A stretch of 64,000 nt of DNA, taken from contig JAFYXV010000001.1 in assembly GCA_017557885.1 (NCBI GenBank), forward strand, positions 1 to 64,000, given 5' to 3'. The notes beneath the pieces are model-generated. The model saw only the letters and a list, made by a program, of their open reading frames with translations, ran no database searches and was not told the DNA's origin. Source of the DNA: a bacterium. Lineage in GTDB: Bacteria; Auribacterota; UBA3054. Below, one piece after another: positions 1 through 64,000 of the stretch. Position 1 is the first letter of the stretch. Each line of letters begins with the position of its first letter. The translations under genes and the position numbers were made by a program.

Positions 1-2370
1 ATCCTGACGCAGATCTCCACGGCCTGGGGACTGAACCCTGCGGCCCGCGGCTCCAAGCCGCTCTCCTTTTTCCTGGTGGGCGCCAGCGGCACCGGCAAAA
101 GCCATCTGACGAAGCTTCTGCAGGAGGCTTTCGAAGAGGTGCTTCATATTCCCCAGATCCAGACTATAGACTTCGCCAGATTTGCCACTGAGCAGATGCC
201 CATGGACCTTATCGGCAGGGACAACAACTGGAAGGACGGCGGCCGCGAAGGCGAGCTTACCCGCCGCGGCTTAGAGAATCCCAACGGCATCATCGTTATC
301 GACAATTACGAGCTCGGCCATCCCATCGCCGTGTCTTATCTGAACACGGCCCTGGAAGAGGGCCGTCTGGCGGATGCTTTCTCCGGCAAGACCATCAGCT
401 TCGCCAACAACATCTTCCTCATCCTTACCAACAATAAGGAAGTAGCGGAGAACGACGAGTTCCTGACGCTTGTCTCGAAGGATAAGAAAATGCCCCCGAA
501 GGACAAGCTGGTGGAAGGCCTGGTGAAATCCGCGCCGAAATTCAAATCCACCCTGGCGCTGGTGGACCAGCCCGTGCTGTTCCTGAAGCACGATTTCAAG
601 TCTTTCTTCGCGGTCCTGAAGGATCGCTTCCTGGATCTTCAGCGCCAGGTCTCCGAGACCTTCGACGCGGAGTGCGACTTCGAATCCGAGGAGGTTTACC
701 GCCTGCTTGTGGGAATGCATCCCCAGATCGCTTCCGCCCATCCGATCCAGCCTGGTCTGGAGGACATGGTCCTGATGCCTATCCAGGATTTCCTGAGGGA
801 GCATCTGAAGGAATTCAAATCTCCCCGCCGCATCCGTATCGAGTGCGAAAAGCTGCCGGCTTGGGACTGCGCTCCGGAAAAGACTTCCGGCAAGGCCATC
901 GACGAGGCTTGGCTGGAGGAGCTGACCAAGATCCGCATCCGTCAGGCGACAAGGCTCGCCTTTACGCCTAAGGTCGAGCTTGCTGGCAACGAACTTATCC
1001 TGCGCTTCACCGACATCAAGCATGTGGTGATGCCCTCCATTGAGGATTACGGCTATTTCTCCGTTACGGCCCCCAACGTTAAGTTCAGCGACCTGGTGGG
1101 TGTGGAGGTCGTCAAGGAGCGCGTCCAGGAAGCCCTGGACTTATACTCAGGCAAGGCCAACGGCAAACACTCCAAACCCCAGACTGGCATGATCCTCTGC
1201 GGACCTCCCGGAACCGGCAAGACTTCCGTGGCCAAGGCTATCGCCAACGAACTCGGCCGCCCCTTCATCATGGTCAACGGCGCGGATTTCCGCAAGAGCA
1301 TTGTTGGCGAGGGCGTCGAAAGCGTGAAGAAGCTTTTCGCGGCGGCCCGCCGCTACAAAGCCGTGATCTTCATCGACGAGATCGACGCCCTGGGCAACAG
1401 GGACACCGGCAGCCTTGATCAGGTCAATGTCATCGACGCCTTCCTGTCTGAGTTGGACGGCTTCACGGCCAGGGAAATGCTGGTCATCGGCGCCACCAAT
1501 CGCTACCATGTCCTGGACACGGCCATGGTGCGCAAGGGCCGCCTTTCCCTCAAGGTCGAGCTGGGCAACCTCTGCCGCAAGGAAGACCGCCGCAAGCTGA
1601 TCGAGCTGGAATTGAAAAAGATCGACGTTTCCCTGGAAGAGGAGATCATCCAGAAACTCGTGGAGACCACCAGCAAGTGGAGCCCCGCGGACATCCTCGG
1701 CCTGATCAACGAGGGTATAAGGATCGCTGAAAAGCGCGGTGAAAAGCCCGAATTCAAGCATTTCGTCGAGGCTCGTACTATCGTCATTCTGGGAGAAGAC
1801 CCCCAGAAGCAGGAGGGCACCCCCGAGGAGATGTACATGATCGCCGTGCACGAAGCCGGACACGCCGTCTGCTCCGTTCTGCGCGGCATCCGCTTCGTCC
1901 ATGCGACCATCCAGGGAGCCGGCTCCGTGGCGGGCTATGTGGACACCTACGATTCCAAGTACGTCCACACCAAGAAGGATCTGGAAAACATGATCGACCT
2001 GGCTCTGGCCGGCCGCGCGGCGGAAAATTTGCTCTCCGTCAGGACCTGCGGCGTGGAATCTGATTTCAAGCAAGCCACCGGCAGCGCCATCAGAATGCTG
2101 CAGGAGGGCCTGGCCAGCGAGCACATCCTCACCCTGCCCGGTGAGCAGACGGATCTGGAAGCCTTCAACAAGTTCGCCATGAACCACCGCAAGGAACTGG
2201 AGCAGATCCTGAACGAACGCCTGAAAGCCGTCGAGAAGCTTTTCAAGGAGCACATGGACTTCCTGAAGGCTGTAGCGGACGCCCTGGCGGAGAAGAAGCT
2301 TCTGCTTGAATCCGAGATCTTAGCCATTAAAAAATCCGTGGAAGGAGAAAAAGTATGTACGGAACGCTAA
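1..2370 (+). CDS. Hybrid Clp-type/FtsH-type AAA+ zinc protease (5' end outside window)
   Basis: The reading frame is open from base 1, so the N-terminus is missing; the GTG at 76 is inside the first Walker A and is not the start. Residues are counted from base 1. Module 1 (about 10-160) resembles the ClpA/ClpB D2 ATPase: Walker A GASGTGKS at 27-34, a Walker-B-like IVIDN at 98-102 with Asn where Clp proteins have the catalytic Glu, and a sensor-1-like LTNN. Module 2 (about 370-590) resembles the FtsH ATPase: GPPGTGKT at 401-408 and IDEID around 458-462; the arginine-finger segment reads RKGRLSLK, keeping the first but not the second FtsH arginine. Module 3 is an M41 peptidase with HEAGH at 617-621 and a third-ligand motif ESDFKQAT. 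No membrane segment is visible, unlike FtsH. Predicted ATP-dependent protease of unknown substrate, translationally coupled to the next gene. Confidence 0.85.
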   Translation: MLTQISTAWGLNPAARGSKPLSFFLVGASGTGKSHLTKLLQEAFEEVLHIPQIQTIDFARFATEQMPMDLIGRDNNWKDGGREGELTRRGLENPNGIIVIDNYELGHPIAVSYLNTALEEGRLADAFSGKTISFANNIFLILTNNKEVAENDEFLTLVSKDKKMPPKDKLVEGLVKSAPKFKSTLALVDQPVLFLKHDFKSFFAVLKDRFLDLQRQVSETFDAECDFESEEVYRLLVGMHPQIASAHPIQPGLEDMVLMPIQDFLREHLKEFKSPRRIRIECEKLPAWDCAPEKTSGKAIDEAWLEELTKIRIRQATRLAFTPKVELAGNELILRFTDIKHVVMPSIEDYGYFSVTAPNVKFSDLVGVEVVKERVQEALDLYSGKANGKHSKPQTGMILCGPPGTGKTSVAKAIANELGRPFIMVNGADFRKSIVGEGVESVKKLFAAARRYKAVIFIDEIDALGNRDTGSLDQVNVIDAFLSELDGFTAREMLVIGATNRYHVLDTAMVRKGRLSLKVELGNLCRKEDRRKLIELELKKIDVSLEEEIIQKLVETTSKWSPADILGLINEGIRIAEKRGEKPEFKHFVEARTIVILGEDPQKQEGTPEEMYMIAVHEAGHAVCSVLRGIRFVHATIQGAGSVAGYVDTYDSKYVHTKKDLENMIDLALAGRAAENLLSVRTCGVESDFKQATGSAIRMLQEGLASEHILTLPGEQTDLEAFNKFAMNHRKELEQILNERLKAVEKLFKEHMDFLKAVADALAEKKLLLESEILAIKKSVEGEKVCTER

Positions 2371-3221
2371 ATAAGAACCATTGGGTGCCAACGTATCCCG
2401 AAATGAAGGACAGTCCGGTCGATCTGGGACACGACGAGCTTACGCTCTGCTTTTACAAACAGCTTCCCATTATTTATATTCAGGATAGGTGCACGGTCGT
2501 GGAAGACCCCGCCTGTTTCTGGATCGACAAGCATCACATTTATCTGCGCAGCAGCTGGAGCAGCTGGACTACGGTCGACGAAAGCGAGAGTGAACTGGTC
2601 GAAACGCTGCTGAAATGCAAGTACTGCTATGTCGGCATCAATCAGGACGACTACAATTACAAGTACGCGGTCGTTCCCGTTTACCACATCACAAGGCTCC
2701 CGGCCGACCTTTTCGACAAAGTGTCCTACGGCGAGGAGCGCAGCGAACGCTTGATCGTGAGGGACGACCAGGAGCTTGATGAAGACGAAACTTTTCTGTT
2801 TGAATATATGGATCTCTTCGGACCTTCAGAGCAGGACGACGCTTTGCTCAAAGCGCACAGCTTCTTCTGGAAAGAATTGTCCCAGTTTGCGTACCGTTTC
2901 AGGGAGAGGCTGGAATTCAAGTTCAACGCTAAGGTCAGGAACAATGTCGCCGATCTGATGATCACAAAAAAAGGCGATTGTGTCATGATGCTGGACTTTC
3001 TCAAGGACGACGAGCTGGAAGACGTCGATGCCCATATCGTTAAACTTCGCAGAATGCGCCTTTATTTTAAGGCCAGGAATCCCAAAGTTTGTTCGCAGAT
3101 TGGCCTTGTGGTCAGCGAGTCGGCGCAGGAAAAATTGATCGGCAAAGATCTTTCCGATCTCCATCTTATTGTTCGCGGAAATTTGAGGAAAAAATTGTTT
3201 GATTTCTTTTTCCTGAAATAA
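2355..3221 (+). CDS. Unknown protein coupled to the hybrid AAA+ protease
   Basis: I do not recognise this 288-residue protein. It begins inside the last 16 bases of the protease gene in another frame, so the two are probably translated together and may act together, for example as adaptor and protease. It has no signal peptide or membrane segment, is acidic in its middle third and aromatic-rich throughout. The segment around residues 195-260 (VADLMITKKGDCVMMLDFL followed by an amphipathic helix) is loosely like the core of PD-(D/E)XK-fold proteins, but the ExK signature is absent, so that is only a guess. It is followed by a very stable hairpin at 3230-3273. Confidence 0.75.
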   Translation: MYGTLNKNHWVPTYPEMKDSPVDLGHDELTLCFYKQLPIIYIQDRCTVVEDPACFWIDKHHIYLRSSWSSWTTVDESESELVETLLKCKYCYVGINQDDYNYKYAVVPVYHITRLPADLFDKVSYGEERSERLIVRDDQELDEDETFLFEYMDLFGPSEQDDALLKAHSFFWKELSQFAYRFRERLEFKFNAKVRNNVADLMITKKGDCVMMLDFLKDDELEDVDAHIVKLRRMRLYFKARNPKVCSQIGLVVSESAQEKLIGKDLSDLHLIVRGNLRKKLFDFFFLK

Positions 3222-3229
3222 GGCTCATT

Positions 3230-3273
3230 ATCGGTCTTCTGGGAAGGGAGCGATTCCTTCCCGGAAGACTGAT
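3230..3273 (+). other. 20-bp hairpin with GCGA tetraloop after the protease operon
   Basis: Arms 3230-3249 and 3254-3273 pair over 20 positions with only G-T wobbles as imperfections, closed by a GNRA-type loop (gcga). It lies 9 bases after the stop of the coupled gene. There is no T-run, so it is more likely an RNA 3'-end or stability element than a classical intrinsic terminator. Confidence 0.6.
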
Positions 3274-3379
3274 ATTTAGTGGAATCCTATGGAATAATTT
3301 GAGATAATTAATACAATAAGCGCCGCGTTTGAGCGTGCCTTCAATATGAAGGCAGCCGGCGGCAAAAAGGAGAACAACA

Positions 3380-4906
3380 ATGTCTGAAGAGCGCATTGAC
3401 AACGAAATGGAAGAAAGAGAAGAAAAGGGCGGCAGAAGATCATCCCTGAGTTGGATCGTATTCCTCTGCTTCAACGTCCTCCTGGCGTTGGGCCTTTCCT
3501 TTTTCATAGCGAAAGAATCATTAAATTACTTCAGCCGGTATTATTTGATCGCGCTGTGGGCGATCGAGCTTGTTTACGCCCTGAATGTGGCATCCCTGAT
3601 AGGTTTCAAGCGTCTCTTGCCCTGGGCGCTGCTGGCAGTAGTCATAGGCTGCTGTGTCTATTCCCTTGGTTTGAGTTTTAATTTCATCAGACCGATTGGC
3701 TTGGCGTCGCAGGCGATCTGCGCGGAGGAAGCCGCGGAAAGCGATTATTGCGAGGAATCTGCGGAGGATGTTTCCTCTGAGGAAGAGAGCGGCAACGTTT
3801 TCTGTGAGGAAAAAGCCGAGAGCGCTTCCAAGGAAGAAGAGAAAGAAGTGCCTGAATGGGAGAAGCATTACGCCCACAAGTATGAGGATGACATTAGCGT
3901 TACCAAAAAGGGCGCTTTCAGCCTTTACACCTATTCTTTCTCGGGAGAGGGGAAGGAGCACACCAAAGAAGAGATCGAAAAATACGACATATCTTATCCC
4001 TTCAATAGTTCGGCATATTATTCCGAAGTGGAATCCAAAGTCAGCATCGAATGGCCCGAACTGGAAAGCGGGCTCTCCCCGGCGGCGCTGGCTAAAGTCC
4101 GCAGAGCAATCCTCTGGATGGCTTTTTCCCAGGTCGTGCCCTACGGTTTCATTCCCTATGACAGGCTGAAGGGCCTGGGTGAAACTCCAGAATCCATTTT
4201 GAAGTATTTGAGCATAATCGATACGAACGAGTGGGAGTATCTCGACCATTACATTTCTGACAGCGTCGAGGACGGCTATATCTCAAATTCCGGCAATTTC
4301 TGTCTGTGCGGCTTCATACTCTCCCGCTTCATGGGAAAGCTTCCGGCAAAAGTTGGGGACGTGGTGGGGGACGACTGTCTGATGGCCTCTCTTGACTTCG
4401 CCAAGCAGTATGCCAACGAATGCTACGAATGCGAGCTGACAAACCATCACATCTGCAGCCAGTATATGTTCACCGCGCAAGTCAGTCTTTCCTGGCCCTT
4501 CGGCCTGAAGGCGAAGGAAGGGGCGAAATGGTACGAGCGTCCGGTCATGTGCGTCACACACTGGGGCTACGCCAACGACGGCGGCAACGGAGACCACAGT
4601 TTCAACACATCTAAGATCTACAGCCTGCCTGACGGCGAAGAACTGTATATCGAGGATTATTTCGCCTCTGATAAACTTAAGGATCTGAAGGCTTTCGTCA
4701 AGCAGCGCCTGATCTCGGATTGGATTAACAACGACGAAGACGGCAAGGCCGAATTGGAAAGGAATGGTTTTTACCTTGACGACATCAAGATCAGCGAGAA
4801 AGGCATGCTGTTCAAATGGCCGGTTTACGCCATATTGTCGCGCCCTTGGGCTTCCCCTGAAGTCTTCATCGAATGGAAGGATCTGGAGCCTTTCATGAAA
4901 CAATGA
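3380..4906 (+). CDS. Membrane-anchored protein with RsiV/DUF3298-like C-terminal domain (paralogue A)
   Basis: 508 residues. A charged N-terminus is followed by three hydrophobic segments (about 24-45, 53-75, 79-98), a Glu-rich linker (about 115-155), then a large domain. This domain is shared with the gene at 5846-7078: both have ALAKVRRAILWM, a Cys pair in the segment leading to LTNxHICSQ, PFGLxAKE, and an end of the type W-D/N-DLEPF-KQ. The motif SLPDGEELYIEDYF plus the C-terminal layout resembles DUF3298/RsiV extracytoplasmic domains; this is a resemblance by eye, not an established hit. The gene starts a three-gene group (A, FGE-like protein, paralogue B) ended by the terminator at 7113-7142. 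Start ATG 3380 follows an AAGGAG-type site. Confidence 0.75.
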   Translation: MSEERIDNEMEEREEKGGRRSSLSWIVFLCFNVLLALGLSFFIAKESLNYFSRYYLIALWAIELVYALNVASLIGFKRLLPWALLAVVIGCCVYSLGLSFNFIRPIGLASQAICAEEAAESDYCEESAEDVSSEEESGNVFCEEKAESASKEEEKEVPEWEKHYAHKYEDDISVTKKGAFSLYTYSFSGEGKEHTKEEIEKYDISYPFNSSAYYSEVESKVSIEWPELESGLSPAALAKVRRAILWMAFSQVVPYGFIPYDRLKGLGETPESILKYLSIIDTNEWEYLDHYISDSVEDGYISNSGNFCLCGFILSRFMGKLPAKVGDVVGDDCLMASLDFAKQYANECYECELTNHHICSQYMFTAQVSLSWPFGLKAKEGAKWYERPVMCVTHWGYANDGGNGDHSFNTSKIYSLPDGEELYIEDYFASDKLKDLKAFVKQRLISDWINNDEDGKAELERNGFYLDDIKISEKGMLFKWPVYAILSRPWASPEVFIEWKDLEPFMKQ

Positions 4907-4931
4907 ACATGCGCCAAAAACAAATTCTTTT

Positions 4932-5834
4932 ATGACAAATATACGAGATACATTAGCCAAATATCTGGTCCTGGACCTTACGACCTTCCAGATCAGGGAA
5001 GAGCAGAAGGGACCTATGGAAGATCCCACGGTCTTGAAAAGCGACTTGTGCCGGACCTCCGAACTGTGGCTCAGAAGGATCGAGCCCGGGACTTTCCTGA
5101 TGGGCAGCCCGAAAGATGAATTGGGCCGTAGCCGTCATGAGGACCAGCGCCAGGTGACGCTGACCGCTCCTTTCTACCTGGGAGTTTTTCAGGTGACGGA
5201 AAAACAGTACAAAATGGTCGCCGGGCGCAAGGGGCTCGGGAGCATAAGCGAGCATTTCTTCGGCCGCGCCAAGCCCGTCAACGTGGATTATTTCACTATC
5301 CGCGGAACGGAAGACTGGCCCAAAAGCGACCAGGTCGCCCCGGATTCTTTTCTGGGGCTTCTGCGGGGCAGAACCGGGCTGGACTTTGATCTGCCTACGG
5401 AAGGCATGTGGGAGTACGCCTGCAGGGCGGGAACGACCACGGCCTTGAACGACGGCAGAGACATTACCCATGAAGAGGAATGCCCCAATCTGAACAGGCT
5501 GGCCCAAAATTATTTCAGCACGAGATGCTACAGGAACAAGGAGGGAGCCACTCCCGCGCCCGTTGGGAAACATCTCCCCAACGCCTGGGGCCTCTTTGAC
5601 ATGCATGGGAACATCTGGGAATGGTGCCTGGACTTTTATGCTGAAAAACTGGGCACAGAGCCCGCCGTAGATCCGAAGGGCCCCAAAGAGGGCAGCTACC
5701 GGGTAAACCGGGGCGGGGATTTCGAGGACCTGGCCTACATGTGCCGCTCCGCCAACCGCAACAGAAGCGTTTCCCATTGGAAGCAGCTTTACTGCACTAT
5801 AAACGTCGGCTTTCGTCTGGCGCTAACCTTATAG
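4932..5834 (+). CDS. FGE/SUMF1-fold protein, cytoplasmic, probably not a true sulfatase activator
   Basis: 300 residues. The FGE-sulfatase (SUMF1) fold is evident from PGTFLMGSP near residue 53, FDLPTEGMWEYACRAG, GLFDMHGNIWEWCLDF and a terminal VGFRLAL. The segment after RGGDF has a single Cys in MCRSANRNR, and the paired catalytic cysteines of authentic formylglycine-generating enzymes are not present, so it belongs with the broader EgtB/PvdO-like family rather than with sulfatase maturases. There is no signal peptide. It sits 25 bases after membrane paralogue A and 11 bases before paralogue B, so it may be a soluble partner of those two proteins. Confidence 0.85.
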   Translation: MTNIRDTLAKYLVLDLTTFQIREEQKGPMEDPTVLKSDLCRTSELWLRRIEPGTFLMGSPKDELGRSRHEDQRQVTLTAPFYLGVFQVTEKQYKMVAGRKGLGSISEHFFGRAKPVNVDYFTIRGTEDWPKSDQVAPDSFLGLLRGRTGLDFDLPTEGMWEYACRAGTTTALNDGRDITHEEECPNLNRLAQNYFSTRCYRNKEGATPAPVGKHLPNAWGLFDMHGNIWEWCLDFYAEKLGTEPAVDPKGPKEGSYRVNRGGDFEDLAYMCRSANRNRSVSHWKQLYCTINVGFRLALTL

Positions 5835-5845
5835 GGAAAAAGAAA

Positions 5846-7078
5846 ATGAACGTGAGAGATCGTAAAGAAAAAGGCCGTAAGCCCAGGGGATTCGCTTTCC
5901 TGGGCTGTTTTTCCATGTTGTCCTTCGCGGTGGTCATCGTCGCCATCGGGCTTATGATATATGCCAATCATAGCCGCTGGGAGGCCAAGCAGGAGGCCCT
6001 CCGGGAAGAAACCGTCCCGGCCGAGGCGTATGCGGAAACAGAAGCTGAAGCCGGAACGGAAGTCGAAGCGGAAACAAAGAGTTCCGAGCCTAATGGCGAG
6101 CGCCAAAGAAGCGTTGAAGAAAGCGAGAAGGCTTGGGATTTTAACAAGGGCTTCTATTCCCTTTATGAATATGAGTACAAATCCGAAGGTCCCGAGCACA
6201 CGAAAGAAGAGATCGATAAATACGACATGCTTAAACCAATCTGGGGAAGCTATTCTCCAGATGTTTCGACCAGCTGGCATATAGAGTGGCCGAACGAGAG
6301 TTGCGGCTTGACGCCTCCCGCCCTGGCTAAGGTCCGCCGGGCGATATTGTGGATGTGTTTCAGCAACAGCATTTATTATGACATGCCCGATGAAGCTCTG
6401 GGAGAAACAAGAGAGTCTATTCTGGCCAGAAGGAACAAGATCGACGCAAGCAAGACAAACGACACATATCTTTCCCACTCCGATTACGCGAGGCTGGATA
6501 AGGATATAACTTCCCACAAGGCCGGCAAGAAACCGGCGGTGGAGGGCGATTCCGTTCCCACCTCCTGCCTGGAGCTGGCCTTTGACACTCTTAAAGAGTA
6601 CGCCCAGGAATGCGGCGAATGCCAGCTGACCAACGGACACATCTGCAGCCAGTTTACCTTCGGCGCTAACATCGAGCTTTCCTATCCCTTCGGCTTGCAG
6701 GCAAAAGAAGACGCTGCTTGGTACGCAAGGCCGGTCCTTTGCGTCCACTACTGGGGCTGGGCCAACGACGGAGGCAGCGGCAGCCACGACGTGACCAACG
6801 ACAAGGTGTACAGCCTGCCGGACGCCGAGGAGCTCTTCCTTACGGACTATATAGCGGAGGACAAGCTTAATGCTTTTAAAGAATTTTTAAGGGAACGCAT
6901 AATCGAGCAATCGAACGACAATTATCGCAAAGAGTGGGCTCAGGAAAAGGATATTTTCAAATACATGAACGATCTGCATATGACCGTAAACGGGGAAGGC
7001 CTGATCGTAAGATGGTGGAGAAACGAACCGGAGGTCCCGGTATCCTGGAATGACCTGGAGCCCTTCAGAAAACAGTGA
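5846..7078 (+). CDS. Membrane-anchored protein with RsiV/DUF3298-like domain (paralogue B)
   Basis: 410 residues from ATG 5846, preferred over upstream starts because it lies just after the FGE-like gene and is followed at once by a basic segment and one hydrophobic helix (about 18-37), a type II anchor. A Glu/Ala-rich linker (about 50-85) leads into the same large domain as the protein at 3380-4906, with matching ALAKVRRAILWM, LTNGHICSQ, PFGLQAKED, WGWANDGG and NDLEPFRKQ. Paralogue A has three hydrophobic segments, so the two differ mainly in the anchor. Predicted to be a membrane protein with its large domain outside the cytoplasm; function unknown. Last gene of its group, followed by an intrinsic terminator. 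Confidence 0.75.
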   Translation: MNVRDRKEKGRKPRGFAFLGCFSMLSFAVVIVAIGLMIYANHSRWEAKQEALREETVPAEAYAETEAEAGTEVEAETKSSEPNGERQRSVEESEKAWDFNKGFYSLYEYEYKSEGPEHTKEEIDKYDMLKPIWGSYSPDVSTSWHIEWPNESCGLTPPALAKVRRAILWMCFSNSIYYDMPDEALGETRESILARRNKIDASKTNDTYLSHSDYARLDKDITSHKAGKKPAVEGDSVPTSCLELAFDTLKEYAQECGECQLTNGHICSQFTFGANIELSYPFGLQAKEDAAWYARPVLCVHYWGWANDGGSGSHDVTNDKVYSLPDAEELFLTDYIAEDKLNAFKEFLRERIIEQSNDNYRKEWAQEKDIFKYMNDLHMTVNGEGLIVRWWRNEPEVPVSWNDLEPFRKQ

Positions 7079-7112
7079 AAACACGCGAACAATAAACCAT
7101 AAAACAATTGGA

Positions 7113-7142
7113 AATTGGCCGGAAACCCCGGCCAATTTTTTT
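7113..7142 (+). terminator. Intrinsic terminator of the paralogue A/FGE/paralogue B group
   Basis: Perfect 10-bp stem (7113-7122 with 7128-7137), 5-base loop, then a T-run. It lies 35 bases after the last stop codon of the group. Confidence 0.85.
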
Positions 7143-7146
7143 ATGC

Positions 7147-7378
7147 AGAAAATCTTGCCAATTGAATTAAACTTGTAACTGAAGCAGCTGACATAGCTGA
7201 ATCCGGACATACAATCATCGCAGGTTGCACAAAAAGCTGTATTATAGAACGGTGAGCGAATTTAGGAATACATTCAATAGAGCTGCATAGATCGGACCAA
7301 CTGTTACGCCTAGAGGTGGATGGAATATACAAAAAATGATAAACTATAACAAACTTACAAATCAAAACAATGTGCCAA
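7147..7378 (+). mobile_element. Decayed right end of an IS3-family element
   Basis: This stretch aligns with the right end of the intact IS at 14436-15779. It carries a mutated 3' end of orfB (compare 7203-7300 with 15608-15690), then an almost identical non-coding end (7320-7364 with 15721-15765) and the terminal repeat at 7365-7378 (right TIR with one change). The coding part contains stop codons and indels, so it is an inactive remnant; no left end is present nearby. Together with the terminator it fills most of the gene-free stretch 7079-7413. Confidence 0.8.
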
Positions 7379-7680
7379 ATTTTAACCATAAAAAGGACTG
7401 ACCTGAAGGTTATGTGGGATTGCAATACTATTGTGTTTGGGAAGTTAATGATAAAAGATATCCTATAGAATGGGAAATCGTAGGAGATTTGTCAGAAGGT
7501 TTAATTCAAGACAATAACATTATTTCCGGATTGCCTAGGCAAAATGGAAATTATTCTTTTAAATTAAGGGCAATCAATCAAAAAGGAAGATATGACGAAA
7601 AAAGAATGCATTTGTCTATTAAAACACCAGACGAATCATATGTTGATTATGGAAGCGGAAGCTATGAGGAAAATCAATGA
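7379..7680 (+). pseudogene. 5'-deleted fragment of a secreted He_PIG-domain protein (cassette 1)
   Basis: From 7402 the sequence encodes a single putative-Ig (He_PIG-like) domain, with motifs VNDKRYP, LSEGL and ISGLP, matching the second half of the gene at 15737-16231. An in-frame stop (7399-7401) precedes the match and the only internal start is GTG 7414. Compared with cassette 2, about 140 bases between ATTTTAACCAT and the PxGY codons, including the calcium-binding repeat, have been deleted. It directly abuts the IS remnant. No signal peptide remains, so it is probably not functional, although a short product from GTG 7414 is possible. Confidence 0.7.
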
Positions 7681-7690
7681 GGCTCATATT

Positions 7691-10126
7691 ATGAAACAAA
7701 TAAGCAATATATTTTTATTTATAATTTGTTTTTTGGCGGTTTCTTGTTTATCTTTTGCAGAAACTCAAACTGACGTTTTTTTTAACAAAAGCCAAGGCTC
7801 GGTGATATTGACCGTTCCATATTATGAACACAATGGTAATTCTGCAACGAATTTGGATATTATCTTGCAGCCTGGAGATATGTATCAGCCTTCGGATCAT
7901 GGTAATGGTTTCGTTTATAAAAAATACGGTTTTATGCCAGATATGGTATCAAATAGCATATTAGTTTTGAGTGATAGAATTCCGCGCTTTCATAACAATT
8001 CGAATGAAAAGATCGATGAAGAATTTTTGCAGGTAAAGAAAGCGATTGCGTCCACAAATGTTCCTGATTGGTGGATTGAGAAAAAGGTTGAGGATTTTAA
8101 AATTAAAGAGGATGCTTACAGATCAAATTTAGATTATCTTAAAAAGATGCACAACCAGTATGAGGAAAGGAAATTAGAGTTTCCAAAACCCGATCAAAGA
8201 AAAACACTTGACGAAGAATATGCAAAAACCTTCAAGGATATAGAACGGAAAATACATAATCTTAGTGAAGTGACCAATATAACCGCAAAGAGCCTTAAAC
8301 AATTAAATAAAGTTAAAGCTGATATAGACAAAGACGGCTTAAGCAATTTTGAAGAATTCTATTGCGATTCTAATCCGCTTTTAAAAAACGGCGTAGCCGT
8401 TTACCCGCATCTCTTGGAGATCAAAACAAACGGATACGACGTTGTAACCAACTTTTTCATGGTTGCTAATCTTACGAAAACAAACAGCGTTTATTGCTTA
8501 GATTATCCGAACAAAGATGTGGGCCAAAAGTATGCGCCAATTATTAAGGCTATGGATTTGCAAACTTCAACGAATGGACAAGGTCAAATCATCTTAAATC
8601 TGGGGCCGAAACAAAAAGTTAAGTTTTATTTGCTTATTAAGAAGGATCTGTTGGCTTACCGCATGTTAAATTATTACACAATTAAAATTCGTTCGACAAA
8701 TGTTTTTGACTCCGATTTGTACAAAGCATTGTTAAAACTTTATGTGTCTGGTACTCACCATACGGAATTGATCCCGCCGGTGATTAAATCTCCGAAAGTT
8801 GGGGAGTATTTTAGAACGCTTAAAAATGTTAAATTTGCTTGGGTCTCCACGAATGAAAATGCTGTAGTTTATTCTTCCAGCGTTCCGGCGTATAACGTAT
8901 TTATATACGACAACAATGGTCATGAGGCTGGTTTTGCGCTTGGAGGCCTAGGCTGGATGAAGGGCGATCATACATTAATTAAGCAGGACCGCTGTGATAA
9001 CATTAAACCTGGAAATTATATATGGAGAGTAGTTAAGCAGGATGCTTATAATTCCCCGGTTTGTTCCGACTGGGGATGGTTTGCGGTCGGAAAGGAAATA
9101 TCGCCGAGCGACACGTTGGACAAACCAAGAAGAGTTCCTCCTGTTGACGAAAGGTTGACAAGAAAAGGCCTTAATTTTATCGTGGGACAGCGCGAAGATA
9201 AATGGTTGTCAAATGAAAACGAAGACGCAAATTCTAAACCTTACTTTCTTTATCCTTTGCCGGAAGGCCTTCAGTTAGGAGTTCTTGAGGATGGACGTTC
9301 CGGCTGGTTTTTATACGGCGCCGCGGAATCACCAGGGTGTTTTACAAATTATTATGTCAAGTTTTCCGGAGATGCTTGGGTCACTAATCGTCAGGTAATT
9401 ACTGTTTTGAATTCTTTGGACAAAATTAAGACTAATTCCATATATCGTGTCAATTATCAAACAGTTTCTCATGAAGTGACAGTGAATATTCCTTTCAAAT
9501 ATTCAGCGAGTGAATTTTATAATGCTTTTGAAGGGAAGAACGGACCGATGCTAAACGCAGACGCTCAAGCGGATTTTGCCGAGGATTTGCCAGAAGGTCT
9601 TGCCGGCCAAAAATCAGACGATGATTACATAATTTCCGGGACGCCTAAAAAAGCTGGAATATATACGAATTATTTTGTCGTTTCCGACGGGGTGCGTTCT
9701 GCGAAAGAAAGGCATGTTTTCAAGATTCAGGATATCGGCGAACCTTCTCCAGTAAAAAAGCCAGAAAACAAACATGAAATCTCTTTTTTGGCGAATCACA
9801 AGCCGGGTTTGGTAGAGCACAGAATGAAAGTTGGCGAAAAGTACAAATATCCCATGGGAATGGATTGGATATCTGCCGATCCTGCAATGAAAAAGAACAT
9901 GAAAAATGAAGAGCAGGTGGACGCGGACTTTTTGCGGCCTCTTCCAGACGGATTTATTATGTCCATAGAATCTGAAGAAATAAAAGACAAAACATATGAT
10001 TATTTTATGCTTTGTGCCAATCCAAGGGCCGAGGGAACGTTTACTAATTTTGCCAGGATAGTCAACACTGAATTCGTGTACACCAACATGCATATATTTA
10101 AAATTGAAAAAGGGAAAAAATATTAA
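7691..10126 (+). CDS. Large secreted protein with TSP3/EF-hand-like and He_PIG-like domains (cassette 1)
   Basis: 811 residues from ATG 7691, chosen because it begins a clear signal peptide ending near SCLSFA. It is paralogous to the protein at 16228-18246: shared are LTVPYF/Y, the Y-P-I/L-GD-Y pattern, WWI-K, a calcium-loop segment (DIDKDGLSNFEEFYC then SNPLLK), GNYIWRVVK, and SDWGWFAVGKEI. Toward the C-terminus there is a He_PIG-like segment (LPEGLAG then IISGTPKKAG). Predicted to be exported and surface-associated; its biochemical role is unknown. The DNA is clearly more AT-rich than the neighbouring genes and codon use differs (many AAA, TTT, AAT), suggesting separate ancestry or transfer. 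Confidence 0.75.
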   Translation: MKQISNIFLFIICFLAVSCLSFAETQTDVFFNKSQGSVILTVPYYEHNGNSATNLDIILQPGDMYQPSDHGNGFVYKKYGFMPDMVSNSILVLSDRIPRFHNNSNEKIDEEFLQVKKAIASTNVPDWWIEKKVEDFKIKEDAYRSNLDYLKKMHNQYEERKLEFPKPDQRKTLDEEYAKTFKDIERKIHNLSEVTNITAKSLKQLNKVKADIDKDGLSNFEEFYCDSNPLLKNGVAVYPHLLEIKTNGYDVVTNFFMVANLTKTNSVYCLDYPNKDVGQKYAPIIKAMDLQTSTNGQGQIILNLGPKQKVKFYLLIKKDLLAYRMLNYYTIKIRSTNVFDSDLYKALLKLYVSGTHHTELIPPVIKSPKVGEYFRTLKNVKFAWVSTNENAVVYSSSVPAYNVFIYDNNGHEAGFALGGLGWMKGDHTLIKQDRCDNIKPGNYIWRVVKQDAYNSPVCSDWGWFAVGKEISPSDTLDKPRRVPPVDERLTRKGLNFIVGQREDKWLSNENEDANSKPYFLYPLPEGLQLGVLEDGRSGWFLYGAAESPGCFTNYYVKFSGDAWVTNRQVITVLNSLDKIKTNSIYRVNYQTVSHEVTVNIPFKYSASEFYNAFEGKNGPMLNADAQADFAEDLPEGLAGQKSDDDYIISGTPKKAGIYTNYFVVSDGVRSAKERHVFKIQDIGEPSPVKKPENKHEISFLANHKPGLVEHRMKVGEKYKYPMGMDWISADPAMKKNMKNEEQVDADFLRPLPDGFIMSIESEEIKDKTYDYFMLCANPRAEGTFTNFARIVNTEFVYTNMHIFKIEKGKKY

Positions 10127-10237
10127 GGCGCTTAAATCTCTTTTTAACGATAATGACAATGAACCTCAAACGAACTCCTTTTCGTCCTTAATTAATTGTA
10201 AAATATAATGTAATGCAATAATATCGGAGAGAATGAT

Positions 10238-12427
10238 ATGAACAGGACGCGCTTTTTAAGTTTTCTTCTGACGATTCAGCTGGCGGCGCTGACAGTATTT
10301 TCCTGCGCCCGATCGGTTTTTGCTTCCGATGATTTTTTCTGCGACAGCGCCGGGGAAAATCAGCAGGTCTTGACGCTTCCTGATACGGTCTGCGCGGCCG
10401 GAACGCTCGTTCCGGATGAAAGTTCAATTCCCCTCGATTGGGAGGGGACCTACGACGGCGGCAGCGGCAAGCTAGTCATCCGCCGCAGCATGGATATGCA
10501 CCTTGACCCAATAGGCGAAGGGGAAGGCGACACGGTGGTCACGGGAACCATAACCATCTGGCCCTACGAGGGGGACCTCAACTCCGTTTACGAGGGTTCG
10601 TATAAGTTCAGCGGCACTTTCAACAGGACCACCGGGGAAATAGTCATCCAGGGCAACGAGTGGGTAAGCTATCCTGTGAAGAAAGACGGCGGGGAAGCGC
10701 CGGACTGGGACTTTTTCGTTTTCAGCGGGAATATGGGCTCCGGCAAGCTCACCGGCGCCACGGTCCGGGGTAACTGGAAGATGTACCCCAAGAACTATGA
10801 CGGCGACGATATCGATTCCGGGTTCCAGCTGGCGAAAGACAACAACAGTTTCGTGCACAGCAACAAAGAATACGGCGGATTTACCGGGACGACGAATTAC
10901 GTTGTCAGCGCGGAACTTTTCAACCGGCTGAAAGAGTTCACTTCAAGCGAATCGGAAGTCAATCTCCTGAAAAAAGAAATGTACGAAGAGTGGTACGGCT
11001 CCTGCTACGGCATTTCCACAACCATGGCGTTAACTTTCAAAAAGCTCCTGGATGCCGAGGATATCTCGGGAGAGACGCTGGTCTCGAACGAATATTTCCG
11101 TATGCCTCAGCCCAAGGAAGACCAGCAGCTTAAAGACATCATAAACTATTACCAGCTCTCCCAGTTTCTGGAAAATTACGGCGACACTGCCGGGAAGCGT
11201 AAAAATTACAACCCCTCCTTGTGGAGCGGCTGGATCTATAGCGATGACACGAAGTATCCCAACGTCAGCCTTTCGGGCTTTTTGGGCAATCTTGTAAATG
11301 CCGCCAAGGACGCCTGCGAGAAGGGCAGCGTGCTGCTTTTCGGGTTTAGCTGCTATGACTTCGGGCATCTGGTCATTGTCACGGGATACTCTGTCAGCGA
11401 AGACGGCTACCGGCTGAAACTCTATGATATGAATTCTGTGGGGGAATTTGGGGATAGCGGCCATTTCTCTTATATGAACATCCCCAAGGATCTCTTGTCT
11501 TTTAACTTGGTAACCGGCGACGGCGACATCATAGACGAGGACAATTACATTGCCGTAAGTTATTTGGAGCCGACACCGCTTGACGAGATCAAATACTGCG
11601 CCTCGTCAGAAAAAGGCCGCGGCTCGAAGGACATTACGCTAATCTTTGGCAAAGACAGCCAATTCACCCTGAGAACCTCCAAAGGGAAGACGCTGACCTA
11701 CAGAAGATCCGCCTTCAGCGGAGACCTTTCCATCGACGCCGTAAACTATAAGGAAAACAAGATCAAAATAAAGACCAAACGCTGCGATGCCTTCAAGATC
11801 TCACCCCTTGGGAAAAACATCGACATCCAAGTTTACGACGACGACAATTACAAGGGCGTAAAGGGCAAAAACATCAGATCCATCGATCTTGCTCTTTCCG
11901 GCGACATGAAGCTGCACGGAAGCGCATACGCCTTCAAAGCCTATTCCTCCGTGGAGGAGATGCTGGATGAGGAGGAAAGCGGTCTGGCTTCCATCAGCGG
12001 CAAGGCCAGAGGCCCTGTCACCATCCGAAGCGGAAAGGAAAAAGTGGAAGCCAAATCCAGCAGCAAGATCTCCCATGTTAGGACGGCTGTTTATCAGGAC
12101 GTTAGGACCGCGGGAGGAGAGATCAAAGGCAGAAGAGCCTCCGTCTCTGTTAACGCCGCGGAAGATCTGTCAAGCCGCGACCTGAGGGAAAGCGGCAAGA
12201 TCTTTTTCGGGAAAGACGCCTATGTTTTTAGGGGAAATCAAGTCAAGCCTAAAATCTCGGTCTTCGCCGGCGCAAAGGGCTTGAAGAAAGGCAGGGATTA
12301 CAAAGTCAGCTACTCCGACAACAAAAAGCCCGGAACCGGCACGGTGACCGTGACCGGCATCGGGGAATACAAGGGCGAGATCTCAGCTACCTTCCAAATC
12401 GTGTCAAAAAAAGCGGATTTGCTATAA
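10238..12427 (+). CDS. Secreted papain-fold cysteine-peptidase-like protein
   Basis: 729 residues with a signal peptide (cleavage near SVFA-SD, residues 28-31). After a beta-rich N-terminal region, a possible papain-type catalytic set appears: Cys256 in GSCYGIS, His377 in FGHLVIVTGY and Asp397/Asn399 in LYDMNS. The C-terminus carries a domain ending in KKPGTGTVTVTGIGEYKG, a motif common in surface proteins of gut Clostridia. Predicted extracellular or surface peptidase, or an inactive relative. A GGAG-type site precedes ATG 10238. GC content returns to that of the core genes, in contrast to the AT-rich cassette just upstream. The gene overlaps the predicted folD promoter at its 3' end. Confidence 0.7.
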   Translation: MNRTRFLSFLLTIQLAALTVFSCARSVFASDDFFCDSAGENQQVLTLPDTVCAAGTLVPDESSIPLDWEGTYDGGSGKLVIRRSMDMHLDPIGEGEGDTVVTGTITIWPYEGDLNSVYEGSYKFSGTFNRTTGEIVIQGNEWVSYPVKKDGGEAPDWDFFVFSGNMGSGKLTGATVRGNWKMYPKNYDGDDIDSGFQLAKDNNSFVHSNKEYGGFTGTTNYVVSAELFNRLKEFTSSESEVNLLKKEMYEEWYGSCYGISTTMALTFKKLLDAEDISGETLVSNEYFRMPQPKEDQQLKDIINYYQLSQFLENYGDTAGKRKNYNPSLWSGWIYSDDTKYPNVSLSGFLGNLVNAAKDACEKGSVLLFGFSCYDFGHLVIVTGYSVSEDGYRLKLYDMNSVGEFGDSGHFSYMNIPKDLLSFNLVTGDGDIIDEDNYIAVSYLEPTPLDEIKYCASSEKGRGSKDITLIFGKDSQFTLRTSKGKTLTYRRSAFSGDLSIDAVNYKENKIKIKTKRCDAFKISPLGKNIDIQVYDDDNYKGVKGKNIRSIDLALSGDMKLHGSAYAFKAYSSVEEMLDEEESGLASISGKARGPVTIRSGKEKVEAKSSSKISHVRTAVYQDVRTAGGEIKGRRASVSVNAAEDLSSRDLRESGKIFFGKDAYVFRGNQVKPKISVFAGAKGLKKGRDYKVSYSDNKKPGTGTVTVTGIGEYKGEISATFQIVSKKADLL

Positions 12428-12428
12428 T
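12420..12428 (+). promoter_or_regulatory. Extended -10 promoter for folD
   Basis: TG-C-TATAAT, an extended -10 hexamer at 12423-12428, overlaps the stop codon of the preceding gene and lies about 55 bases before folD. No good -35 is needed for an extended -10, and none is obvious. Confidence 0.5.
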
Positions 12429-12482
12429 CGGTGTAGAATATTCGCAACCTTTTAATTCAAACATTACCTCCGGGAGCAAAAC

Positions 12483-13370
12483 ATGGAACCTCTTATTATC
12501 AACGGAAATGAAACGGCGGCCGCCATCCGCGCCGAGATGGCCAAGGAAGTGGAAGAAATGAAAAAGCAGGGCGTCGAGCCCGGACTTGGCTTCGTATTGG
12601 TGGGCGACAACCCCGCTTCGCAGGCTTACGTCAGGATGAAGAAGAAAGCCTGTGCGGAAGTCGGCATCACCGGCTATGACTATGAGCTCCCGAAGGAAAC
12701 CACCCAGGAAGAGCTTCTGAAGCTGGTGGACGAACTGAACCACGATCCCAAGATCGACGGCTTCATCGTGCAGCTGCCGCTGCCGAAGCACATTTCCGAA
12801 GAGGCGGTCATCGCCGCCACCGATCCCAAAAAGGACGTGGACTGCTTCCATCCCGTGAACGTAGGTAAGCTCTGCATCGGCGACACCGACGGTTTCTATC
12901 CCTGCACGCCCTACGGCGTGGTGGTATTGCTGCAGAGAGCCGGCATCGAAGTGAAAGGCAAACACGTGGTGATAGTCGGCCGCTCCAACATCGTGGGCAA
13001 ACCGCTGGCCAACCTGCTCGTGCAGAAACGCGACGGCGCCAACGCCACCGTCACGATCTGCCACACCGGCACGAAGGACATCCCCTCCATCACCAGGCAG
13101 GGCGACATCGTGGTGGCCGCTATCGGACGTCCCAACACCATCACCGCCGACATGGTGAAAGAAGGCGCTGTGGTCGTGGACGTGGGCGTCAACAGAGTGG
13201 AAGATCCTTCGGCTAAGCGCGGCTACCGCCTGGTGGGCGACGTGGACTACGAGAACGTCGCGCCCAAGTGCTCCGCCATCACGCCGGTCCCCGGCGGCGT
13301 CGGTCCCATGACCATCGCCATGCTTCTCATGAACGGCCTGAAAGCCGCCAAGAGGAGACTCCCTAAATAA
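12483..13370 (+). CDS. folD: Bifunctional methylenetetrahydrofolate dehydrogenase/cyclohydrolase
   Basis: 295 residues, the usual length. FolD interconverts 5,10-methylene-, 5,10-methenyl- and 10-formyl-tetrahydrofolate with NADP, supplying one-carbon units for purine and formyl-methionine synthesis. Visible signatures are SQAYVRMKKK with the catalytic lysine (about Lys53), GFIVQLPLP, KDVDCFHP, the cofactor-binding VVIVGRSNIVGKP and the C-terminal TPVPGGVGPMT. The metallophosphoesterase gene follows after 3 bases, suggesting cotranscription, though no functional link is known. Confidence 0.97.
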   Translation: MEPLIINGNETAAAIRAEMAKEVEEMKKQGVEPGLGFVLVGDNPASQAYVRMKKKACAEVGITGYDYELPKETTQEELLKLVDELNHDPKIDGFIVQLPLPKHISEEAVIAATDPKKDVDCFHPVNVGKLCIGDTDGFYPCTPYGVVVLLQRAGIEVKGKHVVIVGRSNIVGKPLANLLVQKRDGANATVTICHTGTKDIPSITRQGDIVVAAIGRPNTITADMVKEGAVVVDVGVNRVEDPSAKRGYRLVGDVDYENVAPKCSAITPVPGGVGPMTIAMLLMNGLKAAKRRLPK

Positions 13371-13373
13371 AAG

Positions 13374-14393
13374 ATGCTAAGCGCCGCGCTCATACTGGCT
13401 CTGGCCATTTTCGGCCTGCTGCTCTTTATAGGGCGCGTTTCCTCCAGGCTGACTGAGAGGATCAGCGACCGCTATCTTTCTTTGGACATACCGTCGGGAA
13501 TATTGTGCGTCCTGGCGGTATGTCTTTATTTTTATATCCTCTTTTACAGGCGGGATCTTTTCAACGAGCCCATCTTCATATGGATCCTCATCGGAATAGC
13601 CGTTCTGACGCTCTTAGAGCCCTGCATCAGGCACAGCAAGATCCTTCAGAACAAAATAAACGCCGCGAAATTTCTTAGGACGCTGGAACCCAGGAAACTC
13701 GGTCCGGTCGTCTGCCAGCACTACGAGATAGGGATAGGCAAAGAAGGCCAGCGCTTGGTGCAGCTAAGTGACCTGCATTACAACGATCTTTCCAAGCTTT
13801 TCCTCAAGGAAGTGGTAGCGGAGGTCAACAAACTTGAGCCAGATTATATCGCCATCACAGGCGACTTCATCCAGAAGTTAAAAGACATCCCGGAATTAAC
13901 GGAACTTCTCGGTAAACTCAAGGCCAAGGAAAAAGTCTTTTACGTCCTGGGCAATCATGACTTTTGGATCGGAGCGGAGAAACCCCTGACGGAAGCCCTG
14001 GATTCCCTGGGCTTCGTGCATTTAAGGAACGAAACTTTCGCGGCGGGGGAGACGATCTTTCTGGGCTCGGAAGCCCCCTGGGGGAAGGAGATGTCCAAAT
14101 TCGCCTCCCTCGACAAGGAAAAACTTATTATCGCCCTGGGCCACGACCCGGACGAATGGGAAAATTGGCGGAAAATAGGAGCGCATCTTGTCCTCTCCGG
14201 GCACACCCACGGAGGACAAATCCGTTTCGGACTCTTCGGGCCGATGATCCTGCCTTCAAAATACGGCGCCATGATGGCGGAGAGAGTTCTTGCCAAAGAC
14301 GGCAGCGTTATGCTCATAAGCAGGGGATTGGGAAAGCCTTATTTCCGTTTTTGCAATCCAACTGAGATCACCATGATCGATATTCGTTTGTGA
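13374..14393 (+). CDS. Membrane-anchored metallophosphoesterase (YkuE/YaeI-like)
   Basis: 339 residues. Hydrophobic segments at about 3-20, 38-58 and 66-84 precede a calcineurin-like phosphoesterase domain with all metal-binding motifs: SDLH near 128, ITGDF, VLGNHDFW, and LSGHTHGGQI. The ending LPSKYG plus a short GxGxPxRxxNPxE-like tail matches the YkuE/YaeI group, which acts on the membrane side on lipid-linked or phospholipid substrates. The exact substrate cannot be read from sequence. Starts 3 bases after folD. Confidence 0.88.
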   Translation: MLSAALILALAIFGLLLFIGRVSSRLTERISDRYLSLDIPSGILCVLAVCLYFYILFYRRDLFNEPIFIWILIGIAVLTLLEPCIRHSKILQNKINAAKFLRTLEPRKLGPVVCQHYEIGIGKEGQRLVQLSDLHYNDLSKLFLKEVVAEVNKLEPDYIAITGDFIQKLKDIPELTELLGKLKAKEKVFYVLGNHDFWIGAEKPLTEALDSLGFVHLRNETFAAGETIFLGSEAPWGKEMSKFASLDKEKLIIALGHDPDEWENWRKIGAHLVLSGHTHGGQIRFGLFGPMILPSKYGAMMAERVLAKDGSVMLISRGLGKPYFRFCNPTEITMIDIRL

Positions 14394-14475
14394 TTTTTAG
14401 ATCGGTTTGCAAAATCTGTTCCTCTTTAATATGTGTTGACACTTTGTTTCTAAAAAGTTAAAGGAGACAGGTGAC

Positions 14476-14913
14476 ATGAAAGACAGAATTCGGTATAGTA
14501 TGGCATTCAAGCTAAAAGTCATGGAAGAGCTCAGGGACGGGAAGTGGAAATCAGTATCAGGAGCGGCAACGGCATACGGGATTTCTTATAACACAGTTTA
14601 TGTTTGGATGCGGGCTCTTGGCTTCGAACATCTAAAAGGGAGGTTGATCTACGTGAAAACTAGAACAGAACTAGATGAGATCAAGAGACTTAAGGAAGAG
14701 CTCAGAAGATTGAAAATACAGCTGTCGGATGAGATACTTGATCACAAAATTGACGAAGCCGCCCTCCAGATCGCCTGCAGCAAACTAGGGATAACCCCAG
14801 AAGAGCTAAAAAAAAGAGCGCCGAAAAATAGCGCATATGATCTGCTCAAAGATAAAAAGAAAAGTATCCGCCATTTGCAGGAAGCTAGGCATGACAAGGC
14901 AGTGGTTTTATAG
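14476..14913 (+). CDS. IS3-family transposase OrfA
   Basis: 145 residues. An N-terminal helix-turn-helix (SGAATAYGISYNTVYVWM) is followed by a leucine-zipper-like helix (about 62-95), the usual OrfA layout for terminal-repeat recognition and oligomerisation. A strong AAAGGAGA site precedes ATG 14476. Its 3' end overlaps orfB by about 75 bases. The two frames are related as +1, not the -1 usual in this family, so a standard -1 frameshift would not make OrfAB. Confidence 0.9.
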   Translation: MKDRIRYSMAFKLKVMEELRDGKWKSVSGAATAYGISYNTVYVWMRALGFEHLKGRLIYVKTRTELDEIKRLKEELRRLKIQLSDEILDHKIDEAALQIACSKLGITPEELKKRAPKNSAYDLLKDKKKSIRHLQEARHDKAVVL

Positions 14914-15691
14914 CAGCGAGAAAGCAAGGAAACGTCATGAGGTCAACGAAGGCCTTGTCGTAGAGTTTGTGCGCCAGGAAAGGCAAGTCAATCCCCGAGC
15001 AGGGACGAAGAAAGTGCTGTTTGCCATACGCTCCGAACTAAAGAGAGCCGGGATAAGCATCGGTATAAACAGATTCGGCAACTTGTTGAAGAAAAACAAT
15101 CTCCTGGTAAAGAAACGCAAGAAATACCAATGCCGCACCACCAAGCAGGATCCGTCCCTTATACCGTCTCCCAATTTGGTGAAAGATCTAAAGATAGACT
15201 CTCCCAATCAGGCGATATGCTCCGACATAACCTACGTCTACACCAAAGAAGGTTTTGTTTATCTGTCGCTGATGATGGACATGTTTGCCAAGGACATAGT
15301 CGGATACGACGTAAGAGATGATCTAACGACTGAAGGGCCCCTGGCGGCGTTGAAGATGGCGTCTAAAAAGCTAGGCCCGGAAGCTAAGCCGATAGCTCAT
15401 TCTGATCGAGGGTGCCAGTACGCATCGCATATGTATCGGGATCTTCTTGATTCACTGGGCTGGAGATCCAGCATGACAGAGGAATTGCACTGCTATGAAA
15501 ACGGAATGGCTGAAAGACTAAACGGCATATTGAAAAGCGAATATTATCTGGATTCGCAATTCAACACCAAAGAAGAAGCAAGGCAAGCGATCAAGAACGC
15601 AATCTGGACATACAATCACCGCAGACTGCACGAGAAACTGAATTACAGAACGCCGAGCGAATTCAGAAAAGCATTCAGTGGAGCCGCCTAA
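14837..15691 (+). CDS. IS3-family transposase OrfB (DDE integrase core)
   Basis: 284 residues. The catalytic D,D,E triad is visible: Asp in CSDITYV, Asp in AHSDRGCQY, and Glu in the segment ENGMAERLNGILKSE. The ending YNHRRLHEKLNYRTPSEF is typical of IS3-family integrase cores. No stop interrupts it, so the element may be active. Start ATG 14837 lies inside orfA; production either needs independent initiation here or an unusual +1 shift. Confidence 0.92.
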   Translation: MICSKIKRKVSAICRKLGMTRQWFYSSEKARKRHEVNEGLVVEFVRQERQVNPRAGTKKVLFAIRSELKRAGISIGINRFGNLLKKNNLLVKKRKKYQCRTTKQDPSLIPSPNLVKDLKIDSPNQAICSDITYVYTKEGFVYLSLMMDMFAKDIVGYDVRDDLTTEGPLAALKMASKKLGPEAKPIAHSDRGCQYASHMYRDLLDSLGWRSSMTEELHCYENGMAERLNGILKSEYYLDSQFNTKEEARQAIKNAIWTYNHRRLHEKLNYRTPSEFRKAFSGAA

Positions 15692-15736
15692 GTCAAACCA
15701 ACGGCCACCCCTAGGGGTGGATAGAATATACAAAAA

Positions 15737-16231
15737 ATGATAAACTATAACAAACTAACAAATCAAAACAATGTGTCAAATTTTAACCATGAAGGAACAG
15801 GCAGATTAATAATATTAGATCCAGATGCGAACGTTGATTCTGACGGGGACGGCTATAACGATAATGAAGAAATGGCTAGAGGGTCAAAAATAGATGACTC
15901 AAATGATATTCCTCTAATAATTTCTTCGGATGATAATATTCCAAAGGGATATAGAACATTGCAATATTTTTATAAATTTGATGTCAATGATAAAAGATAC
16001 CCAACATTTTTTTCCATAAGCGGATCTCTTCCTGAAGGATTGTGTATTTCTAAAGATGGTATTATTCATGGAAAACCGACAGAATGCGGAGCTTTTAGAT
16101 TAACTATATCCGCTAGCAACCAGATTGGTCACTTTGATGATCGCATTATAGAACTTAGCATTGAAGAACCTAAAGCTTCAACATTAACATTTGGTAAAGG
16201 CAGTTTAAAGCCAAAAGAGGATGCACAATGA
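15737..16231 (+). pseudogene. IS-truncated fragment of a secreted TSP3/He_PIG-domain protein (cassette 2)
   Basis: The open frame of 164 codons begins inside the IS right end: its first 14 codons are IS sequence and the homology to the accessory family begins at 15780. It encodes a calcium-loop repeat (DANVDSDGDGYNDNEEMARG) followed by a He_PIG-like domain (LPEGLCISKDGIIHGKP). It lacks a signal peptide, so it is best read as the 3' remainder of a longer gene broken by the element. It overlaps the next gene by 4 bases (ATGA), so translation may still feed into that gene. AT-rich like cassette 1. Confidence 0.65.
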
Positions 16232-18246
16232 AAAAAACTGGGAAATTTTTCTTTTGCTGTTTGTTGATTGTAATTTCAATCCCATCGTTTGTTTTTGGGA
16301 AAATTTATACTTGTGATTATACAAACATGTGTCCAAAAGCCATAATGCTGACCGTGCCATATTTTTCTTCTAATAAGTCTGAACAGTCTTTGGATCTTAT
16401 TTTAAACTATGGTGATCTGTATCACAACCGAGGATCGATTAACGGATATGTTTGTGAGAAATATGGATTAATGCCGAACATTGCGACAAACGCAATGGCG
16501 AAAAACGATAACGATATTCCTTTGATGCTGAAATATTCTAAAGCTGAAATTGACAAGCAATTTTTATTATGGAAGAATAGCTTATATGCTGATAATATGC
16601 CTCAGTGGTGGATTGATAAAAATCTGAGAAAATATAAATTTTTATTAAAAAGCTTAAATAGCAATTTAAGAAAATACAATGAATTGAACAATGAGGCTGT
16701 TAATGATTATAGTGAATATGCGGCAAAAGAGTTAAAAAGGGTTTCTGGCGAAATACAATATGAAAGCTCTCTAACAAACATTACTGAGGCTGATATAGAA
16801 AAATTATATGATCCTAACATTGATATAGACGGAGACGGATTAAACAATCGAGAAGAATATTATTGCGGCTCGAATCCTTTGCTGAAGGAAGGTTTTGCTA
16901 TAATGCCTAAGATTTTGGAGATTATACCGGATGGGAGTTTTGTGGTGACAGGAAAATTTAGTGTTCTTAATTTGTCTTCTACTAATTTGACATTAATGCT
17001 TCGTTCCTCAATTAATGATGTACGCTATTTGCCAAAGTTAAAAGTTTTGGACAATGTTCAAGTTGATTACAATTACGTCAATCCGTATTGTTCTGGTGAT
17101 TTAAGCTGGTTGGTAGTTTTTCCTTCTAAAAGCGAAACAAAATTTGTAGTTCTTTTTGATAAAGAATATTTGCCGTATGTCATGGTTCCATACTATATAG
17201 AATTAATGGACCCTAGTCCGGAATCTAGTCGACGCTTTGAAATGAATTTTTATATTTCAGGTGATTGCGGGAAAAAAATAACTGAACCAGAAATTCTTTC
17301 TCCACCGAATGGTACGCATGCATCTATTTCTGAAAAACTAACTTTCTTGTGGGATATAAAAGAAGATAATAATTTTGATTTGGGAAAAACTATGCGCTAC
17401 AAGTGGCAATGCTTTAGCCTTGAAACGAGAGATAGCGGTTATACTTACGATAGAAAAGTCCCCAATTTCACTTATGACATTTGCCGCCAAGGGAATTATA
17501 TTTGGAGAGTGATAAAGGGGACGGATTATTTGAAACCTTCCGCATCAGAATGGGGCTGGTTTTCTATAGGAAAAGATATTGCGCCTAATTATGACAAGTC
17601 TGGTGATTTTTCAAAATGCTTCTCATATACAAATCATAATGGGCAAACGATATATGAGCATGTTATGAAGGTCGATTCCAATTACTTAAGTCCTGCTATT
17701 TATTCTTCTTCAGTAGTTAAAAAAATAAGTTATACAAATAAAGACCTTTTTTTTCATGGTTTTAAATTAAATGATCATTGGTATTTTTCTGGTACAACAA
17801 GTCGTAAAGGCATTTATAGATATTCTGTTTATGTACATAAGTATGACGGAACCGTTGAGACCAATAAACATGTTTTTACAGTGTATGGGACTGATGATGA
17901 CATTTATACAGGATCCTATTACTATCTAAACAACAACGAAATAAGACACACGTTGAAGTGCAATATTGGATTTGATTACGAGGCTAAAACATACTACGAT
18001 TATTTTACTGCCGGAGGAGAAAAATATAAGCTTGATAAGGACTGCCAAGTTTATTTTGATGAGCCGATGCCTGCAGGTTTGAATGGAATAATGACAAACG
18101 GAAATTTTATAATTTCAGGTATTCCTAAAAAAGCCATTACCGTAACAAATTATTTAAATATTGTTAAAAACAACGCAATCAGGAAAGAACGGCATATTTT
18201 TGATATTAAGACTTTGAAGTCCCTATGGCCTGTCGTGGATAGATGA
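16228..18246 (+). CDS. Large secreted protein with TSP3/EF-hand-like and He_PIG-like domains (cassette 2)
   Basis: 672 residues with a signal peptide (hydrophobic core 7-20, cleavage near FVFG-K). Clear paralogue of the protein at 7691-10126 over its whole length: calcium loop DIDGDGLNNREEYYC then SNPLLKEG at about 195-222, GNYIWRVIKG, SEWGWFSIGKDI, and a C-terminal He_PIG-like segment (MPAGLNGI then FIISGIPKKA). It ends shortly after, whereas the cassette 1 protein continues with about 120 further residues. Function unknown; predicted exported. AT-rich with codon use unlike the neighbours. Confidence 0.75.
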   Translation: MKKTGKFFFCCLLIVISIPSFVFGKIYTCDYTNMCPKAIMLTVPYFSSNKSEQSLDLILNYGDLYHNRGSINGYVCEKYGLMPNIATNAMAKNDNDIPLMLKYSKAEIDKQFLLWKNSLYADNMPQWWIDKNLRKYKFLLKSLNSNLRKYNELNNEAVNDYSEYAAKELKRVSGEIQYESSLTNITEADIEKLYDPNIDIDGDGLNNREEYYCGSNPLLKEGFAIMPKILEIIPDGSFVVTGKFSVLNLSSTNLTLMLRSSINDVRYLPKLKVLDNVQVDYNYVNPYCSGDLSWLVVFPSKSETKFVVLFDKEYLPYVMVPYYIELMDPSPESSRRFEMNFYISGDCGKKITEPEILSPPNGTHASISEKLTFLWDIKEDNNFDLGKTMRYKWQCFSLETRDSGYTYDRKVPNFTYDICRQGNYIWRVIKGTDYLKPSASEWGWFSIGKDIAPNYDKSGDFSKCFSYTNHNGQTIYEHVMKVDSNYLSPAIYSSSVVKKISYTNKDLFFHGFKLNDHWYFSGTTSRKGIYRYSVYVHKYDGTVETNKHVFTVYGTDDDIYTGSYYYLNNNEIRHTLKCNIGFDYEAKTYYDYFTAGGEKYKLDKDCQVYFDEPMPAGLNGIMTNGNFIISGIPKKAITVTNYLNIVKNNAIRKERHIFDIKTLKSLWPVVDR

Positions 18247-18307
18247 TTTTATATGTAAATGTCCCTTATAAGTTGACACTCGATAAAATCATGATGGTGT
18301 TATCCGA

Positions 18308-18466
18308 TTGACTGATATTTGGCGGTTGGGGCTTTTTGATGAAGTGTTCGAAAACGTGCAATCTGTTGCTGACAAGCGTTTGGAGACGCGTTATTTATGC
18401 TACTGCGAAGTCCTTGGAAATATTTGGCGGTGGCTGATGCGAGTGAATGATATATCCTTGAAATAG
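18308..18466 (+). other. Possible 52-codon remnant open frame
   Basis: An open frame from TTG 18308 to TAG 18464-18466 reads as plausible protein (TDIWRLGLFDEVFENV near its start, NIWRWLMRVND near its end). There is no ATG, no ribosome-binding site, and a stop lies about 20 bases upstream. Its tail overlaps the -35 of the thiamine operon promoter. Probably the 3' remnant of a lost gene. This, the promoter and the riboswitch are all I see in 18247-18585. Confidence 0.3.
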
Positions 18467-18486
18467 CAATTATTTTTTGCTATGCT
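18458..18486 (+). promoter_or_regulatory. Promoter of the thiamine operon
   Basis: TTGAAA (18458-18463), a 17-base spacer, then TATGCT (18481-18486) preceded by an extended TG-C. It lies immediately upstream of the TPP riboswitch. Confidence 0.65.
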
Positions 18487-18489
18487 TAA

Positions 18490-18580
18490 GGTCCAGATAC
18501 GGGGTGCTTCCCCCAAAGTGGGGCGAGGCTGAGATGATACCCATATTAACTTGATCCGGATAATACCGGCGTAAGGAAAA
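18490..18580 (+). ncRNA. TPP riboswitch (THI element)
   Basis: The conserved THI-box parts are in order: GGGGTGC at 18501-18507, CTGAGAT starting at 18529, and the 3' box CTTGATCCGGATAATACCGG within 18550-18570 followed by CGTAAGGA. The element ends about 6 bases before the thiC start, and its 3' box runs into the AAGGA-type ribosome-binding region, so control is probably at translation initiation: TPP binding would hide the site. It governs thiC and, through cotranscription, thi4, thiE and possibly pyrG. Confidence 0.95.
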
Positions 18581-18585
18581 AGGAT

Positions 18586-19878
18586 ATGACCCAACTTCAA
18601 AGTGCAATTGAGGGCGTCATAACTGATGCCATGAGGACAGTGGCGGAAATTGAGCATGTTCCGCCGGAAACAGTCCTCGCTGAAGTGGCGGCGGGAAGAG
18701 CCGTCATTCCTTTCAACCCCTCCCATAAAAATTGTCGGCCCGTTGGCGTCGGGAGGGTCTTCACAACAAAAATAAACGCCAACCTGGGCTGCTCCAAAGA
18801 TCGCTCCTCCCTTGATGAGGAACTGAAAAAACTTGCAGTTTCTCTAAAATACGGCGCGGATTTCGTCATGGATCTGACCGTTGGGAAAGATGTCTCTTAT
18901 ATTCGCAAAGAGATGATCAAAAATTCGCCCGTGCCTTTGGGCACCGTGCCTGTTTACGAGACCGTTTCGCGTCTGGAGGGAAGCGTTCCCAAGATGGACA
19001 TGGCTTTGCTGTTGGACGTCATCACTGAGCAGGCGGAGCAGGGCGTGGATTTCATGACGCTGCACGCGGGGCTTTTGAGAAGGCACATTCCTCTGGCTGT
19101 TAAAAGGACCATGGGAATAGTCTCCCGAGGCGGATCTCTGATGGCGGAGTGGATGCTGGAGCATGACGCGGAGAATCCTCTTTATGAGAACTGGGACAAA
19201 GTGCTGGATATTCTGTATAAGCACGATGTGACGGTCTCCTTGGGGGACGGACTTCGCCCGGGGTGCATCGCGGACGCTTCCGACGAAGCCCAGTTCGCCG
19301 AGCTTTCCGTTTTGGGAGAGCTGGTTAAGGCTTGTCGGGAAAGAGGCGTGCAAGTCATGGTGGAAGGTCCGGGGCATGTGCCCTTCGACCAGATAAAGAT
19401 GAACATGGAAAGGGAGCAGGAAGTCTGTTTCGGCGCGCCCTTCTATGTGCTCGGTCCTGTTGTTACGGACATCGCGCCGGGCTACGACCATATCGTGTCC
19501 GCCATCGGCGCCACCGCCGCGGCGACCTACGGAGCCTCGCTTTTGTGCTACGTGACGCCCGCGGAACACCTCGGTCTTCCCACGGAGGACGACGTGAGGG
19601 AAGGCTGCGTAGCCTATAAGATCGCGGCGCACGCCGGCGACATCGCCAGAGGTCTGCCTGGGGCAACAGACATCGATCTTAAGATGTCGGAGGCCAGGAA
19701 GAATTTCGACTGGGACAAACAGTTCGAATGCGCCCTGGATCCCGAGACCGCCAAAGCAAGGTGGATGAAGGGAGAGCCCGAATCCCACGACGAGGATCAC
19801 TGCACCATGTGCGGAAAGGAGTTCTGCGCTGTCAGGACAACGAAAAGGATCAAAGAACTTTTAGCCAATAAAAATTGA
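18586..19878 (+). CDS. thiC: Phosphomethylpyrimidine synthase
   Basis: 430 residues, as for the shorter bacterial ThiC form. ThiC is a radical-SAM enzyme turning the purine intermediate AIR into HMP phosphate, the pyrimidine half of thiamine. Signatures: KINANLGCS near 61-69, [38 protein letters not shown], and the C-terminal cluster cysteines 406, 409 and 414 in CTMCGKEFC. First gene of a thiC-thi4-thiE operon under the TPP riboswitch. Confidence 0.98.
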
Positions 19879-19888
19879 GGAATATAAA

Positions 19889-20674
19889 ATGAAGAAAGAA
19901 GTAATGGAAGAGACTATCTCCGGCGCTATAGTAAAGAGTTTTTTCAACAAGCTGCAGAATAACATGGCCCTCGACGTGGCCATCGCGGGCGCCGGGCCGT
20001 CAGGTTTAGTGGCCGCTTATTATCTGGCCAAGAAAGGACTGAAGGTCGCCATCTTCGAATCGAAGCTGGCGCCCGGCGGCGGCATCTGGGGCGGCGGCAT
20101 GCTGATGAACGAAGTGGTCGTCCAGGACGACGCTGCCAAGATACTGCATGAATTCGGCATCACCACCGTGCCAATCAAGAAGGGCTACCACACCGTTGAC
20201 TCCGTGGAAATGGCCTCCGGGCTTATTTTCGGAGCTAGGCACGCCGGCGCGGTCATCTTCAACACGGTGACCATCGAGGACGTAGTCATGCACAACGACG
20301 TGGTCAGTGGCGTGGTCATCAATTGGAATCCTGTGGTGAGACTGGAAATGCACGTCGATCCGCTGGTCGTTACTACGCGTGCTCTCATAGACGGCACGGG
20401 ACATCCTAATGAGATCGTAAGGAAGGTCGTCAGCAAGGCCGGCGTGAAGATCGATTCGCCCACCGGCGGCGTGATGGGGGAGAAGCCCATGTGGATGGAA
20501 GACGGCGAAAGGACGACTTTGATCAACACCAAGAAACTCTACCCCGGGCTCTACGCCTCCGGCATGGCGGCCAACAACGTCCAGGGCGGATTCCGCATGG
20601 GGCCCATTTTCGGCGGCATGCTTAAAAGCGGCAAGAAAGTCGCCGATCTCGTGGAAGCGGATCTGAAGAAATGA
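19889..20674 (+). CDS. thi4: Thi4-type thiamine thiazole synthase, probably sulfide-dependent
   Basis: 261 residues. Thi4 makes the ADP-thiazole precursor of thiamine from NAD and glycine. A Rossmann motif GAGPSG (34-39), [10 protein letters not shown] (63-72) and a late [12 protein letters not shown] match the family. The position that holds the sacrificial cysteine in yeast Thi4 is His155 here (EMHVDPL), as in methanogen enzymes that use free sulfide and turn over many times. This replaces ThiG/ThiF/ThiS/ThiH and fits a sulfide-rich anaerobic habitat. Its stop overlaps thiE by 4 bases. Confidence 0.93.
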
Positions 20675-21300
20675 AAATAGAAGACGGATTCGGACTTTAT
20701 CTGGTGGTGACGAACCCTGTCGCGGGGTACGCCAAGTGCGCGGAGGCCGCCGTGAAATGCGGACTGCGCTTCGTGCAGCTCAGGATGAAGAACGCTTGTG
20801 AAAGCGAGATCCTGAGGGAAGCGAAGAATATGCGCGCGGCCACCAAAGGGACGAAGACGCTCTTCATCGTGAACGACGATCCGAAACTGGCGGCGTTGGC
20901 TGAGGCCGACGGCGTGCATCTTGGGCAGGGCGACATGCCGATAGCCATCGCGCGCAAGCTCTACCCGGAGCTGGCGGTCTTCGGGCTCTCCACGCACAAT
21001 ATAAGCCAGGTTCGGGAAGCGGCCAGGCTTGCTCCCGACTACATCGGCGTGGGGCCTGTCTTTGCTACTCCGACCAAAGCGATCCCTGATCCCACGCTTG
21101 GCTTGGAGGGTGCGGCTGAAATGATAAAAGCCGCGCCCTGCCCGGCGGTGGCGATAGGGGGCATAAATGATGAAAACTTACCTTTAATAAAACGCGCCGG
21201 CGCCCGGAACTTCTCCGTGGTGCGGGCCGTTTGCCAAAATAATGATCCGGAATCGGCCATAAGGAGGCTTATGGAGATCTGGGCAACCCAAACTTTTTAA
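20671..21300 (+). CDS. thiE: Thiamine-phosphate synthase
   Basis: 209 residues, TIM-barrel. ThiE joins HMP-pyrophosphate and thiazole phosphate to thiamine phosphate. Typical segments are [48 protein letters not shown] and VAIGGI. Overlaps thi4 by ATGA and is followed after 4 bases by pyrG. No HMP kinase (thiD) is present in the window. Confidence 0.96.
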
Positions 21301-21304
21301 AACG

Positions 21305-22978
21305 ATGAAAAAAAGAACAAAGTACGTCTTCATCACGGGCGGCGTGGTGTCGAGTTTAGGGAAAGGCATTACGTCGGCAAGCCTTGCCCTGCTTCTGAAA
21401 AGCCGGGGCTACAACGTCTTCATGCAAAAACTTGATCCTTACCTGAACATCGATCCCGGCACCATGAGTCCGTACCAGCACGGCGAAGTTTTCGTGACGG
21501 ACGACGGCACGGAAGCGGACCTGGATCTGGGGCACTATGAGCGCTTCGCGGGCGTCACCTGCAGCAAAGCCTCCAACTATACCAGCGGAAAAATATATTC
21601 CGCGGTGCTGCAGCGCGAGCGCCAGGGCGGATACCTGGGCGGCACCGTGCAGGTCATTCCGCATATCACCAACGAGATCAAATCCGCCATCCGAAGCGCG
21701 GCGGGCCCCGACGTGGACATTGTTCTTTGCGAGATCGGCGGCGTCTCCGGCGACATCGAGTCTCTGCCCTTTTTGGAAGCGGCACGCCAGTTCCGTTTCG
21801 AGGAAGGCCCCAACAACACCTGCTTCGTGCATTTGACGCTCGTTCCGTACCTGCGGGCGGCGGGGGAACTGAAGACCAAGCCCAGCCAGCAGTCCGTGGC
21901 GGTCCTGCGTTCCATCGGCATCATCCCGGACATTCTGGTCTGCCGCACGGAAATGCCGATCCCCCAGGAGCACCGGGACAAGCTGGCGCTCTTCTGCAAC
22001 GTCAGGAAAGAGCGCGTCATCGAGGAGCTGGACATCACCACAAGCGTTTACGCTATTCCGAAGGCTCTTAGCGAACAGCATCTGGACGAGGAAGTCCTGA
22101 AGCAGCTAGACCTCAAGATGAAGCCCATCAAGCACACGGCCTGGGACGAACTGGTGAGAAGGGCCACGAAGCCGAAAACGGAATGCACCATCGCGCTGGT
22201 CGGGAAGTATGTGGCCATAAAGGACGCTTACAAGAGCGTGCACGAGGCTTTCCAGCACGCCGGCATGGCCAGCTACGCCAAGGTGAAAGTCAAATTCATC
22301 GAAGCCGAGGATCTGGAGAAGAGCACGCGTTCTCTGCAGGGTGTGGACGGCATACTGGTCCCGGGCGGCTTCGGCAGCCGCGGCGTGAACGGCAAATGCG
22401 TGGCCATCCGCTACGCCAGGGAAAACAAGATACCCTTCCTGGGGATCTGTCTGGGCATGCAGTGCACAGTCATTGAATTCGCCAGGAACGTCCTGAAGTG
22501 GAAGGACGCCAATAGTACGGAATTCGACCCCAAGACCACGCATCCGGTCATCGATCTTATGGAAGAGCAGAAGAAGATCACCGACAAGGGCGGCACCATG
22601 AGGCTGGGCGCCTATCCCTGCAAACTGACCAAGGGCTCGGCGGCCGCGAAGGCCTACGGCACAACCGAGATCTCCGAACGTCACAGACACCGGTACGAAT
22701 TAAGCTACGACAGCGAGAGCTGCAAGGCCCTGGAGAAAGCCGGTCTCAAGGTGGTGGGACTTTCCCCGGACAAGAAGCTGGTGGAAGTGGTGGAGCTTCC
22801 GAACCATCCTTATTTCGTGGCCTGCCAGTTCCATCCGGAGTTCAAATCCAGGCCGACTCTGCCGCACCCGCTCTTCGACAACCTTGTGAGGGCGGCCCTG
22901 AAATACAAGCAGGAGCGGGAGCAGAAAAAAGCAAAGCCTTCCGGAAAAGGCAAGGCGAAGAAAACTTCCGCAAAATAA
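21305..22978 (+). CDS. pyrG: CTP synthase (canonical copy)
   Basis: 557 residues. Makes CTP from UTP with ATP and glutamine. The synthetase half has [10 protein letters not shown] and the conserved block around [17 protein letters not shown] (Asp50). The glutaminase half has the oxyanion segment PGGFG (353-357), nucleophile Cys382 in GICLGMQ, and [13 protein letters not shown] Lys-rich tail of about 20 residues ends the protein. It starts only 4 bases after thiE and has no evident promoter of its own, so it is probably carried on the riboswitch-controlled transcript. Terminated at 23002-23033. Confidence 0.97.
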
Positions 22979-23001
22979 AAGGAATTTTATTCTCTTTCAA
23001 G

Positions 23002-23033
23002 GAGGACGGCGCGCCGCGCCGTCCTCTTTTTTT
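23002..23033 (+). terminator. Intrinsic terminator after pyrG
   Basis: 11-bp GC-rich stem (23002-23012 with 23016-23026), 3-base loop, then seven T. It ends the thiC-thi4-thiE-pyrG unit and separates it from the second pyrG. Confidence 0.9.
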
Positions 23034-23115
23034 CGCCTCCTGTCGGGCAAATGGTCGGCAGTCCGCTAGATGGGCGGTTTTTTGGAAAAGCGCTGTTCAT
23101 TTTTCGGGGAAATTT

Positions 23116-23141
23116 TGTTAAAATGTTGCCATCAAGGAGGT
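23116..23141 (+). promoter_or_regulatory. Extended -10 and perfect Shine-Dalgarno of the second pyrG
   Basis: TG-T-TAAAAT (hexamer 23119-23124), then AAGGAGGT at 23134-23141, fully complementary to the 16S anti-SD core and 11 bases before ATG 23153. It is one of the strongest ribosome-binding sites in the window. Confidence 0.6.
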
Positions 23142-23152
23142 ACTAACCTAAA

Positions 23153-24751
23153 ATGAAAACCAAAACCAAATTCGTCTTCGTGACCGGCGGTGTCGTTTCC
23201 AGTCTGGGAAAGGGAATCACGTCGGCCAGTCTGGCCTGTTTACTAAAAAGCCGCGGGTACCGTGTCTTCATGCAGAAGCTCGATCCGTACCTGAACGTTT
23301 ATCCCGGCATCATGAGCCCCTTCCAGCACGGCGAGGTCTTTTTGACCGACGACGGCACGGAAGCTGACCTGGACCTGGGCCACTATGAGCGCTTCGCGGG
23401 CGTCACCTGCACCAAGTGCTCCAGCTATACCAGCGGCAAGATCTACTCCGCCGTTCTCCAGAGAGAGAGGGAAGGCGGATACTTGGGCGGCACCGTCCAG
23501 GTCATTCCCCATATCACCAACGAGATCAAAGCGTCCATCAGAAGCGCCGCGGGGCCGGACATCGACATCGTGCTTTGCGAAATAGGCGGCATCGCCGGCG
23601 ACATCGAGTCCCAGCCCTTTTTGGAAGCCGCCCGTCAGTTCCGTTTCGAGGAAGGCCCCAACAACACCTGCTTCGTGCATCTGACGCTGGTCCCGTTCCT
23701 CAGGGCCGCCCAGGAACTGAAGACCAAGCCCAGTCAGCAGTCCGTGGCGGTGCTCCGCTCCATCGGCATTATCCCGGACGTTCTGGTCTGCAGGACGGAA
23801 GTGGAGCTCCCGCAGGAGCACAGGGACAAGTTGGCGCTCTTCTGCAACGTCCGTCCCGAAAGAGTCATCGAGGAACGCGACATCACCACCAGCGTTTACG
23901 CCATTCCCAGGGAACTCAGTAGGCAGCACCTTGACGAGGAAGTCCTGAAGCAGCTCAATCTGCCCGTCAACCCCATCAAGCACACCAACTGGGACACCCT
24001 GGTCAGGAAAGCCACCCAGCCCAAATATAGCTGCACCGTGGCGCTTGTGAGCCGCTACGGCATCATAAAAGACGCTTACAAGAGCGTCTATGAATCGCTG
24101 CAGCACGCCGGCATGCAGTGCGACGCCAAGGTCGTCACAAAGGTCGTGGAGCCCGAGGATCTCGTCAAGAACGCCAAGAAGGCTCTCGCCGGCGTGGACG
24201 GCATCCTGGTCATGGGCAGCATGACCAATTACGGTGAGAAGGGCAAGAGCCTGGCCGCCAAATACGCCAGGGAAAACAAAATTCCCTATTTCGGCATCTG
24301 CGCCGGCATGGAATGCGCCGCCATCGAGTTCGCCGAGAACGTGCTGAAGATCAAGAACGCCGCGCTTTCCGACAAGGGCGAGGAAAGGTCCGCCATCGGC
24401 ATCATCGACGAGCAGCGGACGGGGCAGACGAAGCTGGGCGCCCGAGATCTCGTAGTGGAGACCGGCACCAAGGCCTATCAGCTCTACAAAGTCAAAAAGA
24501 TCTCCGAAAGGCACCGTCAGCGCTACGCCATGCTCTACGCTAAAGAGCTGGCGGAAAAATTTGAGAAGGCCGGCATGAAGATCTCGGCGGTCTCCGCGGA
24601 CGGCAAATTCGTGGAAATGCTGGAAATCCCGAAGCATCCTTTCTTTGTGGCCTGCCAGTTCCATCCGGAATTCAAGTCCCGCCCGACCGCTCCCCATCCG
24701 CTTTTCAAGGCCTTCGTCAAGACGGCCCTTGGAAAAAAGGAAAAGAAATAA
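23153..24751 (+). CDS. Divergent second CTP synthase (PyrG-like paralogue)
   Basis: 532 residues, clearly a duplicate of the preceding pyrG with strong identity in the synthetase half. Differences fall at conserved places: LNVYPGIM replaces LNIDPGTM (Tyr50 for Asp), the oxyanion segment PGGFG becomes MGSMT (354-358), GICLGMQ becomes GICAGME (Cys383 kept), GGTMRLG becomes TGQTKLG, and the STEF segment is lost. HPEFKSRP is kept. It probably cannot use glutamine normally; it could be ammonia-dependent, regulatory, or join CTP synthase filaments. It has its own promoter and terminator. Confidence 0.88.
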   Translation: MKTKTKFVFVTGGVVSSLGKGITSASLACLLKSRGYRVFMQKLDPYLNVYPGIMSPFQHGEVFLTDDGTEADLDLGHYERFAGVTCTKCSSYTSGKIYSAVLQREREGGYLGGTVQVIPHITNEIKASIRSAAGPDIDIVLCEIGGIAGDIESQPFLEAARQFRFEEGPNNTCFVHLTLVPFLRAAQELKTKPSQQSVAVLRSIGIIPDVLVCRTEVELPQEHRDKLALFCNVRPERVIEERDITTSVYAIPRELSRQHLDEEVLKQLNLPVNPIKHTNWDTLVRKATQPKYSCTVALVSRYGIIKDAYKSVYESLQHAGMQCDAKVVTKVVEPEDLVKNAKKALAGVDGILVMGSMTNYGEKGKSLAAKYARENKIPYFGICAGMECAAIEFAENVLKIKNAALSDKGEERSAIGIIDEQRTGQTKLGARDLVVETGTKAYQLYKVKKISERHRQRYAMLYAKELAEKFEKAGMKISAVSADGKFVEMLEIPKHPFFVACQFHPEFKSRPTAPHPLFKAFVKTALGKKEKK

Positions 24752-24765
24752 GCGGGAAACCGCGA

Positions 24766-24798
24766 AAGGCAGGGCCTTCTGGCCCTGCCTTTTTTTTG
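24766..24798 (+). terminator. Intrinsic terminator after the second pyrG
   Basis: Perfect 11-bp stem (24766-24776 with 24781-24791), TTCT loop, and a run of T, 15 bases after the stop codon. Confidence 0.92.
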
Positions 24799-24851
24799 GC
24801 TCCGATTGTTTGCCGGGCGGAGCGGGGGAGCGCCGGGAGATAAAATCTAAA

Positions 24852-24881
24852 TTGACAAGCGACGCCGTTTTTTGATAATAT
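24852..24881 (+). promoter_or_regulatory. Promoter of the TIGR04073-like gene
   Basis: TTGACA (24852-24857), then TG-A-TAATAT (hexamer 24876-24881, spacer 18; GATAAT at spacer 16 is the alternative). Start codon about 29 bases downstream. Confidence 0.6.
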
Positions 24882-24909
24882 AACTACCTAACATAATGCT
24901 GATTTTATT

Positions 24910-25320
24910 ATGAAAAAACTCACACACCTGGCAATCCTTACGGCTCTTATAGCCGCTCTGCCGCTTGCGGCCGCGGACCGCGATTTCGACTCCATGGTCC
25001 CCGACCCCGACCATACTTTCGGAAAGGGGCTTCTGCGCGGCCTGGCCAACATTTCCTGCGCCATAATCGAACTGCCTGCCCGCACTTGCTATTATTCCTG
25101 CCTCTACAGCTGGAACTACATTCCCTACGGCCTGCCCATGGGACTTCTGGACGGCAGCAACTATACCGTGATCAGGCTTGTCGGCGGCGTCAGCGATCTG
25201 TTGTTCCTGGGAACGAACGCCCGCAACCACACACTCTATACGCTCTTCGAGATCCCCACCATGCCCTGGGACTCCCCCTGGCTGCCCACGGAGGAGGAGC
25301 GGAAAGAGATCGAGTGGTGA
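24910..25320 (+). CDS. Small exported protein resembling the exosortase-associated TIGR04073 family
   Basis: 136 residues with a signal peptide (cleavage near LPLAAA-D, about 18-22). The segment GLLRGLANISCAIIELP (about 39-55), then GLLDGSNYTVIRLVGGVSDLL and a Trp/Pro-rich end resemble the TIGR04073 family, which occurs in genomes with exosortase/PEP-CTERM systems. That fits the PEP-CTERM protein at 40000-40899. The assignment is by pattern memory and moderate. Single-gene unit with its own promoter. Confidence 0.6.
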   Translation: MKKLTHLAILTALIAALPLAAADRDFDSMVPDPDHTFGKGLLRGLANISCAIIELPARTCYYSCLYSWNYIPYGLPMGLLDGSNYTVIRLVGGVSDLLFLGTNARNHTLYTLFEIPTMPWDSPWLPTEEERKEIEW

Positions 25321-25322
25321 GG

Positions 25323-25351
25323 TTGACACCAAAGGCGTGTTTTGATACAAT
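25323..25351 (+). promoter_or_regulatory. Near-consensus sigma-70-type promoter
   Basis: TTGACA (25323-25328), exactly 17 bases, then TG-A-TACAAT (hexamer 25346-25351). It begins 2 bases after the preceding stop and drives the small lipoprotein gene. Best-formed promoter in the window. Confidence 0.8.
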
Positions 25352-25404
25352 ACCAACGGTTTATAATCGAATCTAGTTAACTTTACCATAGATACGGAGG
25401 AAAT

Positions 25405-25599
25405 ATGCGCATCTTGGTGCTTTTGGCCATGGCCCTCGCTTTAGTCGGTTGCTCTACGACCGCTAAGGAAACTCACACCGCTATTCAGGATCTTTCTTAC
25501 ATCTATCCTGATGATGAGGTCGCTCATGAGGCCTATAAGACCGTGGAAAACGCCCAGTGGCTGTTCTCTACGGATGAATACGCCGGTTGGGGCTACTAA
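25405..25599 (+). CDS. Small lipoprotein
   Basis: 64 residues: signal peptide with lipobox LVGC (Cys16) followed by a short acidic and aromatic stretch ending DEYAGWGY. A GGAGG-type site precedes ATG 25405, and a near-consensus promoter lies upstream, so it is probably abundant. Family not recognised. Its transcript probably ends at the hairpin 25627-25665, which lies inside the next gene. Confidence 0.75.
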   Translation: MRILVLLAMALALVGCSTTAKETHTAIQDLSYIYPDDEVAHEAYKTVENAQWLFSTDEYAGWGY

Positions 25600-25605
25600 G
25601 CCGAA

Positions 25606-26478
25606 ATGAATTCGCATTCATACTTTAAGACTCACTGCGCTTGCGCGGTGAGTCTTTGCTTTTTTATTTCTAGCCTTTTCGCTAGCCTGAACGTCTGCGC
25701 CAGCGACGTGCATCCTATCGGCGAGAAGCTGACCTACAAGGCTTACGCCGTCGGTTTCCTGCCGATCGGCACCGTGACGCAGGAGACCTTCACCAGCAAT
25801 TTCGAAGGCCGCGCCACTTATTGCTTCACCGGCCGCTGCTACGGGGATTATCTGGTCTATCTGGCGGACGTGAGGCTCGGCGCGCAGGTGGACCGCTACA
25901 GCGGCCAGTCGCTCTATCACGAGCTTGAGCAGTACGGCACGGAAAGGCGCGGCCGCCGGCTCTTGTTCGACCGCATGAACAGGAAGATGACCTACACCAG
26001 GCTGGAAAAGGACAAGGTCACCTACAAGGTCCGCCGTGTTATAGACGCGGAGGGCGACGTGGACGATATTTTCGGCGGCGCTTTCAAAGTCAGGGCCAGG
26101 CTTGGCTCAAACGTGGGCGACTATACGGAAGTGAAACTGGTCGAGACCGACAAGATATTCCACCTCAGAGTGGAAGTGGTCGAGAAAACGATCCTGAAAA
26201 TAAAGAACGTCGGCAATTTTCACGCCATGAAAGTTGTCATCAAGCCTCTCAACTTAAAGAAAGAGGAAGTTTTCAAAGGCCTTCTGGAACTGGACAAGGA
26301 CGTGACCATTTTCCTTGAGGAAAAGACCAAGACGCCGCTTTTGATCTCCTCCACTGTGCCCTTCGGCTTCGTGAGGCCCAGGATAACCGTGCTGCTCTCC
26401 GATTGGCAGAAGGTCCCGGGCTTCGAGCCCAGGCCGGTCACCGAAGAAGAACTGAAGGAATTCGAAGGGGGAGAATAA
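25606..26478 (+). CDS. Exported DUF3108 protein
   Basis: 290 residues with a signal peptide (hydrophobic 14-30, cleavage near VCA-SD). The mature start VHPIGEKLTYKAYAVGFLPIG matches the DUF3108 pattern (GE-L-Y ... G-pIGT), a periplasmic beta-barrel-like domain of unknown function. ATG 25606 lies 6 bases after the lipoprotein gene and is needed for the signal peptide. The first 20 codons also encode a terminator hairpin (25627-25665), so only read-through or separate transcripts would express it fully. The next gene overlaps its stop. Confidence 0.82.
   Translation: MNSHSYFKTHCACAVSLCFFISSLFASLNVCASDVHPIGEKLTYKAYAVGFLPIGTVTQETFTSNFEGRATYCFTGRCYGDYLVYLADVRLGAQVDRYSGQSLYHELEQYGTERRGRRLLFDRMNRKMTYTRLEKDKVTYKVRRVIDAEGDVDDIFGGAFKVRARLGSNVGDYTEVKLVETDKIFHLRVEVVEKTILKIKNVGNFHAMKVVIKPLNLKKEEVFKGLLELDKDVTIFLEEKTKTPLLISSTVPFGFVRPRITVLLSDWQKVPGFEPRPVTEEELKEFEGGE
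25627..25665 (+). terminator. Intrinsic terminator or attenuator inside the DUF3108 signal-peptide region
   Basis: Stem AAGACTCAC (25627-25635) with GTGAGTCTT (25648-25656), a GC-rich apical part, then TTTGCTTTTTT. It has the form of a terminator for the lipoprotein gene but overlaps codons 8-20 of the next coding region. Confidence 0.7.
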
Positions 26479-26834
26479 TGCTTTCCCAAAGAGAGTATCT
26501 GGCGGCATGGCTTGTCACCGCGGTGACCATCGCTTTGGGCTTCTGCCGGCTCTCCATGGGCAGCAAGGAAAAAGTAATCCCTTTGCGTCTGGAAACGGCG
26601 GAAGTGATGCCTCTCTCGGAAAGCAGGCGCAAGCCTATAGATCTCGCCACGGCGAAAATAAAAGATCTTCTCGCGATCCCGGGGCTTAGCGAAAAGCAGG
26701 CTGAAGCGATCTTGAAGCTAAAAGACCAGCTTCGTTCCCCCAACGACCTGCTGAAGATCCCCGGTCTTGATCCGGCGCTGATTTTGCGCTTAAGCGAATA
26801 TCTTTTTCCCAAAGAGATCCTGAAAAAGTTATGA
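26478..26834 (+). CDS. Membrane-anchored helix-hairpin-helix protein (ComEA-like)
   Basis: 118 residues from ATG 26478, which overlaps the DUF3108 stop (TAATG). One N-terminal hydrophobic helix (about 7-24) is followed by a double helix-hairpin-helix: IDLATAKIKDLLAIPGLSEK then LLKIPGLDPALI. This is the ComEA layout, which binds incoming DNA outside the inner membrane during transformation. dprA follows with a 4-base overlap, supporting a DNA-uptake role. Confidence 0.82.
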   Translation: MLSQREYLAAWLVTAVTIALGFCRLSMGSKEKVIPLRLETAEVMPLSESRRKPIDLATAKIKDLLAIPGLSEKQAEAILKLKDQLRSPNDLLKIPGLDPALILRLSEYLFPKEILKKL

Positions 26835-27940
26835 CCGATCTAGACGCTCTGCTTATCCTGAATCACCTTAGGGTGGGACCTATCTCCGCCAGGAGGCTTC
26901 TGGAGTATTTCGGCAGTCCCTCCGAGATCTTCCGCTCGCTGTTTTCCGAGCGTCAGGCGCCCAATATAGATTTTCTTTCCGGGGATTACGTCAACCGTCT
27001 TTTGAATTGGGAAAAGGAAGTGGATCTTGGAAAAGCCTGGGAGATCCTGAAACGGGAAAAAATCAGGGTGGTGACTTTTTACGACCGCGACTATCCCGAG
27101 CTTCTGAAACAGATCTACGATCATCCTTTGCTTTTTTACATGAAGGGCTCCTTTTCTCCGGCGGACAGTGAGGCTCTGGCCATCGTTGGCTCCCGGGACG
27201 CCACGGAGTATGGCCGCCACGTGGCCTACCGCTGGGCCGCCCGGATCGCCGGGGCGGGGATACCGATCATCTCGGGACTGGCGGCGGGCGTTGACACCGC
27301 GGCCCACGAAGGCGCGCTTTCCGCGGGCGGCCGGACCATCGCTCTTCTGGGCTACGGCTTCGGCTACGTCTATCCCAAGGAGAACGAAAGGCTTTTCGAC
27401 GAGATCGCGGAAAAAGGCGCGGTCATTACGGAATACGCCTGGCGCAAGGCGCTGGGCAAGGGCTCGTTCCCGTTGAGAAACCGTCTCATCGCCGGCATGG
27501 CGAAGGCCACGCTGGTGGTGGAATCGAGGGAGAAGGGCGGCTCCCTTATCACGGCTCACTACGCCGCGGAATACAACCGCTCCGTTTACGCCGTGCCGGG
27601 ACCGGTGAACGCGCCGCTTTCCCGCGGCACCAACAATCTCATAAGAGAAGGCGCGACCTTAGTCACGGCTCCGGAACAATTGTCCGACGAGTTTGAATTA
27701 ATGTTCCAGAAGCCGCCCCAGGATCTTTCCCTGGAGGGCCGCCGGAAGGCCACGGAAGAGGAGCTGGAGGGCATGGAAAGGGCGGTCTTCGCCGCCTTGA
27801 AAGAGCCTCTGACCCCGGACGCCCTCTGCGAGATCATAGACGAGAGCATCGACAAGATCTCCGCCTCGCTGGTCTCTCTGGAAATCAAAGGCTATGTCCT
27901 GGCTTTGCCCGGACGCCGCTACATGCGCGCGGAGCTCTGA
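26831..27940 (+). CDS. dprA: DNA-processing protein DprA
   Basis: 369 residues: an N-terminal helical part, the Rossmann-like DprA/Smf core (ALAIVGSRDATEYG, ISGLAAGVDTAAHEGAL, FPLRNRLIAG, EKGGSLITAHYA, VPGPVNAPLSRGTN) and a C-terminal winged helix (about 300-369). DprA protects incoming single-stranded DNA and loads RecA on it during transformation. Overlaps the ComEA-like gene by 4 bases. No other competence genes are in the window. Confidence 0.95.
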   Translation: MTDLDALLILNHLRVGPISARRLLEYFGSPSEIFRSLFSERQAPNIDFLSGDYVNRLLNWEKEVDLGKAWEILKREKIRVVTFYDRDYPELLKQIYDHPLLFYMKGSFSPADSEALAIVGSRDATEYGRHVAYRWAARIAGAGIPIISGLAAGVDTAAHEGALSAGGRTIALLGYGFGYVYPKENERLFDEIAEKGAVITEYAWRKALGKGSFPLRNRLIAGMAKATLVVESREKGGSLITAHYAAEYNRSVYAVPGPVNAPLSRGTNNLIREGATLVTAPEQLSDEFELMFQKPPQDLSLEGRRKATEEELEGMERAVFAALKEPLTPDALCEIIDESIDKISASLVSLEIKGYVLALPGRRYMRAEL

Positions 27941-27942
27941 AT

Positions 27943-29091
27943 ATGAAAATTCTTTTCGCCATACAGAAACTTGACAAGAAACTCGGCGGCGCCGAAAGGT
28001 TCACCACGAACCTTGTGAAGAGCATGCTCAAAAGAGGGCACGACATTACGATCGCCTGCTACTCCTGGGACAAGCAATACGAAGAGCAGGGGATCAGATT
28101 CATCAGGATCAAAAAGCCGGGATTTCTGAAAGATCCCTGGGAAGAATATTCCAAAAGCCTGAAGGAAGAAATAGAAAAACTGGATGAGAAGCCGGACATT
28201 GTCTGCGGACTCACGCAAACGTATCCCCAGGACGTCCATCGTTTCGCCGGCGGGATCTACGCCTACTGGCTTCCCAAGAAATACCCCAAGACCTGGTTCT
28301 TCCAGAAGTTCATGCCCAGGAACCGCCGCATCCTTCAGTTTGAAAAGAAGATCTACGCTCCCCAAAACCTCAGGTACGCCGTGGCCATTTCCGAAATGGA
28401 CAAGGCGCTCCTGGAAAAGTACTACGCTTTTCCCGAAGAGCGCATAATAACGATCTACAACGGCATCGATCAAACGGAATTTCACAATAACGGCAGGGAA
28501 GAGACGAGGCAAAAATTAACGAAAGCCAACGCCATAGATCCCAAATTACGCATTGTGCTTTTCTCCGCCAACAATTACAAAAGAAAAGGGTTGCCCGAGG
28601 CGGTCGAAGCGATCCTTAAAACTAAAGATCCCTCCCGCTTCGCGCTCGTCGTGATCGGCAAGCCGGACAAAGCGCTAAGAAGTTCGCTGAAGAGAAAGAT
28701 AGGGGACAAATTCCGGAACGTCTGGCTCTCCAGGGTCGATGATCCCGCGGAATACTACCGCGGCGCCGACCTTATGCTTTTCCCCACCCATTACGATTCC
28801 TTCGCCAACGTGACCGCCGAAGCCATGCTCTGCGGTCTTCCTCTCATCACCACCAAAGATGCCGGCGGATCAGAAATGGTTACCCAGGGCGTCAACGGCT
28901 TCGTGGTGGAGGATAGTTCGAAGATAAAGGAAATGGCCGAGGCCCTGGATCTTCTTTTAGACGAAGAGAAGCTTAAAAGTTTCTCCCTGAACGCCCCCAA
29001 CACCGCCAAGGATCTCACCACAGACCGCTGCGCCGCAAATTTTGAGGCGCTTTTCCAAAAGATCCTGGAAGAAAGAAAAAACGGCGGTTGA
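27943..29091 (+). CDS. Glycosyltransferase family 4 (GT-B fold)
   Basis: 382 residues. N-terminal KLDKKLGGAERF is the acceptor-side start of GT4 enzymes; the C-terminal half has FSANNYKRKGLPEAVEA, PTHYDSFANVTAEAMLCGLP and the donor-binding E(x7)E region ending in TTKDAGG-SE. The closest general type is the LPS core heptose/glucose transferases (WaaG-like), so a role in lipopolysaccharide or surface glycans is likely. It starts 2 bases after dprA but has no known link to competence. Confidence 0.88.
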   Translation: MKILFAIQKLDKKLGGAERFTTNLVKSMLKRGHDITIACYSWDKQYEEQGIRFIRIKKPGFLKDPWEEYSKSLKEEIEKLDEKPDIVCGLTQTYPQDVHRFAGGIYAYWLPKKYPKTWFFQKFMPRNRRILQFEKKIYAPQNLRYAVAISEMDKALLEKYYAFPEERIITIYNGIDQTEFHNNGREETRQKLTKANAIDPKLRIVLFSANNYKRKGLPEAVEAILKTKDPSRFALVVIGKPDKALRSSLKRKIGDKFRNVWLSRVDDPAEYYRGADLMLFPTHYDSFANVTAEAMLCGLPLITTKDAGGSEMVTQGVNGFVVEDSSKIKEMAEALDLLLDEEKLKSFSLNAPNTAKDLTTDRCAANFEALFQKILEERKNGG

Positions 29092-29119
29092 TCTCAGGTT
29101 CCCCCGATCGGATATAATT

Positions 29120-29128
29120 TGTTATAAT
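29120..29128 (+). promoter_or_regulatory. Extended -10 promoter of the metalloprotease-like gene
   Basis: TG-T-TATAAT with hexamer 29123-29128; a second TATAAT lies at 29113-29118. The start codon is at 29159, after a GGGG-rich site. Confidence 0.45.
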
Positions 29129-29158
29129 CCAGGTTATAAAATGACCTAAGGGGGGACG

Positions 29159-31744
29159 ATGAGAAAGTATTTTTATCTTGCTGCGGCTGCCTTCGTGTTT
29201 TCGGCTTTCGCCGAGAAGACCATTTTTGACCCGACGCGCCCTGTTTCCATGCTGGGGCAGAAAGAATTCACGGTGCAGTGGCACACTGCGGAGCCTTGCG
29301 CCACGAAACTGCAGATAAGGGAAGGCGGGGAGCCCTGCACGACCTGGAAGCCAGAGGGGGAGGAGTACAAGCCCTGGGAGGAGGATGAGGTCAGGATAGT
29401 GGAAGGCGGGACCACCGGGACTTTTCACAGACTGACGGTCACGGGCCTGAATCCCTGCATGCGTTATTATTACAGACTCTTTGATCCGGGCGCGGAGCCT
29501 GCTCCGGCGGAAGTCAACTGGGGCGCGGAGAAGCCCTGGGGAAGGGAGTTCGCGGTGAACACGCTCTCGCCGGACGGATGCCGGACGGTCGTAAGAGTGC
29601 CGGTGAAGGTCCTGGTGATGCCGAACGTTTACAGCATGTTCAACGTGAAGAAGCCGGACGGAACGTATCCGGAATTGCCTGCTGCGATCGGGGATGCGGA
29701 GAAGGAGAAGATCGTAAGGGACTTCAAGCTGGCGGAAAGATTCTGGTTCGTGAACAACGGTTTCAGGGTGTGGTATGATCTGCAGATCTTCTGGGACGAG
29801 CGGCCACAGTATTGGGGAGAAGTGCCTGACGACGCTCCCGAGAGCTACAAGGCTCTGGTCAAGTGCAGGAGTTTTTCCGGGCAGGAGTATCGTTTCCCGG
29901 GCGGCGGGACTTTCACGATCGTGGATCTCAGGAACATCGAGAAGACGAATACGGCGCCGGTGGAAGACGAGTATGTAGGGCAGATAGAGAACGCGCAGCT
30001 GAGGTATTATGACGCTCGCAGCGGAAAGTGGCTCTACAGGACGAGCGGCGGCGGGACCTTCGGAGTGACCGAGTGGCGCCGCGGAGTGCCGGGAAGGTCG
30101 CAGTATCTGGGGGACGACATAGCCTGGCTGACCTGCCACGAGTACCATCACCAGATCGAGAGCCTGGGGACCTTCAGCGGGCTGGACAGGGAAGACGATC
30201 ACGTAATTTACGACCACTTCGTCAACCGGCACCGCTTCCGGAAGGCGGACGGTGAGTGGGACGAGACTCCCTGGGATCTCTCGGCGAAATGCGGCGACCA
30301 CTGGAGCGGGATAGCCATGACTGACAGGAAACTGACGGATCTGCAGTGGCTGAGGATGTACTTCGGAACGCCTGTCCTGGTCGTTGACCGGGATATGGAC
30401 GGCGTGCCGGACGGCGGAATGTTCTCGGACGGGAAGCTGCCCTTTACGGAAGCGGAATACGGCTATGATGAGAACAAGCGCTCCACGGACGGAGTGACGG
30501 ACGATTTTTCGAAGGTGAGGGAGAGCATTTGGAGCGGCGGAGTTTTGCAGCCCTGGTTCGCGAGAAGGATAGAGGAATCCGTCTGGCCGAATCCTGCGTC
30601 GTCGGACAGCGACGACGACGGATTGGATGACGCCATAGACCCCTTGCCGCTGATTCCCTTCGAACCGTATATTTGGCCCCTGACGGCCGAAATAGACGGG
30701 GAGAAGTCGGAATGGGCAAATATACCCCTTACGGGCGAAAAACGCGTGGATGACGTTTCTGTGCGCTTTAAACAGGCTCATGACGAGAGCGCCTACTACG
30801 CGCTGATAGAAGCGGAAGGAAATTTCACGGAGATACTCCTGGAACTGGACGGCGAAGGGCACGGGATCTTCAGCGGAAACGACGCGCCCGGTGGCAGCAA
30901 AGACTATTACGAGTTCCGGATCCGTCCCGACGGCGACGGGTATAAGATCACGAAGGGCGGCCGCGGCGAAGGGACGAGTTTCGCTTACAAGAAAGAAGGC
31001 GGGAAGGTCGTTTTTGAATTTTCCATCGAGAACCGAGGGGAATCGACCTGGTTCTGGAAGGGCGGAGGAAGGGAAGTGGGCTCCATCGTGAGCTTCCGTC
31101 TGCCGGACAAATCAGCCTACAGCCTGGGGGACGGCTATCAGCCTGTCTATTGCTTCATGCTGCCAGCCTCCGGCATAAGCAAGTGCCCCGTCCCGCTGCC
31201 AAAAGAGCTGAGCGCGGAGGAGGCGGACATCGCGCTTGATTTCTCCAAGGAAACGGATCTTTCAAAGTTCGAATTCACGCCGGAATATTTTGAAGTCAAG
31301 GACGGCGCGCTGAATTTGAAAGCGGATATGCCGCTCAACGCCACGGCTTACCTTCTGGCGCCGGGCTTCAAGGGCGGAGATTTCACCGCTTTCATGGAAT
31401 TTGAGGCGAAGGCTGACGCGGTTCTGGGAGCCTTCGGGAGCGGCACTGCCGATATCGATCCCGGTAAAGACAGCGTAGGCTTCCTGGGAGGATATGGCAA
31501 CAAGCTCTCGAAGATAAGATTGAAAGGCTTGGGCGAAGTGTGCGAGAAGGCTTTTGCTCTGACTCCGGGACGCCATACGATGCAATTCCAGCGAAAGGGG
31601 AAATTCTTCTTTTTGATCTGCGACGGGCGTGAGATCGGCTGGTACGGCGACAATACGAAGCGCCCGGCGGAAAGGATCGGACTTTTGGGCTGCGCGGGAA
31701 GCGGACTGAAAGTCTATCGCCTTTATATTAAAGGCGGCAAATAG
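29159..31744 (+). CDS. Large secreted multidomain protein with HEYHH zinc-peptidase motif
   Basis: 861 residues with a signal peptide (cleavage near FSAFA-E). Residues about 20-125 look like a fibronectin-III-type or purple-acid-phosphatase-type N-terminal domain. HEYHH at 327-331 in LTCHEYHHQIES is a zinc-metallopeptidase-like HExxH, with acidic and His residues downstream (DDHVIYDHF). A calcium-loop repeat DSDDDGLDD lies near 482-492. Residues about 510-680 may be a carbohydrate-binding beta-sandwich, and the C-terminus (about 690-861) resembles LamG or 3-keto-disaccharide-hydrolase folds (GRHTMQFQRKG, DGREIGWYGD). I do not recognise this architecture; predicted extracellular glycan-associated protease. 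Confidence 0.75.
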   Translation: MRKYFYLAAAAFVFSAFAEKTIFDPTRPVSMLGQKEFTVQWHTAEPCATKLQIREGGEPCTTWKPEGEEYKPWEEDEVRIVEGGTTGTFHRLTVTGLNPCMRYYYRLFDPGAEPAPAEVNWGAEKPWGREFAVNTLSPDGCRTVVRVPVKVLVMPNVYSMFNVKKPDGTYPELPAAIGDAEKEKIVRDFKLAERFWFVNNGFRVWYDLQIFWDERPQYWGEVPDDAPESYKALVKCRSFSGQEYRFPGGGTFTIVDLRNIEKTNTAPVEDEYVGQIENAQLRYYDARSGKWLYRTSGGGTFGVTEWRRGVPGRSQYLGDDIAWLTCHEYHHQIESLGTFSGLDREDDHVIYDHFVNRHRFRKADGEWDETPWDLSAKCGDHWSGIAMTDRKLTDLQWLRMYFGTPVLVVDRDMDGVPDGGMFSDGKLPFTEAEYGYDENKRSTDGVTDDFSKVRESIWSGGVLQPWFARRIEESVWPNPASSDSDDDGLDDAIDPLPLIPFEPYIWPLTAEIDGEKSEWANIPLTGEKRVDDVSVRFKQAHDESAYYALIEAEGNFTEILLELDGEGHGIFSGNDAPGGSKDYYEFRIRPDGDGYKITKGGRGEGTSFAYKKEGGKVVFEFSIENRGESTWFWKGGGREVGSIVSFRLPDKSAYSLGDGYQPVYCFMLPASGISKCPVPLPKELSAEEADIALDFSKETDLSKFEFTPEYFEVKDGALNLKADMPLNATAYLLAPGFKGGDFTAFMEFEAKADAVLGAFGSGTADIDPGKDSVGFLGGYGNKLSKIRLKGLGEVCEKAFALTPGRHTMQFQRKGKFFFLICDGREIGWYGDNTKRPAERIGLLGCAGSGLKVYRLYIKGGK

Positions 31745-31753
31745 GGCGGAGTA

Positions 31754-32395
31754 TTATTTGGAAAGGCGCTCCAGCTGTCGCAGGCAGTCTTCCACGTCGG
31801 TGACTTTGAGCGAGGCGATAACTTCGTCCGGCTGATCCCACCAGCGCGCTTTTAAAAGACGACGGATCGTTTCCTCGTCGAAACGGTACCTGACTACGCG
31901 GGCGGGTACTCCCAGCGCGACGGCATAGGGCGGAACGTCGTGGGTCACGATGGCGCCCGCGCCAATAATGGCGCCGTCTCCAATCGTGACGCCGTTCATT
32001 ATGACGGCGTTTATTCCGATCCAGACGTCGTTGCCGATGACGACCGGACGGGAGTAGGTGAAATCAACACGCTTGTCCTCAGGGATGACTAGCCCGTCCG
32101 TAACGGTGCGCATGTCATTGTAGAAAAGCGGCGAAGTGCTTAGAAAATCAGTCGGATGCGATGTCGCCCCAATTACGACGTTGCTGGCGACGGAGCAAAA
32201 ATTGCCGATGCGCGTGCGCTTGTCGCTGATGCTGCTGCCGACTCCCACGTAGGTGTTGCGGCCTATGATGCCGCGGGCGCGGAGCTCGCGGTTAAGTACG
32301 GCGCTCCTGCGGTGGCGGGCGCGGAAGGCCTTCCTTTTCTTTTTGCTGTAGAAAAACAGTACGTCGGCGAGTATGTTGATCCAGAATTGCTTCAT
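31754..32395 (-). CDS. Hexapeptide-repeat O-acetyltransferase (CatB/maltose-acetyltransferase-like)
   Basis: 213 residues. The left-handed beta-helix signature is clear (VVIGNDVWIGINAVIMNGV, IGDGAIIGAGAIVTHDV, PPYAVALGVPARVVRYRF), as is the family insertion around SHPTDFLSTSP. Such trimeric enzymes transfer acetyl from acetyl-CoA to sugars or small molecules, often in polysaccharide modification. Convergent with the gene at 29159, with 9 bases between stop codons. Confidence 0.88.
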   Translation of the reverse strand: MKQFWINILADVLFFYSKKKRKAFRARHRRSAVLNRELRARGIIGRNTYVGVGSSISDKRTRIGNFCSVASNVVIGATSHPTDFLSTSPLFYNDMRTVTDGLVIPEDKRVDFTYSRPVVIGNDVWIGINAVIMNGVTIGDGAIIGAGAIVTHDVPPYAVALGVPARVVRYRFDEETIRRLLKARWWDQPDEVIASLKVTDVEDCLRQLERLSK

Positions 32396-32562
32396 ATTCG
32401 GTAGTCTATCACATGCGAAACGTTATTTCAAGCGATTTTCCCAAATTCCATTATTCCGGACCGTCCCTTCATTCGGCCAGGCTCGCCGGCTTCTGAGCGG
32501 CCAGCGGACGTGAAGTTCAAGCATTTTACAACATGCTAAAAACAAATAAGTTACAAAATATT

Positions 32563-32590
32563 TGGCTAAAATCACCCCTAATTTTAGCCA
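32563..32590. repeat. Perfect 10-bp inverted repeat next to the MNT-HEPN cassette
   Basis: TGGCTAAAAT (32563-32572) and its complement (32581-32590) flank an 8-base loop, 11 bases before the first 33-bp direct repeat. No T-run. Could be an operator or a mark of the insertion site. Confidence 0.5.
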
Positions 32591-32601
32591 CGATCCGCTG
32601 T

Positions 32602-32634
32602 TCCTTAATAATTCTGTGATTATGATAAAATAAA
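32602..32634 (+). repeat. Direct repeat, copy 1 (secA promoter duplicate before MNT-HEPN)
   Basis: 33 bases identical to 33409-33441, beginning TCCTTAATAATTC and containing the extended -10 TG-A-TAAAAT (hexamer 32626-32631). The two copies bracket the MNT-HEPN pair, 807 bases apart start to start. Confidence 0.95.
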
Positions 32635-32671
32635 AACAGATTTATAAAACGATATCTGATATTAGTTGACA

Positions 32672-33001
32672 ATGTTAAGAAAAGATTTAAATAACAGTTT
32701 CAACCTTTCTGCTTTGACCGGCATAAAAATGTCGGTCCTGAATGAAGTTTATTGTTATGCGAGAGAAAATGCGCTCGAGAAAGCTGTGCTTTTCGGCTCT
32801 CGCTCTAGAGGAGAGCAGAAAAGAAGCAGCGACATTGATTTGGCTGTCTTGGGAGGAAATATAGATAAGTTCAAATCTGACGTTGAGGAGAAGACAAGCA
32901 CGTTGCTTCGTTTTGATATTGTCGATCTTAGCGTTGTTTCAAACAGCGAGTTGATCAACGAGATAAAAAGAGACGGAATAACCTTGTATGAAAAAGTTTG
33001 A
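32672..33001 (+). CDS. MNT-family nucleotidyltransferase (antitoxin of a HEPN-MNT pair)
   Basis: 109 residues from ATG 32672 (a TTG at 32666 is possible). The minimal nucleotidyltransferase signature is complete: LFGSRSRGE with the GS pair at 42-43 and the metal-binding DID at 54-56. In type VII systems MNT antitoxins transfer AMP to their HEPN toxin and silence it. Its 3' end overlaps the HEPN gene by 14 bases, the usual order and coupling. The pair lies between two copies of the secA promoter region. Confidence 0.92.
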   Translation: MLRKDLNNSFNLSALTGIKMSVLNEVYCYARENALEKAVLFGSRSRGEQKRSSDIDLAVLGGNIDKFKSDVEEKTSTLLRFDIVDLSVVSNSELINEIKRDGITLYEKV

Positions 33002-33323
33002 AAATTTCAAAAACAACCTGGCTGTCTTAAAGGAAGCTGGCAATCAGGATTTGCAAAATGAGTTCGTCAAAGGAGGAGTGATCAACAAATTCTTCCTTCA
33101 GTTTGAACTCAGTTGGAAAGTTTTGAAAGAACTTCTGATGTACGAGGGAATATCTGAAGCATCCAGCGGTTCTCCCAGAGAGATTATCAAATCGGCATTC
33201 AAGATCTACGATTTTATTGACGAGGATGCCTGGCTGTCGATGCTGAACCAAAGGAACAGCTCGTTGCATATTTATGATAAAGAAGCGGCTAATAATCTTG
33301 TTGACAAGATAATTTCTGAATAA
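32988..33323 (+). CDS. HEPN toxin partner (HI0074/TIGR01987-like), apparently C-terminally truncated
   Basis: 111 residues. It matches the nucleotidyltransferase-substrate-binding HEPN family: FLQFELSWKVLKELL (36-50), SPREIIKSAF (62-71) and the HEPN motif R-x4-H at Arg89-His94 (QRNSSLHIYD), which forms the RNase site in active toxins. The frame ends at TAA 33321-33323, but the same frame stays open for 22 more codons to TGA 33390-33392, coding PTFVDLEERLEERYKDI, just what the family has at its C-terminus. A Tyr codon changed to TAA would explain this, so the protein seems shortened by about 23 residues. Confidence 0.9.
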   Translation: MKKFENFKNNLAVLKEAGNQDLQNEFVKGGVINKFFLQFELSWKVLKELLMYEGISEASSGSPREIIKSAFKIYDFIDEDAWLSMLNQRNSSLHIYDKEAANNLVDKIISE

Positions 33324-33408
33324 ATACCGACGTTTGTTGATTTGGAAGAACGCCTGGAAGAGCGCTATAAAGACATTATCGGCACGATTTGATTTTGAAA
33401 GCGCCGGC

Positions 33409-33441
33409 TCCTTAATAATTCTGTGATTATGATAAAATAAA
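33409..33441 (+). repeat. Direct repeat, copy 2 (secA promoter)
   Basis: 33 bases identical to 32602-32634. It contains TG-A-TAAAAT (hexamer 33433-33438), about 30 bases before the secA start, and is the presumed secA promoter. Confidence 0.95.
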
Positions 33442-33468
33442 CAAATACAGAATTAGGAGTGTTTATTT

Positions 33469-36444
33469 ATGTCTAATTGGATATTGAAACTCATCATGGG
33501 CAACCGCAACAAGCGGGTCGTGAGGCGTCTGCGTCCCATAGTGGCGAAGGTCAACGCCCAGGAAGAGCTTTATCAGAAACTTAGCGACGATGAGATAAAG
33601 GCCAAGACCGCGGAATTCAAGGAAAGGCTCGCCAAAGGCGAGACTCTTGACGATCTTATGATCGAGGCTTTCGCGGTAATAAAGAACGTCTGCCGGAGGC
33701 TGTGCGGGCAGAGCTGGGAAGTCTGCGGTTCGCCTTACCTCTGGAACATGATCCCCTATGACGTCCAGATATTGGGCGGCATCGTTTTGCACCGGGGCGC
33801 CATTTCCGAGATGGCCACCGGCGAGGGCAAGACCCTGGTCTCTATTTTCCCCATTTATCTCAACGCCCTGACCGGCAGAGGCGTCCACGTCGTGACGGTG
33901 AACGACTATCTGGCCCGCCGCGACTCCCAGTGGAACAAGGGCGTTTTCGACTTCCTGGGCATCACCGTCGGCTGCATCCAGAACCAGATGGATCCCGCGG
34001 AAAGAAGGATCCAGTACAACTGCGACGTCACCTACGGAACGAACAGCGAGTTCGGCTTCGACTATCTTAGGGACAACGGCATGGCCATGCGCAAGGAAGA
34101 AATGGTGCAGCGCGGCCACTATTACGCCATCATCGACGAGGTGGACTCCATCCTTATCGACGAAGCCAGGACGCCTCTTATCATCTCCGGTCCGGTGGGC
34201 GTCTCCAAGGAGAACAATTACCAGGAGATCAAAGGCCTGGTCCAGAATCTGGTCAACAAGCAGCTTATAATGTGCAACGACATGCTGCACACCGCCAAAG
34301 AGCTTTTGAAGACCGGAGACGAGAACGACCGCTACAGAGCCGGCCGGTTGATGTATATCGTCAGGAAGGGCAACCCCAAGAACCATCTTCTGACGAAGAT
34401 GATGGAGGATCCGGACAATCATAAGCTTCTGGAAAAGATCCACGCCGACCTGATCGCCGACATGAAGCGAAAAGAGCTGCACAAGATCACGGAAGACCTT
34501 TATTTCGCCATGGACGAGAAGTCCAACGAAGTTTTCCTGACCGACAAAGGCCTGGCGACGCTCTCCCCCGAGGATCAGTCGAAATTCATCCTGCAGGATC
34601 CCGTGGAAGAGACCATGAAGATCGACGAGGACGAAGGTTTGACGGCTGATGAGAAAGTCGCCAAAAAGGAAGCCTTCCAGAAAGTCTATCACGAGACCAG
34701 CGAAAGGCTGCACAACCTCTCCCAGCTCATGAGAGCGTACGTGCTTTTCGAAAAGGACGTGAACTACGTGGTGCAGGAAGGAAAAGTCCTTATCGTGGAC
34801 GAATTCACCGGCCGCATCATGCCGGGCCGCCGCTACAGCGACGGACTGCACAGCGCCCTGGAAGCCAAGGAGAACGTCAAGATCGAAGGCGAATCCCAGA
34901 CTTACGCCACCATCACGATCCAGAACTATTTCCGCCTTTACGAGAAGCTGGCCGGCATGACCGGCACGGCTGAAACGGAAGCCGAGGAGTTCCAGCAGAT
35001 CTACCGTCTGGACGTGGTCTCCATCCCGACCAACAAGCCGGTGCAGAGAAAAGACCTCAACGATGTCGTTTACAAGACCAGAAGGGAAAAATACAACGCC
35101 GTCATCAGGGACATCAGCCGCTGCTACGAAAAGGGCCAGCCGGTCCTGGTGGGCACCGTCACGGTGGACCAGTCGGAAGTTCTTTCCCGAATGCTCCAGC
35201 GTCTCAAGATCCCCCACAGCGTATTGAACGCCAAGTACCATGAAAGGGAAGCGGAGATCGTGGCCCAGGCCGGTCAGAAAGGCAGCGTGACCATCGCCAC
35301 CAATATGGCGGGCCGCGGCACCGACATTAAACTGGGCCCCGGCGTCCCCGAACTCGGAGGCTTGCACATCATCGGCACGGAGCGCCATGAATCACGCCGC
35401 ATCGACCGTCAGCTCAGAGGCCGTTCCGGCCGTCAGGGCGACCCGGGCTCCTCCAGGTTCTATGTTTCCCTGGAAGACGATCTCATGAGGCTCTTCGGCA
35501 GCGACAAGATCGCCGCCATAATGGAAAAGATGGGCATGCAGGAGAACGAGGAGCTGCAGCACCCGCTTCTCAACCGCTCCATCGAGACGGCCCAGAAGAG
35601 AGTAGAGCAAAGAAACTTCGGCATAAGAAAGCACACCCTGGAATTCGACGACGTCATGAACAAGCAGCGCGCCGTCATCTATGAGTTCCGCACCCACCTT
35701 CTGACGACGGACGACATCAGGGAAGACGCCAGGCAGTTCCTGGATGACGCAGCGGGCAACATCGTGGACGACTTCATGGCGGCTCAGGGCGAGTTCAAGG
35801 AAGTGACGCAGGACATGGTGAACCAGTTCGTCGCGAAAGTGATGGCGCTTTTCCCCGTCAGACTGGTCAGGGACGACGTGGCCAAGCTGATGAAGAACCC
35901 CGCCGAACTGCAGCGTTACTTGAGGGACGCCGTCTGGGCGGCCTATGACATAAAGATCCAGCGCGAAGGCGAGGAATTTATCAGTCAGCTTGAGCACTAC
36001 GTCTTCTTGACGACCATCGACAGGTTCTGGAAAGACCATCTCTATGAGATGGACGGCCTGCGCGAGTCCGTTTACTTAAGGTCCTACGGTCAGAAAGACC
36101 CGCTTTTGGAATACAAGAGGGAAGCCCACCACATCTTCACCACCATGATGGAAAGTCTGGCCGGTGAAATTGCCAAATCGCTCTTCCATCTAACTAAAAA
36201 TCCCGAGGCCTTCATGGACATGAGCAACGCGACTTACAGCTATAGCGACGTCAGCAGCAACTCCGCGGCTTCGCCGAAGATCCAGATCTCCGACGACAGC
36301 ATGCACATGTCGGACGTGGCCTACAGCGGCGCCGGCGGCGCCCTGAAACAGAAGACCATTGTCAGGACCCAGCCCAAGGTCGGCAGGAACGACCCCTGCC
36401 CCTGCGGAAGCGGAAAGAAATATAAAAACTGCTGTGGACAATAA
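33469..36444 (+). CDS. secA: Preprotein translocase ATPase SecA
   Basis: 991 residues, full length. SecA drives secretory proteins through SecYEG. Visible: N-terminal [12 protein letters not shown], Walker [19 protein letters not shown], Walker [16 protein letters not shown], the preprotein-crosslinking region, [29 protein letters not shown], and the C-terminal zinc site [13 protein letters not shown] that binds SecB and phospholipid. A GGAG-type site precedes ATG 33469. Promoter lies in the 33-bp repeat, so the upstream MNT-HEPN insertion left secA with its own promoter copy. Confidence 0.99.
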
Positions 36445-36448
36445 GACT

Positions 36449-36571
36449 ATGAAAAAACTCGTGATCCTTATGCTTATCGCGGCTTTCGCTTTGAGCGCCT
36501 GCCGCTTCCTGCCGGTCATTTCCGGCGAAAAGGAAAACGTCCGTTACCGCGAAGAGTACGATCCCTTTTAA
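36449..36571 (+). CDS. 40-residue lipoprotein
   Basis: ATG 36449 begins a signal peptide with lipobox LSAC (Cys17), followed by a short tail ending REEYDPF. It starts 4 bases after secA and its stop overlaps the sirtuin start (TAATG), so it is a real small gene in the same operon. Family unknown. Confidence 0.7.
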   Translation: MKKLVILMLIAAFALSACRFLPVISGEKENVRYREEYDPF

Positions 36572-37281
36572 TGAAAGACCTTGCTGAGATCTTGAAAGGC
36601 GACGGCATCGTCTTCTTCGGCGGCGCCGGCGTATCCACGGAATCCGGCATTCCGGATTTCCGGAGCGTGGACGGTCTTTACAACCAGAAGTACGACTATC
36701 CTCCGGAAACGATCCTAAGCCACTCCTTCTTCTTCGAACATACGAAGGAGTTCTTCCGTTTTTACCGCGACAAGATCTTGATAGAAGGCGTTAAGCCCAA
36801 CAAGGCGCACCTGGCCCTGGCCAAACTGGAGCGGGAAGGCAAGCTTATTTCCGTAGTGACCCAGAACATCGACGCTTTGCACACCAAGGCCGGCAGCAAG
36901 CGCGTTTGGGAACTCCACGGATCGGTGGCCCGCAACTACTGCCTGAACTGCGGCAAAAGCTTCGACCTCGACTACATCAAGAATTCTGAGGGCATTCCTC
37001 TCTGCTCCTGCGGCGGCTACATCAAGCCCGACGTGGTCCTCTATGAGGAATCCCTGGACAACGATACCGTCAGCGGCGCCGTCAAGGACATCATGCGCGC
37101 CAAAACGCTCATAGTCGGCGGAACGTCCTTAAACGTCTATCCCGCCGCAGGCCTCTTAAATTACTTCAAGGGCGACACCATCGTGCTCATCAACAAGAGC
37201 GCCACGCCTTACGACCGCAACGCCGATCTTCTGATCCGCGAACCCATCGGCGAGACCTTGGGCGCCGCGGTTGGAATCTAA
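36571..37281 (+). CDS. cobB: Sir2-family NAD-dependent protein deacylase
   Basis: 236 residues. Removes acyl groups from protein lysines using NAD. Signatures: GGAGVSTESGIPDFR (13-27), TQNIDALHTKAG, the catalytic ELHGS, a zinc site formed by CLNCG and CSCGG, and IVGGTSLNVYPAAG. It is of the short CobB type. Coupled to the preceding lipoprotein gene by a 1-base overlap. Confidence 0.95.
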   Translation: MKDLAEILKGDGIVFFGGAGVSTESGIPDFRSVDGLYNQKYDYPPETILSHSFFFEHTKEFFRFYRDKILIEGVKPNKAHLALAKLEREGKLISVVTQNIDALHTKAGSKRVWELHGSVARNYCLNCGKSFDLDYIKNSEGIPLCSCGGYIKPDVVLYEESLDNDTVSGAVKDIMRAKTLIVGGTSLNVYPAAGLLNYFKGDTIVLINKSATPYDRNADLLIREPIGETLGAAVGI

Positions 37282-37358
37282 AGAATAAAAGAACATTTGG
37301 CAGTTAACCATCACTGTCTGACAATTCGGCGGCAACGCTGATAAAAAAAGGAGATTTT

Positions 37359-37838
37359 ATGGATAAGGAAAACACTTTGTACCTGGATCTGAAAGACGGA
37401 CGCGTAGTGATCGAGCTTTTCCCCGACAAAGCGCCCAAGCATGTCGCCCGCATCAAGGAGCTGGTTCGCGAAGGCTTTTACGACGGCATAGTTTTCCATC
37501 GCGTCATCGCGGGCTTTATGGCTCAGACCGGCGACCCCTGGGGCAACGGCACCGGCGGCAGCGGCCAGAAAATAAAAGCTGAATTCAACGACGAGCCGCA
37601 CGTCCGCGGAACGGTCTCCATGGCGCGCGCCATGGATCCCGACAGCGCCGACAGCCAGTTCTTCATCTGTTTTGAAGACGCGCGTTTCCTGGATCAGAAC
37701 TACACCGTTTGGGGAAAAGTTGTCCAGGGCATGGAGTTCGTTGACAATATTAAAAAGGGCGACCCAAGGGCGAACGGAGCGGTCTCCAATCCGGACAAAA
37801 TCGTGAAAATGCAGGTGGCTGCCGACGTAAAAGAATAA
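37359..37838 (+). CDS. Peptidyl-prolyl cis-trans isomerase, cyclophilin type
   Basis: 159 residues, cytoplasmic form without signal peptide. FHRVIAGFMAQTGDP (residues about 47-61), GTGGSG, MARAMDPDSADSQFFI and WGKVVQGMEFVD are cyclophilin hallmarks. A strong AAAAAGGAG site precedes ATG 37359. Convergent with rpsD, with the bidirectional terminator at 37951-37976 between them. Confidence 0.95.
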   Translation: MDKENTLYLDLKDGRVVIELFPDKAPKHVARIKELVREGFYDGIVFHRVIAGFMAQTGDPWGNGTGGSGQKIKAEFNDEPHVRGTVSMARAMDPDSADSQFFICFEDARFLDQNYTVWGKVVQGMEFVDNIKKGDPRANGAVSNPDKIVKMQVAADVKE

Positions 37839-37869
37839 TTTCTGCAATCATTTAGGGATCTAAGCTACT

Positions 37870-37905
37870 GTATCAAATCTTGGGATTAATCCCAACGTTT
37901 GATAC
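37870..37905. repeat. 36-base near-perfect palindrome
   Basis: GTATCAAA (37870-37877) pairs with TTTGATAC (37898-37905), and inside it TTGGGAT pairs with ATCCCAA, separated only by a 2-base mismatch region. Lies between ppi and the bidirectional terminator. No T-run; could be an operator or an RNA 3' element. Confidence 0.6.
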
Positions 37906-37950
37906 ACATGTCAGTCTGTCAAAATACTTTTTGAAACAACCGGCAATAAA

Positions 37951-37980
37951 AAAACGGCCGCGTGAGCGGCCGTTTTTTTG
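37951..37980. terminator. Bidirectional intrinsic terminator between cyclophilin and rpsD
   Basis: Stem AAAACGGCCGC (37951-37961) with GCGGCCGTTTT (37966-37976), GTGA loop, A-run on the left and T-run on the right, serving both convergent genes. Confidence 0.92.
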
Positions 37981-38001
37981 TGCTGTCTGTAAGCGTTTTC
38001 C

Positions 38002-38610
38002 TTACTGTCTGGCGTAGAACTCAACCACCAGCGACACGTCGCAGATGACGGGAACTTCGTCGCGCTGAGGAAGGCTTACCAGCGTGCAGGTCAGGTCCTT
38101 TTCCGAAACGGAAAGGTAAGCGGGAGCCGGCTGACGGCGTTCCATGGCGTCCTTGACGATCTGCAGCTGTTTAGACTTTTCGTTGACGCTGACCACATCG
38201 CCCGGCTTCACGCAATAGGAAGGAATGTTGACCTTTTTGCCATTCACTTCGACATGCGCATGGGAGACGAACTGGCGGGCGGCGTAGATGGTCGGCGCGA
38301 AGCCGGCTCTCAGGACGACCGCATCCAGACGAGTCTCCAGAAGCTGGACCATGGTCTCACCGGTGTTGGTGGCCTTGGCGGCCGCCTTGCGGTAGTAGTT
38401 TACCATCTGTCGTTCGTGCACGTTGTACTGGCAACGGAGGCGCTGCTTTTCAATCAGCTGGCGCTTGTATTCCGACAGTTTGGAGCGTCTGGTGTTTCCG
38501 CCGTGCTGTCCCGGGGGATTGGGGCGGCGTTCCATGACTTTGCTAGCCTTCGGAGTGATGGCTACGCCAAGGCGGCGGGAGAGACGAACCTTAGGTCCTT
38601 TGTAATTCAT
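38002..38610 (-). CDS. rpsD: 30S ribosomal protein S4
   Basis: 202 residues from the ATG at 38610 (protein starts MNYKGPKVRLSRRLG); an upstream ATG at 38643 adds 11 unlikely residues. S4 is a primary 16S rRNA-binding protein. Seen are RRPNPPGQHGG, SEYKRQLIEKQRLR, NTGETMVQLLETRLDAVV and the S4 RNA-binding domain AARQFVSHAHVEVNGKKVN. It stands alone rather than in an alpha operon and is divergently separated from other ribosomal genes. Confidence 0.97.
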   Translation of the reverse strand: MNYKGPKVRLSRRLGVAITPKASKVMERRPNPPGQHGGNTRRSKLSEYKRQLIEKQRLRCQYNVHERQMVNYYRKAAAKATNTGETMVQLLETRLDAVVLRAGFAPTIYAARQFVSHAHVEVNGKKVNIPSYCVKPGDVVSVNEKSKQLQIVKDAMERRQPAPAYLSVSEKDLTCTLVSLPQRDEVPVICDVSLVVEFYARQ

Positions 38611-38688
38611 AAGTATGATTCCAAAGTATTTGTTAATGTCCACGCATCTGTCTTACTGCTTTTCAGACAAAATTATACGTGGGCTGAA

Positions 38689-38718
38689 ATGATATCAAAT
38701 GAGTTGTTTAAAAGTCAA
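38689..38718 (-). promoter_or_regulatory. Promoter of rpsD
   Basis: On the minus strand: TTGACT (38713-38718), an 18-base spacer ending TTTGA, then TATCAT (38689-38694). It sits just beyond the stop codon of the FGE-like gene transcribed in the same direction. Confidence 0.55.
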
Positions 38719-38720
38719 GG

Positions 38721-39989
38721 TTAATAATGGATCGCAATGCGGAAACCGCAGTTGCCGTTCTTAGCGTCTTTGGACATTCTCATGGCCATGCGGCAGTGGG
38801 CGGGAGTGTCGGTCTTGTAGATGCCTCCGCCCTTGCAGCAGAAATTCGCTTTCTTTGAATAGTTGCCGACCGGGTCTGTCACAGAGGCAGTGCCAAGGTT
38901 TTTCGATAAGCGGTCAAGGCAGTAATCCCAGGCATTGCCGTGCATATCGTAAAGTCCGTTCAGGCCGGGAGTCAACAATCCAACTTCTTTGACTTCGCTG
39001 TTTGGATCAGCATTCCAGGCGACGTTCGTCGTGTGGGACCAATCGGCCACTTGATTTGGATAAAAAGAAACGCCGTCATTCCAGACATAATCGCCGTGAT
39101 AAGTTCCGTCGCAATTGTAATCTCCATTGGCAGCGTAAGTCCCGTCGCCCTTGTCTCTGGCGGCCATTTCCCACTCGGCTTCCGTCGGCAGGTCGAATAT
39201 GAGACCGTGTTTAGTTTTCTGGCGCAGCGTGCCGAAGAAACTGCCCTCATCTACTCTGTAGTCGGTCTTGTCAGGCCAGGTCATGCCGTAGGTTTCGCCG
39301 CGCAGCTCTTTCTCTTGTATCTGGACTCTGGGCAGCTTGCTGTTTCTGCCTGTCTGGATATTCATTATCCTCGAGTACTGGTCTGCAGTGGTTTCAAGCA
39401 CGCCGATGTATATGGGCCTGGTGATCGTCACCTGATGCTTGTCTTCGGGAATGCCGCCCGGTTGTCTGTTCGGTTCGTCCGAGGCGGAGCCCATGTAGAA
39501 GGTTCCCTGGTTGATCCTTCTGAACCAGACATTTGTGGTTTTGCAGGCGTTATTATGGCCAACATTCGCCGGGCCGGTCGCGCTGGGACTCAGGGTGTAG
39601 TCGGCGAGATCCAACTTAAGGTAAGTCGAAGCGGTTCCGCTGACGTCCAGGGCGATCACGTTGAATTTGGCGTCGTCGGTGTCAGTACTTGGCTTGTCCA
39701 CAGTGGAGTTCCAGGTGATTCTTTTTACGCCGGATCCAAGTACGATGCCGCAGGCTCCCTCGCCTTCGATGGAGCTAAGTGCGAAAATGGTGCCGTCTTC
39801 GATCTGGCCTTGGAAAGCCACGCGGAAAACAGGGAACGTCGCATTGGAGGTTAAGGTATAGTCGATGTCAACCTTGCCGTTCCAGGGCCAGCGCTGGGAA
39901 GCGGTGACGCTGGTCAGCGTGCTGTTTGCCATAACTGACGCGGCGGCAGTTAAAGACAGCAAAAGTAAAAATAGAGTTCTGTTGTTCAC
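38721..39989 (-). CDS. Secreted FGE/SUMF1-fold protein
   Basis: 422 residues from GTG 39989, chosen for the GAGGTG site just upstream and by analogy with its paralogue. Signal peptide ends near VMA-N. An N-terminal beta domain (about 20-140; QRWPWNGKVDIDYTL, GVKRITWN) precedes the FGE-fold domain: GTFYMGSASDE, FDLPTEAEWEMAARD, NGLYDMHGNAWDYCLD and GFRIAIHY. The paired catalytic Cys of true FGE is not in the expected place, so the activity is unknown. Paralogue of 40919-42250; third in a minus-strand group with the PEP-CTERM gene 10 bases upstream. Confidence 0.85.
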   Translation of the reverse strand: MNNRTLFLLLLSLTAAASVMANSTLTSVTASQRWPWNGKVDIDYTLTSNATFPVFRVAFQGQIEDGTIFALSSIEGEGACGIVLGSGVKRITWNSTVDKPSTDTDDAKFNVIALDVSGTASTYLKLDLADYTLSPSATGPANVGHNNACKTTNVWFRRINQGTFYMGSASDEPNRQPGGIPEDKHQVTITRPIYIGVLETTADQYSRIMNIQTGRNSKLPRVQIQEKELRGETYGMTWPDKTDYRVDEGSFFGTLRQKTKHGLIFDLPTEAEWEMAARDKGDGTYAANGDYNCDGTYHGDYVWNDGVSFYPNQVADWSHTTNVAWNADPNSEVKEVGLLTPGLNGLYDMHGNAWDYCLDRLSKNLGTASVTDPVGNYSKKANFCCKGGGIYKTDTPAHCRMAMRMSKDAKNGNCGFRIAIHY

Positions 39990-39999
39990 TTTATACACC

Positions 40000-40899
40000 T
40001 CAGTTTAATTTTCTATAGGAAAGTCCGAAAAGGATGAGCGCCATCAAAGCAAGGGAAGGCTCCGGCGTGATCGTAATGGATGTGGTGCTAGTGACAGTAT
40101 CGAAGATCGCGGTGGGATCGTCGTTGTCATAGATCGTGTAGTTGAGCGTGTAGGTGTCGCCCCTCGGCAGGTCTCCCGGGTCAACGGAGGTGTAATTCCA
40201 CCTGTAAGTGCCTTCTCCTTCCACAGAGCTTGTCATGATGTCGTAGGTGTCGCCAGAGGACATTGAGAAGAAGCCCATGATGCCGCTGGCGCCCTGATCG
40301 GTGGCGTAAAGTTTAAACTTCCTGTCGAAGCCTTTGCCGTTCAGAGCCCACTTGGCGCTGTAAGCGATGTAGTCGGTGGGCTTGAGCTCGATGCTCTTGC
40401 CTGAGGCAATATTATAGGTGTCCAATGTATAATTGGAGGACCAGGTCGGAGGCAGAGGGTCGCCGGAACCTATGGTGACGTAAGCGGTGTCGGTGCAAAG
40501 GACATTGCCCATGCCGTCTTTGACTTCATGGATCAGCGTGTAATGGAGATGTCGCGGCAGGGAAAGGATATCCTCGTCTGCGTAGTTCCAGTAGCATTTG
40601 CCGTATTCGCCGTCATAGACGTTGCGGTAAATATAGTACGGCCTGATCATATTGTTTTCCGCTCTGACGGTCGATACTCTGTCGTAGCCGTAGGCCCAGT
40701 CCGAGCCGAAAGTTATGGGATCCATTACGGAGATCAGAAATTCAGTTCCGAGATCTACGTTGTTAAGCTCAATGCCTGATGACCAAACGCTCTCGGCGGC
40801 GGGGTCGGTCTCCCAACCGGCCACAACAGGGGCGGAGAGGAAGACCGCCAGAATGGCCAAGGTCGTGTTTTTAATAAGAATATCTTTCATTTTGTTCAT
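40000..40899 (-). CDS. PEP-CTERM sorted surface protein
   Basis: 299 residues. N-terminal signal peptide (cleavage near VVAG) and a C-terminal exosortase signal: Pro-Glu-Pro at 279-281, a hydrophobic helix ALMALILFGL and a basic end YRKLN. Between them is a beta-rich body with repeated motifs such as LPRHLHYTLIHE and LPRGDTYTLNYT, suggesting two or more similar domains. An exosortase would process and anchor it in the outer envelope or matrix. Sits between two FGE-like secreted proteins, probably in one operon. Confidence 0.9.
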   Translation of the reverse strand: MNKMKDILIKNTTLAILAVFLSAPVVAGWETDPAAESVWSSGIELNNVDLGTEFLISVMDPITFGSDWAYGYDRVSTVRAENNMIRPYYIYRNVYDGEYGKCYWNYADEDILSLPRHLHYTLIHEVKDGMGNVLCTDTAYVTIGSGDPLPPTWSSNYTLDTYNIASGKSIELKPTDYIAYSAKWALNGKGFDRKFKLYATDQGASGIMGFFSMSSGDTYDIMTSSVEGEGTYRWNYTSVDPGDLPRGDTYTLNYTIYDNDDPTAIFDTVTSTTSITITPEPSLALMALILFGLSYRKLN

Positions 40900-40918
40900 T
40901 AAGATATTTGTTCAGTTT

Positions 40919-42250
40919 TTAAAAAACGATTGCAATGCGGAAACCTATGTTGGTGGTTCTGGCGTTTCTGCCCATTCTCATGGCCATGCGGCAATAGTTG
41001 GTGGGGTCGCTTACATAGACGCTGCCGCTCTTGACGATGAATCTGGTGTCCGAAGCATCGCCAACGGGGTCGGTCACAGCGCTGGTGCCGAGATGGACGG
41101 AAAGGCGGTCAAGGCAATATTCCCAGGCGTTGCCGTGGATGTCGTAGAGCCCGTTTATGCCGGGTTCCTTCAAGCCGACATCGTGGACGGCGCTGTTCGG
41201 ATCCTGACACCAACCGAGTCTGGCCATGTCGGTGTAGTCCACCACATTCGTGGTATATGATCTTTCGGGATCAAGAGGATCTTCAACCACCTTGGTCTTC
41301 CAGAAAGATGAGCCGTCGTTCCAGACTTTGTCGCCGTGGAAAGTGCCGTCGTAGTTATAAATTCCGTCATCGTCGTAAGTCCCGTCGCCCTTGTCCCTGG
41401 CGGCCATTTCCCACTGGGCTTCCGTCGGCAGGTCGAATTTCAGGCTGTAGCCGGTCTTCTGGCGCAGCCTGCCGAAGAAACTGTTGCCGTCAACTCTGTG
41501 GTCGGTCTCGGTAGGCCAGGTCGCTCCGTAAGCGGTGCCGCGCAGATCGTCCATGTTGACTGATACCGCCGGGGTCTTTGTGCTGGAAGAGGAGCCGGAA
41601 TTGATCATCGCATACTGGGCTGCGGTGCATTCGAAAATACCGATATAGAAAGGCTTCGTGATCGTCACCTCGTGCTTGTCTTCATAGACTGTGGGGTTGA
41701 CGGAGGGTTCTCTGCCAGGTTCGGTCGGATCGGAGCCCATGTAGTAGGTCCCGGGATTGATCCTTTTGAAATAAATCTTCCAGGTCTTGTAGGCATCCCG
41801 CGAAGGATTGTCATTCGAAAGATCCGGACCGGCCATGGTGTAGCTCATGGTGTAATTGTTAAGATCCAGGATAAGGTATTCGGCGGCCTTGGTGACGTCC
41901 AGGGCGATGATGCCGACCTTCACACTGCTGGAATCGGTATTCGGCTTGTCAATTGAAGCATCCCAGGTGACTCTTTTCACGCCGGCAGCAAAGGTGACGC
42001 CGCAGGCGCCGTCGCCTTCAAGGGTGTTGAGGGCGAATGCTTCGCCGTTCCCTATCTGGCCGTAGAAAGCGGTGCGGAATACCGGGCTGGGCGAGGTGGA
42101 GGACAGGGTGTAGTTAATGTCCACCTTGCCGTTCCAGGGCCAGCGCTGAGCGCAGCTGATATTCGTTACCTGGCTGGGGGTAAGATCAGCCAGAACGGAT
42201 ACGGCAGCTGTCAAGGCAAGCAAAAGAGCAAATACAGATCTGCTGTTCAC
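40919..42250 (-). CDS. Secreted FGE/SUMF1-fold protein (paralogue)
   Basis: 443 residues from GTG 42250, preceded by AGAGGA; an upstream frame to 42310 would add residues before the signal peptide. Signal peptide ends near SVLA-D. Same architecture as 38721-39989: QRWPWNGKVDINYTL in the beta domain, GTYYMGSDPTEPG, FDLPTEAQWEMAARD, NGLYDIHGNAWEYCLD and GFRIAIVF. The RGGS motif near the end is altered to KSGS. First gene of the FGE/PEP-CTERM/FGE group. Confidence 0.86.
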   Translation of the reverse strand: MNSRSVFALLLALTAAVSVLADLTPSQVTNISCAQRWPWNGKVDINYTLSSTSPSPVFRTAFYGQIGNGEAFALNTLEGDGACGVTFAAGVKRVTWDASIDKPNTDSSSVKVGIIALDVTKAAEYLILDLNNYTMSYTMAGPDLSNDNPSRDAYKTWKIYFKRINPGTYYMGSDPTEPGREPSVNPTVYEDKHEVTITKPFYIGIFECTAAQYAMINSGSSSSTKTPAVSVNMDDLRGTAYGATWPTETDHRVDGNSFFGRLRQKTGYSLKFDLPTEAQWEMAARDKGDGTYDDDGIYNYDGTFHGDKVWNDGSSFWKTKVVEDPLDPERSYTTNVVDYTDMARLGWCQDPNSAVHDVGLKEPGINGLYDIHGNAWEYCLDRLSVHLGTSAVTDPVGDASDTRFIVKSGSVYVSDPTNYCRMAMRMGRNARTTNIGFRIAIVF

Positions 42251-42433
42251 GTTAGTTCCTCTATTTGTTAAGTCGCGTTTATAGACGCACCGAAAATACA
42301 GTGCATCCACTTATCTCATTATATAATTTTAACGGTTCAAAAATACTATCAAAACAAGCCTTGAAATGCAAGCGAATTATCCTTCTGGGGATAAAAGGCT
42401 TTATTGCAAACACTTAATCTGAATACCAAAGCC

Positions 42434-42475
42434 GCGGCAAGATCGCTTCCGCAAAGGAAGCGAGGTTTTTGCCGC
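42434..42475. repeat. Nested stem-loop
   Basis: Outer arms GCGGCAA/TTGCCGC (42434-42440, 42469-42475) enclose inner arms CGCTTCC/GGAAGCG (42444-42450, 42456-42462). It lies in the 252-base spacer between the sialate esterase and the FGE group and is probably a 3' structure of the esterase transcript. Nothing else recognisable is in that spacer. Confidence 0.5.
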
Positions 42476-42502
42476 AAATGCCATCATTTCAAGATTTTTG
42501 GC

Positions 42503-44521
42503 TTAAGGCAGATTTCGCTTGCTTCTGAAATAGACCGCGATCTCGTTGATCCTGGCGCTTCTTTCCCTTGAGTCGAAGGTCCTTAGGCCCAGATTGTTTT
42601 CCGCAAATTCGTCGGGACGCATTCTGTTAGTGTAGAGGATCTTGAATCTGACGTAGCGGACCTCTTTGGCGCCGAAGGTGTATTCCTCGCAGGGGAGATT
42701 GGGAATGCCGTTGTTCTTTAGGCCGATGCGCTCCCAGCTTTCGCCGTCCAGGGAGATCTCAACTGTATAGCGCTGGGCACTGAGACCGTCGGCGTAAGGA
42801 TAAATAGCGACTGTGTCGCAGACGGTGGGGGATTCAAGGTCGATGGTGGCGGTCTGGCCTAATCTGGTGCCTTCCCAGGCGCTGCCGTTGTCAATGACGC
42901 CGTCCGTCAAATATTCCGGGCCGCAGTCCAGGTATGTTTCATAATTGGAGGTGACGGGTTTTCCGAAAGCAAGGTTGCCCTCAATGAGGCGGGTGTCCAG
43001 CGTAGTGAAGGTGTTGGCGGAAAGGCCTGCGGAGTTTCTTAAGTTCGGGCGGTCCAAGAGGCCGCGGCCGAACTGCACGTACTGGATGTTCTTGACTTTT
43101 TCGGAAGAGATCGTCACCTGGTCAGGGGCGGTGATCTTCGCTTCGGCGGGGTGGAAGATCTTGTCGGAGCCCGCGACCTCGAAGCAGTCGGGGTCTTTGC
43201 CGTCCGCTGTCGTCAGGCCGTCGTAGGCGAAGTCGAAAGTGAGTCTGGCGCTTTGCCCTTCCAGCTCGATGCTTTTAACTTTCGGGAAGTAAGGCTTGAG
43301 TTCGGTCTTGCCGTACTGTTCGTAAAGAGCGAGGTTCGCGAGCCGGACAGCCAGGGGCTTCTTGTCCATCGGGTGGATGTTCGTCAGGTCGTCCGCTGTG
43401 TCATAGGCCAGGGCCATGCCGGTATTGGGAATGTCCAATGATCTCGTCTGGGCGTCGATGATCTCGTTGCGGTGGGTGTAGATGGCGACGTAGTGCCAGG
43501 AAGCGATCTGAACGTAATAGAAGGGCAGGTCTTCGTTCCAGATCCTGCGCCAGCCATCAACTAGGGCGTGCATCTTCTGATAATAGGATTCGCCGCAGGG
43601 ACGGTCGATGACGTCGTACTCCGCCTGGTACCAGAGAAAGCCTTTTATCGCGAAGGGAACGAGAGGGTGGATCTGGGTGTTGTAGATGGAGCAGTTCTCG
43701 TAGGGCGTGGGATATTTCGGCGGCTTGGGTGGAGGAGGCATTATTTCGCCGCTTTCCACGGAAGCGGCAACTTTTTCATTCCACTCTTTGTTTCTTTTGA
43801 ATGTGTTGACCAAAGAGGCCTCGTAAAGCTTGCGCTGCTTTTTAACGTCGTAAACGTTGCCTTCCATACCCTTGGTCATTTCGAATCCTTCGGGCGGGAT
43901 GTAAGCCCTGATGGGCGTGCCGCCCCAACTGCTATTGATGACGCCTATGGGGGCGTCTATTTCTTCCATAAGTCTTCTCGCGAAGAAGTAGCCGATGGCG
44001 CAGAAGCCGCCGAAGGTGCCCTTGCCGGCTGTTTCCGGCGTGCAGACGGCCCACTTGGTGTCGATGTCGAAGCGGGGCGTGTAACTTGTCTTGTTGACGG
44101 TGGTCAGGATGCGGAGGAAGGGGTGGTTCGCGTTTTTTACGAGCTCCTCGCCGTTGTAGCAGGCCTTGATGCCCATCTCCATGTTGCTTTGTCCGGAGCA
44201 GAGCCAGACTTCGCCGATAAGGATGTCGCTAATTTTTATTTCTTCGCCGGTGGAGGCTTTGACTGTCAAGGTCTGCGCTTCGAAAGTTTTCGTTAAGGGC
44301 GCGAGCTTCACCATCCAGGAACCATAACTGTCGGCGGTCGTTTCCAAGGTTTGGTTTTGAAAGACGACTGTCACTTTGGCGCCGGCTTTGGCGAGTCCCC
44401 AGACGGGGACAGGCTTTCCCTGCTGCAGGACCATGTGGTCGCTGAAAATTTTCGGAAGACGAAGGGGCTCGTTCCCGATTTTGACGCCTAGTTTTTCCGC
44501 GAAGAGAAGAGGTGAATACAT
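42503..44521 (-). CDS. Sialate O-acetylesterase-like SGNH hydrolase without clear signal peptide
   Basis: 672 residues. Family signatures: SDHMVLQQGKPVPVWG, nucleophile Ser112 in CSGQSNMEM, INSSWGGTPIRAYIP, FLWYQAEYD, and the Asp-His element DLTNIHPMDKK. Residues about 540-672 look like an F5/8-type-C carbohydrate-binding domain. These enzymes deacetylate sialic acids or acetylated xylan and other glycans. The N-terminus MYSPLLFAEKLGVK has no good signal peptide, unlike the paralogue at 46018; AAGGA precedes the start, so this start seems genuine. Divergent from the AAG gene. Confidence 0.88.
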   Translation of the reverse strand: MYSPLLFAEKLGVKIGNEPLRLPKIFSDHMVLQQGKPVPVWGLAKAGAKVTVVFQNQTLETTADSYGSWMVKLAPLTKTFEAQTLTVKASTGEEIKISDILIGEVWLCSGQSNMEMGIKACYNGEELVKNANHPFLRILTTVNKTSYTPRFDIDTKWAVCTPETAGKGTFGGFCAIGYFFARRLMEEIDAPIGVINSSWGGTPIRAYIPPEGFEMTKGMEGNVYDVKKQRKLYEASLVNTFKRNKEWNEKVAASVESGEIMPPPPKPPKYPTPYENCSIYNTQIHPLVPFAIKGFLWYQAEYDVIDRPCGESYYQKMHALVDGWRRIWNEDLPFYYVQIASWHYVAIYTHRNEIIDAQTRSLDIPNTGMALAYDTADDLTNIHPMDKKPLAVRLANLALYEQYGKTELKPYFPKVKSIELEGQSARLTFDFAYDGLTTADGKDPDCFEVAGSDKIFHPAEAKITAPDQVTISSEKVKNIQYVQFGRGLLDRPNLRNSAGLSANTFTTLDTRLIEGNLAFGKPVTSNYETYLDCGPEYLTDGVIDNGSAWEGTRLGQTATIDLESPTVCDTVAIYPYADGLSAQRYTVEISLDGESWERIGLKNNGIPNLPCEEYTFGAKEVRYVRFKILYTNRMRPDEFAENNLGLRTFDSRERSARINEIAVYFRSKRNLP

Positions 44522-44703
44522 AGTGTTCCTTATTATTTATGATTATGTTTATTCTACTCCTTTCGCAAAGGCTTTTCAAGACAGAAGGAAGGGGGGAAAT
44601 TCCGCCGCGCCGGTTTAAGAAGCGAGCCTTTTGCTTTGCCGCAGGCGGCGAAAACAGGTAAATTTTCGCAGGCGATGGGGAAAATGGCGTAAGGGGGAAA
44701 TTT

Positions 44704-44711
44704 GTTAAAAT
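44704..44711 (+). promoter_or_regulatory. Extended -10 promoter of the AAG gene
   Basis: TG-T-TAAAAT (hexamer 44706-44711) about 50 bases before the start codon; matches the recurring promoter type of the window. Confidence 0.5.
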
Positions 44712-44763
44712 AAAGTTGTAAAATTAAAATGAAAAAAGAGAAGCTCCAAAAAGGTTTTCAAAA

Positions 44764-45297
44764 ATGCCCAGGTTGTCGAGGGAAGATTATTTAAAGGACG
44801 CCCCCGCTTTGGCGGCGGAACTGATAGGCTGCTTCCTCTGCCGGAGGCTGGAGGACGGTTCTCTTCTGCGCTTGCGCATTACGGAAACGGAGGCCTACTA
44901 CGGCGAGGAGGACAGCGCCTGCCACGCCAGCAAGGGGAGGACGAAACGCACGGAAACGCTTTACTTTTCGGGAGGCCACGCCTACGTTTATCTCTGCTAC
45001 GGGATGCATGAGATGATGAACATCGTGACAGGCCCGGCGGATCATCCGGAAGCGGTGCTTATAAGAGGCATAGAAGGAGCGGAGGGCCCGGGCAGAGTCA
45101 CGAAACGGCTGAATATCGATCGCGGCCTGAACGCGGAGGATCTGGCGGTCTCGGAAAAGATCTGGGTGGAAAGAGGCGAAGGCAAACCTAAAATAAAAAC
45201 TACGCCGAGGATCGGCATTGGGTACGCCAAAGCAAGGGACCGAAAGCGAAAATGGCGCTTCACGATTGCCTTGTTAGGGAAAGAAAAATCAAAATGA
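44764..45297 (+). CDS. 3-methyladenine DNA glycosylase, AAG/MPG family
   Basis: 177 residues. Removes alkylated and deaminated purines. Seen: LAAELIGCFLCRR, ITETEAYYGEEDSACHAS with the catalytic Glu, YFSGGHAYVYLCYGMHEMMN and GPGRVTKRLNID. Slightly shorter than average at the C-terminus, but the catalytic core is complete. The nitroreductase follows after 32 bases. Confidence 0.93.
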   Translation: MPRLSREDYLKDAPALAAELIGCFLCRRLEDGSLLRLRITETEAYYGEEDSACHASKGRTKRTETLYFSGGHAYVYLCYGMHEMMNIVTGPADHPEAVLIRGIEGAEGPGRVTKRLNIDRGLNAEDLAVSEKIWVERGEGKPKIKTTPRIGIGYAKARDRKRKWRFTIALLGKEKSK

Positions 45298-45329
45298 AAA
45301 AATTTTAACCCTTGAAAAAAGGAGAAAAT

Positions 45330-45860
45330 ATGGAGAACGTTGTTTTGAAGGCCCTGAAAGAACGCAGAAGCTGCCGCTCCTACAAAAGCGAGCAGATAAA
45401 AGACGAGGAGCTCCAGGCTGTGCTGGAGGCGGGGACCTACGCGCCCACGGGCATGGGCTACCAGGATCCCTGGATCGTGGCGGTGCAGAATAAAGAGCTC
45501 AGGGAAAAGCTGGTCAGGATGAACGCCGCGGTCATGGGAGCCAAGAGCGATCCCTACTACGGCGCGCCAACCATCGTTCTGGTCTTCGGCTCAAGTCTGG
45601 AGAAATGGGGCAACAGCGTCTGCGACGGTTCCTTGGTATTGGGCAACATGATGCTGGCGGCCCACGCCCTGGGCCTGGGGTCCTGCTGGATCAACCGGGA
45701 GAGGGAAATGTTCGCCACCGAGGAAGGGAAAGAATTGATGAAGTCCTTCGGACTGCCGGAGGGTCTCATCGGCATCGGCTCCGTGGCCCTGGGATATCCC
45801 GCCGCCGCCCCGAATCCTCCCAAGCCTAGAAAAGAAGGCTACTCCAGAGTTATAAAATAA
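45330..45860 (+). CDS. Nitroreductase-family flavoprotein
   Basis: 176 residues from ATG 45330, chosen because AAGGAG lies 6 bases upstream (a TTG at 45312 is within the leader). RRSCRSYKSEQI, TYAPTGMGYQDPWIV, LGLGSCWINRE and IGSVALGYP are nitroreductase FMN-binding and dimer motifs. Reduces nitroaromatics or quinones with NAD(P)H; the physiological substrate is not predictable. Followed by a terminator. Confidence 0.92.
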   Translation: MENVVLKALKERRSCRSYKSEQIKDEELQAVLEAGTYAPTGMGYQDPWIVAVQNKELREKLVRMNAAVMGAKSDPYYGAPTIVLVFGSSLEKWGNSVCDGSLVLGNMMLAAHALGLGSCWINREREMFATEEGKELMKSFGLPEGLIGIGSVALGYPAAAPNPPKPRKEGYSRVIK

Positions 45861-45917
45861 AAAAGCAATGTGGGATTCCCCCCCCCTGCGGGCCGGAAAT
45901 AAAAGCAAAATTGGGAG

Positions 45918-45949
45918 ACGGCGCTTCTAAATTCAGGAGCGCCGTTTTT
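45918..45949 (+). terminator. Intrinsic terminator after nitroreductase
   Basis: Stem ACGGCGCT (45918-45925) with AGCGCCGT (45938-45945), 12-base loop, then T-run. Confidence 0.8.
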
Positions 45950-45964
45950 CCTGCCTCCTTATTT

Positions 45965-45973
45965 TGGTAAAAT
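45965..45973 (+). promoter_or_regulatory. Extended -10 promoter of the second sialate esterase
   Basis: TG-G-TAAAAT (hexamer 45968-45973), 45 bases before ATG 46018. Confidence 0.5.
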
Positions 45974-46017
45974 AAAGTTTGAAAAAACAAAGATAATAAA
46001 CAACAATAAGGAATCTT

Positions 46018-47964
46018 ATGCAAGCTCTCTTCGCTTTTCTGCTTTCCATAGGCGTGGCTCTCGGCATGCAGCCGCTTTCCACCTCCACAGTCTTTTCGGA
46101 CCACATGGTCTTCCAGCAGGGGAAGCCCGTGGCCGTCTGGGGCCAGGGGACGAAAGGCTCCACCGTGGAAGTTTCCTTCATGGACCAAACGAAAAAAACC
46201 ACCGTCTCCGACGAGGGCTTGTGGAGAGTCGATCTCGATCCCATGCCCGTCGTTAGGGAAAGCCAGACGCTGACGATAAAATCAAGCAAAGGCGAGAAGT
46301 TGGAATACAAGGACGTATTGGTGGGCGAAGTCTGGTTCTGTTCCGGACAGAGCAATATGGAGATGGGATTGGGCGCCGTGGAGAACGCGGAAGAGGAGAT
46401 CAAAAACGCCACCGATCCCATGATCAGAGTCTTCGAGCCGAAGGTCAGGGCGAGATATCTGATCGCCACCGACATCGACGCCACGTGGCACCGCTGCTCG
46501 CCGGAAGTCGTGAGGGAAGGCGCCTTCAACGGTTTCGGCGCCATCGCATACTTCTTCGCGCAAAGATTGAGAGCCGAGCTCGACGTGCCCGTGGGCGTCA
46601 TCAACTCTTCCTGGGGCGGCACGCCTATCAGAGCCTACATCCCGCCGGAAATTTTCGACGAGTATCCCGAAGTGAAAGGCAATTCGGACACCTTCTACAA
46701 GGAGAGGAAAGACTACCTCGACAAGGCCAGATGGTTCATGCAGAATTCCCAGAACTGGATCAACGACCTGAAAGACAAAATGGCCAAGGGACATGACGAG
46801 ATCGCTTACCCGCCCGCTTTCCCCGAGAATCCGAATTCCGGCGACCCCTGCGTCATCTACAACGCCATGATCGCGCCCTTGGTTCCCTATACCATCAAAG
46901 GCTTCCTTTGGTATCAGGGCGAATACGAAGTCATCGAGCGCGCCTGCGCCCGCGCCTATTACTATAAGATGCACGCCCTGGTGGAAGGCTGGCGCAAACT
47001 GTGGGGCGAGGAATTGCCCTTCTATTACGTCCAGATCGCCCCTTGGGCCCACTCGGGGGTGTATCAGAACAGGCCTGACATCATAGACGCCCAGATGAAG
47101 GCCCTGGACATTCCCAAGACCGGCATCGCGCTTAGCTACGACCTGGTCGACGACCTTGGCGACATCCATCCCAAAAAGAAACGCCAGCTGACCGAGAGGC
47201 TCTCGAACCTCGCGCTCAAGGAAGTTTACGGCTACGAGGATCTGAAGCCCTACAGCCCCGTGATGCAGAAGGTCGTACTTGGCAACGCGGAGGCGAAAGT
47301 TTACTTCAGCAATGTTTACGACGGACTGAAAACCGCTGACGGCAAGGATCCCGACCTCTTCAAAGTCGCCGGCCCCGACGGCAAGTTCGTGGACGCCGCG
47401 GCGGAGATCACCGGCAAGAACGAAGTGACTTTGACCAGCGCCGAACTTCCTGAAATTAAATACGTGAGCTACGGCAGAGGTCTGACTGATCAGCCTAACC
47501 TTAGAAACAGCGTGGGCCTTCCGGCCAGCATCTTCACGACTTTTGACCAGAGAGTGAAAAACCTCGCTTATCATCAGCCGGTGGAAGCGGAATGCTACCT
47601 CGACTGCGACGGTTACTACCTGACGGACGGCCTTACCAACCGCCACAACGGTTGGGAATCCTACAAGAAGAACGAAGGCGAAGCTATCGTCAAAATGAAA
47701 GAGCCTAAGGAAGCCGACACGGTCGTAGTTTATCCCTTCAGCGACGGAAGCGACTGGCAGCGCTTCGTTGTCAGCATCAAAGGACCTGACGGCGAATGGA
47801 AAGAAGTTGGCAAAAAGGACGACCACAAAGCCACCAAGGAAAAATACGTTTATAAATTCGACAGGCAGGAAGTGAGCGAAATTAAGCTCCAGTGCATCCA
47901 GACTCTGAACTGGCAGCGCTCCCGCTTTAACGAAATACAGCTTTTCGACGGTTATGAGGAATAA
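46018..47964 (+). CDS. Secreted sialate O-acetylesterase-like SGNH hydrolase
   Basis: 648 residues with a signal peptide (hydrophobic 4-16). Same family as 42503-44521: SDHMVFQQGKPVAVWG, Ser112 in CSGQSNMEM, INSSWGGTPIRAYIPPE, FLWYQGEYE, and DLGDIHPKKK with the catalytic His. The C-terminal 120 residues form an F5/8-type-C-like domain. Predicted to remove acetyl groups from host or plant glycans outside the cytoplasm. It overlaps the next gene by 11 bases, so it heads an operon with the YwqK-like and GH63-like genes. Confidence 0.92.
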   Translation: MQALFAFLLSIGVALGMQPLSTSTVFSDHMVFQQGKPVAVWGQGTKGSTVEVSFMDQTKKTTVSDEGLWRVDLDPMPVVRESQTLTIKSSKGEKLEYKDVLVGEVWFCSGQSNMEMGLGAVENAEEEIKNATDPMIRVFEPKVRARYLIATDIDATWHRCSPEVVREGAFNGFGAIAYFFAQRLRAELDVPVGVINSSWGGTPIRAYIPPEIFDEYPEVKGNSDTFYKERKDYLDKARWFMQNSQNWINDLKDKMAKGHDEIAYPPAFPENPNSGDPCVIYNAMIAPLVPYTIKGFLWYQGEYEVIERACARAYYYKMHALVEGWRKLWGEELPFYYVQIAPWAHSGVYQNRPDIIDAQMKALDIPKTGIALSYDLVDDLGDIHPKKKRQLTERLSNLALKEVYGYEDLKPYSPVMQKVVLGNAEAKVYFSNVYDGLKTADGKDPDLFKVAGPDGKFVDAAAEITGKNEVTLTSAELPEIKYVSYGRGLTDQPNLRNSVGLPASIFTTFDQRVKNLAYHQPVEAECYLDCDGYYLTDGLTNRHNGWESYKKNEGEAIVKMKEPKEADTVVVYPFSDGSDWQRFVVSIKGPDGEWKEVGKKDDHKATKEKYVYKFDRQEVSEIKLQCIQTLNWQRSRFNEIQLFDGYEE

Positions 47965-48757
47965 GCTTTTACTTTTAGTTTGCCTTTGCCTTTGCGCAGA
48001 AGCCGCACTTGCAAAGGACACGCCCAAAAGGGAAGACTTCGACGCGGCGGCGCTGCTTCTTGAGGCTGAATCCAAAAAGCCCAATATGAAAGCGCCTGCG
48101 CAGGAACCGATGCGGATGCCCAAGCCCGTCGCGCCTCCTGAAGGCGCGGAGGAAGTCTCCGCCAATTATCCCAACGGCAATCTTTTAGTCCACGGCTTCA
48201 CCGTAAAGGACAAGAAAGTCGGCTACTGGTACTTCTTCTATCCGAATACCCAAATAAAAGCCGAAGGCGAGATGAAAAACGATAAAAGATCCGGCTTCTG
48301 GGTCTATTATCACGAGAACGGCAAGCGTTCCTCGGAAGGCGAATTCGATGAAAAAGGCCTGGCGACCGGCGAATGGAAGCGCTATCATCAAAACGGCGCG
48401 CTGTCGGGCACGGGATCCTACGAGAACGGCAAGGAGGAGGGCGTCTGGACCCAATACGGCACCAACGGATATCTGGCCGCCACGACCTGCTACAAAAAAG
48501 GCCTTCAGGAAGGCTCCAGCTACATGTATGCGCCGGACGGCTCCGTCATCTCCAAGGGCAGCTTCAAAAAGGGCGAGCGCTGCGGCGCCTGGGAGCTTAA
48601 AGACCCCGAGAACGGCTCGGAATTAAAGGGCGAGATGAAAGGCGGATTGCGCGTGGGCGATTGGGTAATGAAAGACAACGCTAACAAACAGACGGTCCTT
48701 TTCAAGTACGACGAGAAAGGTCAAATGAAGAGCGTCGTGACTAACAAATGGGAATAA
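47954..48757 (+). CDS. Exported YwqK/MORN-2-repeat protein
   Basis: 267 residues with a signal peptide (cleavage near AALA-K). From residue about 75 on there are six to seven repeats of the form G-x-W-x2-Y-x2-N-G-x-x2-x-G, for example GYWYFFYPNTQIKAEG, GFWVYYHENGKRSSEG and GEWKRYHQNGALSGTG. These match YwqK-type antitoxin or MORN-2 repeats, which usually serve binding roles. Here export and the glycan-operon context suggest an envelope role rather than toxin neutralisation. Confidence 0.85.
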   Translation: MRNKLLLLVCLCLCAEAALAKDTPKREDFDAAALLLEAESKKPNMKAPAQEPMRMPKPVAPPEGAEEVSANYPNGNLLVHGFTVKDKKVGYWYFFYPNTQIKAEGEMKNDKRSGFWVYYHENGKRSSEGEFDEKGLATGEWKRYHQNGALSGTGSYENGKEEGVWTQYGTNGYLAATTCYKKGLQEGSSYMYAPDGSVISKGSFKKGERCGAWELKDPENGSELKGEMKGGLRVGDWVMKDNANKQTVLFKYDEKGQMKSVVTNKWE

Positions 48758-48759
48758 CG

Positions 48760-50112
48760 ATGCGTTTTCTTCCGCTCTTACTTTTAATCATCTGGACTGG
48801 AACTTCAATGGCAGTTTTTACCAATTACGTGGCTGACACGGAAAAAGTCGTGAACGGCGAATTCAGCAAGGAACTGAAAGAAAAGTTTTACAACGCCGCT
48901 TTCGAGATCGCAAAGAGAAAAATGGAGGAGGGCGCCAACGCTCTCAAAAACAATCCTCCCAAAAGGGAGATCCTGCCCAGGCTGGCCACCGGCGGCGGAT
49001 TTTCCGGGCTTTTCGTCTGGGACACCTGCTTCTGCGTCATGTGGGCCAAGTACGATATGAAGCTTCCTGTCCTGACGTCCCTCGACAACTTCTACAATCT
49101 CCAGGCTGAGGACGGCTCCATCTGCCGCGAATTCTCTTACGACGGCAGCCCGGCCTGGGACGGCAGGCATCCCATCTCCTGGAATCCGCCTTTGCTTTCC
49201 TGGGCGGAATGGGAGCTCTACATTAACGGCAAGACGGATAAAGAGCGTTTGAAAAAAGTTTGGCCAAACTTAAAGAAGTTCTATCTTTTCTGCGAAAAGA
49301 CTTACCGTCAGCCGGACGGCCTTTACTTCGGAGACGCCCTGGGCTGCGGGATGGACAATCTTCCGAGAATGCCGGAAAACTGGAAAGACGACATTGAAAA
49401 CGGCATCAAGTTCAAGCCGGAATATTGGCTGTTGGACGATCGTTTCGGCAATGCGGTGGCGGGAAATCCGCTCTATTCCTGGAACAAGCAGATGGACTGG
49501 ATCGACATGAGCTCACAGATGGCCCTGAACGCCATATGCATGAGCCGCATAGCTTCCGCCATCGAGCTTCCCGAGGACGCCAGGGAATTCAAGGAGCGCC
49601 ACGCCAAGCTTAAAGAGCTCATCAACAAATACTGCTATGATGAGGAAAGAGGTTTCTACTTCGACTGCTACAAAGGCAAAGTCATTCCGCGCTACCACGT
49701 CGGCTGTCTTTGGGTCCTGATCGCGGAGGTCGTTCCGCCGGAACGTTTGGAAAAAGTCATCCGCGTTCTGAAAGACGAAAAGATCTTCAACCGTCCCGTG
49801 CCTTTCCCCTCGCTGCCGCCCTGCGAAACGCCCTACGAACCGGAGACCGGCTACTGGCTCGGCTCAAACTGGCCCTGCACTACGTATATGGCCCTGCGAG
49901 GCTTGAAAGCTATGGGCGCCATGGAAGAGGCGAAGTATTTCGCCAAGCGCTACTACAACGCCAATCTCAACCTTTTCCTGAAGACCGGCACGGTCTGGGA
50001 GAACATCTCTCCCGAGCAGTGCCTGGAACCGAAGAAAGCCGGCGCCGGAAGCGATTTCGCGGGCTGGGGCAACCTGGCGCCCATCGCGGTTTATAAGGAA
50101 TTCCTGGAATAA
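48760..50112 (+). CDS. Exported GH63/trehalase-like (alpha/alpha)6-barrel glycosidase
   Basis: 450 residues from ATG 48760, which starts a signal peptide (MRFLPLLLLIIWTGTSMA). FVWDTCFCVMWAKYD, the Trp-rich GYWLGSNWPCTTYMALRGL and VWENISPEQCLEP are hallmarks of the GH63/GH37 and mannosylglycerate-hydrolase group; an Asp in WDT and a Glu in WEN are likely catalytic. Acts on alpha-linked glucose or mannose units. Last gene of the sialate-esterase operon, so the group probably attacks acetylated glycans together. Confidence 0.83.
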   Translation: MRFLPLLLLIIWTGTSMAVFTNYVADTEKVVNGEFSKELKEKFYNAAFEIAKRKMEEGANALKNNPPKREILPRLATGGGFSGLFVWDTCFCVMWAKYDMKLPVLTSLDNFYNLQAEDGSICREFSYDGSPAWDGRHPISWNPPLLSWAEWELYINGKTDKERLKKVWPNLKKFYLFCEKTYRQPDGLYFGDALGCGMDNLPRMPENWKDDIENGIKFKPEYWLLDDRFGNAVAGNPLYSWNKQMDWIDMSSQMALNAICMSRIASAIELPEDAREFKERHAKLKELINKYCYDEERGFYFDCYKGKVIPRYHVGCLWVLIAEVVPPERLEKVIRVLKDEKIFNRPVPFPSLPPCETPYEPETGYWLGSNWPCTTYMALRGLKAMGAMEEAKYFAKRYYNANLNLFLKTGTVWENISPEQCLEPKKAGAGSDFAGWGNLAPIAVYKEFLE

Positions 50113-50116
50113 TAAA

Positions 50117-51580
50117 ATGGACGAATTCGGATCGGATAAAAAAACGATAGAAAGCTCGATCGACGAGGACGAGCTGATCAAGCCCGAGGACGAACTTCCC
50201 CCTCTTATGTGGGAGGAGCTGACGCCCGAGATGCGATCCTTCGCCTCAAAGGCCGGCTGGAGCAGCCTCATGCCGGTCCAGGCCATGACCATACCCTACG
50301 TGCTGGCACGCCGGGACCTCATGGTGCAGTCCAGGACAGGCAGCGGCAAGACCGGAGCATATCTTCTGCCCTCTTTGCAAAGGATCAAAAAAGAGGAGGC
50401 GGACTGTCAGGTCCTGGCGGTGGCTCCCACCAGGGAGCTGGCGCTGCAGATAGAAGAGGAAGCCCTGAAGATGACCAAAGACTGCGGCATCAAAGCCGCG
50501 GTGGTCTATGGCGGCGCGGGATATGCCAAACAGCAGGAGGAACTGCCGGGCGCCCAGATCGTCATCGGCACCCCAGGTAGGCTCCTGGATTTTTTAATGC
50601 GGGGAACTTTGAAGCTCGCCAAACTGAGAGTCCTGATTCTCGACGAGGCGGACAGGATGCTCTCCATGGGCTTCTATCCCGACATGTGCCGCCTAAAACG
50701 CTATCTCCCCCAGAAATACAACGGCTATCTTTTCTCCGCCACCTTCCCGCAGCGGGTCTTGAACCTGGCGGGGCAGTTTTTGGAGAAGCCGGAGTTTTTG
50801 AGCCTCAGCAAGGACAACGTCCACGTTAAGGAGATCCTGCATCTTTACACGCCGGTGCCGGTCATGGAAAAAGACCGGTCGCTGGTGAGGATCCTGGAGA
50901 CTGAAGCTCCCGATTCCGTCATCGTTTTCTGCAACATGAAGACCACGGTGCACTACGTGACGGTGGTCTTGAAACGCTTCGGCTTCGAAGCGGAGGAACT
51001 TTCCGCCGACCTTCCGCAAAGGAAAAGGGAGGAGCTTATCGCCCGGCTGAAGGAGGGGCGTTTGAAGATCCTGGTGGCCACCGACATCGCGGCCCGGGGC
51101 ATCGACATTCCCGCCCTCAACATGGTGGTGCAGTACGAGCCTCCGGAGGAGCAGGAGCTTTACATCCACCGGGCCGGCAGGACCGGCAGGGCGGGCGCCG
51201 CGGGCACCAGCGTTACGCTGGTCTCGCCGGGGGAGAAAGTGAAACTGATGATGATCGCGAAAGCCTACAACATCGACATGAAGGAACAGACGTTGCCAAG
51301 CGAGGAGGAAGTAGGGAAAGTTATTTCAGGGAGGCTTCTGACGAATTTGGAGCAGAGGGCCAGGGAATTGGATCTCCTGCAGAAGGAAAGAAGCGAGCGC
51401 TTCCTGCCCTTGGCCAGGACGATCTCCTCCACGGAGGAGGGCGTGAATCTTCTGGCGGTGCTTTTCGACCGCTATTACCAGGACAGGATCATGGAAGGCA
51501 GCGACAACTATTCGCCCAAGGTGGAAAAGGAAAAAACGCGGCAGGGAGAAAACAGGGGACGCCGCCGCCGCAAGAAATAA
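50117..51580 (+). CDS. DEAD-box RNA helicase
   Basis: 487 residues. All core motifs are present: Q-motif region with PVQAMTIP, SRTGSGKTGA (motif I), APTREL (Ia), GTPGRL (Ib), DEAD (II), FSATFP (III, SAT), ARGIDIP (V) and HRAGRTGRAG (VI). An acidic N-terminus and a basic Arg/Lys tail (RRRRKK) frame the core. Likely role in ribosome assembly or mRNA turnover, consistent with the exonuclease-like gene that follows. Confidence 0.95.
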   Translation: MDEFGSDKKTIESSIDEDELIKPEDELPPLMWEELTPEMRSFASKAGWSSLMPVQAMTIPYVLARRDLMVQSRTGSGKTGAYLLPSLQRIKKEEADCQVLAVAPTRELALQIEEEALKMTKDCGIKAAVVYGGAGYAKQQEELPGAQIVIGTPGRLLDFLMRGTLKLAKLRVLILDEADRMLSMGFYPDMCRLKRYLPQKYNGYLFSATFPQRVLNLAGQFLEKPEFLSLSKDNVHVKEILHLYTPVPVMEKDRSLVRILETEAPDSVIVFCNMKTTVHYVTVVLKRFGFEAEELSADLPQRKREELIARLKEGRLKILVATDIAARGIDIPALNMVVQYEPPEEQELYIHRAGRTGRAGAAGTSVTLVSPGEKVKLMMIAKAYNIDMKEQTLPSEEEVGKVISGRLLTNLEQRARELDLLQKERSERFLPLARTISSTEEGVNLLAVLFDRYYQDRIMEGSDNYSPKVEKEKTRQGENRGRRRRKK

Positions 51581-51618
51581 AAACTGATCTTTCAAAAATC
51601 AAAACGGAAACGAGCAAC

Positions 51619-52728
51619 ATGAGACAAATGATCAAGGATCTGAGAGAGGGGGATGTAGTAAACGATTTTTACGTCGTGCAGCAGTGCGAGAAGCGCGAGT
51701 CCAAGTTTAACAAGGTTTTTCTGACGCTTACGCTGGCGGACGCTTCCGGGAGCGTGGCGGCGGCCGTTTGGGACGACGCGGAGCGCCTCGCGAAGATCTT
51801 TGAACCGGGACATGTGGTCAAGGTCACGGGCAAGGTCGGCGTTTACGAAGGCAAGCCCCAGATAAAGGTCTCGGACGGCCGGGCGGCGAAGCCCGGGGAT
51901 GATTTCAAAGAGAGCGACATGCGCCCTTCGACGCCCTACGACATCGAGAAGATGTGGATGGAGCTGGAAGGGTATCGCAAAAGCGTTCAGGATCCTTATG
52001 TCGGCAAGCTTCTGGCTTTCTTTTTCGAGGACCCGGAGTTTGCGAAGGAGTTCAAAGTCCACACCGCGGCCAAGGCCATGCACCACGCCTACTGCGGCGG
52101 GCTTCTCGAGCACACCCTGGGGGTGACGCGCCTGGTCCTGTCCATGGCGGAGTGCTATCCCAAGATGTCCCGCGACCTTCTGGTGGCGGGCGCCATGCTG
52201 CACGACATCGGGAAGATCTTCGAGATGGGAGGCCTCCTGAGCACCGAATACACCACCCTGGGACGTCTTATCGGCCACATCTCCTACGCCAGCGAACTGG
52301 TTGGCAAAGCCTGCGACAAGATCGAGGGTTTTCCGTCCGAACTCAGGCTGCAGTTGCAGCATTTGATACTGAGCCACCACGGCAAGCTGGAATTCGGCTC
52401 TCCGGTGGTTCCCCAGACGCCGGAGGCCATGGCGCTTTTCCGCGCCGACGAGTTCGACGCGCATTTCTACATGGCTTTCCGGGCCATCTCCGAGGAGAAG
52501 GATCAGTCCGGAGATTTCACCTCTAGGGTGAAGGCTTTGGAAACGGCGCTGTTCAAAACGGAAAAGGCCAGGTTCGGCGAAGCATATTCCATGGCTTTTC
52601 CCGGGGATTATATAGACAGATCCATCACCACGGTCAGCTTCGACAAGCCGGAACTTCCGGCTGAAGAGAAACCGGCTCCGGAAGTTCCCTCCGAGGAAAC
52701 CGCCGCCAAGCAGGGCGACTTGTTTTAA
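51619..52728 (+). CDS. YhaM-like 3'-5' exoribonuclease (OB fold plus HD domain)
   Basis: 369 residues. An N-terminal OB-fold (FNKVFLTLTLADASGSVAAA, VVKVTGKVGVYEGKPQI, about 20-90) is followed by an HD hydrolase domain with AYCGGLLEHTLGV, the HD pair in AMLHDIGKIFEMGG and LILSHHGKLEFG (about 155-270). This is the YhaM/CBF1 arrangement, which degrades RNA or DNA from the 3' end. The Glu/Pro-rich tail of about 30 residues looks unstructured. Its stop overlaps mnmA by 1 base. Confidence 0.9.
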   Translation: MRQMIKDLREGDVVNDFYVVQQCEKRESKFNKVFLTLTLADASGSVAAAVWDDAERLAKIFEPGHVVKVTGKVGVYEGKPQIKVSDGRAAKPGDDFKESDMRPSTPYDIEKMWMELEGYRKSVQDPYVGKLLAFFFEDPEFAKEFKVHTAAKAMHHAYCGGLLEHTLGVTRLVLSMAECYPKMSRDLLVAGAMLHDIGKIFEMGGLLSTEYTTLGRLIGHISYASELVGKACDKIEGFPSELRLQLQHLILSHHGKLEFGSPVVPQTPEAMALFRADEFDAHFYMAFRAISEEKDQSGDFTSRVKALETALFKTEKARFGEAYSMAFPGDYIDRSITTVSFDKPELPAEEKPAPEVPSEETAAKQGDLF

Positions 52729-53753
52729 TGAGGATACTGGTCGCCATATCGGGAGGCGTTGACTCCGCGGTCTCCGCTTATTTATTGAAAAAGGCCGGGC
52801 ATGAGGTCTTGACAGCGCACTTTTTGACCAGCGAGCGGGGATATGCGGCGGCGGAAGACGCCAAAAGAGTCGCAGCCGCCCTGGGCGTTGAGTGCGTTTT
52901 AAAAGACCTGAGGGAAAGATTTGAGGAAACGGTGGTGAAGCCTTTCATCAAGGAATACCTTCAGGCCAGGACGCCCAACCCCTGCGTCAACTGCAATCCT
53001 AATTTCAAGTTTAGGGAGCTTCTCTCCCTGGCGGACGAATTGGAATGCGAAATGGCCGCCACCGGCCATTACGCCAGGATAGAGCGGGACATTACGGGCA
53101 GGGCGCATCTTTTGGCCGCGGCGAATTGGAAGAAGGACCAGTCTTATTTTTTGTCGCGCCTTAGTTATGACCAGATATCCAGGATCGTTTTTCCCCTGGG
53201 CGGCATGGAAAAGGAGGAAGTCAGGGAGATCGCCGCAAAGGCGGGGCTCCCGGTGGCCCGGAAAAGGGACAGCCAGGAGATCTGCTTCATTCCCAACGAC
53301 GACTACGAGGCTTTTTTGAAAGAGCGCGTTCCCGACAGTTTCAAGCCGGGCGTTATCTGCGACGTTTCCGGCCGGGAGGCGGGGACCCACGTGGGGCTGC
53401 CCGCCTACACCATTGGGCAGCGGAAAAAAATTGGGGCCCACTGCGTGAGAAAGTACGTGGTCAGGATAGAAAAACAGGAAAACAGGGTGATCATAGGCGA
53501 GAACGAGGACCTTTTGAAAAAGGAAGCGCTGCTGGAGGACGTGGCCTGGCTGCAGCCGCCCCCGGGGGAGGAGTTTAACGCGGAATGCAAGATCCGCTCC
53601 ACCAGTTTGCCGAAGAAGTGCCGTGTCAAGATCTTGTCCAAGGAAAAGGTCCTTATAGAGTTTGCGGAGCCGGAGCGGGCGGTGACGCCGGGTCAGGCGG
53701 GAGTCGTTTATTGTTCCGGAGAAGTTTTGGGCGAGGGTACCATCGGCGGATAA
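52728..53753 (+). CDS. mnmA: tRNA-specific 2-thiouridylase
   Basis: 341 residues. MnmA thiolates U34 of Lys, Glu and Gln tRNAs. The PP-loop SGGVDS is at 8-13, catalytic Cys86 lies in TPNPCVNCN, and the second catalytic Cys186 in DSQEICFIP; KDQSYFLSRL and GLPAYTIGQRKKIG follow. Slightly shorter than E. coli MnmA but complete. Coupled to the exonuclease gene. Confidence 0.96.
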   Translation: MRILVAISGGVDSAVSAYLLKKAGHEVLTAHFLTSERGYAAAEDAKRVAAALGVECVLKDLRERFEETVVKPFIKEYLQARTPNPCVNCNPNFKFRELLSLADELECEMAATGHYARIERDITGRAHLLAAANWKKDQSYFLSRLSYDQISRIVFPLGGMEKEEVREIAAKAGLPVARKRDSQEICFIPNDDYEAFLKERVPDSFKPGVICDVSGREAGTHVGLPAYTIGQRKKIGAHCVRKYVVRIEKQENRVIIGENEDLLKKEALLEDVAWLQPPPGEEFNAECKIRSTSLPKKCRVKILSKEKVLIEFAEPERAVTPGQAGVVYCSGEVLGEGTIGG

Positions 53754-53757
53754 GTTA

Positions 53758-53766
53758 TGCTAAAAT
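53758..53766 (+). promoter_or_regulatory. Extended -10 promoter of panB
   Basis: TG-C-TAAAAT (hexamer 53761-53766), 45 bases before ATG 53811. Confidence 0.5.
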
Positions 53767-53810
53767 AAATATTTCAGAAATTAAATTGAGAAATTTCACC
53801 TTTTTTCAAA

Positions 53811-54599
53811 ATGACTTCGCTTAGAAAACTTAATGAGAAATATCTGGCCGGGGAAAAGCTGGTGGCTTTGACCGGCTACGACGCTTTGATGTCCTCCCTG
53901 CTGGCAGAGGCGGGAGTCGATTTCATATTGGTGGGCGACTCGCTTTCCAACGTGATCGCCGGATATCCCAACACGCTGCCCGTCAATATGGAGCAAATGC
54001 TCTGGCACACCCAGATGACCGTCAGGGGCGCCAAGGGGACGCCGGTGGTGGCCGACATGCCGTTTATGTCCTACGAGGTCTCCCGGGAGCAGGCCATGAT
54101 CAACGCCGGCCGCTTCATCAAAGAAGGCGGGGCGGACGCGGTGAAACTGGAAGGCGGCAGCGCGGCCTATCCCGTAATAAAAGCCCTGACGGAAGCCCAC
54201 ATCCCGGTCTGCGGGCACGTTGGCCTGCAGCCTCAGTCCGTTCTGACGCTGGGGGGTTATTCCGTGCAGGGAAAGACAAAAGAAACGGCTACGAAGATCA
54301 AGGAGGACGCTCTGGCGGTCCAGGAAGCGGGCGCTTTCGCGGTGGTTTTGGAAATGATCCCGGCCGACTTGGCCGCGGAGATCACCTCCCTTCTGAAGAT
54401 CCCCACCATCGGGATCGGCGCCGGGCCCCATTGTTCCGGGCAGATCCTGGTGACCCAGGACCTTCTGGGCATGACGGGAAGCAAAATGAAGATCGCAAAG
54501 CGCTACGCCGAATTGAGGAAAGAGGCCCTGGAGGCTCTTTCCAGTTATGTCTCCGATGTTAAAAAAGGCTTGACGCCATCCGAAGAAAATTCCTTCTGA
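53811..54599 (+). CDS. panB: 3-methyl-2-oxobutanoate hydroxymethyltransferase
   Basis: 262 residues. Makes ketopantoate from ketoisovalerate and methylene-tetrahydrofolate, the first step toward pantothenate and CoA. Motifs: LTGYDALMSSLLAEAGVDF, LVGDSLSNVIAGY, VVADMPFMSYE, GGADAVKLEGG, GHVGLQPQSV and IPTIGIGAGPHCSGQILV. No other pantothenate genes are near; a TPR lipoprotein gene follows after 1 base. Confidence 0.97.
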   Translation: MTSLRKLNEKYLAGEKLVALTGYDALMSSLLAEAGVDFILVGDSLSNVIAGYPNTLPVNMEQMLWHTQMTVRGAKGTPVVADMPFMSYEVSREQAMINAGRFIKEGGADAVKLEGGSAAYPVIKALTEAHIPVCGHVGLQPQSVLTLGGYSVQGKTKETATKIKEDALAVQEAGAFAVVLEMIPADLAAEITSLLKIPTIGIGAGPHCSGQILVTQDLLGMTGSKMKIAKRYAELRKEALEALSSYVSDVKKGLTPSEENSF

Positions 54600-54600
54600 C

Positions 54601-56268
54601 ATGAAAAAGTTTTTATCCATACTGTTTATCATCGCTTTCGCCCTGGGGCTTTTTCTTTTGAACGCCTGCCGGGACGAGGCCTCCGATTTGAAAAGCTCCC
54701 TTGACAGCGCCCAGCGCGCCATTAATTTGGGCGACTACGGCCGGGCGCAGCGCATTTATTACGAACTGAAGCAAAAATTCCCCGAAGAGCAGAAGATCAG
54801 GCTGGGCCTGGGCTATTGCTACCTGAAGCAGAACCACGACGAATACGCCGGCGGCGAATTTTCCAAAGTCCTCGCCCTCTCCCAGCAGACCAACGGCTGG
54901 GCCTGGCTGGGCTTGGGAACGTACTACAAGCGCCTCAGGAAAAGCGAGGAGGCCAGGACTTGCTACGAGAACGCGGTCTTCTGCATGCCTGATTCCAAGG
55001 AGGCGCTCTGCGACCTGGGCAACCTTTATTTCCAAGCCGGCAACTATGAGAAGGCCGCGGAAAATTACGTCAAGGCTGTGAAAGCCGGCGACACCCGGGG
55101 CGAACTTCTGGCGGTCATCGGCTCCTGCTATCAGAGGACGAAAAACTGGCGGGAAGCGGTCCGTTATCTGGAGAGGGCTTCCCAGGAGCTGCCGAAAAAC
55201 AAGAAGCTGCCGCTGCAGCTGGCGTACATCTACCGCGAGAATTTCGACGACCCCGTGAAGGCGGCGGATTTCTTCAGGAAATACGCGGAACTGGATCCCC
55301 AGGGGGCCAGGGCGCTTTACGCCACCTTCCGCATGCCGGAGAAGAACGTGGAGGAAGACGCTCAGAAGAAGGAGGAGGGCGCTCCGGCGGTGACCATCGT
55401 GGACAAGCCGGAGGATGATCCCAAGGAGCAGATGACGCCCCAGGAGAAGGCCAAGAGCGAGGCCGACACCTTCGAGCATGACGGCCGCCTGTGCCGTCTG
55501 GACGGCAAGTTCAAGGAAGCCATCAAGAATTACGAGAAAGCCCTGAAACTCGATCCCTCCAGGGGATACCTTTACGAGGAGCTGGGGGACATCTACGCCG
55601 GAGAATTCAAGGACGACGAGCTTCTGTCGGCTCTCAGGAACTACAAATCCTACGCCGACTGGTGCCGCAAGGACAGCCAGGCTTTCGCGGCCGCCAACCA
55701 GAAGGTGAAGGATATCCAGGCCCGCTACAACCAGGCGGAGACCAAGCTTCGCGAGATGAAGGAAAAGGAGGCCGAGGCGAAACTGCAGGCCCAGAAGGAA
55801 GAGGAAGAACGCAAAAAAGCGCTGGACAAGGACGTGGAAGACAAGATGGCGAAAGCCAAATCCTACGACCAGCTGATCACGGAAGGCAGCCGCCTGATCC
55901 AAAGGCAGGATTATGTTCAGGCCAGGGAGGTCTTCCAGAAGGCGCTGGCCATGAACGAGGATGACTGCAGGGCTTATTACAACCTAGGCCTGATCACCTT
56001 TGCGCAGGTCAGGGCCAGCCGGAAAAGCGGGGAGGACAACAAGGAAAAATTGGAAGAGGCTGTCCAGTATTTCACCAGCGCCATTGAAAAGAAGAAAAAT
56101 TACGCCAGCAGCTACGCTCTGCGCGGCCTTAGCTATGAGTTCATGGGCCGGAACGACAAAGCCATGGCGGACTATATGGACTATCTCGAGATGACGGAAG
56201 ACAGCGACGACTCGAACTTCAAAAAGACGATCACCACTCGTTATGAGATTCTTGCCGGAGCCCGCTGA
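54601..56268 (+). CDS. TPR-repeat lipoprotein
   Basis: 555 residues. Signal peptide with lipobox LNAC (Cys23). Two TPR blocks: about 35-245 (for example YGRAQRIYYELKQKFPEEQK, ALCDLGNLYFQAGNYEKAAE) and about 290-345, then a Lys/Glu-rich coiled-coil-like stretch (about 370-420) and a final TPR block (about 430-540). The final block is almost duplicated by the next gene. Predicted lipid-anchored scaffold for envelope protein complexes. Confidence 0.85.
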   Translation: MKKFLSILFIIAFALGLFLLNACRDEASDLKSSLDSAQRAINLGDYGRAQRIYYELKQKFPEEQKIRLGLGYCYLKQNHDEYAGGEFSKVLALSQQTNGWAWLGLGTYYKRLRKSEEARTCYENAVFCMPDSKEALCDLGNLYFQAGNYEKAAENYVKAVKAGDTRGELLAVIGSCYQRTKNWREAVRYLERASQELPKNKKLPLQLAYIYRENFDDPVKAADFFRKYAELDPQGARALYATFRMPEKNVEEDAQKKEEGAPAVTIVDKPEDDPKEQMTPQEKAKSEADTFEHDGRLCRLDGKFKEAIKNYEKALKLDPSRGYLYEELGDIYAGEFKDDELLSALRNYKSYADWCRKDSQAFAAANQKVKDIQARYNQAETKLREMKEKEAEAKLQAQKEEEERKKALDKDVEDKMAKAKSYDQLITEGSRLIQRQDYVQAREVFQKALAMNEDDCRAYYNLGLITFAQVRASRKSGEDNKEKLEEAVQYFTSAIEKKKNYASSYALRGLSYEFMGRNDKAMADYMDYLEMTEDSDDSNFKKTITTRYEILAGAR

Positions 56269-56283
56269 CAAGATGGACGGGGA

Positions 56284-56823
56284 ATGATGAAAAAGAATTT
56301 TCTTAGCCTTGCGATCCTTATGCTTTTGGCTGTCATCGGCGCGTTCCTGGGACTGAAAAGAGCCGCGTCCCCGTCCGACACGCCCTCTGACGAACGGATC
56401 GCGGAAGCCGAATCCTACGACCTGCTGATCCAGGAAGGCTCCCTCCTGATCCAAAGGGAGGATTATGCGCAGGCCAGGAAGGTCTTCCAGAAGGCGCTGG
56501 CCATGAACGAGGATGACTGCAGGGCTTATTACAATCTCGGCTTGATCATCTTCGCGCAGGTCAGGGCCGGCTTGAAAAACGGGGAGGACAACAAGGAAAA
56601 ATTGGAAGAGGCCGCCCGGTATTTCACCAGCGCCATCGAAAGGAAGAAAGATTACGCCAGCAGCTACGCCCTGCGCGGCCTCTGTCTGGATTTTTTAGAA
56701 CAGAAAGAAAAGGCCCTGGAGGATTATTCCAACTATCTTGAGCTGACGGACGACAACGACGAATCGACCTTCAAACAGCATATCCAAAACAGAATTCAAT
56801 CGCTTTACGGAGTTTCCAAATAA
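56284..56823 (+). CDS. Membrane-anchored TPR protein, partial duplicate of the preceding gene
   Basis: 179 residues: one N-terminal hydrophobic helix (about 5-22) and then a TPR block (about 45-165) nearly identical in DNA and protein to the last 135 residues of the 555-residue lipoprotein (shared QKALAMNEDDCRAYYNLGLI and EDNKEKLEEA). It is a recent tandem duplication fused to a new anchor. Function unknown; same operon. Confidence 0.82.
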   Translation: MMKKNFLSLAILMLLAVIGAFLGLKRAASPSDTPSDERIAEAESYDLLIQEGSLLIQREDYAQARKVFQKALAMNEDDCRAYYNLGLIIFAQVRAGLKNGEDNKEKLEEAARYFTSAIERKKDYASSYALRGLCLDFLEQKEKALEDYSNYLELTDDNDESTFKQHIQNRIQSLYGVSK

Positions 56824-56835
56824 GGAGGAGCTGAA

Positions 56836-58569
56836 ATGCTAAAAATAAACCTGTTTGCCCTTATTCTCGCCGCGGCCCTGCTGAGCCTGAGCGCATGTAA
56901 AAAAGAGCTGCCGGAGACGGAAAAAGCCATGAACGCCGGCGATCTTCTTTTGACCAGCCAGCGCGATTACCAGGGCGCCCGCGAGCAGTACGCCAAGGCC
57001 ATCGCCATCGATCCCGGCTACGACAAAGCTTACCTTGCCATGGCCCAGGCCTACGAAGAGGAAGACGATTACAAGAACGCCGCCAAGTGGTACGGCAAGT
57101 TCGCGGAAGTGACCAAGTCGGAGGACATGCGCCGCCAGGCCCTTGGCTGGAAGCAGGACGCGGAGCACAACCAGGAGCTTTTCGCCAAATCCCAGGTCCA
57201 GGTCGAAAAGGCCGCCACCAAGAACGTGGAGGACACCATCAGGGAAGAACGCGAGAAAGCCGTGGCCTCCGCCGTGGCGGAAGCCAACGAGAAAAACAGC
57301 AAGCTTCTGGATGAAAGCAAGAACGAGATCAAGAATCTGAAGCGCGAAGTGACGGAACTCAAGGACCAGGTCACGCTTTTGAACGAGCAGAAGGAAAGCC
57401 TTGAGAAACGCCTCACCGCCCTCAGGGACACCGACGACGTGGCCTCCCTTCTTAAGACTTTGGGCACCACGGAAGTGGGCCCCGAACTGGCCCAGCAGGT
57501 CGTCAAATTGAAAAACGACAACACCGGCTTGGCCACCAAGGTCAGGAGCCTGGACGAAGTGAACGCCCGATTGAGAGAGGAGATCTCCTCCCTCAAGGCC
57601 CGCTTGAAAAGCGGCGAAGCCGACAAGGCCCAGAAGGCTGAGCTTGAGACATTGAGGAAGAAATACGCTGAGCTGGCCACCGCCAAGGCCGCCACGGAAG
57701 CCCAGCTGCAGTCTCTGAGAGGCTCCACCGCCCAGGCTCTGGCGGAAGCCAAGAACTCCCAGGACAGCGCGGAAAAAGCCCAGGCTCTGGCCCTGGCTTT
57801 GGCTGACAAGAACGCGGAATACGCCGCGCTTGAAAAACAGCTTACCGTGAAGGACGCCAGGATCAGGGAACTGGAGACCCAGACTTCCAATCTGACGCTG
57901 CCCGAGGGCGTGGCCGCCAAGGATATCTCCGAGGAGATCACCTCCCTTAGGAAGGACATCGCTTCTCTGCAAAAACAGAACAGCGCCAAGGACACCCAGA
58001 TCGCTTATCTGAGGAACGAGCTGAATAAAGAGAACGGCGGCGTAACGCGCTCCGAAGCGGAAAGCATCCGCCGCCAGAACGCCGAGCTGCACCAGCAGGT
58101 CCTGGCCGCCAACGAGGCCGTCAAGGACGAGAAGGCCCGCCGCGAGGAAGTCCAGAAACAGATGACGGCCCAGGCGGAAGCCTTGAGGACCGTGCCGCCC
58201 GTTCCCGTGGACAGCCTGATGGAACCCAGCGGCAAGCAGCCCGAAACTACCGTCGCGTCGGCTTTCGACACTTCCGCTTCCACGGCTCCCAGGGACGATT
58301 TCCAGCCTTTGCCGGGCTCCGGCCAAAACGCGGGAACCCCGATCAAAACTTACCGCTCCGGCCCCATACAGACCGTTCCGCCCTCCCGTCCCGCCCCGCA
58401 AAAAAGACCGAAAGTCTATCAGGTCAAACGCGGCGACACGCTGTACGGCATAGCCCAGAAATTCTACGGCGACTCCAGCCAGTGGAGGAAGATCCTGCGC
58501 TACAACAAGGACGAACTCAGGAACGCCAACGCTTTGAAAGTTGGCCAGAGACTTTACATACCGGATTAA
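56836..58569 (+). CDS. Lipoprotein with TPR, long coiled coil and C-terminal LysM
   Basis: 577 residues. Lipobox LSAC (Cys21), a short TPR pair (about 28-100), a very long heptad-rich coiled coil (about 115-465), a Pro-rich linker, and a LysM domain at about 525-576 (VYQVKRGDTLYGIAQKFYGD, ending VGQRLYIPD). LysM binds peptidoglycan, so the protein could bridge the lipid anchor and the cell wall. Follows the two TPR genes with 12 bases between, forming an envelope cluster. AGGAGG-type site before ATG 56836. Confidence 0.9.
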   Translation: MLKINLFALILAAALLSLSACKKELPETEKAMNAGDLLLTSQRDYQGAREQYAKAIAIDPGYDKAYLAMAQAYEEEDDYKNAAKWYGKFAEVTKSEDMRRQALGWKQDAEHNQELFAKSQVQVEKAATKNVEDTIREEREKAVASAVAEANEKNSKLLDESKNEIKNLKREVTELKDQVTLLNEQKESLEKRLTALRDTDDVASLLKTLGTTEVGPELAQQVVKLKNDNTGLATKVRSLDEVNARLREEISSLKARLKSGEADKAQKAELETLRKKYAELATAKAATEAQLQSLRGSTAQALAEAKNSQDSAEKAQALALALADKNAEYAALEKQLTVKDARIRELETQTSNLTLPEGVAAKDISEEITSLRKDIASLQKQNSAKDTQIAYLRNELNKENGGVTRSEAESIRRQNAELHQQVLAANEAVKDEKARREEVQKQMTAQAEALRTVPPVPVDSLMEPSGKQPETTVASAFDTSASTAPRDDFQPLPGSGQNAGTPIKTYRSGPIQTVPPSRPAPQKRPKVYQVKRGDTLYGIAQKFYGDSSQWRKILRYNKDELRNANALKVGQRLYIPD

Positions 58570-58577
58570 TTATTTAA

Positions 58578-60200
<1,623 letters not shown>

Positions 60201-60222
60201 GCTTACCGCTTTTCGCGCAGCG

Positions 60223-61278
60223 TCAAGCGCTTTTGTGATCTCCGCGGTCGACCACGATCTCGTAGCCCGCACAGGCTACCCGGGCGGAAAGGCACTTGAT
60301 GCATTCAGCTGATTCGCTGCCGGTGCAGATCTTGCCGTCGTAAAGCGCGTACTTGTCACGAACGCTTACAGGAGATAGGTTAGGCATCACGACGTTCGCG
60401 CCGTGTCTCAAGCCTTTTTCACGGCCTTCAGGATCGATCGTGCCAAGGGCTGTCGTAGCCGGCAGAAGCACATCCGGCACCAGAAGGCGGATGATGGAAA
60501 GAAGTTTCAATGTCAGATCAAGGCTGCCCTGCGGTTCGTTCTTAAAGATCGTGTCTTTATGAGGAATAAAAGGACCGATTCCGCACATGTCAGGTTTGAA
60601 TTCCGAGATGAAGCGAAGGTCTGCGATCAAATTCTGCGTGGTCTGGAAAGGAGATCCGACCATCATGCCGCAGCCGACCTGAAAGCCGATTTTGCGCAAT
60701 AATTTGAGGCAGTTCATGCGGTTTTCAAAGGAGAGATCGGCTGGATGCAGCTTAGCGTAATGAAGGGGAGAGGCGGTTTCGTGACGGAGAAGATAGCGGT
60801 CGGCGCCGGCTTCAAAGTACGCGCGGTAACTTGCTTCGCTTTTTTCTCCAATGGAAAGCGTCACGGCGCAATCCGGATGCATTGTCTTTATTCCGCGAAT
60901 CAAAGAAATGATCTTGTCATCAGTATAGAAAGGATCCTCGCCGCCCTGAAGAACGAAAGTGCGGAAACCCAGTTCATATCCCTCGCGCACGCAATCTAAT
61001 ATTCCTTCATCACTAAGGCGGTAGCGGTCGGCCTTCACATTCTTGCAGTTGATGCCGCAATAATAGCAGCTGTTCTTGCAATAGTTCGTGAATTCGATGA
61101 GTCCTCTGATATATACGGCTTTGCCGTAGATCTTTTCACGGACTTCGCGCGCACAGGCTCCAAGGTACGCAAGAGCCTCTTCGTCTTCCGCTGCCAGAAG
61201 AGCCTCAAGCTCAGCATCCGAAACGTCGCGCGTGGATTTGAGTTTGTCGATAATCGCTTTAATATCCATCAACTCCAT
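60223..61278 (-). CDS. hydE: [FeFe]-hydrogenase maturase HydE
   Basis: 351 residues (348 if ATG 61269 is used). Radical-SAM enzyme building the diatomic-ligand/dithiolate part of the hydrogenase H-cluster. RGLIEFTNYCKNSCYYCG holds the SAM cluster cysteines 67, 71 and 74; FVLQGGEDPFY, DRYLLRHETASP, GCGMMVGSPFQTT, CGIGPFIPHKDT and GANVVMPNLSP are family blocks, and three C-terminal Cys (ICTGSESAECIKC) match the second cluster site. Indicates hydrogen metabolism. hydF, hydG and the hydrogenase are not in the window. Its TAAAAT -10 overlaps the first ATG, so a near-leaderless start at 61269 is possible. Confidence 0.93.
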   Translation of the reverse strand: MELMDIKAIIDKLKSTRDVSDAELEALLAAEDEEALAYLGACAREVREKIYGKAVYIRGLIEFTNYCKNSCYYCGINCKNVKADRYRLSDEGILDCVREGYELGFRTFVLQGGEDPFYTDDKIISLIRGIKTMHPDCAVTLSIGEKSEASYRAYFEAGADRYLLRHETASPLHYAKLHPADLSFENRMNCLKLLRKIGFQVGCGMMVGSPFQTTQNLIADLRFISEFKPDMCGIGPFIPHKDTIFKNEPQGSLDLTLKLLSIIRLLVPDVLLPATTALGTIDPEGREKGLRHGANVVMPNLSPVSVRDKYALYDGKICTGSESAECIKCLSARVACAGYEIVVDRGDHKSA

Positions 61279-61305
61279 TTTAGCAGAAAACCCTTTTCGC
61301 TGCGC

Positions 61306-61393
61306 GAAAAAAAGAACGCACCCCCGCTCATGGACTACGCTTGCATTGCCTTGATTTGCGTCCTCTGTGAGGAATGCTTGGGGGTGCGTTCTT
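61306..61393 (-). terminator. Large terminator hairpin after guaA
   Basis: On the minus strand AGAACGCACCCCC (from 61393) pairs with GGGGGTGCGTTCT (to 61313), followed by seven T. The apical region is about 54 bases, much longer than a normal terminator loop, and may fold further. It separates guaA from hydE. Confidence 0.7.
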
Positions 61394-61419
61394 CTTTTTC
61401 GCTCCGCTGGAGCGCTAGC

Positions 61420-62640
61420 TTATTCGAATTCGATGGTGGAGGGCGGCTTCGGCGTGATGTCGTACAGCACTCTGTTCACGCCCGGCACTTCCGCCACGAT
61501 CCTCACGGCCACTTTGCGCAAGAGCTCGTAGGGGATCTGGGCCACTTCCGCGCTCATGGCGTCGGAGGAGAGGATCGCTCTCAGGCAGATGGCTTCCGCG
61601 AAGGTGCGGCGGCCGTCCTTCACGCCCGTAGATTTGAAGCCCGGGCAGACCGCGAAGTACTGCCAGATCTGCTTGTCCAAGCCGGCGGCCTTGATCTCTT
61701 CCCGCCAGATGGCGTCGGCTTCCCTGACGGCGGTGAGTTTTTCCCTGGTGATGGCGCCCACGACTCTCACGCCCAATCCCGGGCCCGGGAAGGGCTGGCG
61801 CCAGACCTGATCCTCAGGCAGTCCCAACGCGGTGCCCACGCCGCGCACTTCGTCCTTGAAGAGCCACTTGATGGGTTCCAAAAGCTTGAAGTCCACGTCC
61901 TCGGGAAGTCCGCCCACGTTGTGGTGGGATTTCACCATGCCTTTCTTGGAGAAGCTTTCTATAATGTCGGGATAGATGGTGCCCTGGAGGAGGAAGTCCA
62001 TCTTGCCGAGCTTGGCTGATTCTTCCTCAAAGACTCTGATGAACTCTTCGCCGATGATCTTCCTTTTCTTCTCGGGATCCTCCACGCCGGCCAGCTTGGT
62101 CAAAAAGCGCTCCCTGGCGTCGATCATGATGAGGTTCATGTTGAAGGTCTGCTTGAAGATCTTTTCAATGCTTTCCGGCTCGTTTTTGCGCATGAGGCCG
62201 TGATCAACGAAGACGCAGGTCAGCTGGTCGCCCACGGCTCTGTGGACCAGCGCGGCGCATACGGAGCTGTCCACGCCGCCGGAGAGGGCGCACAAAACCT
62301 TTTTGTCGCCGACTTCCTTCCTGATCTCCTCCACGGCGTTCTCGATGAAGGCCTCCACGGTCCAGTCGCACTTGAATCCGCAGCTGGCGATGAAAGCGCT
62401 GAATTCTTCGCCGGATCTCAGGTTTCCTTGCAGAAGGACGGGGACGTTGTAGCTGTTCAGGATCGAGGTGTCGCATTCCGACTCGTCGTCGCCGATGGCG
62501 ATGATGGCCTTGGGGGCGAGGGAGGGAGTCAGTTTTTCCACCGGCAAAACTTCGCAGTAAACTTTGGCGGAACGGGCTTGTTTCGCGACTTTCTGATTGT
62601 TGTGGGCGCCGAAATCGGCGATCAAAAGAAGTTCTTTCAT
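61420..62640 (-). CDS. guaA: GMP synthase with collapsed glutamine amidotransferase domain
   Basis: 406 residues, about 110 shorter than usual GuaA. The synthetase half is intact: [10 protein letters not shown] (118-127), [46 protein letters not shown] and the C-terminal [10 protein letters not shown], so XMP amination with ATP is expected. The N-terminal part (1-92) keeps the beginning of the amidotransferase ([25 protein letters not shown]) but where GICYGMQ with the nucleophile should stand it reads [12 protein letters not shown], and the His/Glu half is absent. It must use free ammonia or a separate glutaminase. Confidence 0.93.
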
Positions 62641-62765
62641 AATATCTTCGGTTGAGGTTAAGTTAACGAGAAAATTGTGTCAAAAAATTCATTCAATTTC
62701 AAGGGGAGGGGAGAGCCGGCCGGCTGGTCGCCGAAAAAGCGATTAAAGCCGCCGCAAGGTTTTTT

Positions 62766-62774
62766 TGCTAAAAT
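62766..62774 (+). promoter_or_regulatory. Extended -10 promoter of cdaA
   Basis: TG-C-TAAAAT (hexamer 62769-62774) after a T-run, 31 bases before ATG 62805. Confidence 0.5.
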
Positions 62775-62804
62775 AACAATAGTGAGTAAAACGAATTTTA
62801 AATT

Positions 62805-63590
62805 ATGATCGGTGAAGCACATTTGTTGACCTTGGCTCAGATGCGCAGGATCCTTGCCATTCTGCAGCCCGGAAAGTGGGATATCGTGGAGATCCTTATC
62901 ATGGCCACGGTCTTCTACCTTATCATTTCCTTCGTCTCCAGGACGCGCACGGTCTCTTTGCTGAAGGGGCTTTGCGTGCTGGCTTTGGTTTACATTCTGG
63001 CCAACCTGCTTCCCCTGATGACCATCCGGACGCTCATCTCCGAACTTTTGCCCTCCATCGTTCTGTGCATCGTGATCATCTTCGCGCCTGAAATGCGCCG
63101 CGGTTTGACGGAACTGGGCAAAAACACGACCTTCAAGCGCCAGAAACAGACGAACGCGCCCGTGAGGGAGATCTACAACGCCGTCATCGCTCTTTCCGAG
63201 CAGAAATGCGGGGCCCTCATAGCCATTGAGCGGCACGTCGGCCTCCACGGCTACGTGGCGCCCTCCGGGGTGGTCATTGACGCGGACGTTTCCACGCCCC
63301 TTTTAAGAAACATTTTCTTCCCCAAGTCGCCCCTTCACGACGGGGCGGTCCTTGTCATCGGCCGCAAGATCCACGCCGCGGCCTGCCACGTTCCCTTGTC
63401 CACCAAGGAGCTGGCCCAGCTGATGGGCACCAGGCACTGCGCGGGCTTGGGCTTGAGCGAGGAGACGGACGCGCTGGTCATCTGCGTCAGCGAGGAGACC
63501 GGGCGCATTTCCCTTTTCGAGGACGGCCGCTGGGACAAGGACGTTCAGCCTTCCGCTCTTCTGCAGCGCCTTTTGGAAGCTTACGCATAA
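62805..63590 (+). CDS. cdaA: Membrane diadenylate cyclase CdaA
   Basis: 261 residues. Makes the second messenger c-di-AMP from two ATP. Two to three membrane helices (about 28-44, 52-72, 80-95) precede the DAC domain with SPLHDGAVLVIG (Asp-Gly-Ala at 179-181) and GTRHCAGLGLSEETDALV (Arg-His-x-Ala at 210-213), both catalytic motifs being intact. c-di-AMP controls osmolyte uptake and cell-wall homeostasis. A membrane protein gene follows after 6 bases. Confidence 0.95.
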   Translation: MIGEAHLLTLAQMRRILAILQPGKWDIVEILIMATVFYLIISFVSRTRTVSLLKGLCVLALVYILANLLPLMTIRTLISELLPSIVLCIVIIFAPEMRRGLTELGKNTTFKRQKQTNAPVREIYNAVIALSEQKCGALIAIERHVGLHGYVAPSGVVIDADVSTPLLRNIFFPKSPLHDGAVLVIGRKIHAAACHVPLSTKELAQLMGTRHCAGLGLSEETDALVICVSEETGRISLFEDGRWDKDVQPSALLQRLLEAYA

Positions 63591-63596
63591 AGTTAA

Positions 63597-64000
63597 ATGC
63601 TCTACGCCAGACAATACTCTTATCTCAGGCTCATGATGTGGTGCGACGCTTTCTGCGCCGCTTTGGGTCTTGCTTTGGCCTACGCTCTCAGATACGTCCT
63701 GGCCATCTGGTATTCCGCCAACATGTCGGGGCTCCCGACCTGGTTCCCCTCCATGCTTCCCTACGAGGAGGGTTTCCTTTTCCGGGAGATACTGTGGACG
63801 CTGCCGGCGGTCATGCTGACCTGGCCTCTGGTCCTGGGCCACTGGGGCCTTTACGATCCGGAGACCCAGCATGATCACAAGGCCCGGAGGATCCTGCTTC
63901 TCCAGGGCTCTCTGGTCAGCACGGTCACCCTTGTCACCCTCATTTTCGTTTTCAAGCTGGAGGGCGCGGCCCGTATTGTAATCATAGGCACCGGGTTCCT
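63597..64000 (+). CDS. N-terminus of a membrane protein, possibly a polyprenyl-phosphate sugar transferase (runs off the window)
   Basis: The frame opens at ATG 63597 and stays open to the end (about 134 codons). Four hydrophobic segments are predicted (about 17-38, 62-80, 100-118 and beginning again near 125), with GHWGLYDPETQHD between them and ARIVIIGTGF at the edge. This is the layout of undecaprenyl-phosphate glycosylphosphotransferases, where a Rossmann-like segment follows the first helices; only the N-terminus is visible, so the assignment is weak. Confidence 0.5.
   Translation, partial: MLYARQYSYLRLMMWCDAFCAALGLALAYALRYVLAIWYSANMSGLPTWFPSMLPYEEGFLFREILWTLPAVMLTWPLVLGHWGLYDPETQHDHKARRILLLQGSLVSTVTLVTLIFVFKLEGAARIVIIGTGF

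Follow-up and report, generated by a model that had tools for sequence, protein, structure and literature searches.

AAA+ proteases are sorted by the way in which ATPase and protease are paired: Clp ATPases feed ClpP, a protein of its own, and FtsH is membrane-bound and has a single AAA ring. The first 2,370 nucleotides of a 64,000-nucleotide stretch of DNA from a rumen bacterium (the whole of which is called the window here) appear to place two AAA modules, one of Clp type and one of FtsH type, and an M41 peptidase in one chain. A soluble chain in which a Clp-type ring tops an FtsH ring and an M41 chamber would break both pairing rules, and the question is whether such a protein exists and how it might work. 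An earlier note, made from the sequence of the window, held that no protein combining Clp with FtsH is known to have been described. Our searches agree with this claim, as no family with a Clp-FtsH-M41 fusion was found in Pfam, NCBIfam, or PADLOC, and none was found in the open-licence literature searched. The fusion is real, is undescribed within the scope of these searches, and belongs with the AAA+ proteases. Judged by its motifs, it resembles an AAA+ protease yet lacks defining features of both parent families, FtsH and Clp.

Window positions 1-2370 on the plus strand form a single uninterrupted open reading frame of 789 amino acids, which is open from base 1. The window starts at the end of contig C13 (99 kb, in a genome of 2.24 Mb), so that the gene is cut at its 5' side because the contig begins inside it. 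The chain proposed in the earlier note is thus continuous over 1-2370, but these positions hold only part of the gene. The upstream extension that the note had suggested was provided by contig C12 (6.2 kb), which is 99.6% identical to C13 1-5327 on the opposite strand and extends 889 bases upstream beyond the C13 start. C12 supplies the N-terminal 194 residues and an ATG start, giving a full fusion protease of 983 amino acids. The gene, its domains, and the gene that follows are as listed.

Contig C12, L004:5329-5910, minus strand: missing 5' part of the gene, 194 codons, carrying the N-terminal helical domain
1..2370, plus strand: 3' part of the fusion protease gene, encoding residues 195-983 (983 in total; full copy in RGIG7788, L006:6001-8949)
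1..828, plus strand: module 1, AAA core of Clp/HSP100 NBD2 type with its small domain (residues 195-470; whole module about 166-470), from AAA_2 and fold
829..1053, plus strand: linker, helix and beta hairpin (residues 471-545), with a receiver (REC) domain here in distant relatives, from AF2 and alignment
1054..1803, plus strand: module 2, FtsH-type AAA (residues 546-795), from Pfam AAA, FtsH structures, AF2, and Foldseek
1804..2367, plus strand: M41 zinc metalloprotease domain (residues 796-983), from Pfam Peptidase_M41
2355..3221, plus strand: downstream gene, 288 amino acids, no known domain, starting inside the 3' end of the protease gene after GGAAGGAG

Between C12 and C13 there are 20 differing sites, of which 15 fall within bases 234-583, with eight amino acid differences in the common part of the protease. 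The cluster at 234-583 turns the module 1 Walker B Asp into Glu. The two contigs are either strain variants or two gene copies. Immediately adjacent upstream of the protease gene is a 42-amino-acid open reading frame, and the 319-base upstream region is one base from identical between the window genome and RGIG7788. The 288-amino-acid gene is preceded by a strong ribosome-binding site and is kept at the orthologous loci of both genomes, and its product is likely a translationally coupled partner of the protease. The flank of the paralogue described below contains no equivalent of it.

RGIG7788, a sister genome from water-buffalo reticulum, carries the whole 983-amino-acid gene at 95% identity, with the operon order unchanged. 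The contig that bears it recurs without a difference in the same-genus genome G007, which also encodes a paralogue (L028) of 971 amino acids with 50% identity and the same domain order. The Nei-Gojobori dN/dS was 0.27 for the whole chain, 0.20 for module 1, and 0.08 for module 2, and M41 was without amino acid change. For the paralogue the same method gave 0.26, with synonymous sites saturated. The fusion chain is under purifying selection, across the join as well. The N-domain coding region (L006:6151-6600 compared with L004) had 84 to 87% identity and a dS of 0.28, while the C-terminal half of the same pair was about 99% identical, with a dS of 0.02. A divergence so far above that of the C-terminal half and the upstream region suggests recombination or diversification of the N-domain.

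Residues 1-165 were helical with a 4+4 pattern in an AlphaFold model whose confidence was too low there for the fold to be used, and a Pfam scan of this segment gave no match, Clp_N included. When similarity to Clp_N was compared with that of shuffled sequences, 8 of 2318 shuffles scored better than the paralogue, 55 of 2412 better than the orthologue, and 371 of 2316 better than the window protein. This weak similarity of the rumen proteins was clearer in the distant relative L274, where none of 1671 shuffles scored better. Clp_N ranked 4th of 300 profiles against the N-domain, which is likely, though not proven, to be Clp_N-like. Module 1 matched Pfam AAA_2 at window-protein residues 21-156 (5e-13, 49.9 bits against a cut-off of 27) as well as the D2 halves of the ClpV, ClpA, and ClpB models, and the alignment to Clp D2 runs through the D2 small domain, which is present. 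The AF2 model had a pLDDT of mostly 83-95 over residues 171-340, and its best solved structures in Foldseek were Skd3 and ClpB NBD2 (E 2e-18). Profile and structure searches both placed module 1 with Clp/HSP100 NBD2 proteins and not with a non-Clp family already known to be fused to M41, the result that the earlier note had named as fatal to its proposal. The motifs of module 1 are as follows.

79..102, plus strand: Walker A GASGTGKS (GAPGTGKN in paralogue L028), from motif scan and alignment
229..231, plus strand: Trp W271, pore-loop aromatic in place of the Tyr in Clp GYVG, kept as Trp by all three copies
301..306, plus strand: Walker B, Asp-Asn (DN) for DE, with EN on C12, from alignments

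The replacement of the Walker B Glu by Asn that the note had described was seen in the alignments and recurs in the 50%-identical paralogue, where the Ser/Thr of Walker A is also replaced by Asn. Module 1 has further losses that the note overlooked, namely the Arg finger (no NR) and sensor 2 (SAH for GAR). A motif scan found no ClpP-docking [LIV]G[FL] loop in module 1 of the rumen copies. The division of tasks between modules that had been proposed is plausible but has to be amended: with these motifs module 1 looks ATPase-dead rather than like a binding ATPase, and module 2 is without its gripping aromatic.

Module 2 was matched by Pfam AAA at window-protein residues 397-522 (4e-37), followed by Peptidase_M41 at 609-774 (8.5e-16), so that AAA_2, AAA, and Peptidase_M41 were all found in the predicted order. 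Module 2 and M41 together align over the entire cytosolic part of FtsH structures, and their model (pLDDT 84) matched FtsH over its length in Foldseek (E 1e-28). Structure prediction thus gave a Clp NBD2 fold for module 1 and an FtsH fold for the remainder. The NCBIfam FtsH equivalog TIGR01241 scored 214 bits against a cut-off of 600, with the 789-amino-acid part that holds the whole FtsH-like region as the query. An initial alignment that combined fragments of FtsH with those of Clp was discarded, as it placed Clp D2 on module 2. The following motifs were located.

1201..1224, plus strand: module 2 Walker A GPPGTGKT, intact, from alignment and motif scan
1300..1308, plus strand: module 2 pore loop 1, IVG for FVG (RRG in the paralogue), from alignment
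1375..1380, plus strand: module 2 Walker B Asp-Glu, intact, from alignment and motif scan
1540..1551, plus strand: module 2 Arg-finger region, RLSL for RFDR, first Arg kept and second lost, from alignment
1849..1863, plus strand: HEAGH zinc-binding/catalytic motif, from motif scan; conserved in all copies
2062..2064, plus strand: Asp882, third Zn ligand as judged from the FtsH alignment; conserved in all aligned sequences

Both Walker A sites and the HEAGH motif are therefore present in a single chain, as first noticed. The reported loss of one Arg finger in module 2 also held in the alignments (GRFDR to GRLSL), and the second Arg is gone in the paralogue too. Sensor 1 is retained and strictly conserved, like Walker A, Walker B, and the first Arg finger. 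Module 2 is without the pore-loop aromatic and pore loop 2 (the GGxNDERE segment), both of which had been overlooked. In FtsH, the Phe of FVG has been reported to be responsible for substrate binding (PMC9020784). Robust unfolding by module 2 is doubtful because this Phe, the second Arg finger, and pore loop 2 are lost. No membrane helix was found in the full-length 983-residue protein, for which the best 19-residue hydropathy was 1.37, compared to 2.59 for the genome's own FtsH. The lack of a membrane helix, first noted for the visible part, holds by this measure for the full-length proteins.

The survey of genomes that the note had proposed found the same order beyond the window genome. Among 44 genomes of the phylum, the fusion was present in the window genome (G000) and G007 only, and among 384 related genomes only these two matched module 1 above ordinary Clp levels. 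One survey used exact peptide patterns and missed the 50%-identical paralogue, and the surveys for distant relatives scored only two candidates per genome, so that this rarity is a lower-bound statement. Two further, distant genomes carry a similar chain with a receiver domain.

L257:460-3036 (G410:C4): relative L257, with receiver domain, N-terminus cut by the contig end
L274:1951-5355 (G141:C1): relative L274, with receiver domain, full length 1135 amino acids

L257 contains AAA_2, a receiver (Response_reg 7e-5), FtsH AAA, and M41, with no membrane segment. L274 contains an N-domain, AAA_2 (4e-29), Response_reg (6e-4), FtsH AAA (4e-51), and M41 (7e-39), and both Walker A and Walker B of its module 1 are intact. 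A stretch of L274 near the linker has a hydropathy of 2.0, and a membrane segment there is possible. Because both Response_reg scores fall under the Pfam curated cut-off, the receiver assignment relies on the E-values and on conserved residues; by eye, both receivers keep the acidic pair, the phospho-acceptor Asp, Ser, and Lys. Proteolysis in these relatives may possibly be switched directly by phosphorylation. The module-1 tree joins the rumen copies to L274 (UFBoot 98), and the module-2 tree joins them to L257 (UFBoot 100), with L274 unplaced (support 53). The simplest reading of these trees would be one family that includes L257 and L274, from which the rumen form was derived by receiver loss and module 1 erosion. 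A single common origin is not proven, because the fusion branches are long and the L274 module 2 has a support of 53, and an independent origin of the L274 fusion is possible.

No viral contig contained a relative of the fusion. Coverage of 80% was not reached by any phage or plasmid record for module 1 with the N-domain or for L257, nor by any plasmid record for L274; a viral or plasmid origin was rejected on these grounds. What looked like an N-domain match in a plasmid from Klebsiella (H23) was discarded, as the alignment ran into an unrelated amidase gene. None of the long-frame FtsH matches L011, L030, L273, L275, L276, and L277 was a Clp-FtsH fusion. L030:783-3779 (G027:C168) is a 998-amino-acid chain with two FtsH units (AAA and M41, twice), of which the first M41 has HEAGK for HEAGH. 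L011:1444-4098 (G045:C2) is an 884-amino-acid FtsH with two consecutive AAA modules and then one M41, in addition to FtsH_ext and membrane segments.

Compared to FtsH and the m-AAA and i-AAA proteases (MEROPS M41), module 2 and M41 are alike, with HEXXH and the third Asp ligand in common. The fusion differs from FtsH in having no transmembrane segment and an extra Clp-type AAA and N-domain in front, in the lost FVG pore motif, pore loop 2, and second Arg finger, and in its score below the FtsH equivalog cut-off. Module 1 shares fold and sequence family with the HSP100 NBD2 proteins (ClpA/B/C D2 and Skd3/CLPB), but the fusion is without the Walker B Glu, Arg finger, sensor 2, D1 module, and ClpP-docking motif, and its Clp module is followed in the chain by FtsH, whereas HSP100 ATPases partner with ClpP. 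The Ycf2-FtsHi motor, which was among the structural matches of module 2 and M41, is likewise FtsH-derived with eroded modules. In contrast to the fusion, it is a membrane-bound hetero-complex for protein import that has lost its proteases and has no Clp module. A Clp-type disaggregase and FtsH are also genetically linked in the stress-tolerance islands (tLST, PMC8290217), although there ftsH and clpG/clpK are separate genes, the FtsH is membrane-bound, and both AAA modules of ClpG are intact. These adjacent genes on plasmids make the pairing of Clp with FtsH biologically reasonable.

We favor the reading that the protein is a cytosolic single-chain AAA+ protease in which a non-hydrolyzing Clp-like cap sits over an FtsH motor and M41 chamber, and we consider this somewhat probable. 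What is read directly from the sequence is the domain order, the predicted lack of a membrane anchor, the intact module 2 ATPase motifs and Zn site, and the eroded module 1. A Clp NBD2-type ring, preceded by a helical N-domain that is probably like Clp_N, would be stacked on an FtsH-type ring and an M41 ring, presumably in a hexamer. Clp-type and FtsH-type AAA rings are not otherwise known to stack in one particle. Ring 1 would not hydrolyze ATP and may act as a substrate-receiving cap, with the conserved Trp pore loop holding the chain. Ring 2 would be the source of ATP-driven motion, and M41 would cleave. In the relatives, the receiver between the rings would switch the machine via phosphorylation; in the rumen lineage, which presumably lost the receiver, control is perhaps exerted via the N-domain or the coupled downstream protein. 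More tentatively, and with rather less than even confidence, we propose that these chains represent an undescribed soluble AAA+ protease family with the order Clp_N-like, Clp NBD2, REC, FtsH, and M41, which would be switched by a histidine kinase and in its rumen form would be receiver-less with an ATPase-dead cap. The fusion offers a natural test of how much weight a dead second ring and missing pore aromatics carry for unfolding, and the receiver-bearing relatives suggest that two-component signaling could switch proteolysis directly, with no adaptor such as RssB.

The main rival is a processing protease for unstructured tails. By this account, the protein would not be an unfoldase; an ATP-assembled ring would cleave only unstructured tails or one dedicated partner, for example the 288-amino-acid protein, and the AAA modules would serve assembly and gating. 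Such a role would fit a module 2 that in both paralogues is without pore aromatic, pore loop 2, and second Arg finger, the loss of all module 1 hydrolysis features beside a perfectly kept M41 site, and the conservation of the coupled downstream gene alongside the orthologue. However, that neighbor is missing beside the paralogue, and Walker A, Walker B, sensor 1, and one Arg finger of module 2 are strictly conserved. With these motifs conserved and a very low dN/dS, hydrolysis by module 2 apparently matters, and we regard the processing role as rather unlikely.

A component of a conflict or defense system is improbable. The nearest described logic is that of the ternary MoxR-vWA systems that contain FtsH: their third component joins, in a single protein, an inactive AAA to a following active AAA of the FtsH type, and their vWA protein has ClpN domains (Kaur et al. 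2020, PMC7159879). The patchy distribution of the fusion and the matches of PADLOC PDC-M37B (4.6e-20) and DolB (1.6e-13) to module 1 and of IetA models to module 2 point the same way, but what these models match is the general AAA core. Each of the two AAA copies in the published system is of the FtsH type, MoxR and vWA are partners, and M41 is not mentioned in the main text, whereas no MoxR, vWA, Ubl, or caspase-like domain was found among the flanking open reading frames scanned around the three copies (the L028 contig being only 6.9 kb).

Finally, an assembly or frameshift artefact fusing a clp gene to an ftsH gene, as the earlier note had warned, could appeal to the start of the window at a contig end and to the separate ftsH and clp genes side by side in plasmid heat-stress islands, but it is refuted by one continuous frame in two contigs of the window genome, in the independently assembled RGIG7788, and in the 50%-identical paralogue, by purifying selection across the join, and by related fusions in two unrelated genomes.

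Beyond the 288-amino-acid gene, two related putative membrane proteins of 508 and 445 amino acids (window 3380-4906 and 5741-7078), with no assigned family and conserved in RGIG7788, flank an FGE-sulfatase gene. The neighboring FGE-sulfatase genes were dismissed as functional partners, being uninformative because the 2.2-Mb window genome has 39 FGE-sulfatase-domain matches. These include window 4932-5834, 38733-39515, and 40931-41761, and some form tandem arrays with frames of up to 1768 amino acids. Expansions of the FGE fold are possible targets of diversity-generating retroelements. A segment of about 3 kb (window 7163-10178) is missing from the otherwise collinear RGIG7788 locus, where the alignment skips from window 7162 to 10179. 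This segment contains an 844-amino-acid open reading frame with no Pfam match, and an integrase-type rve gene lies further along the window, at 14837.
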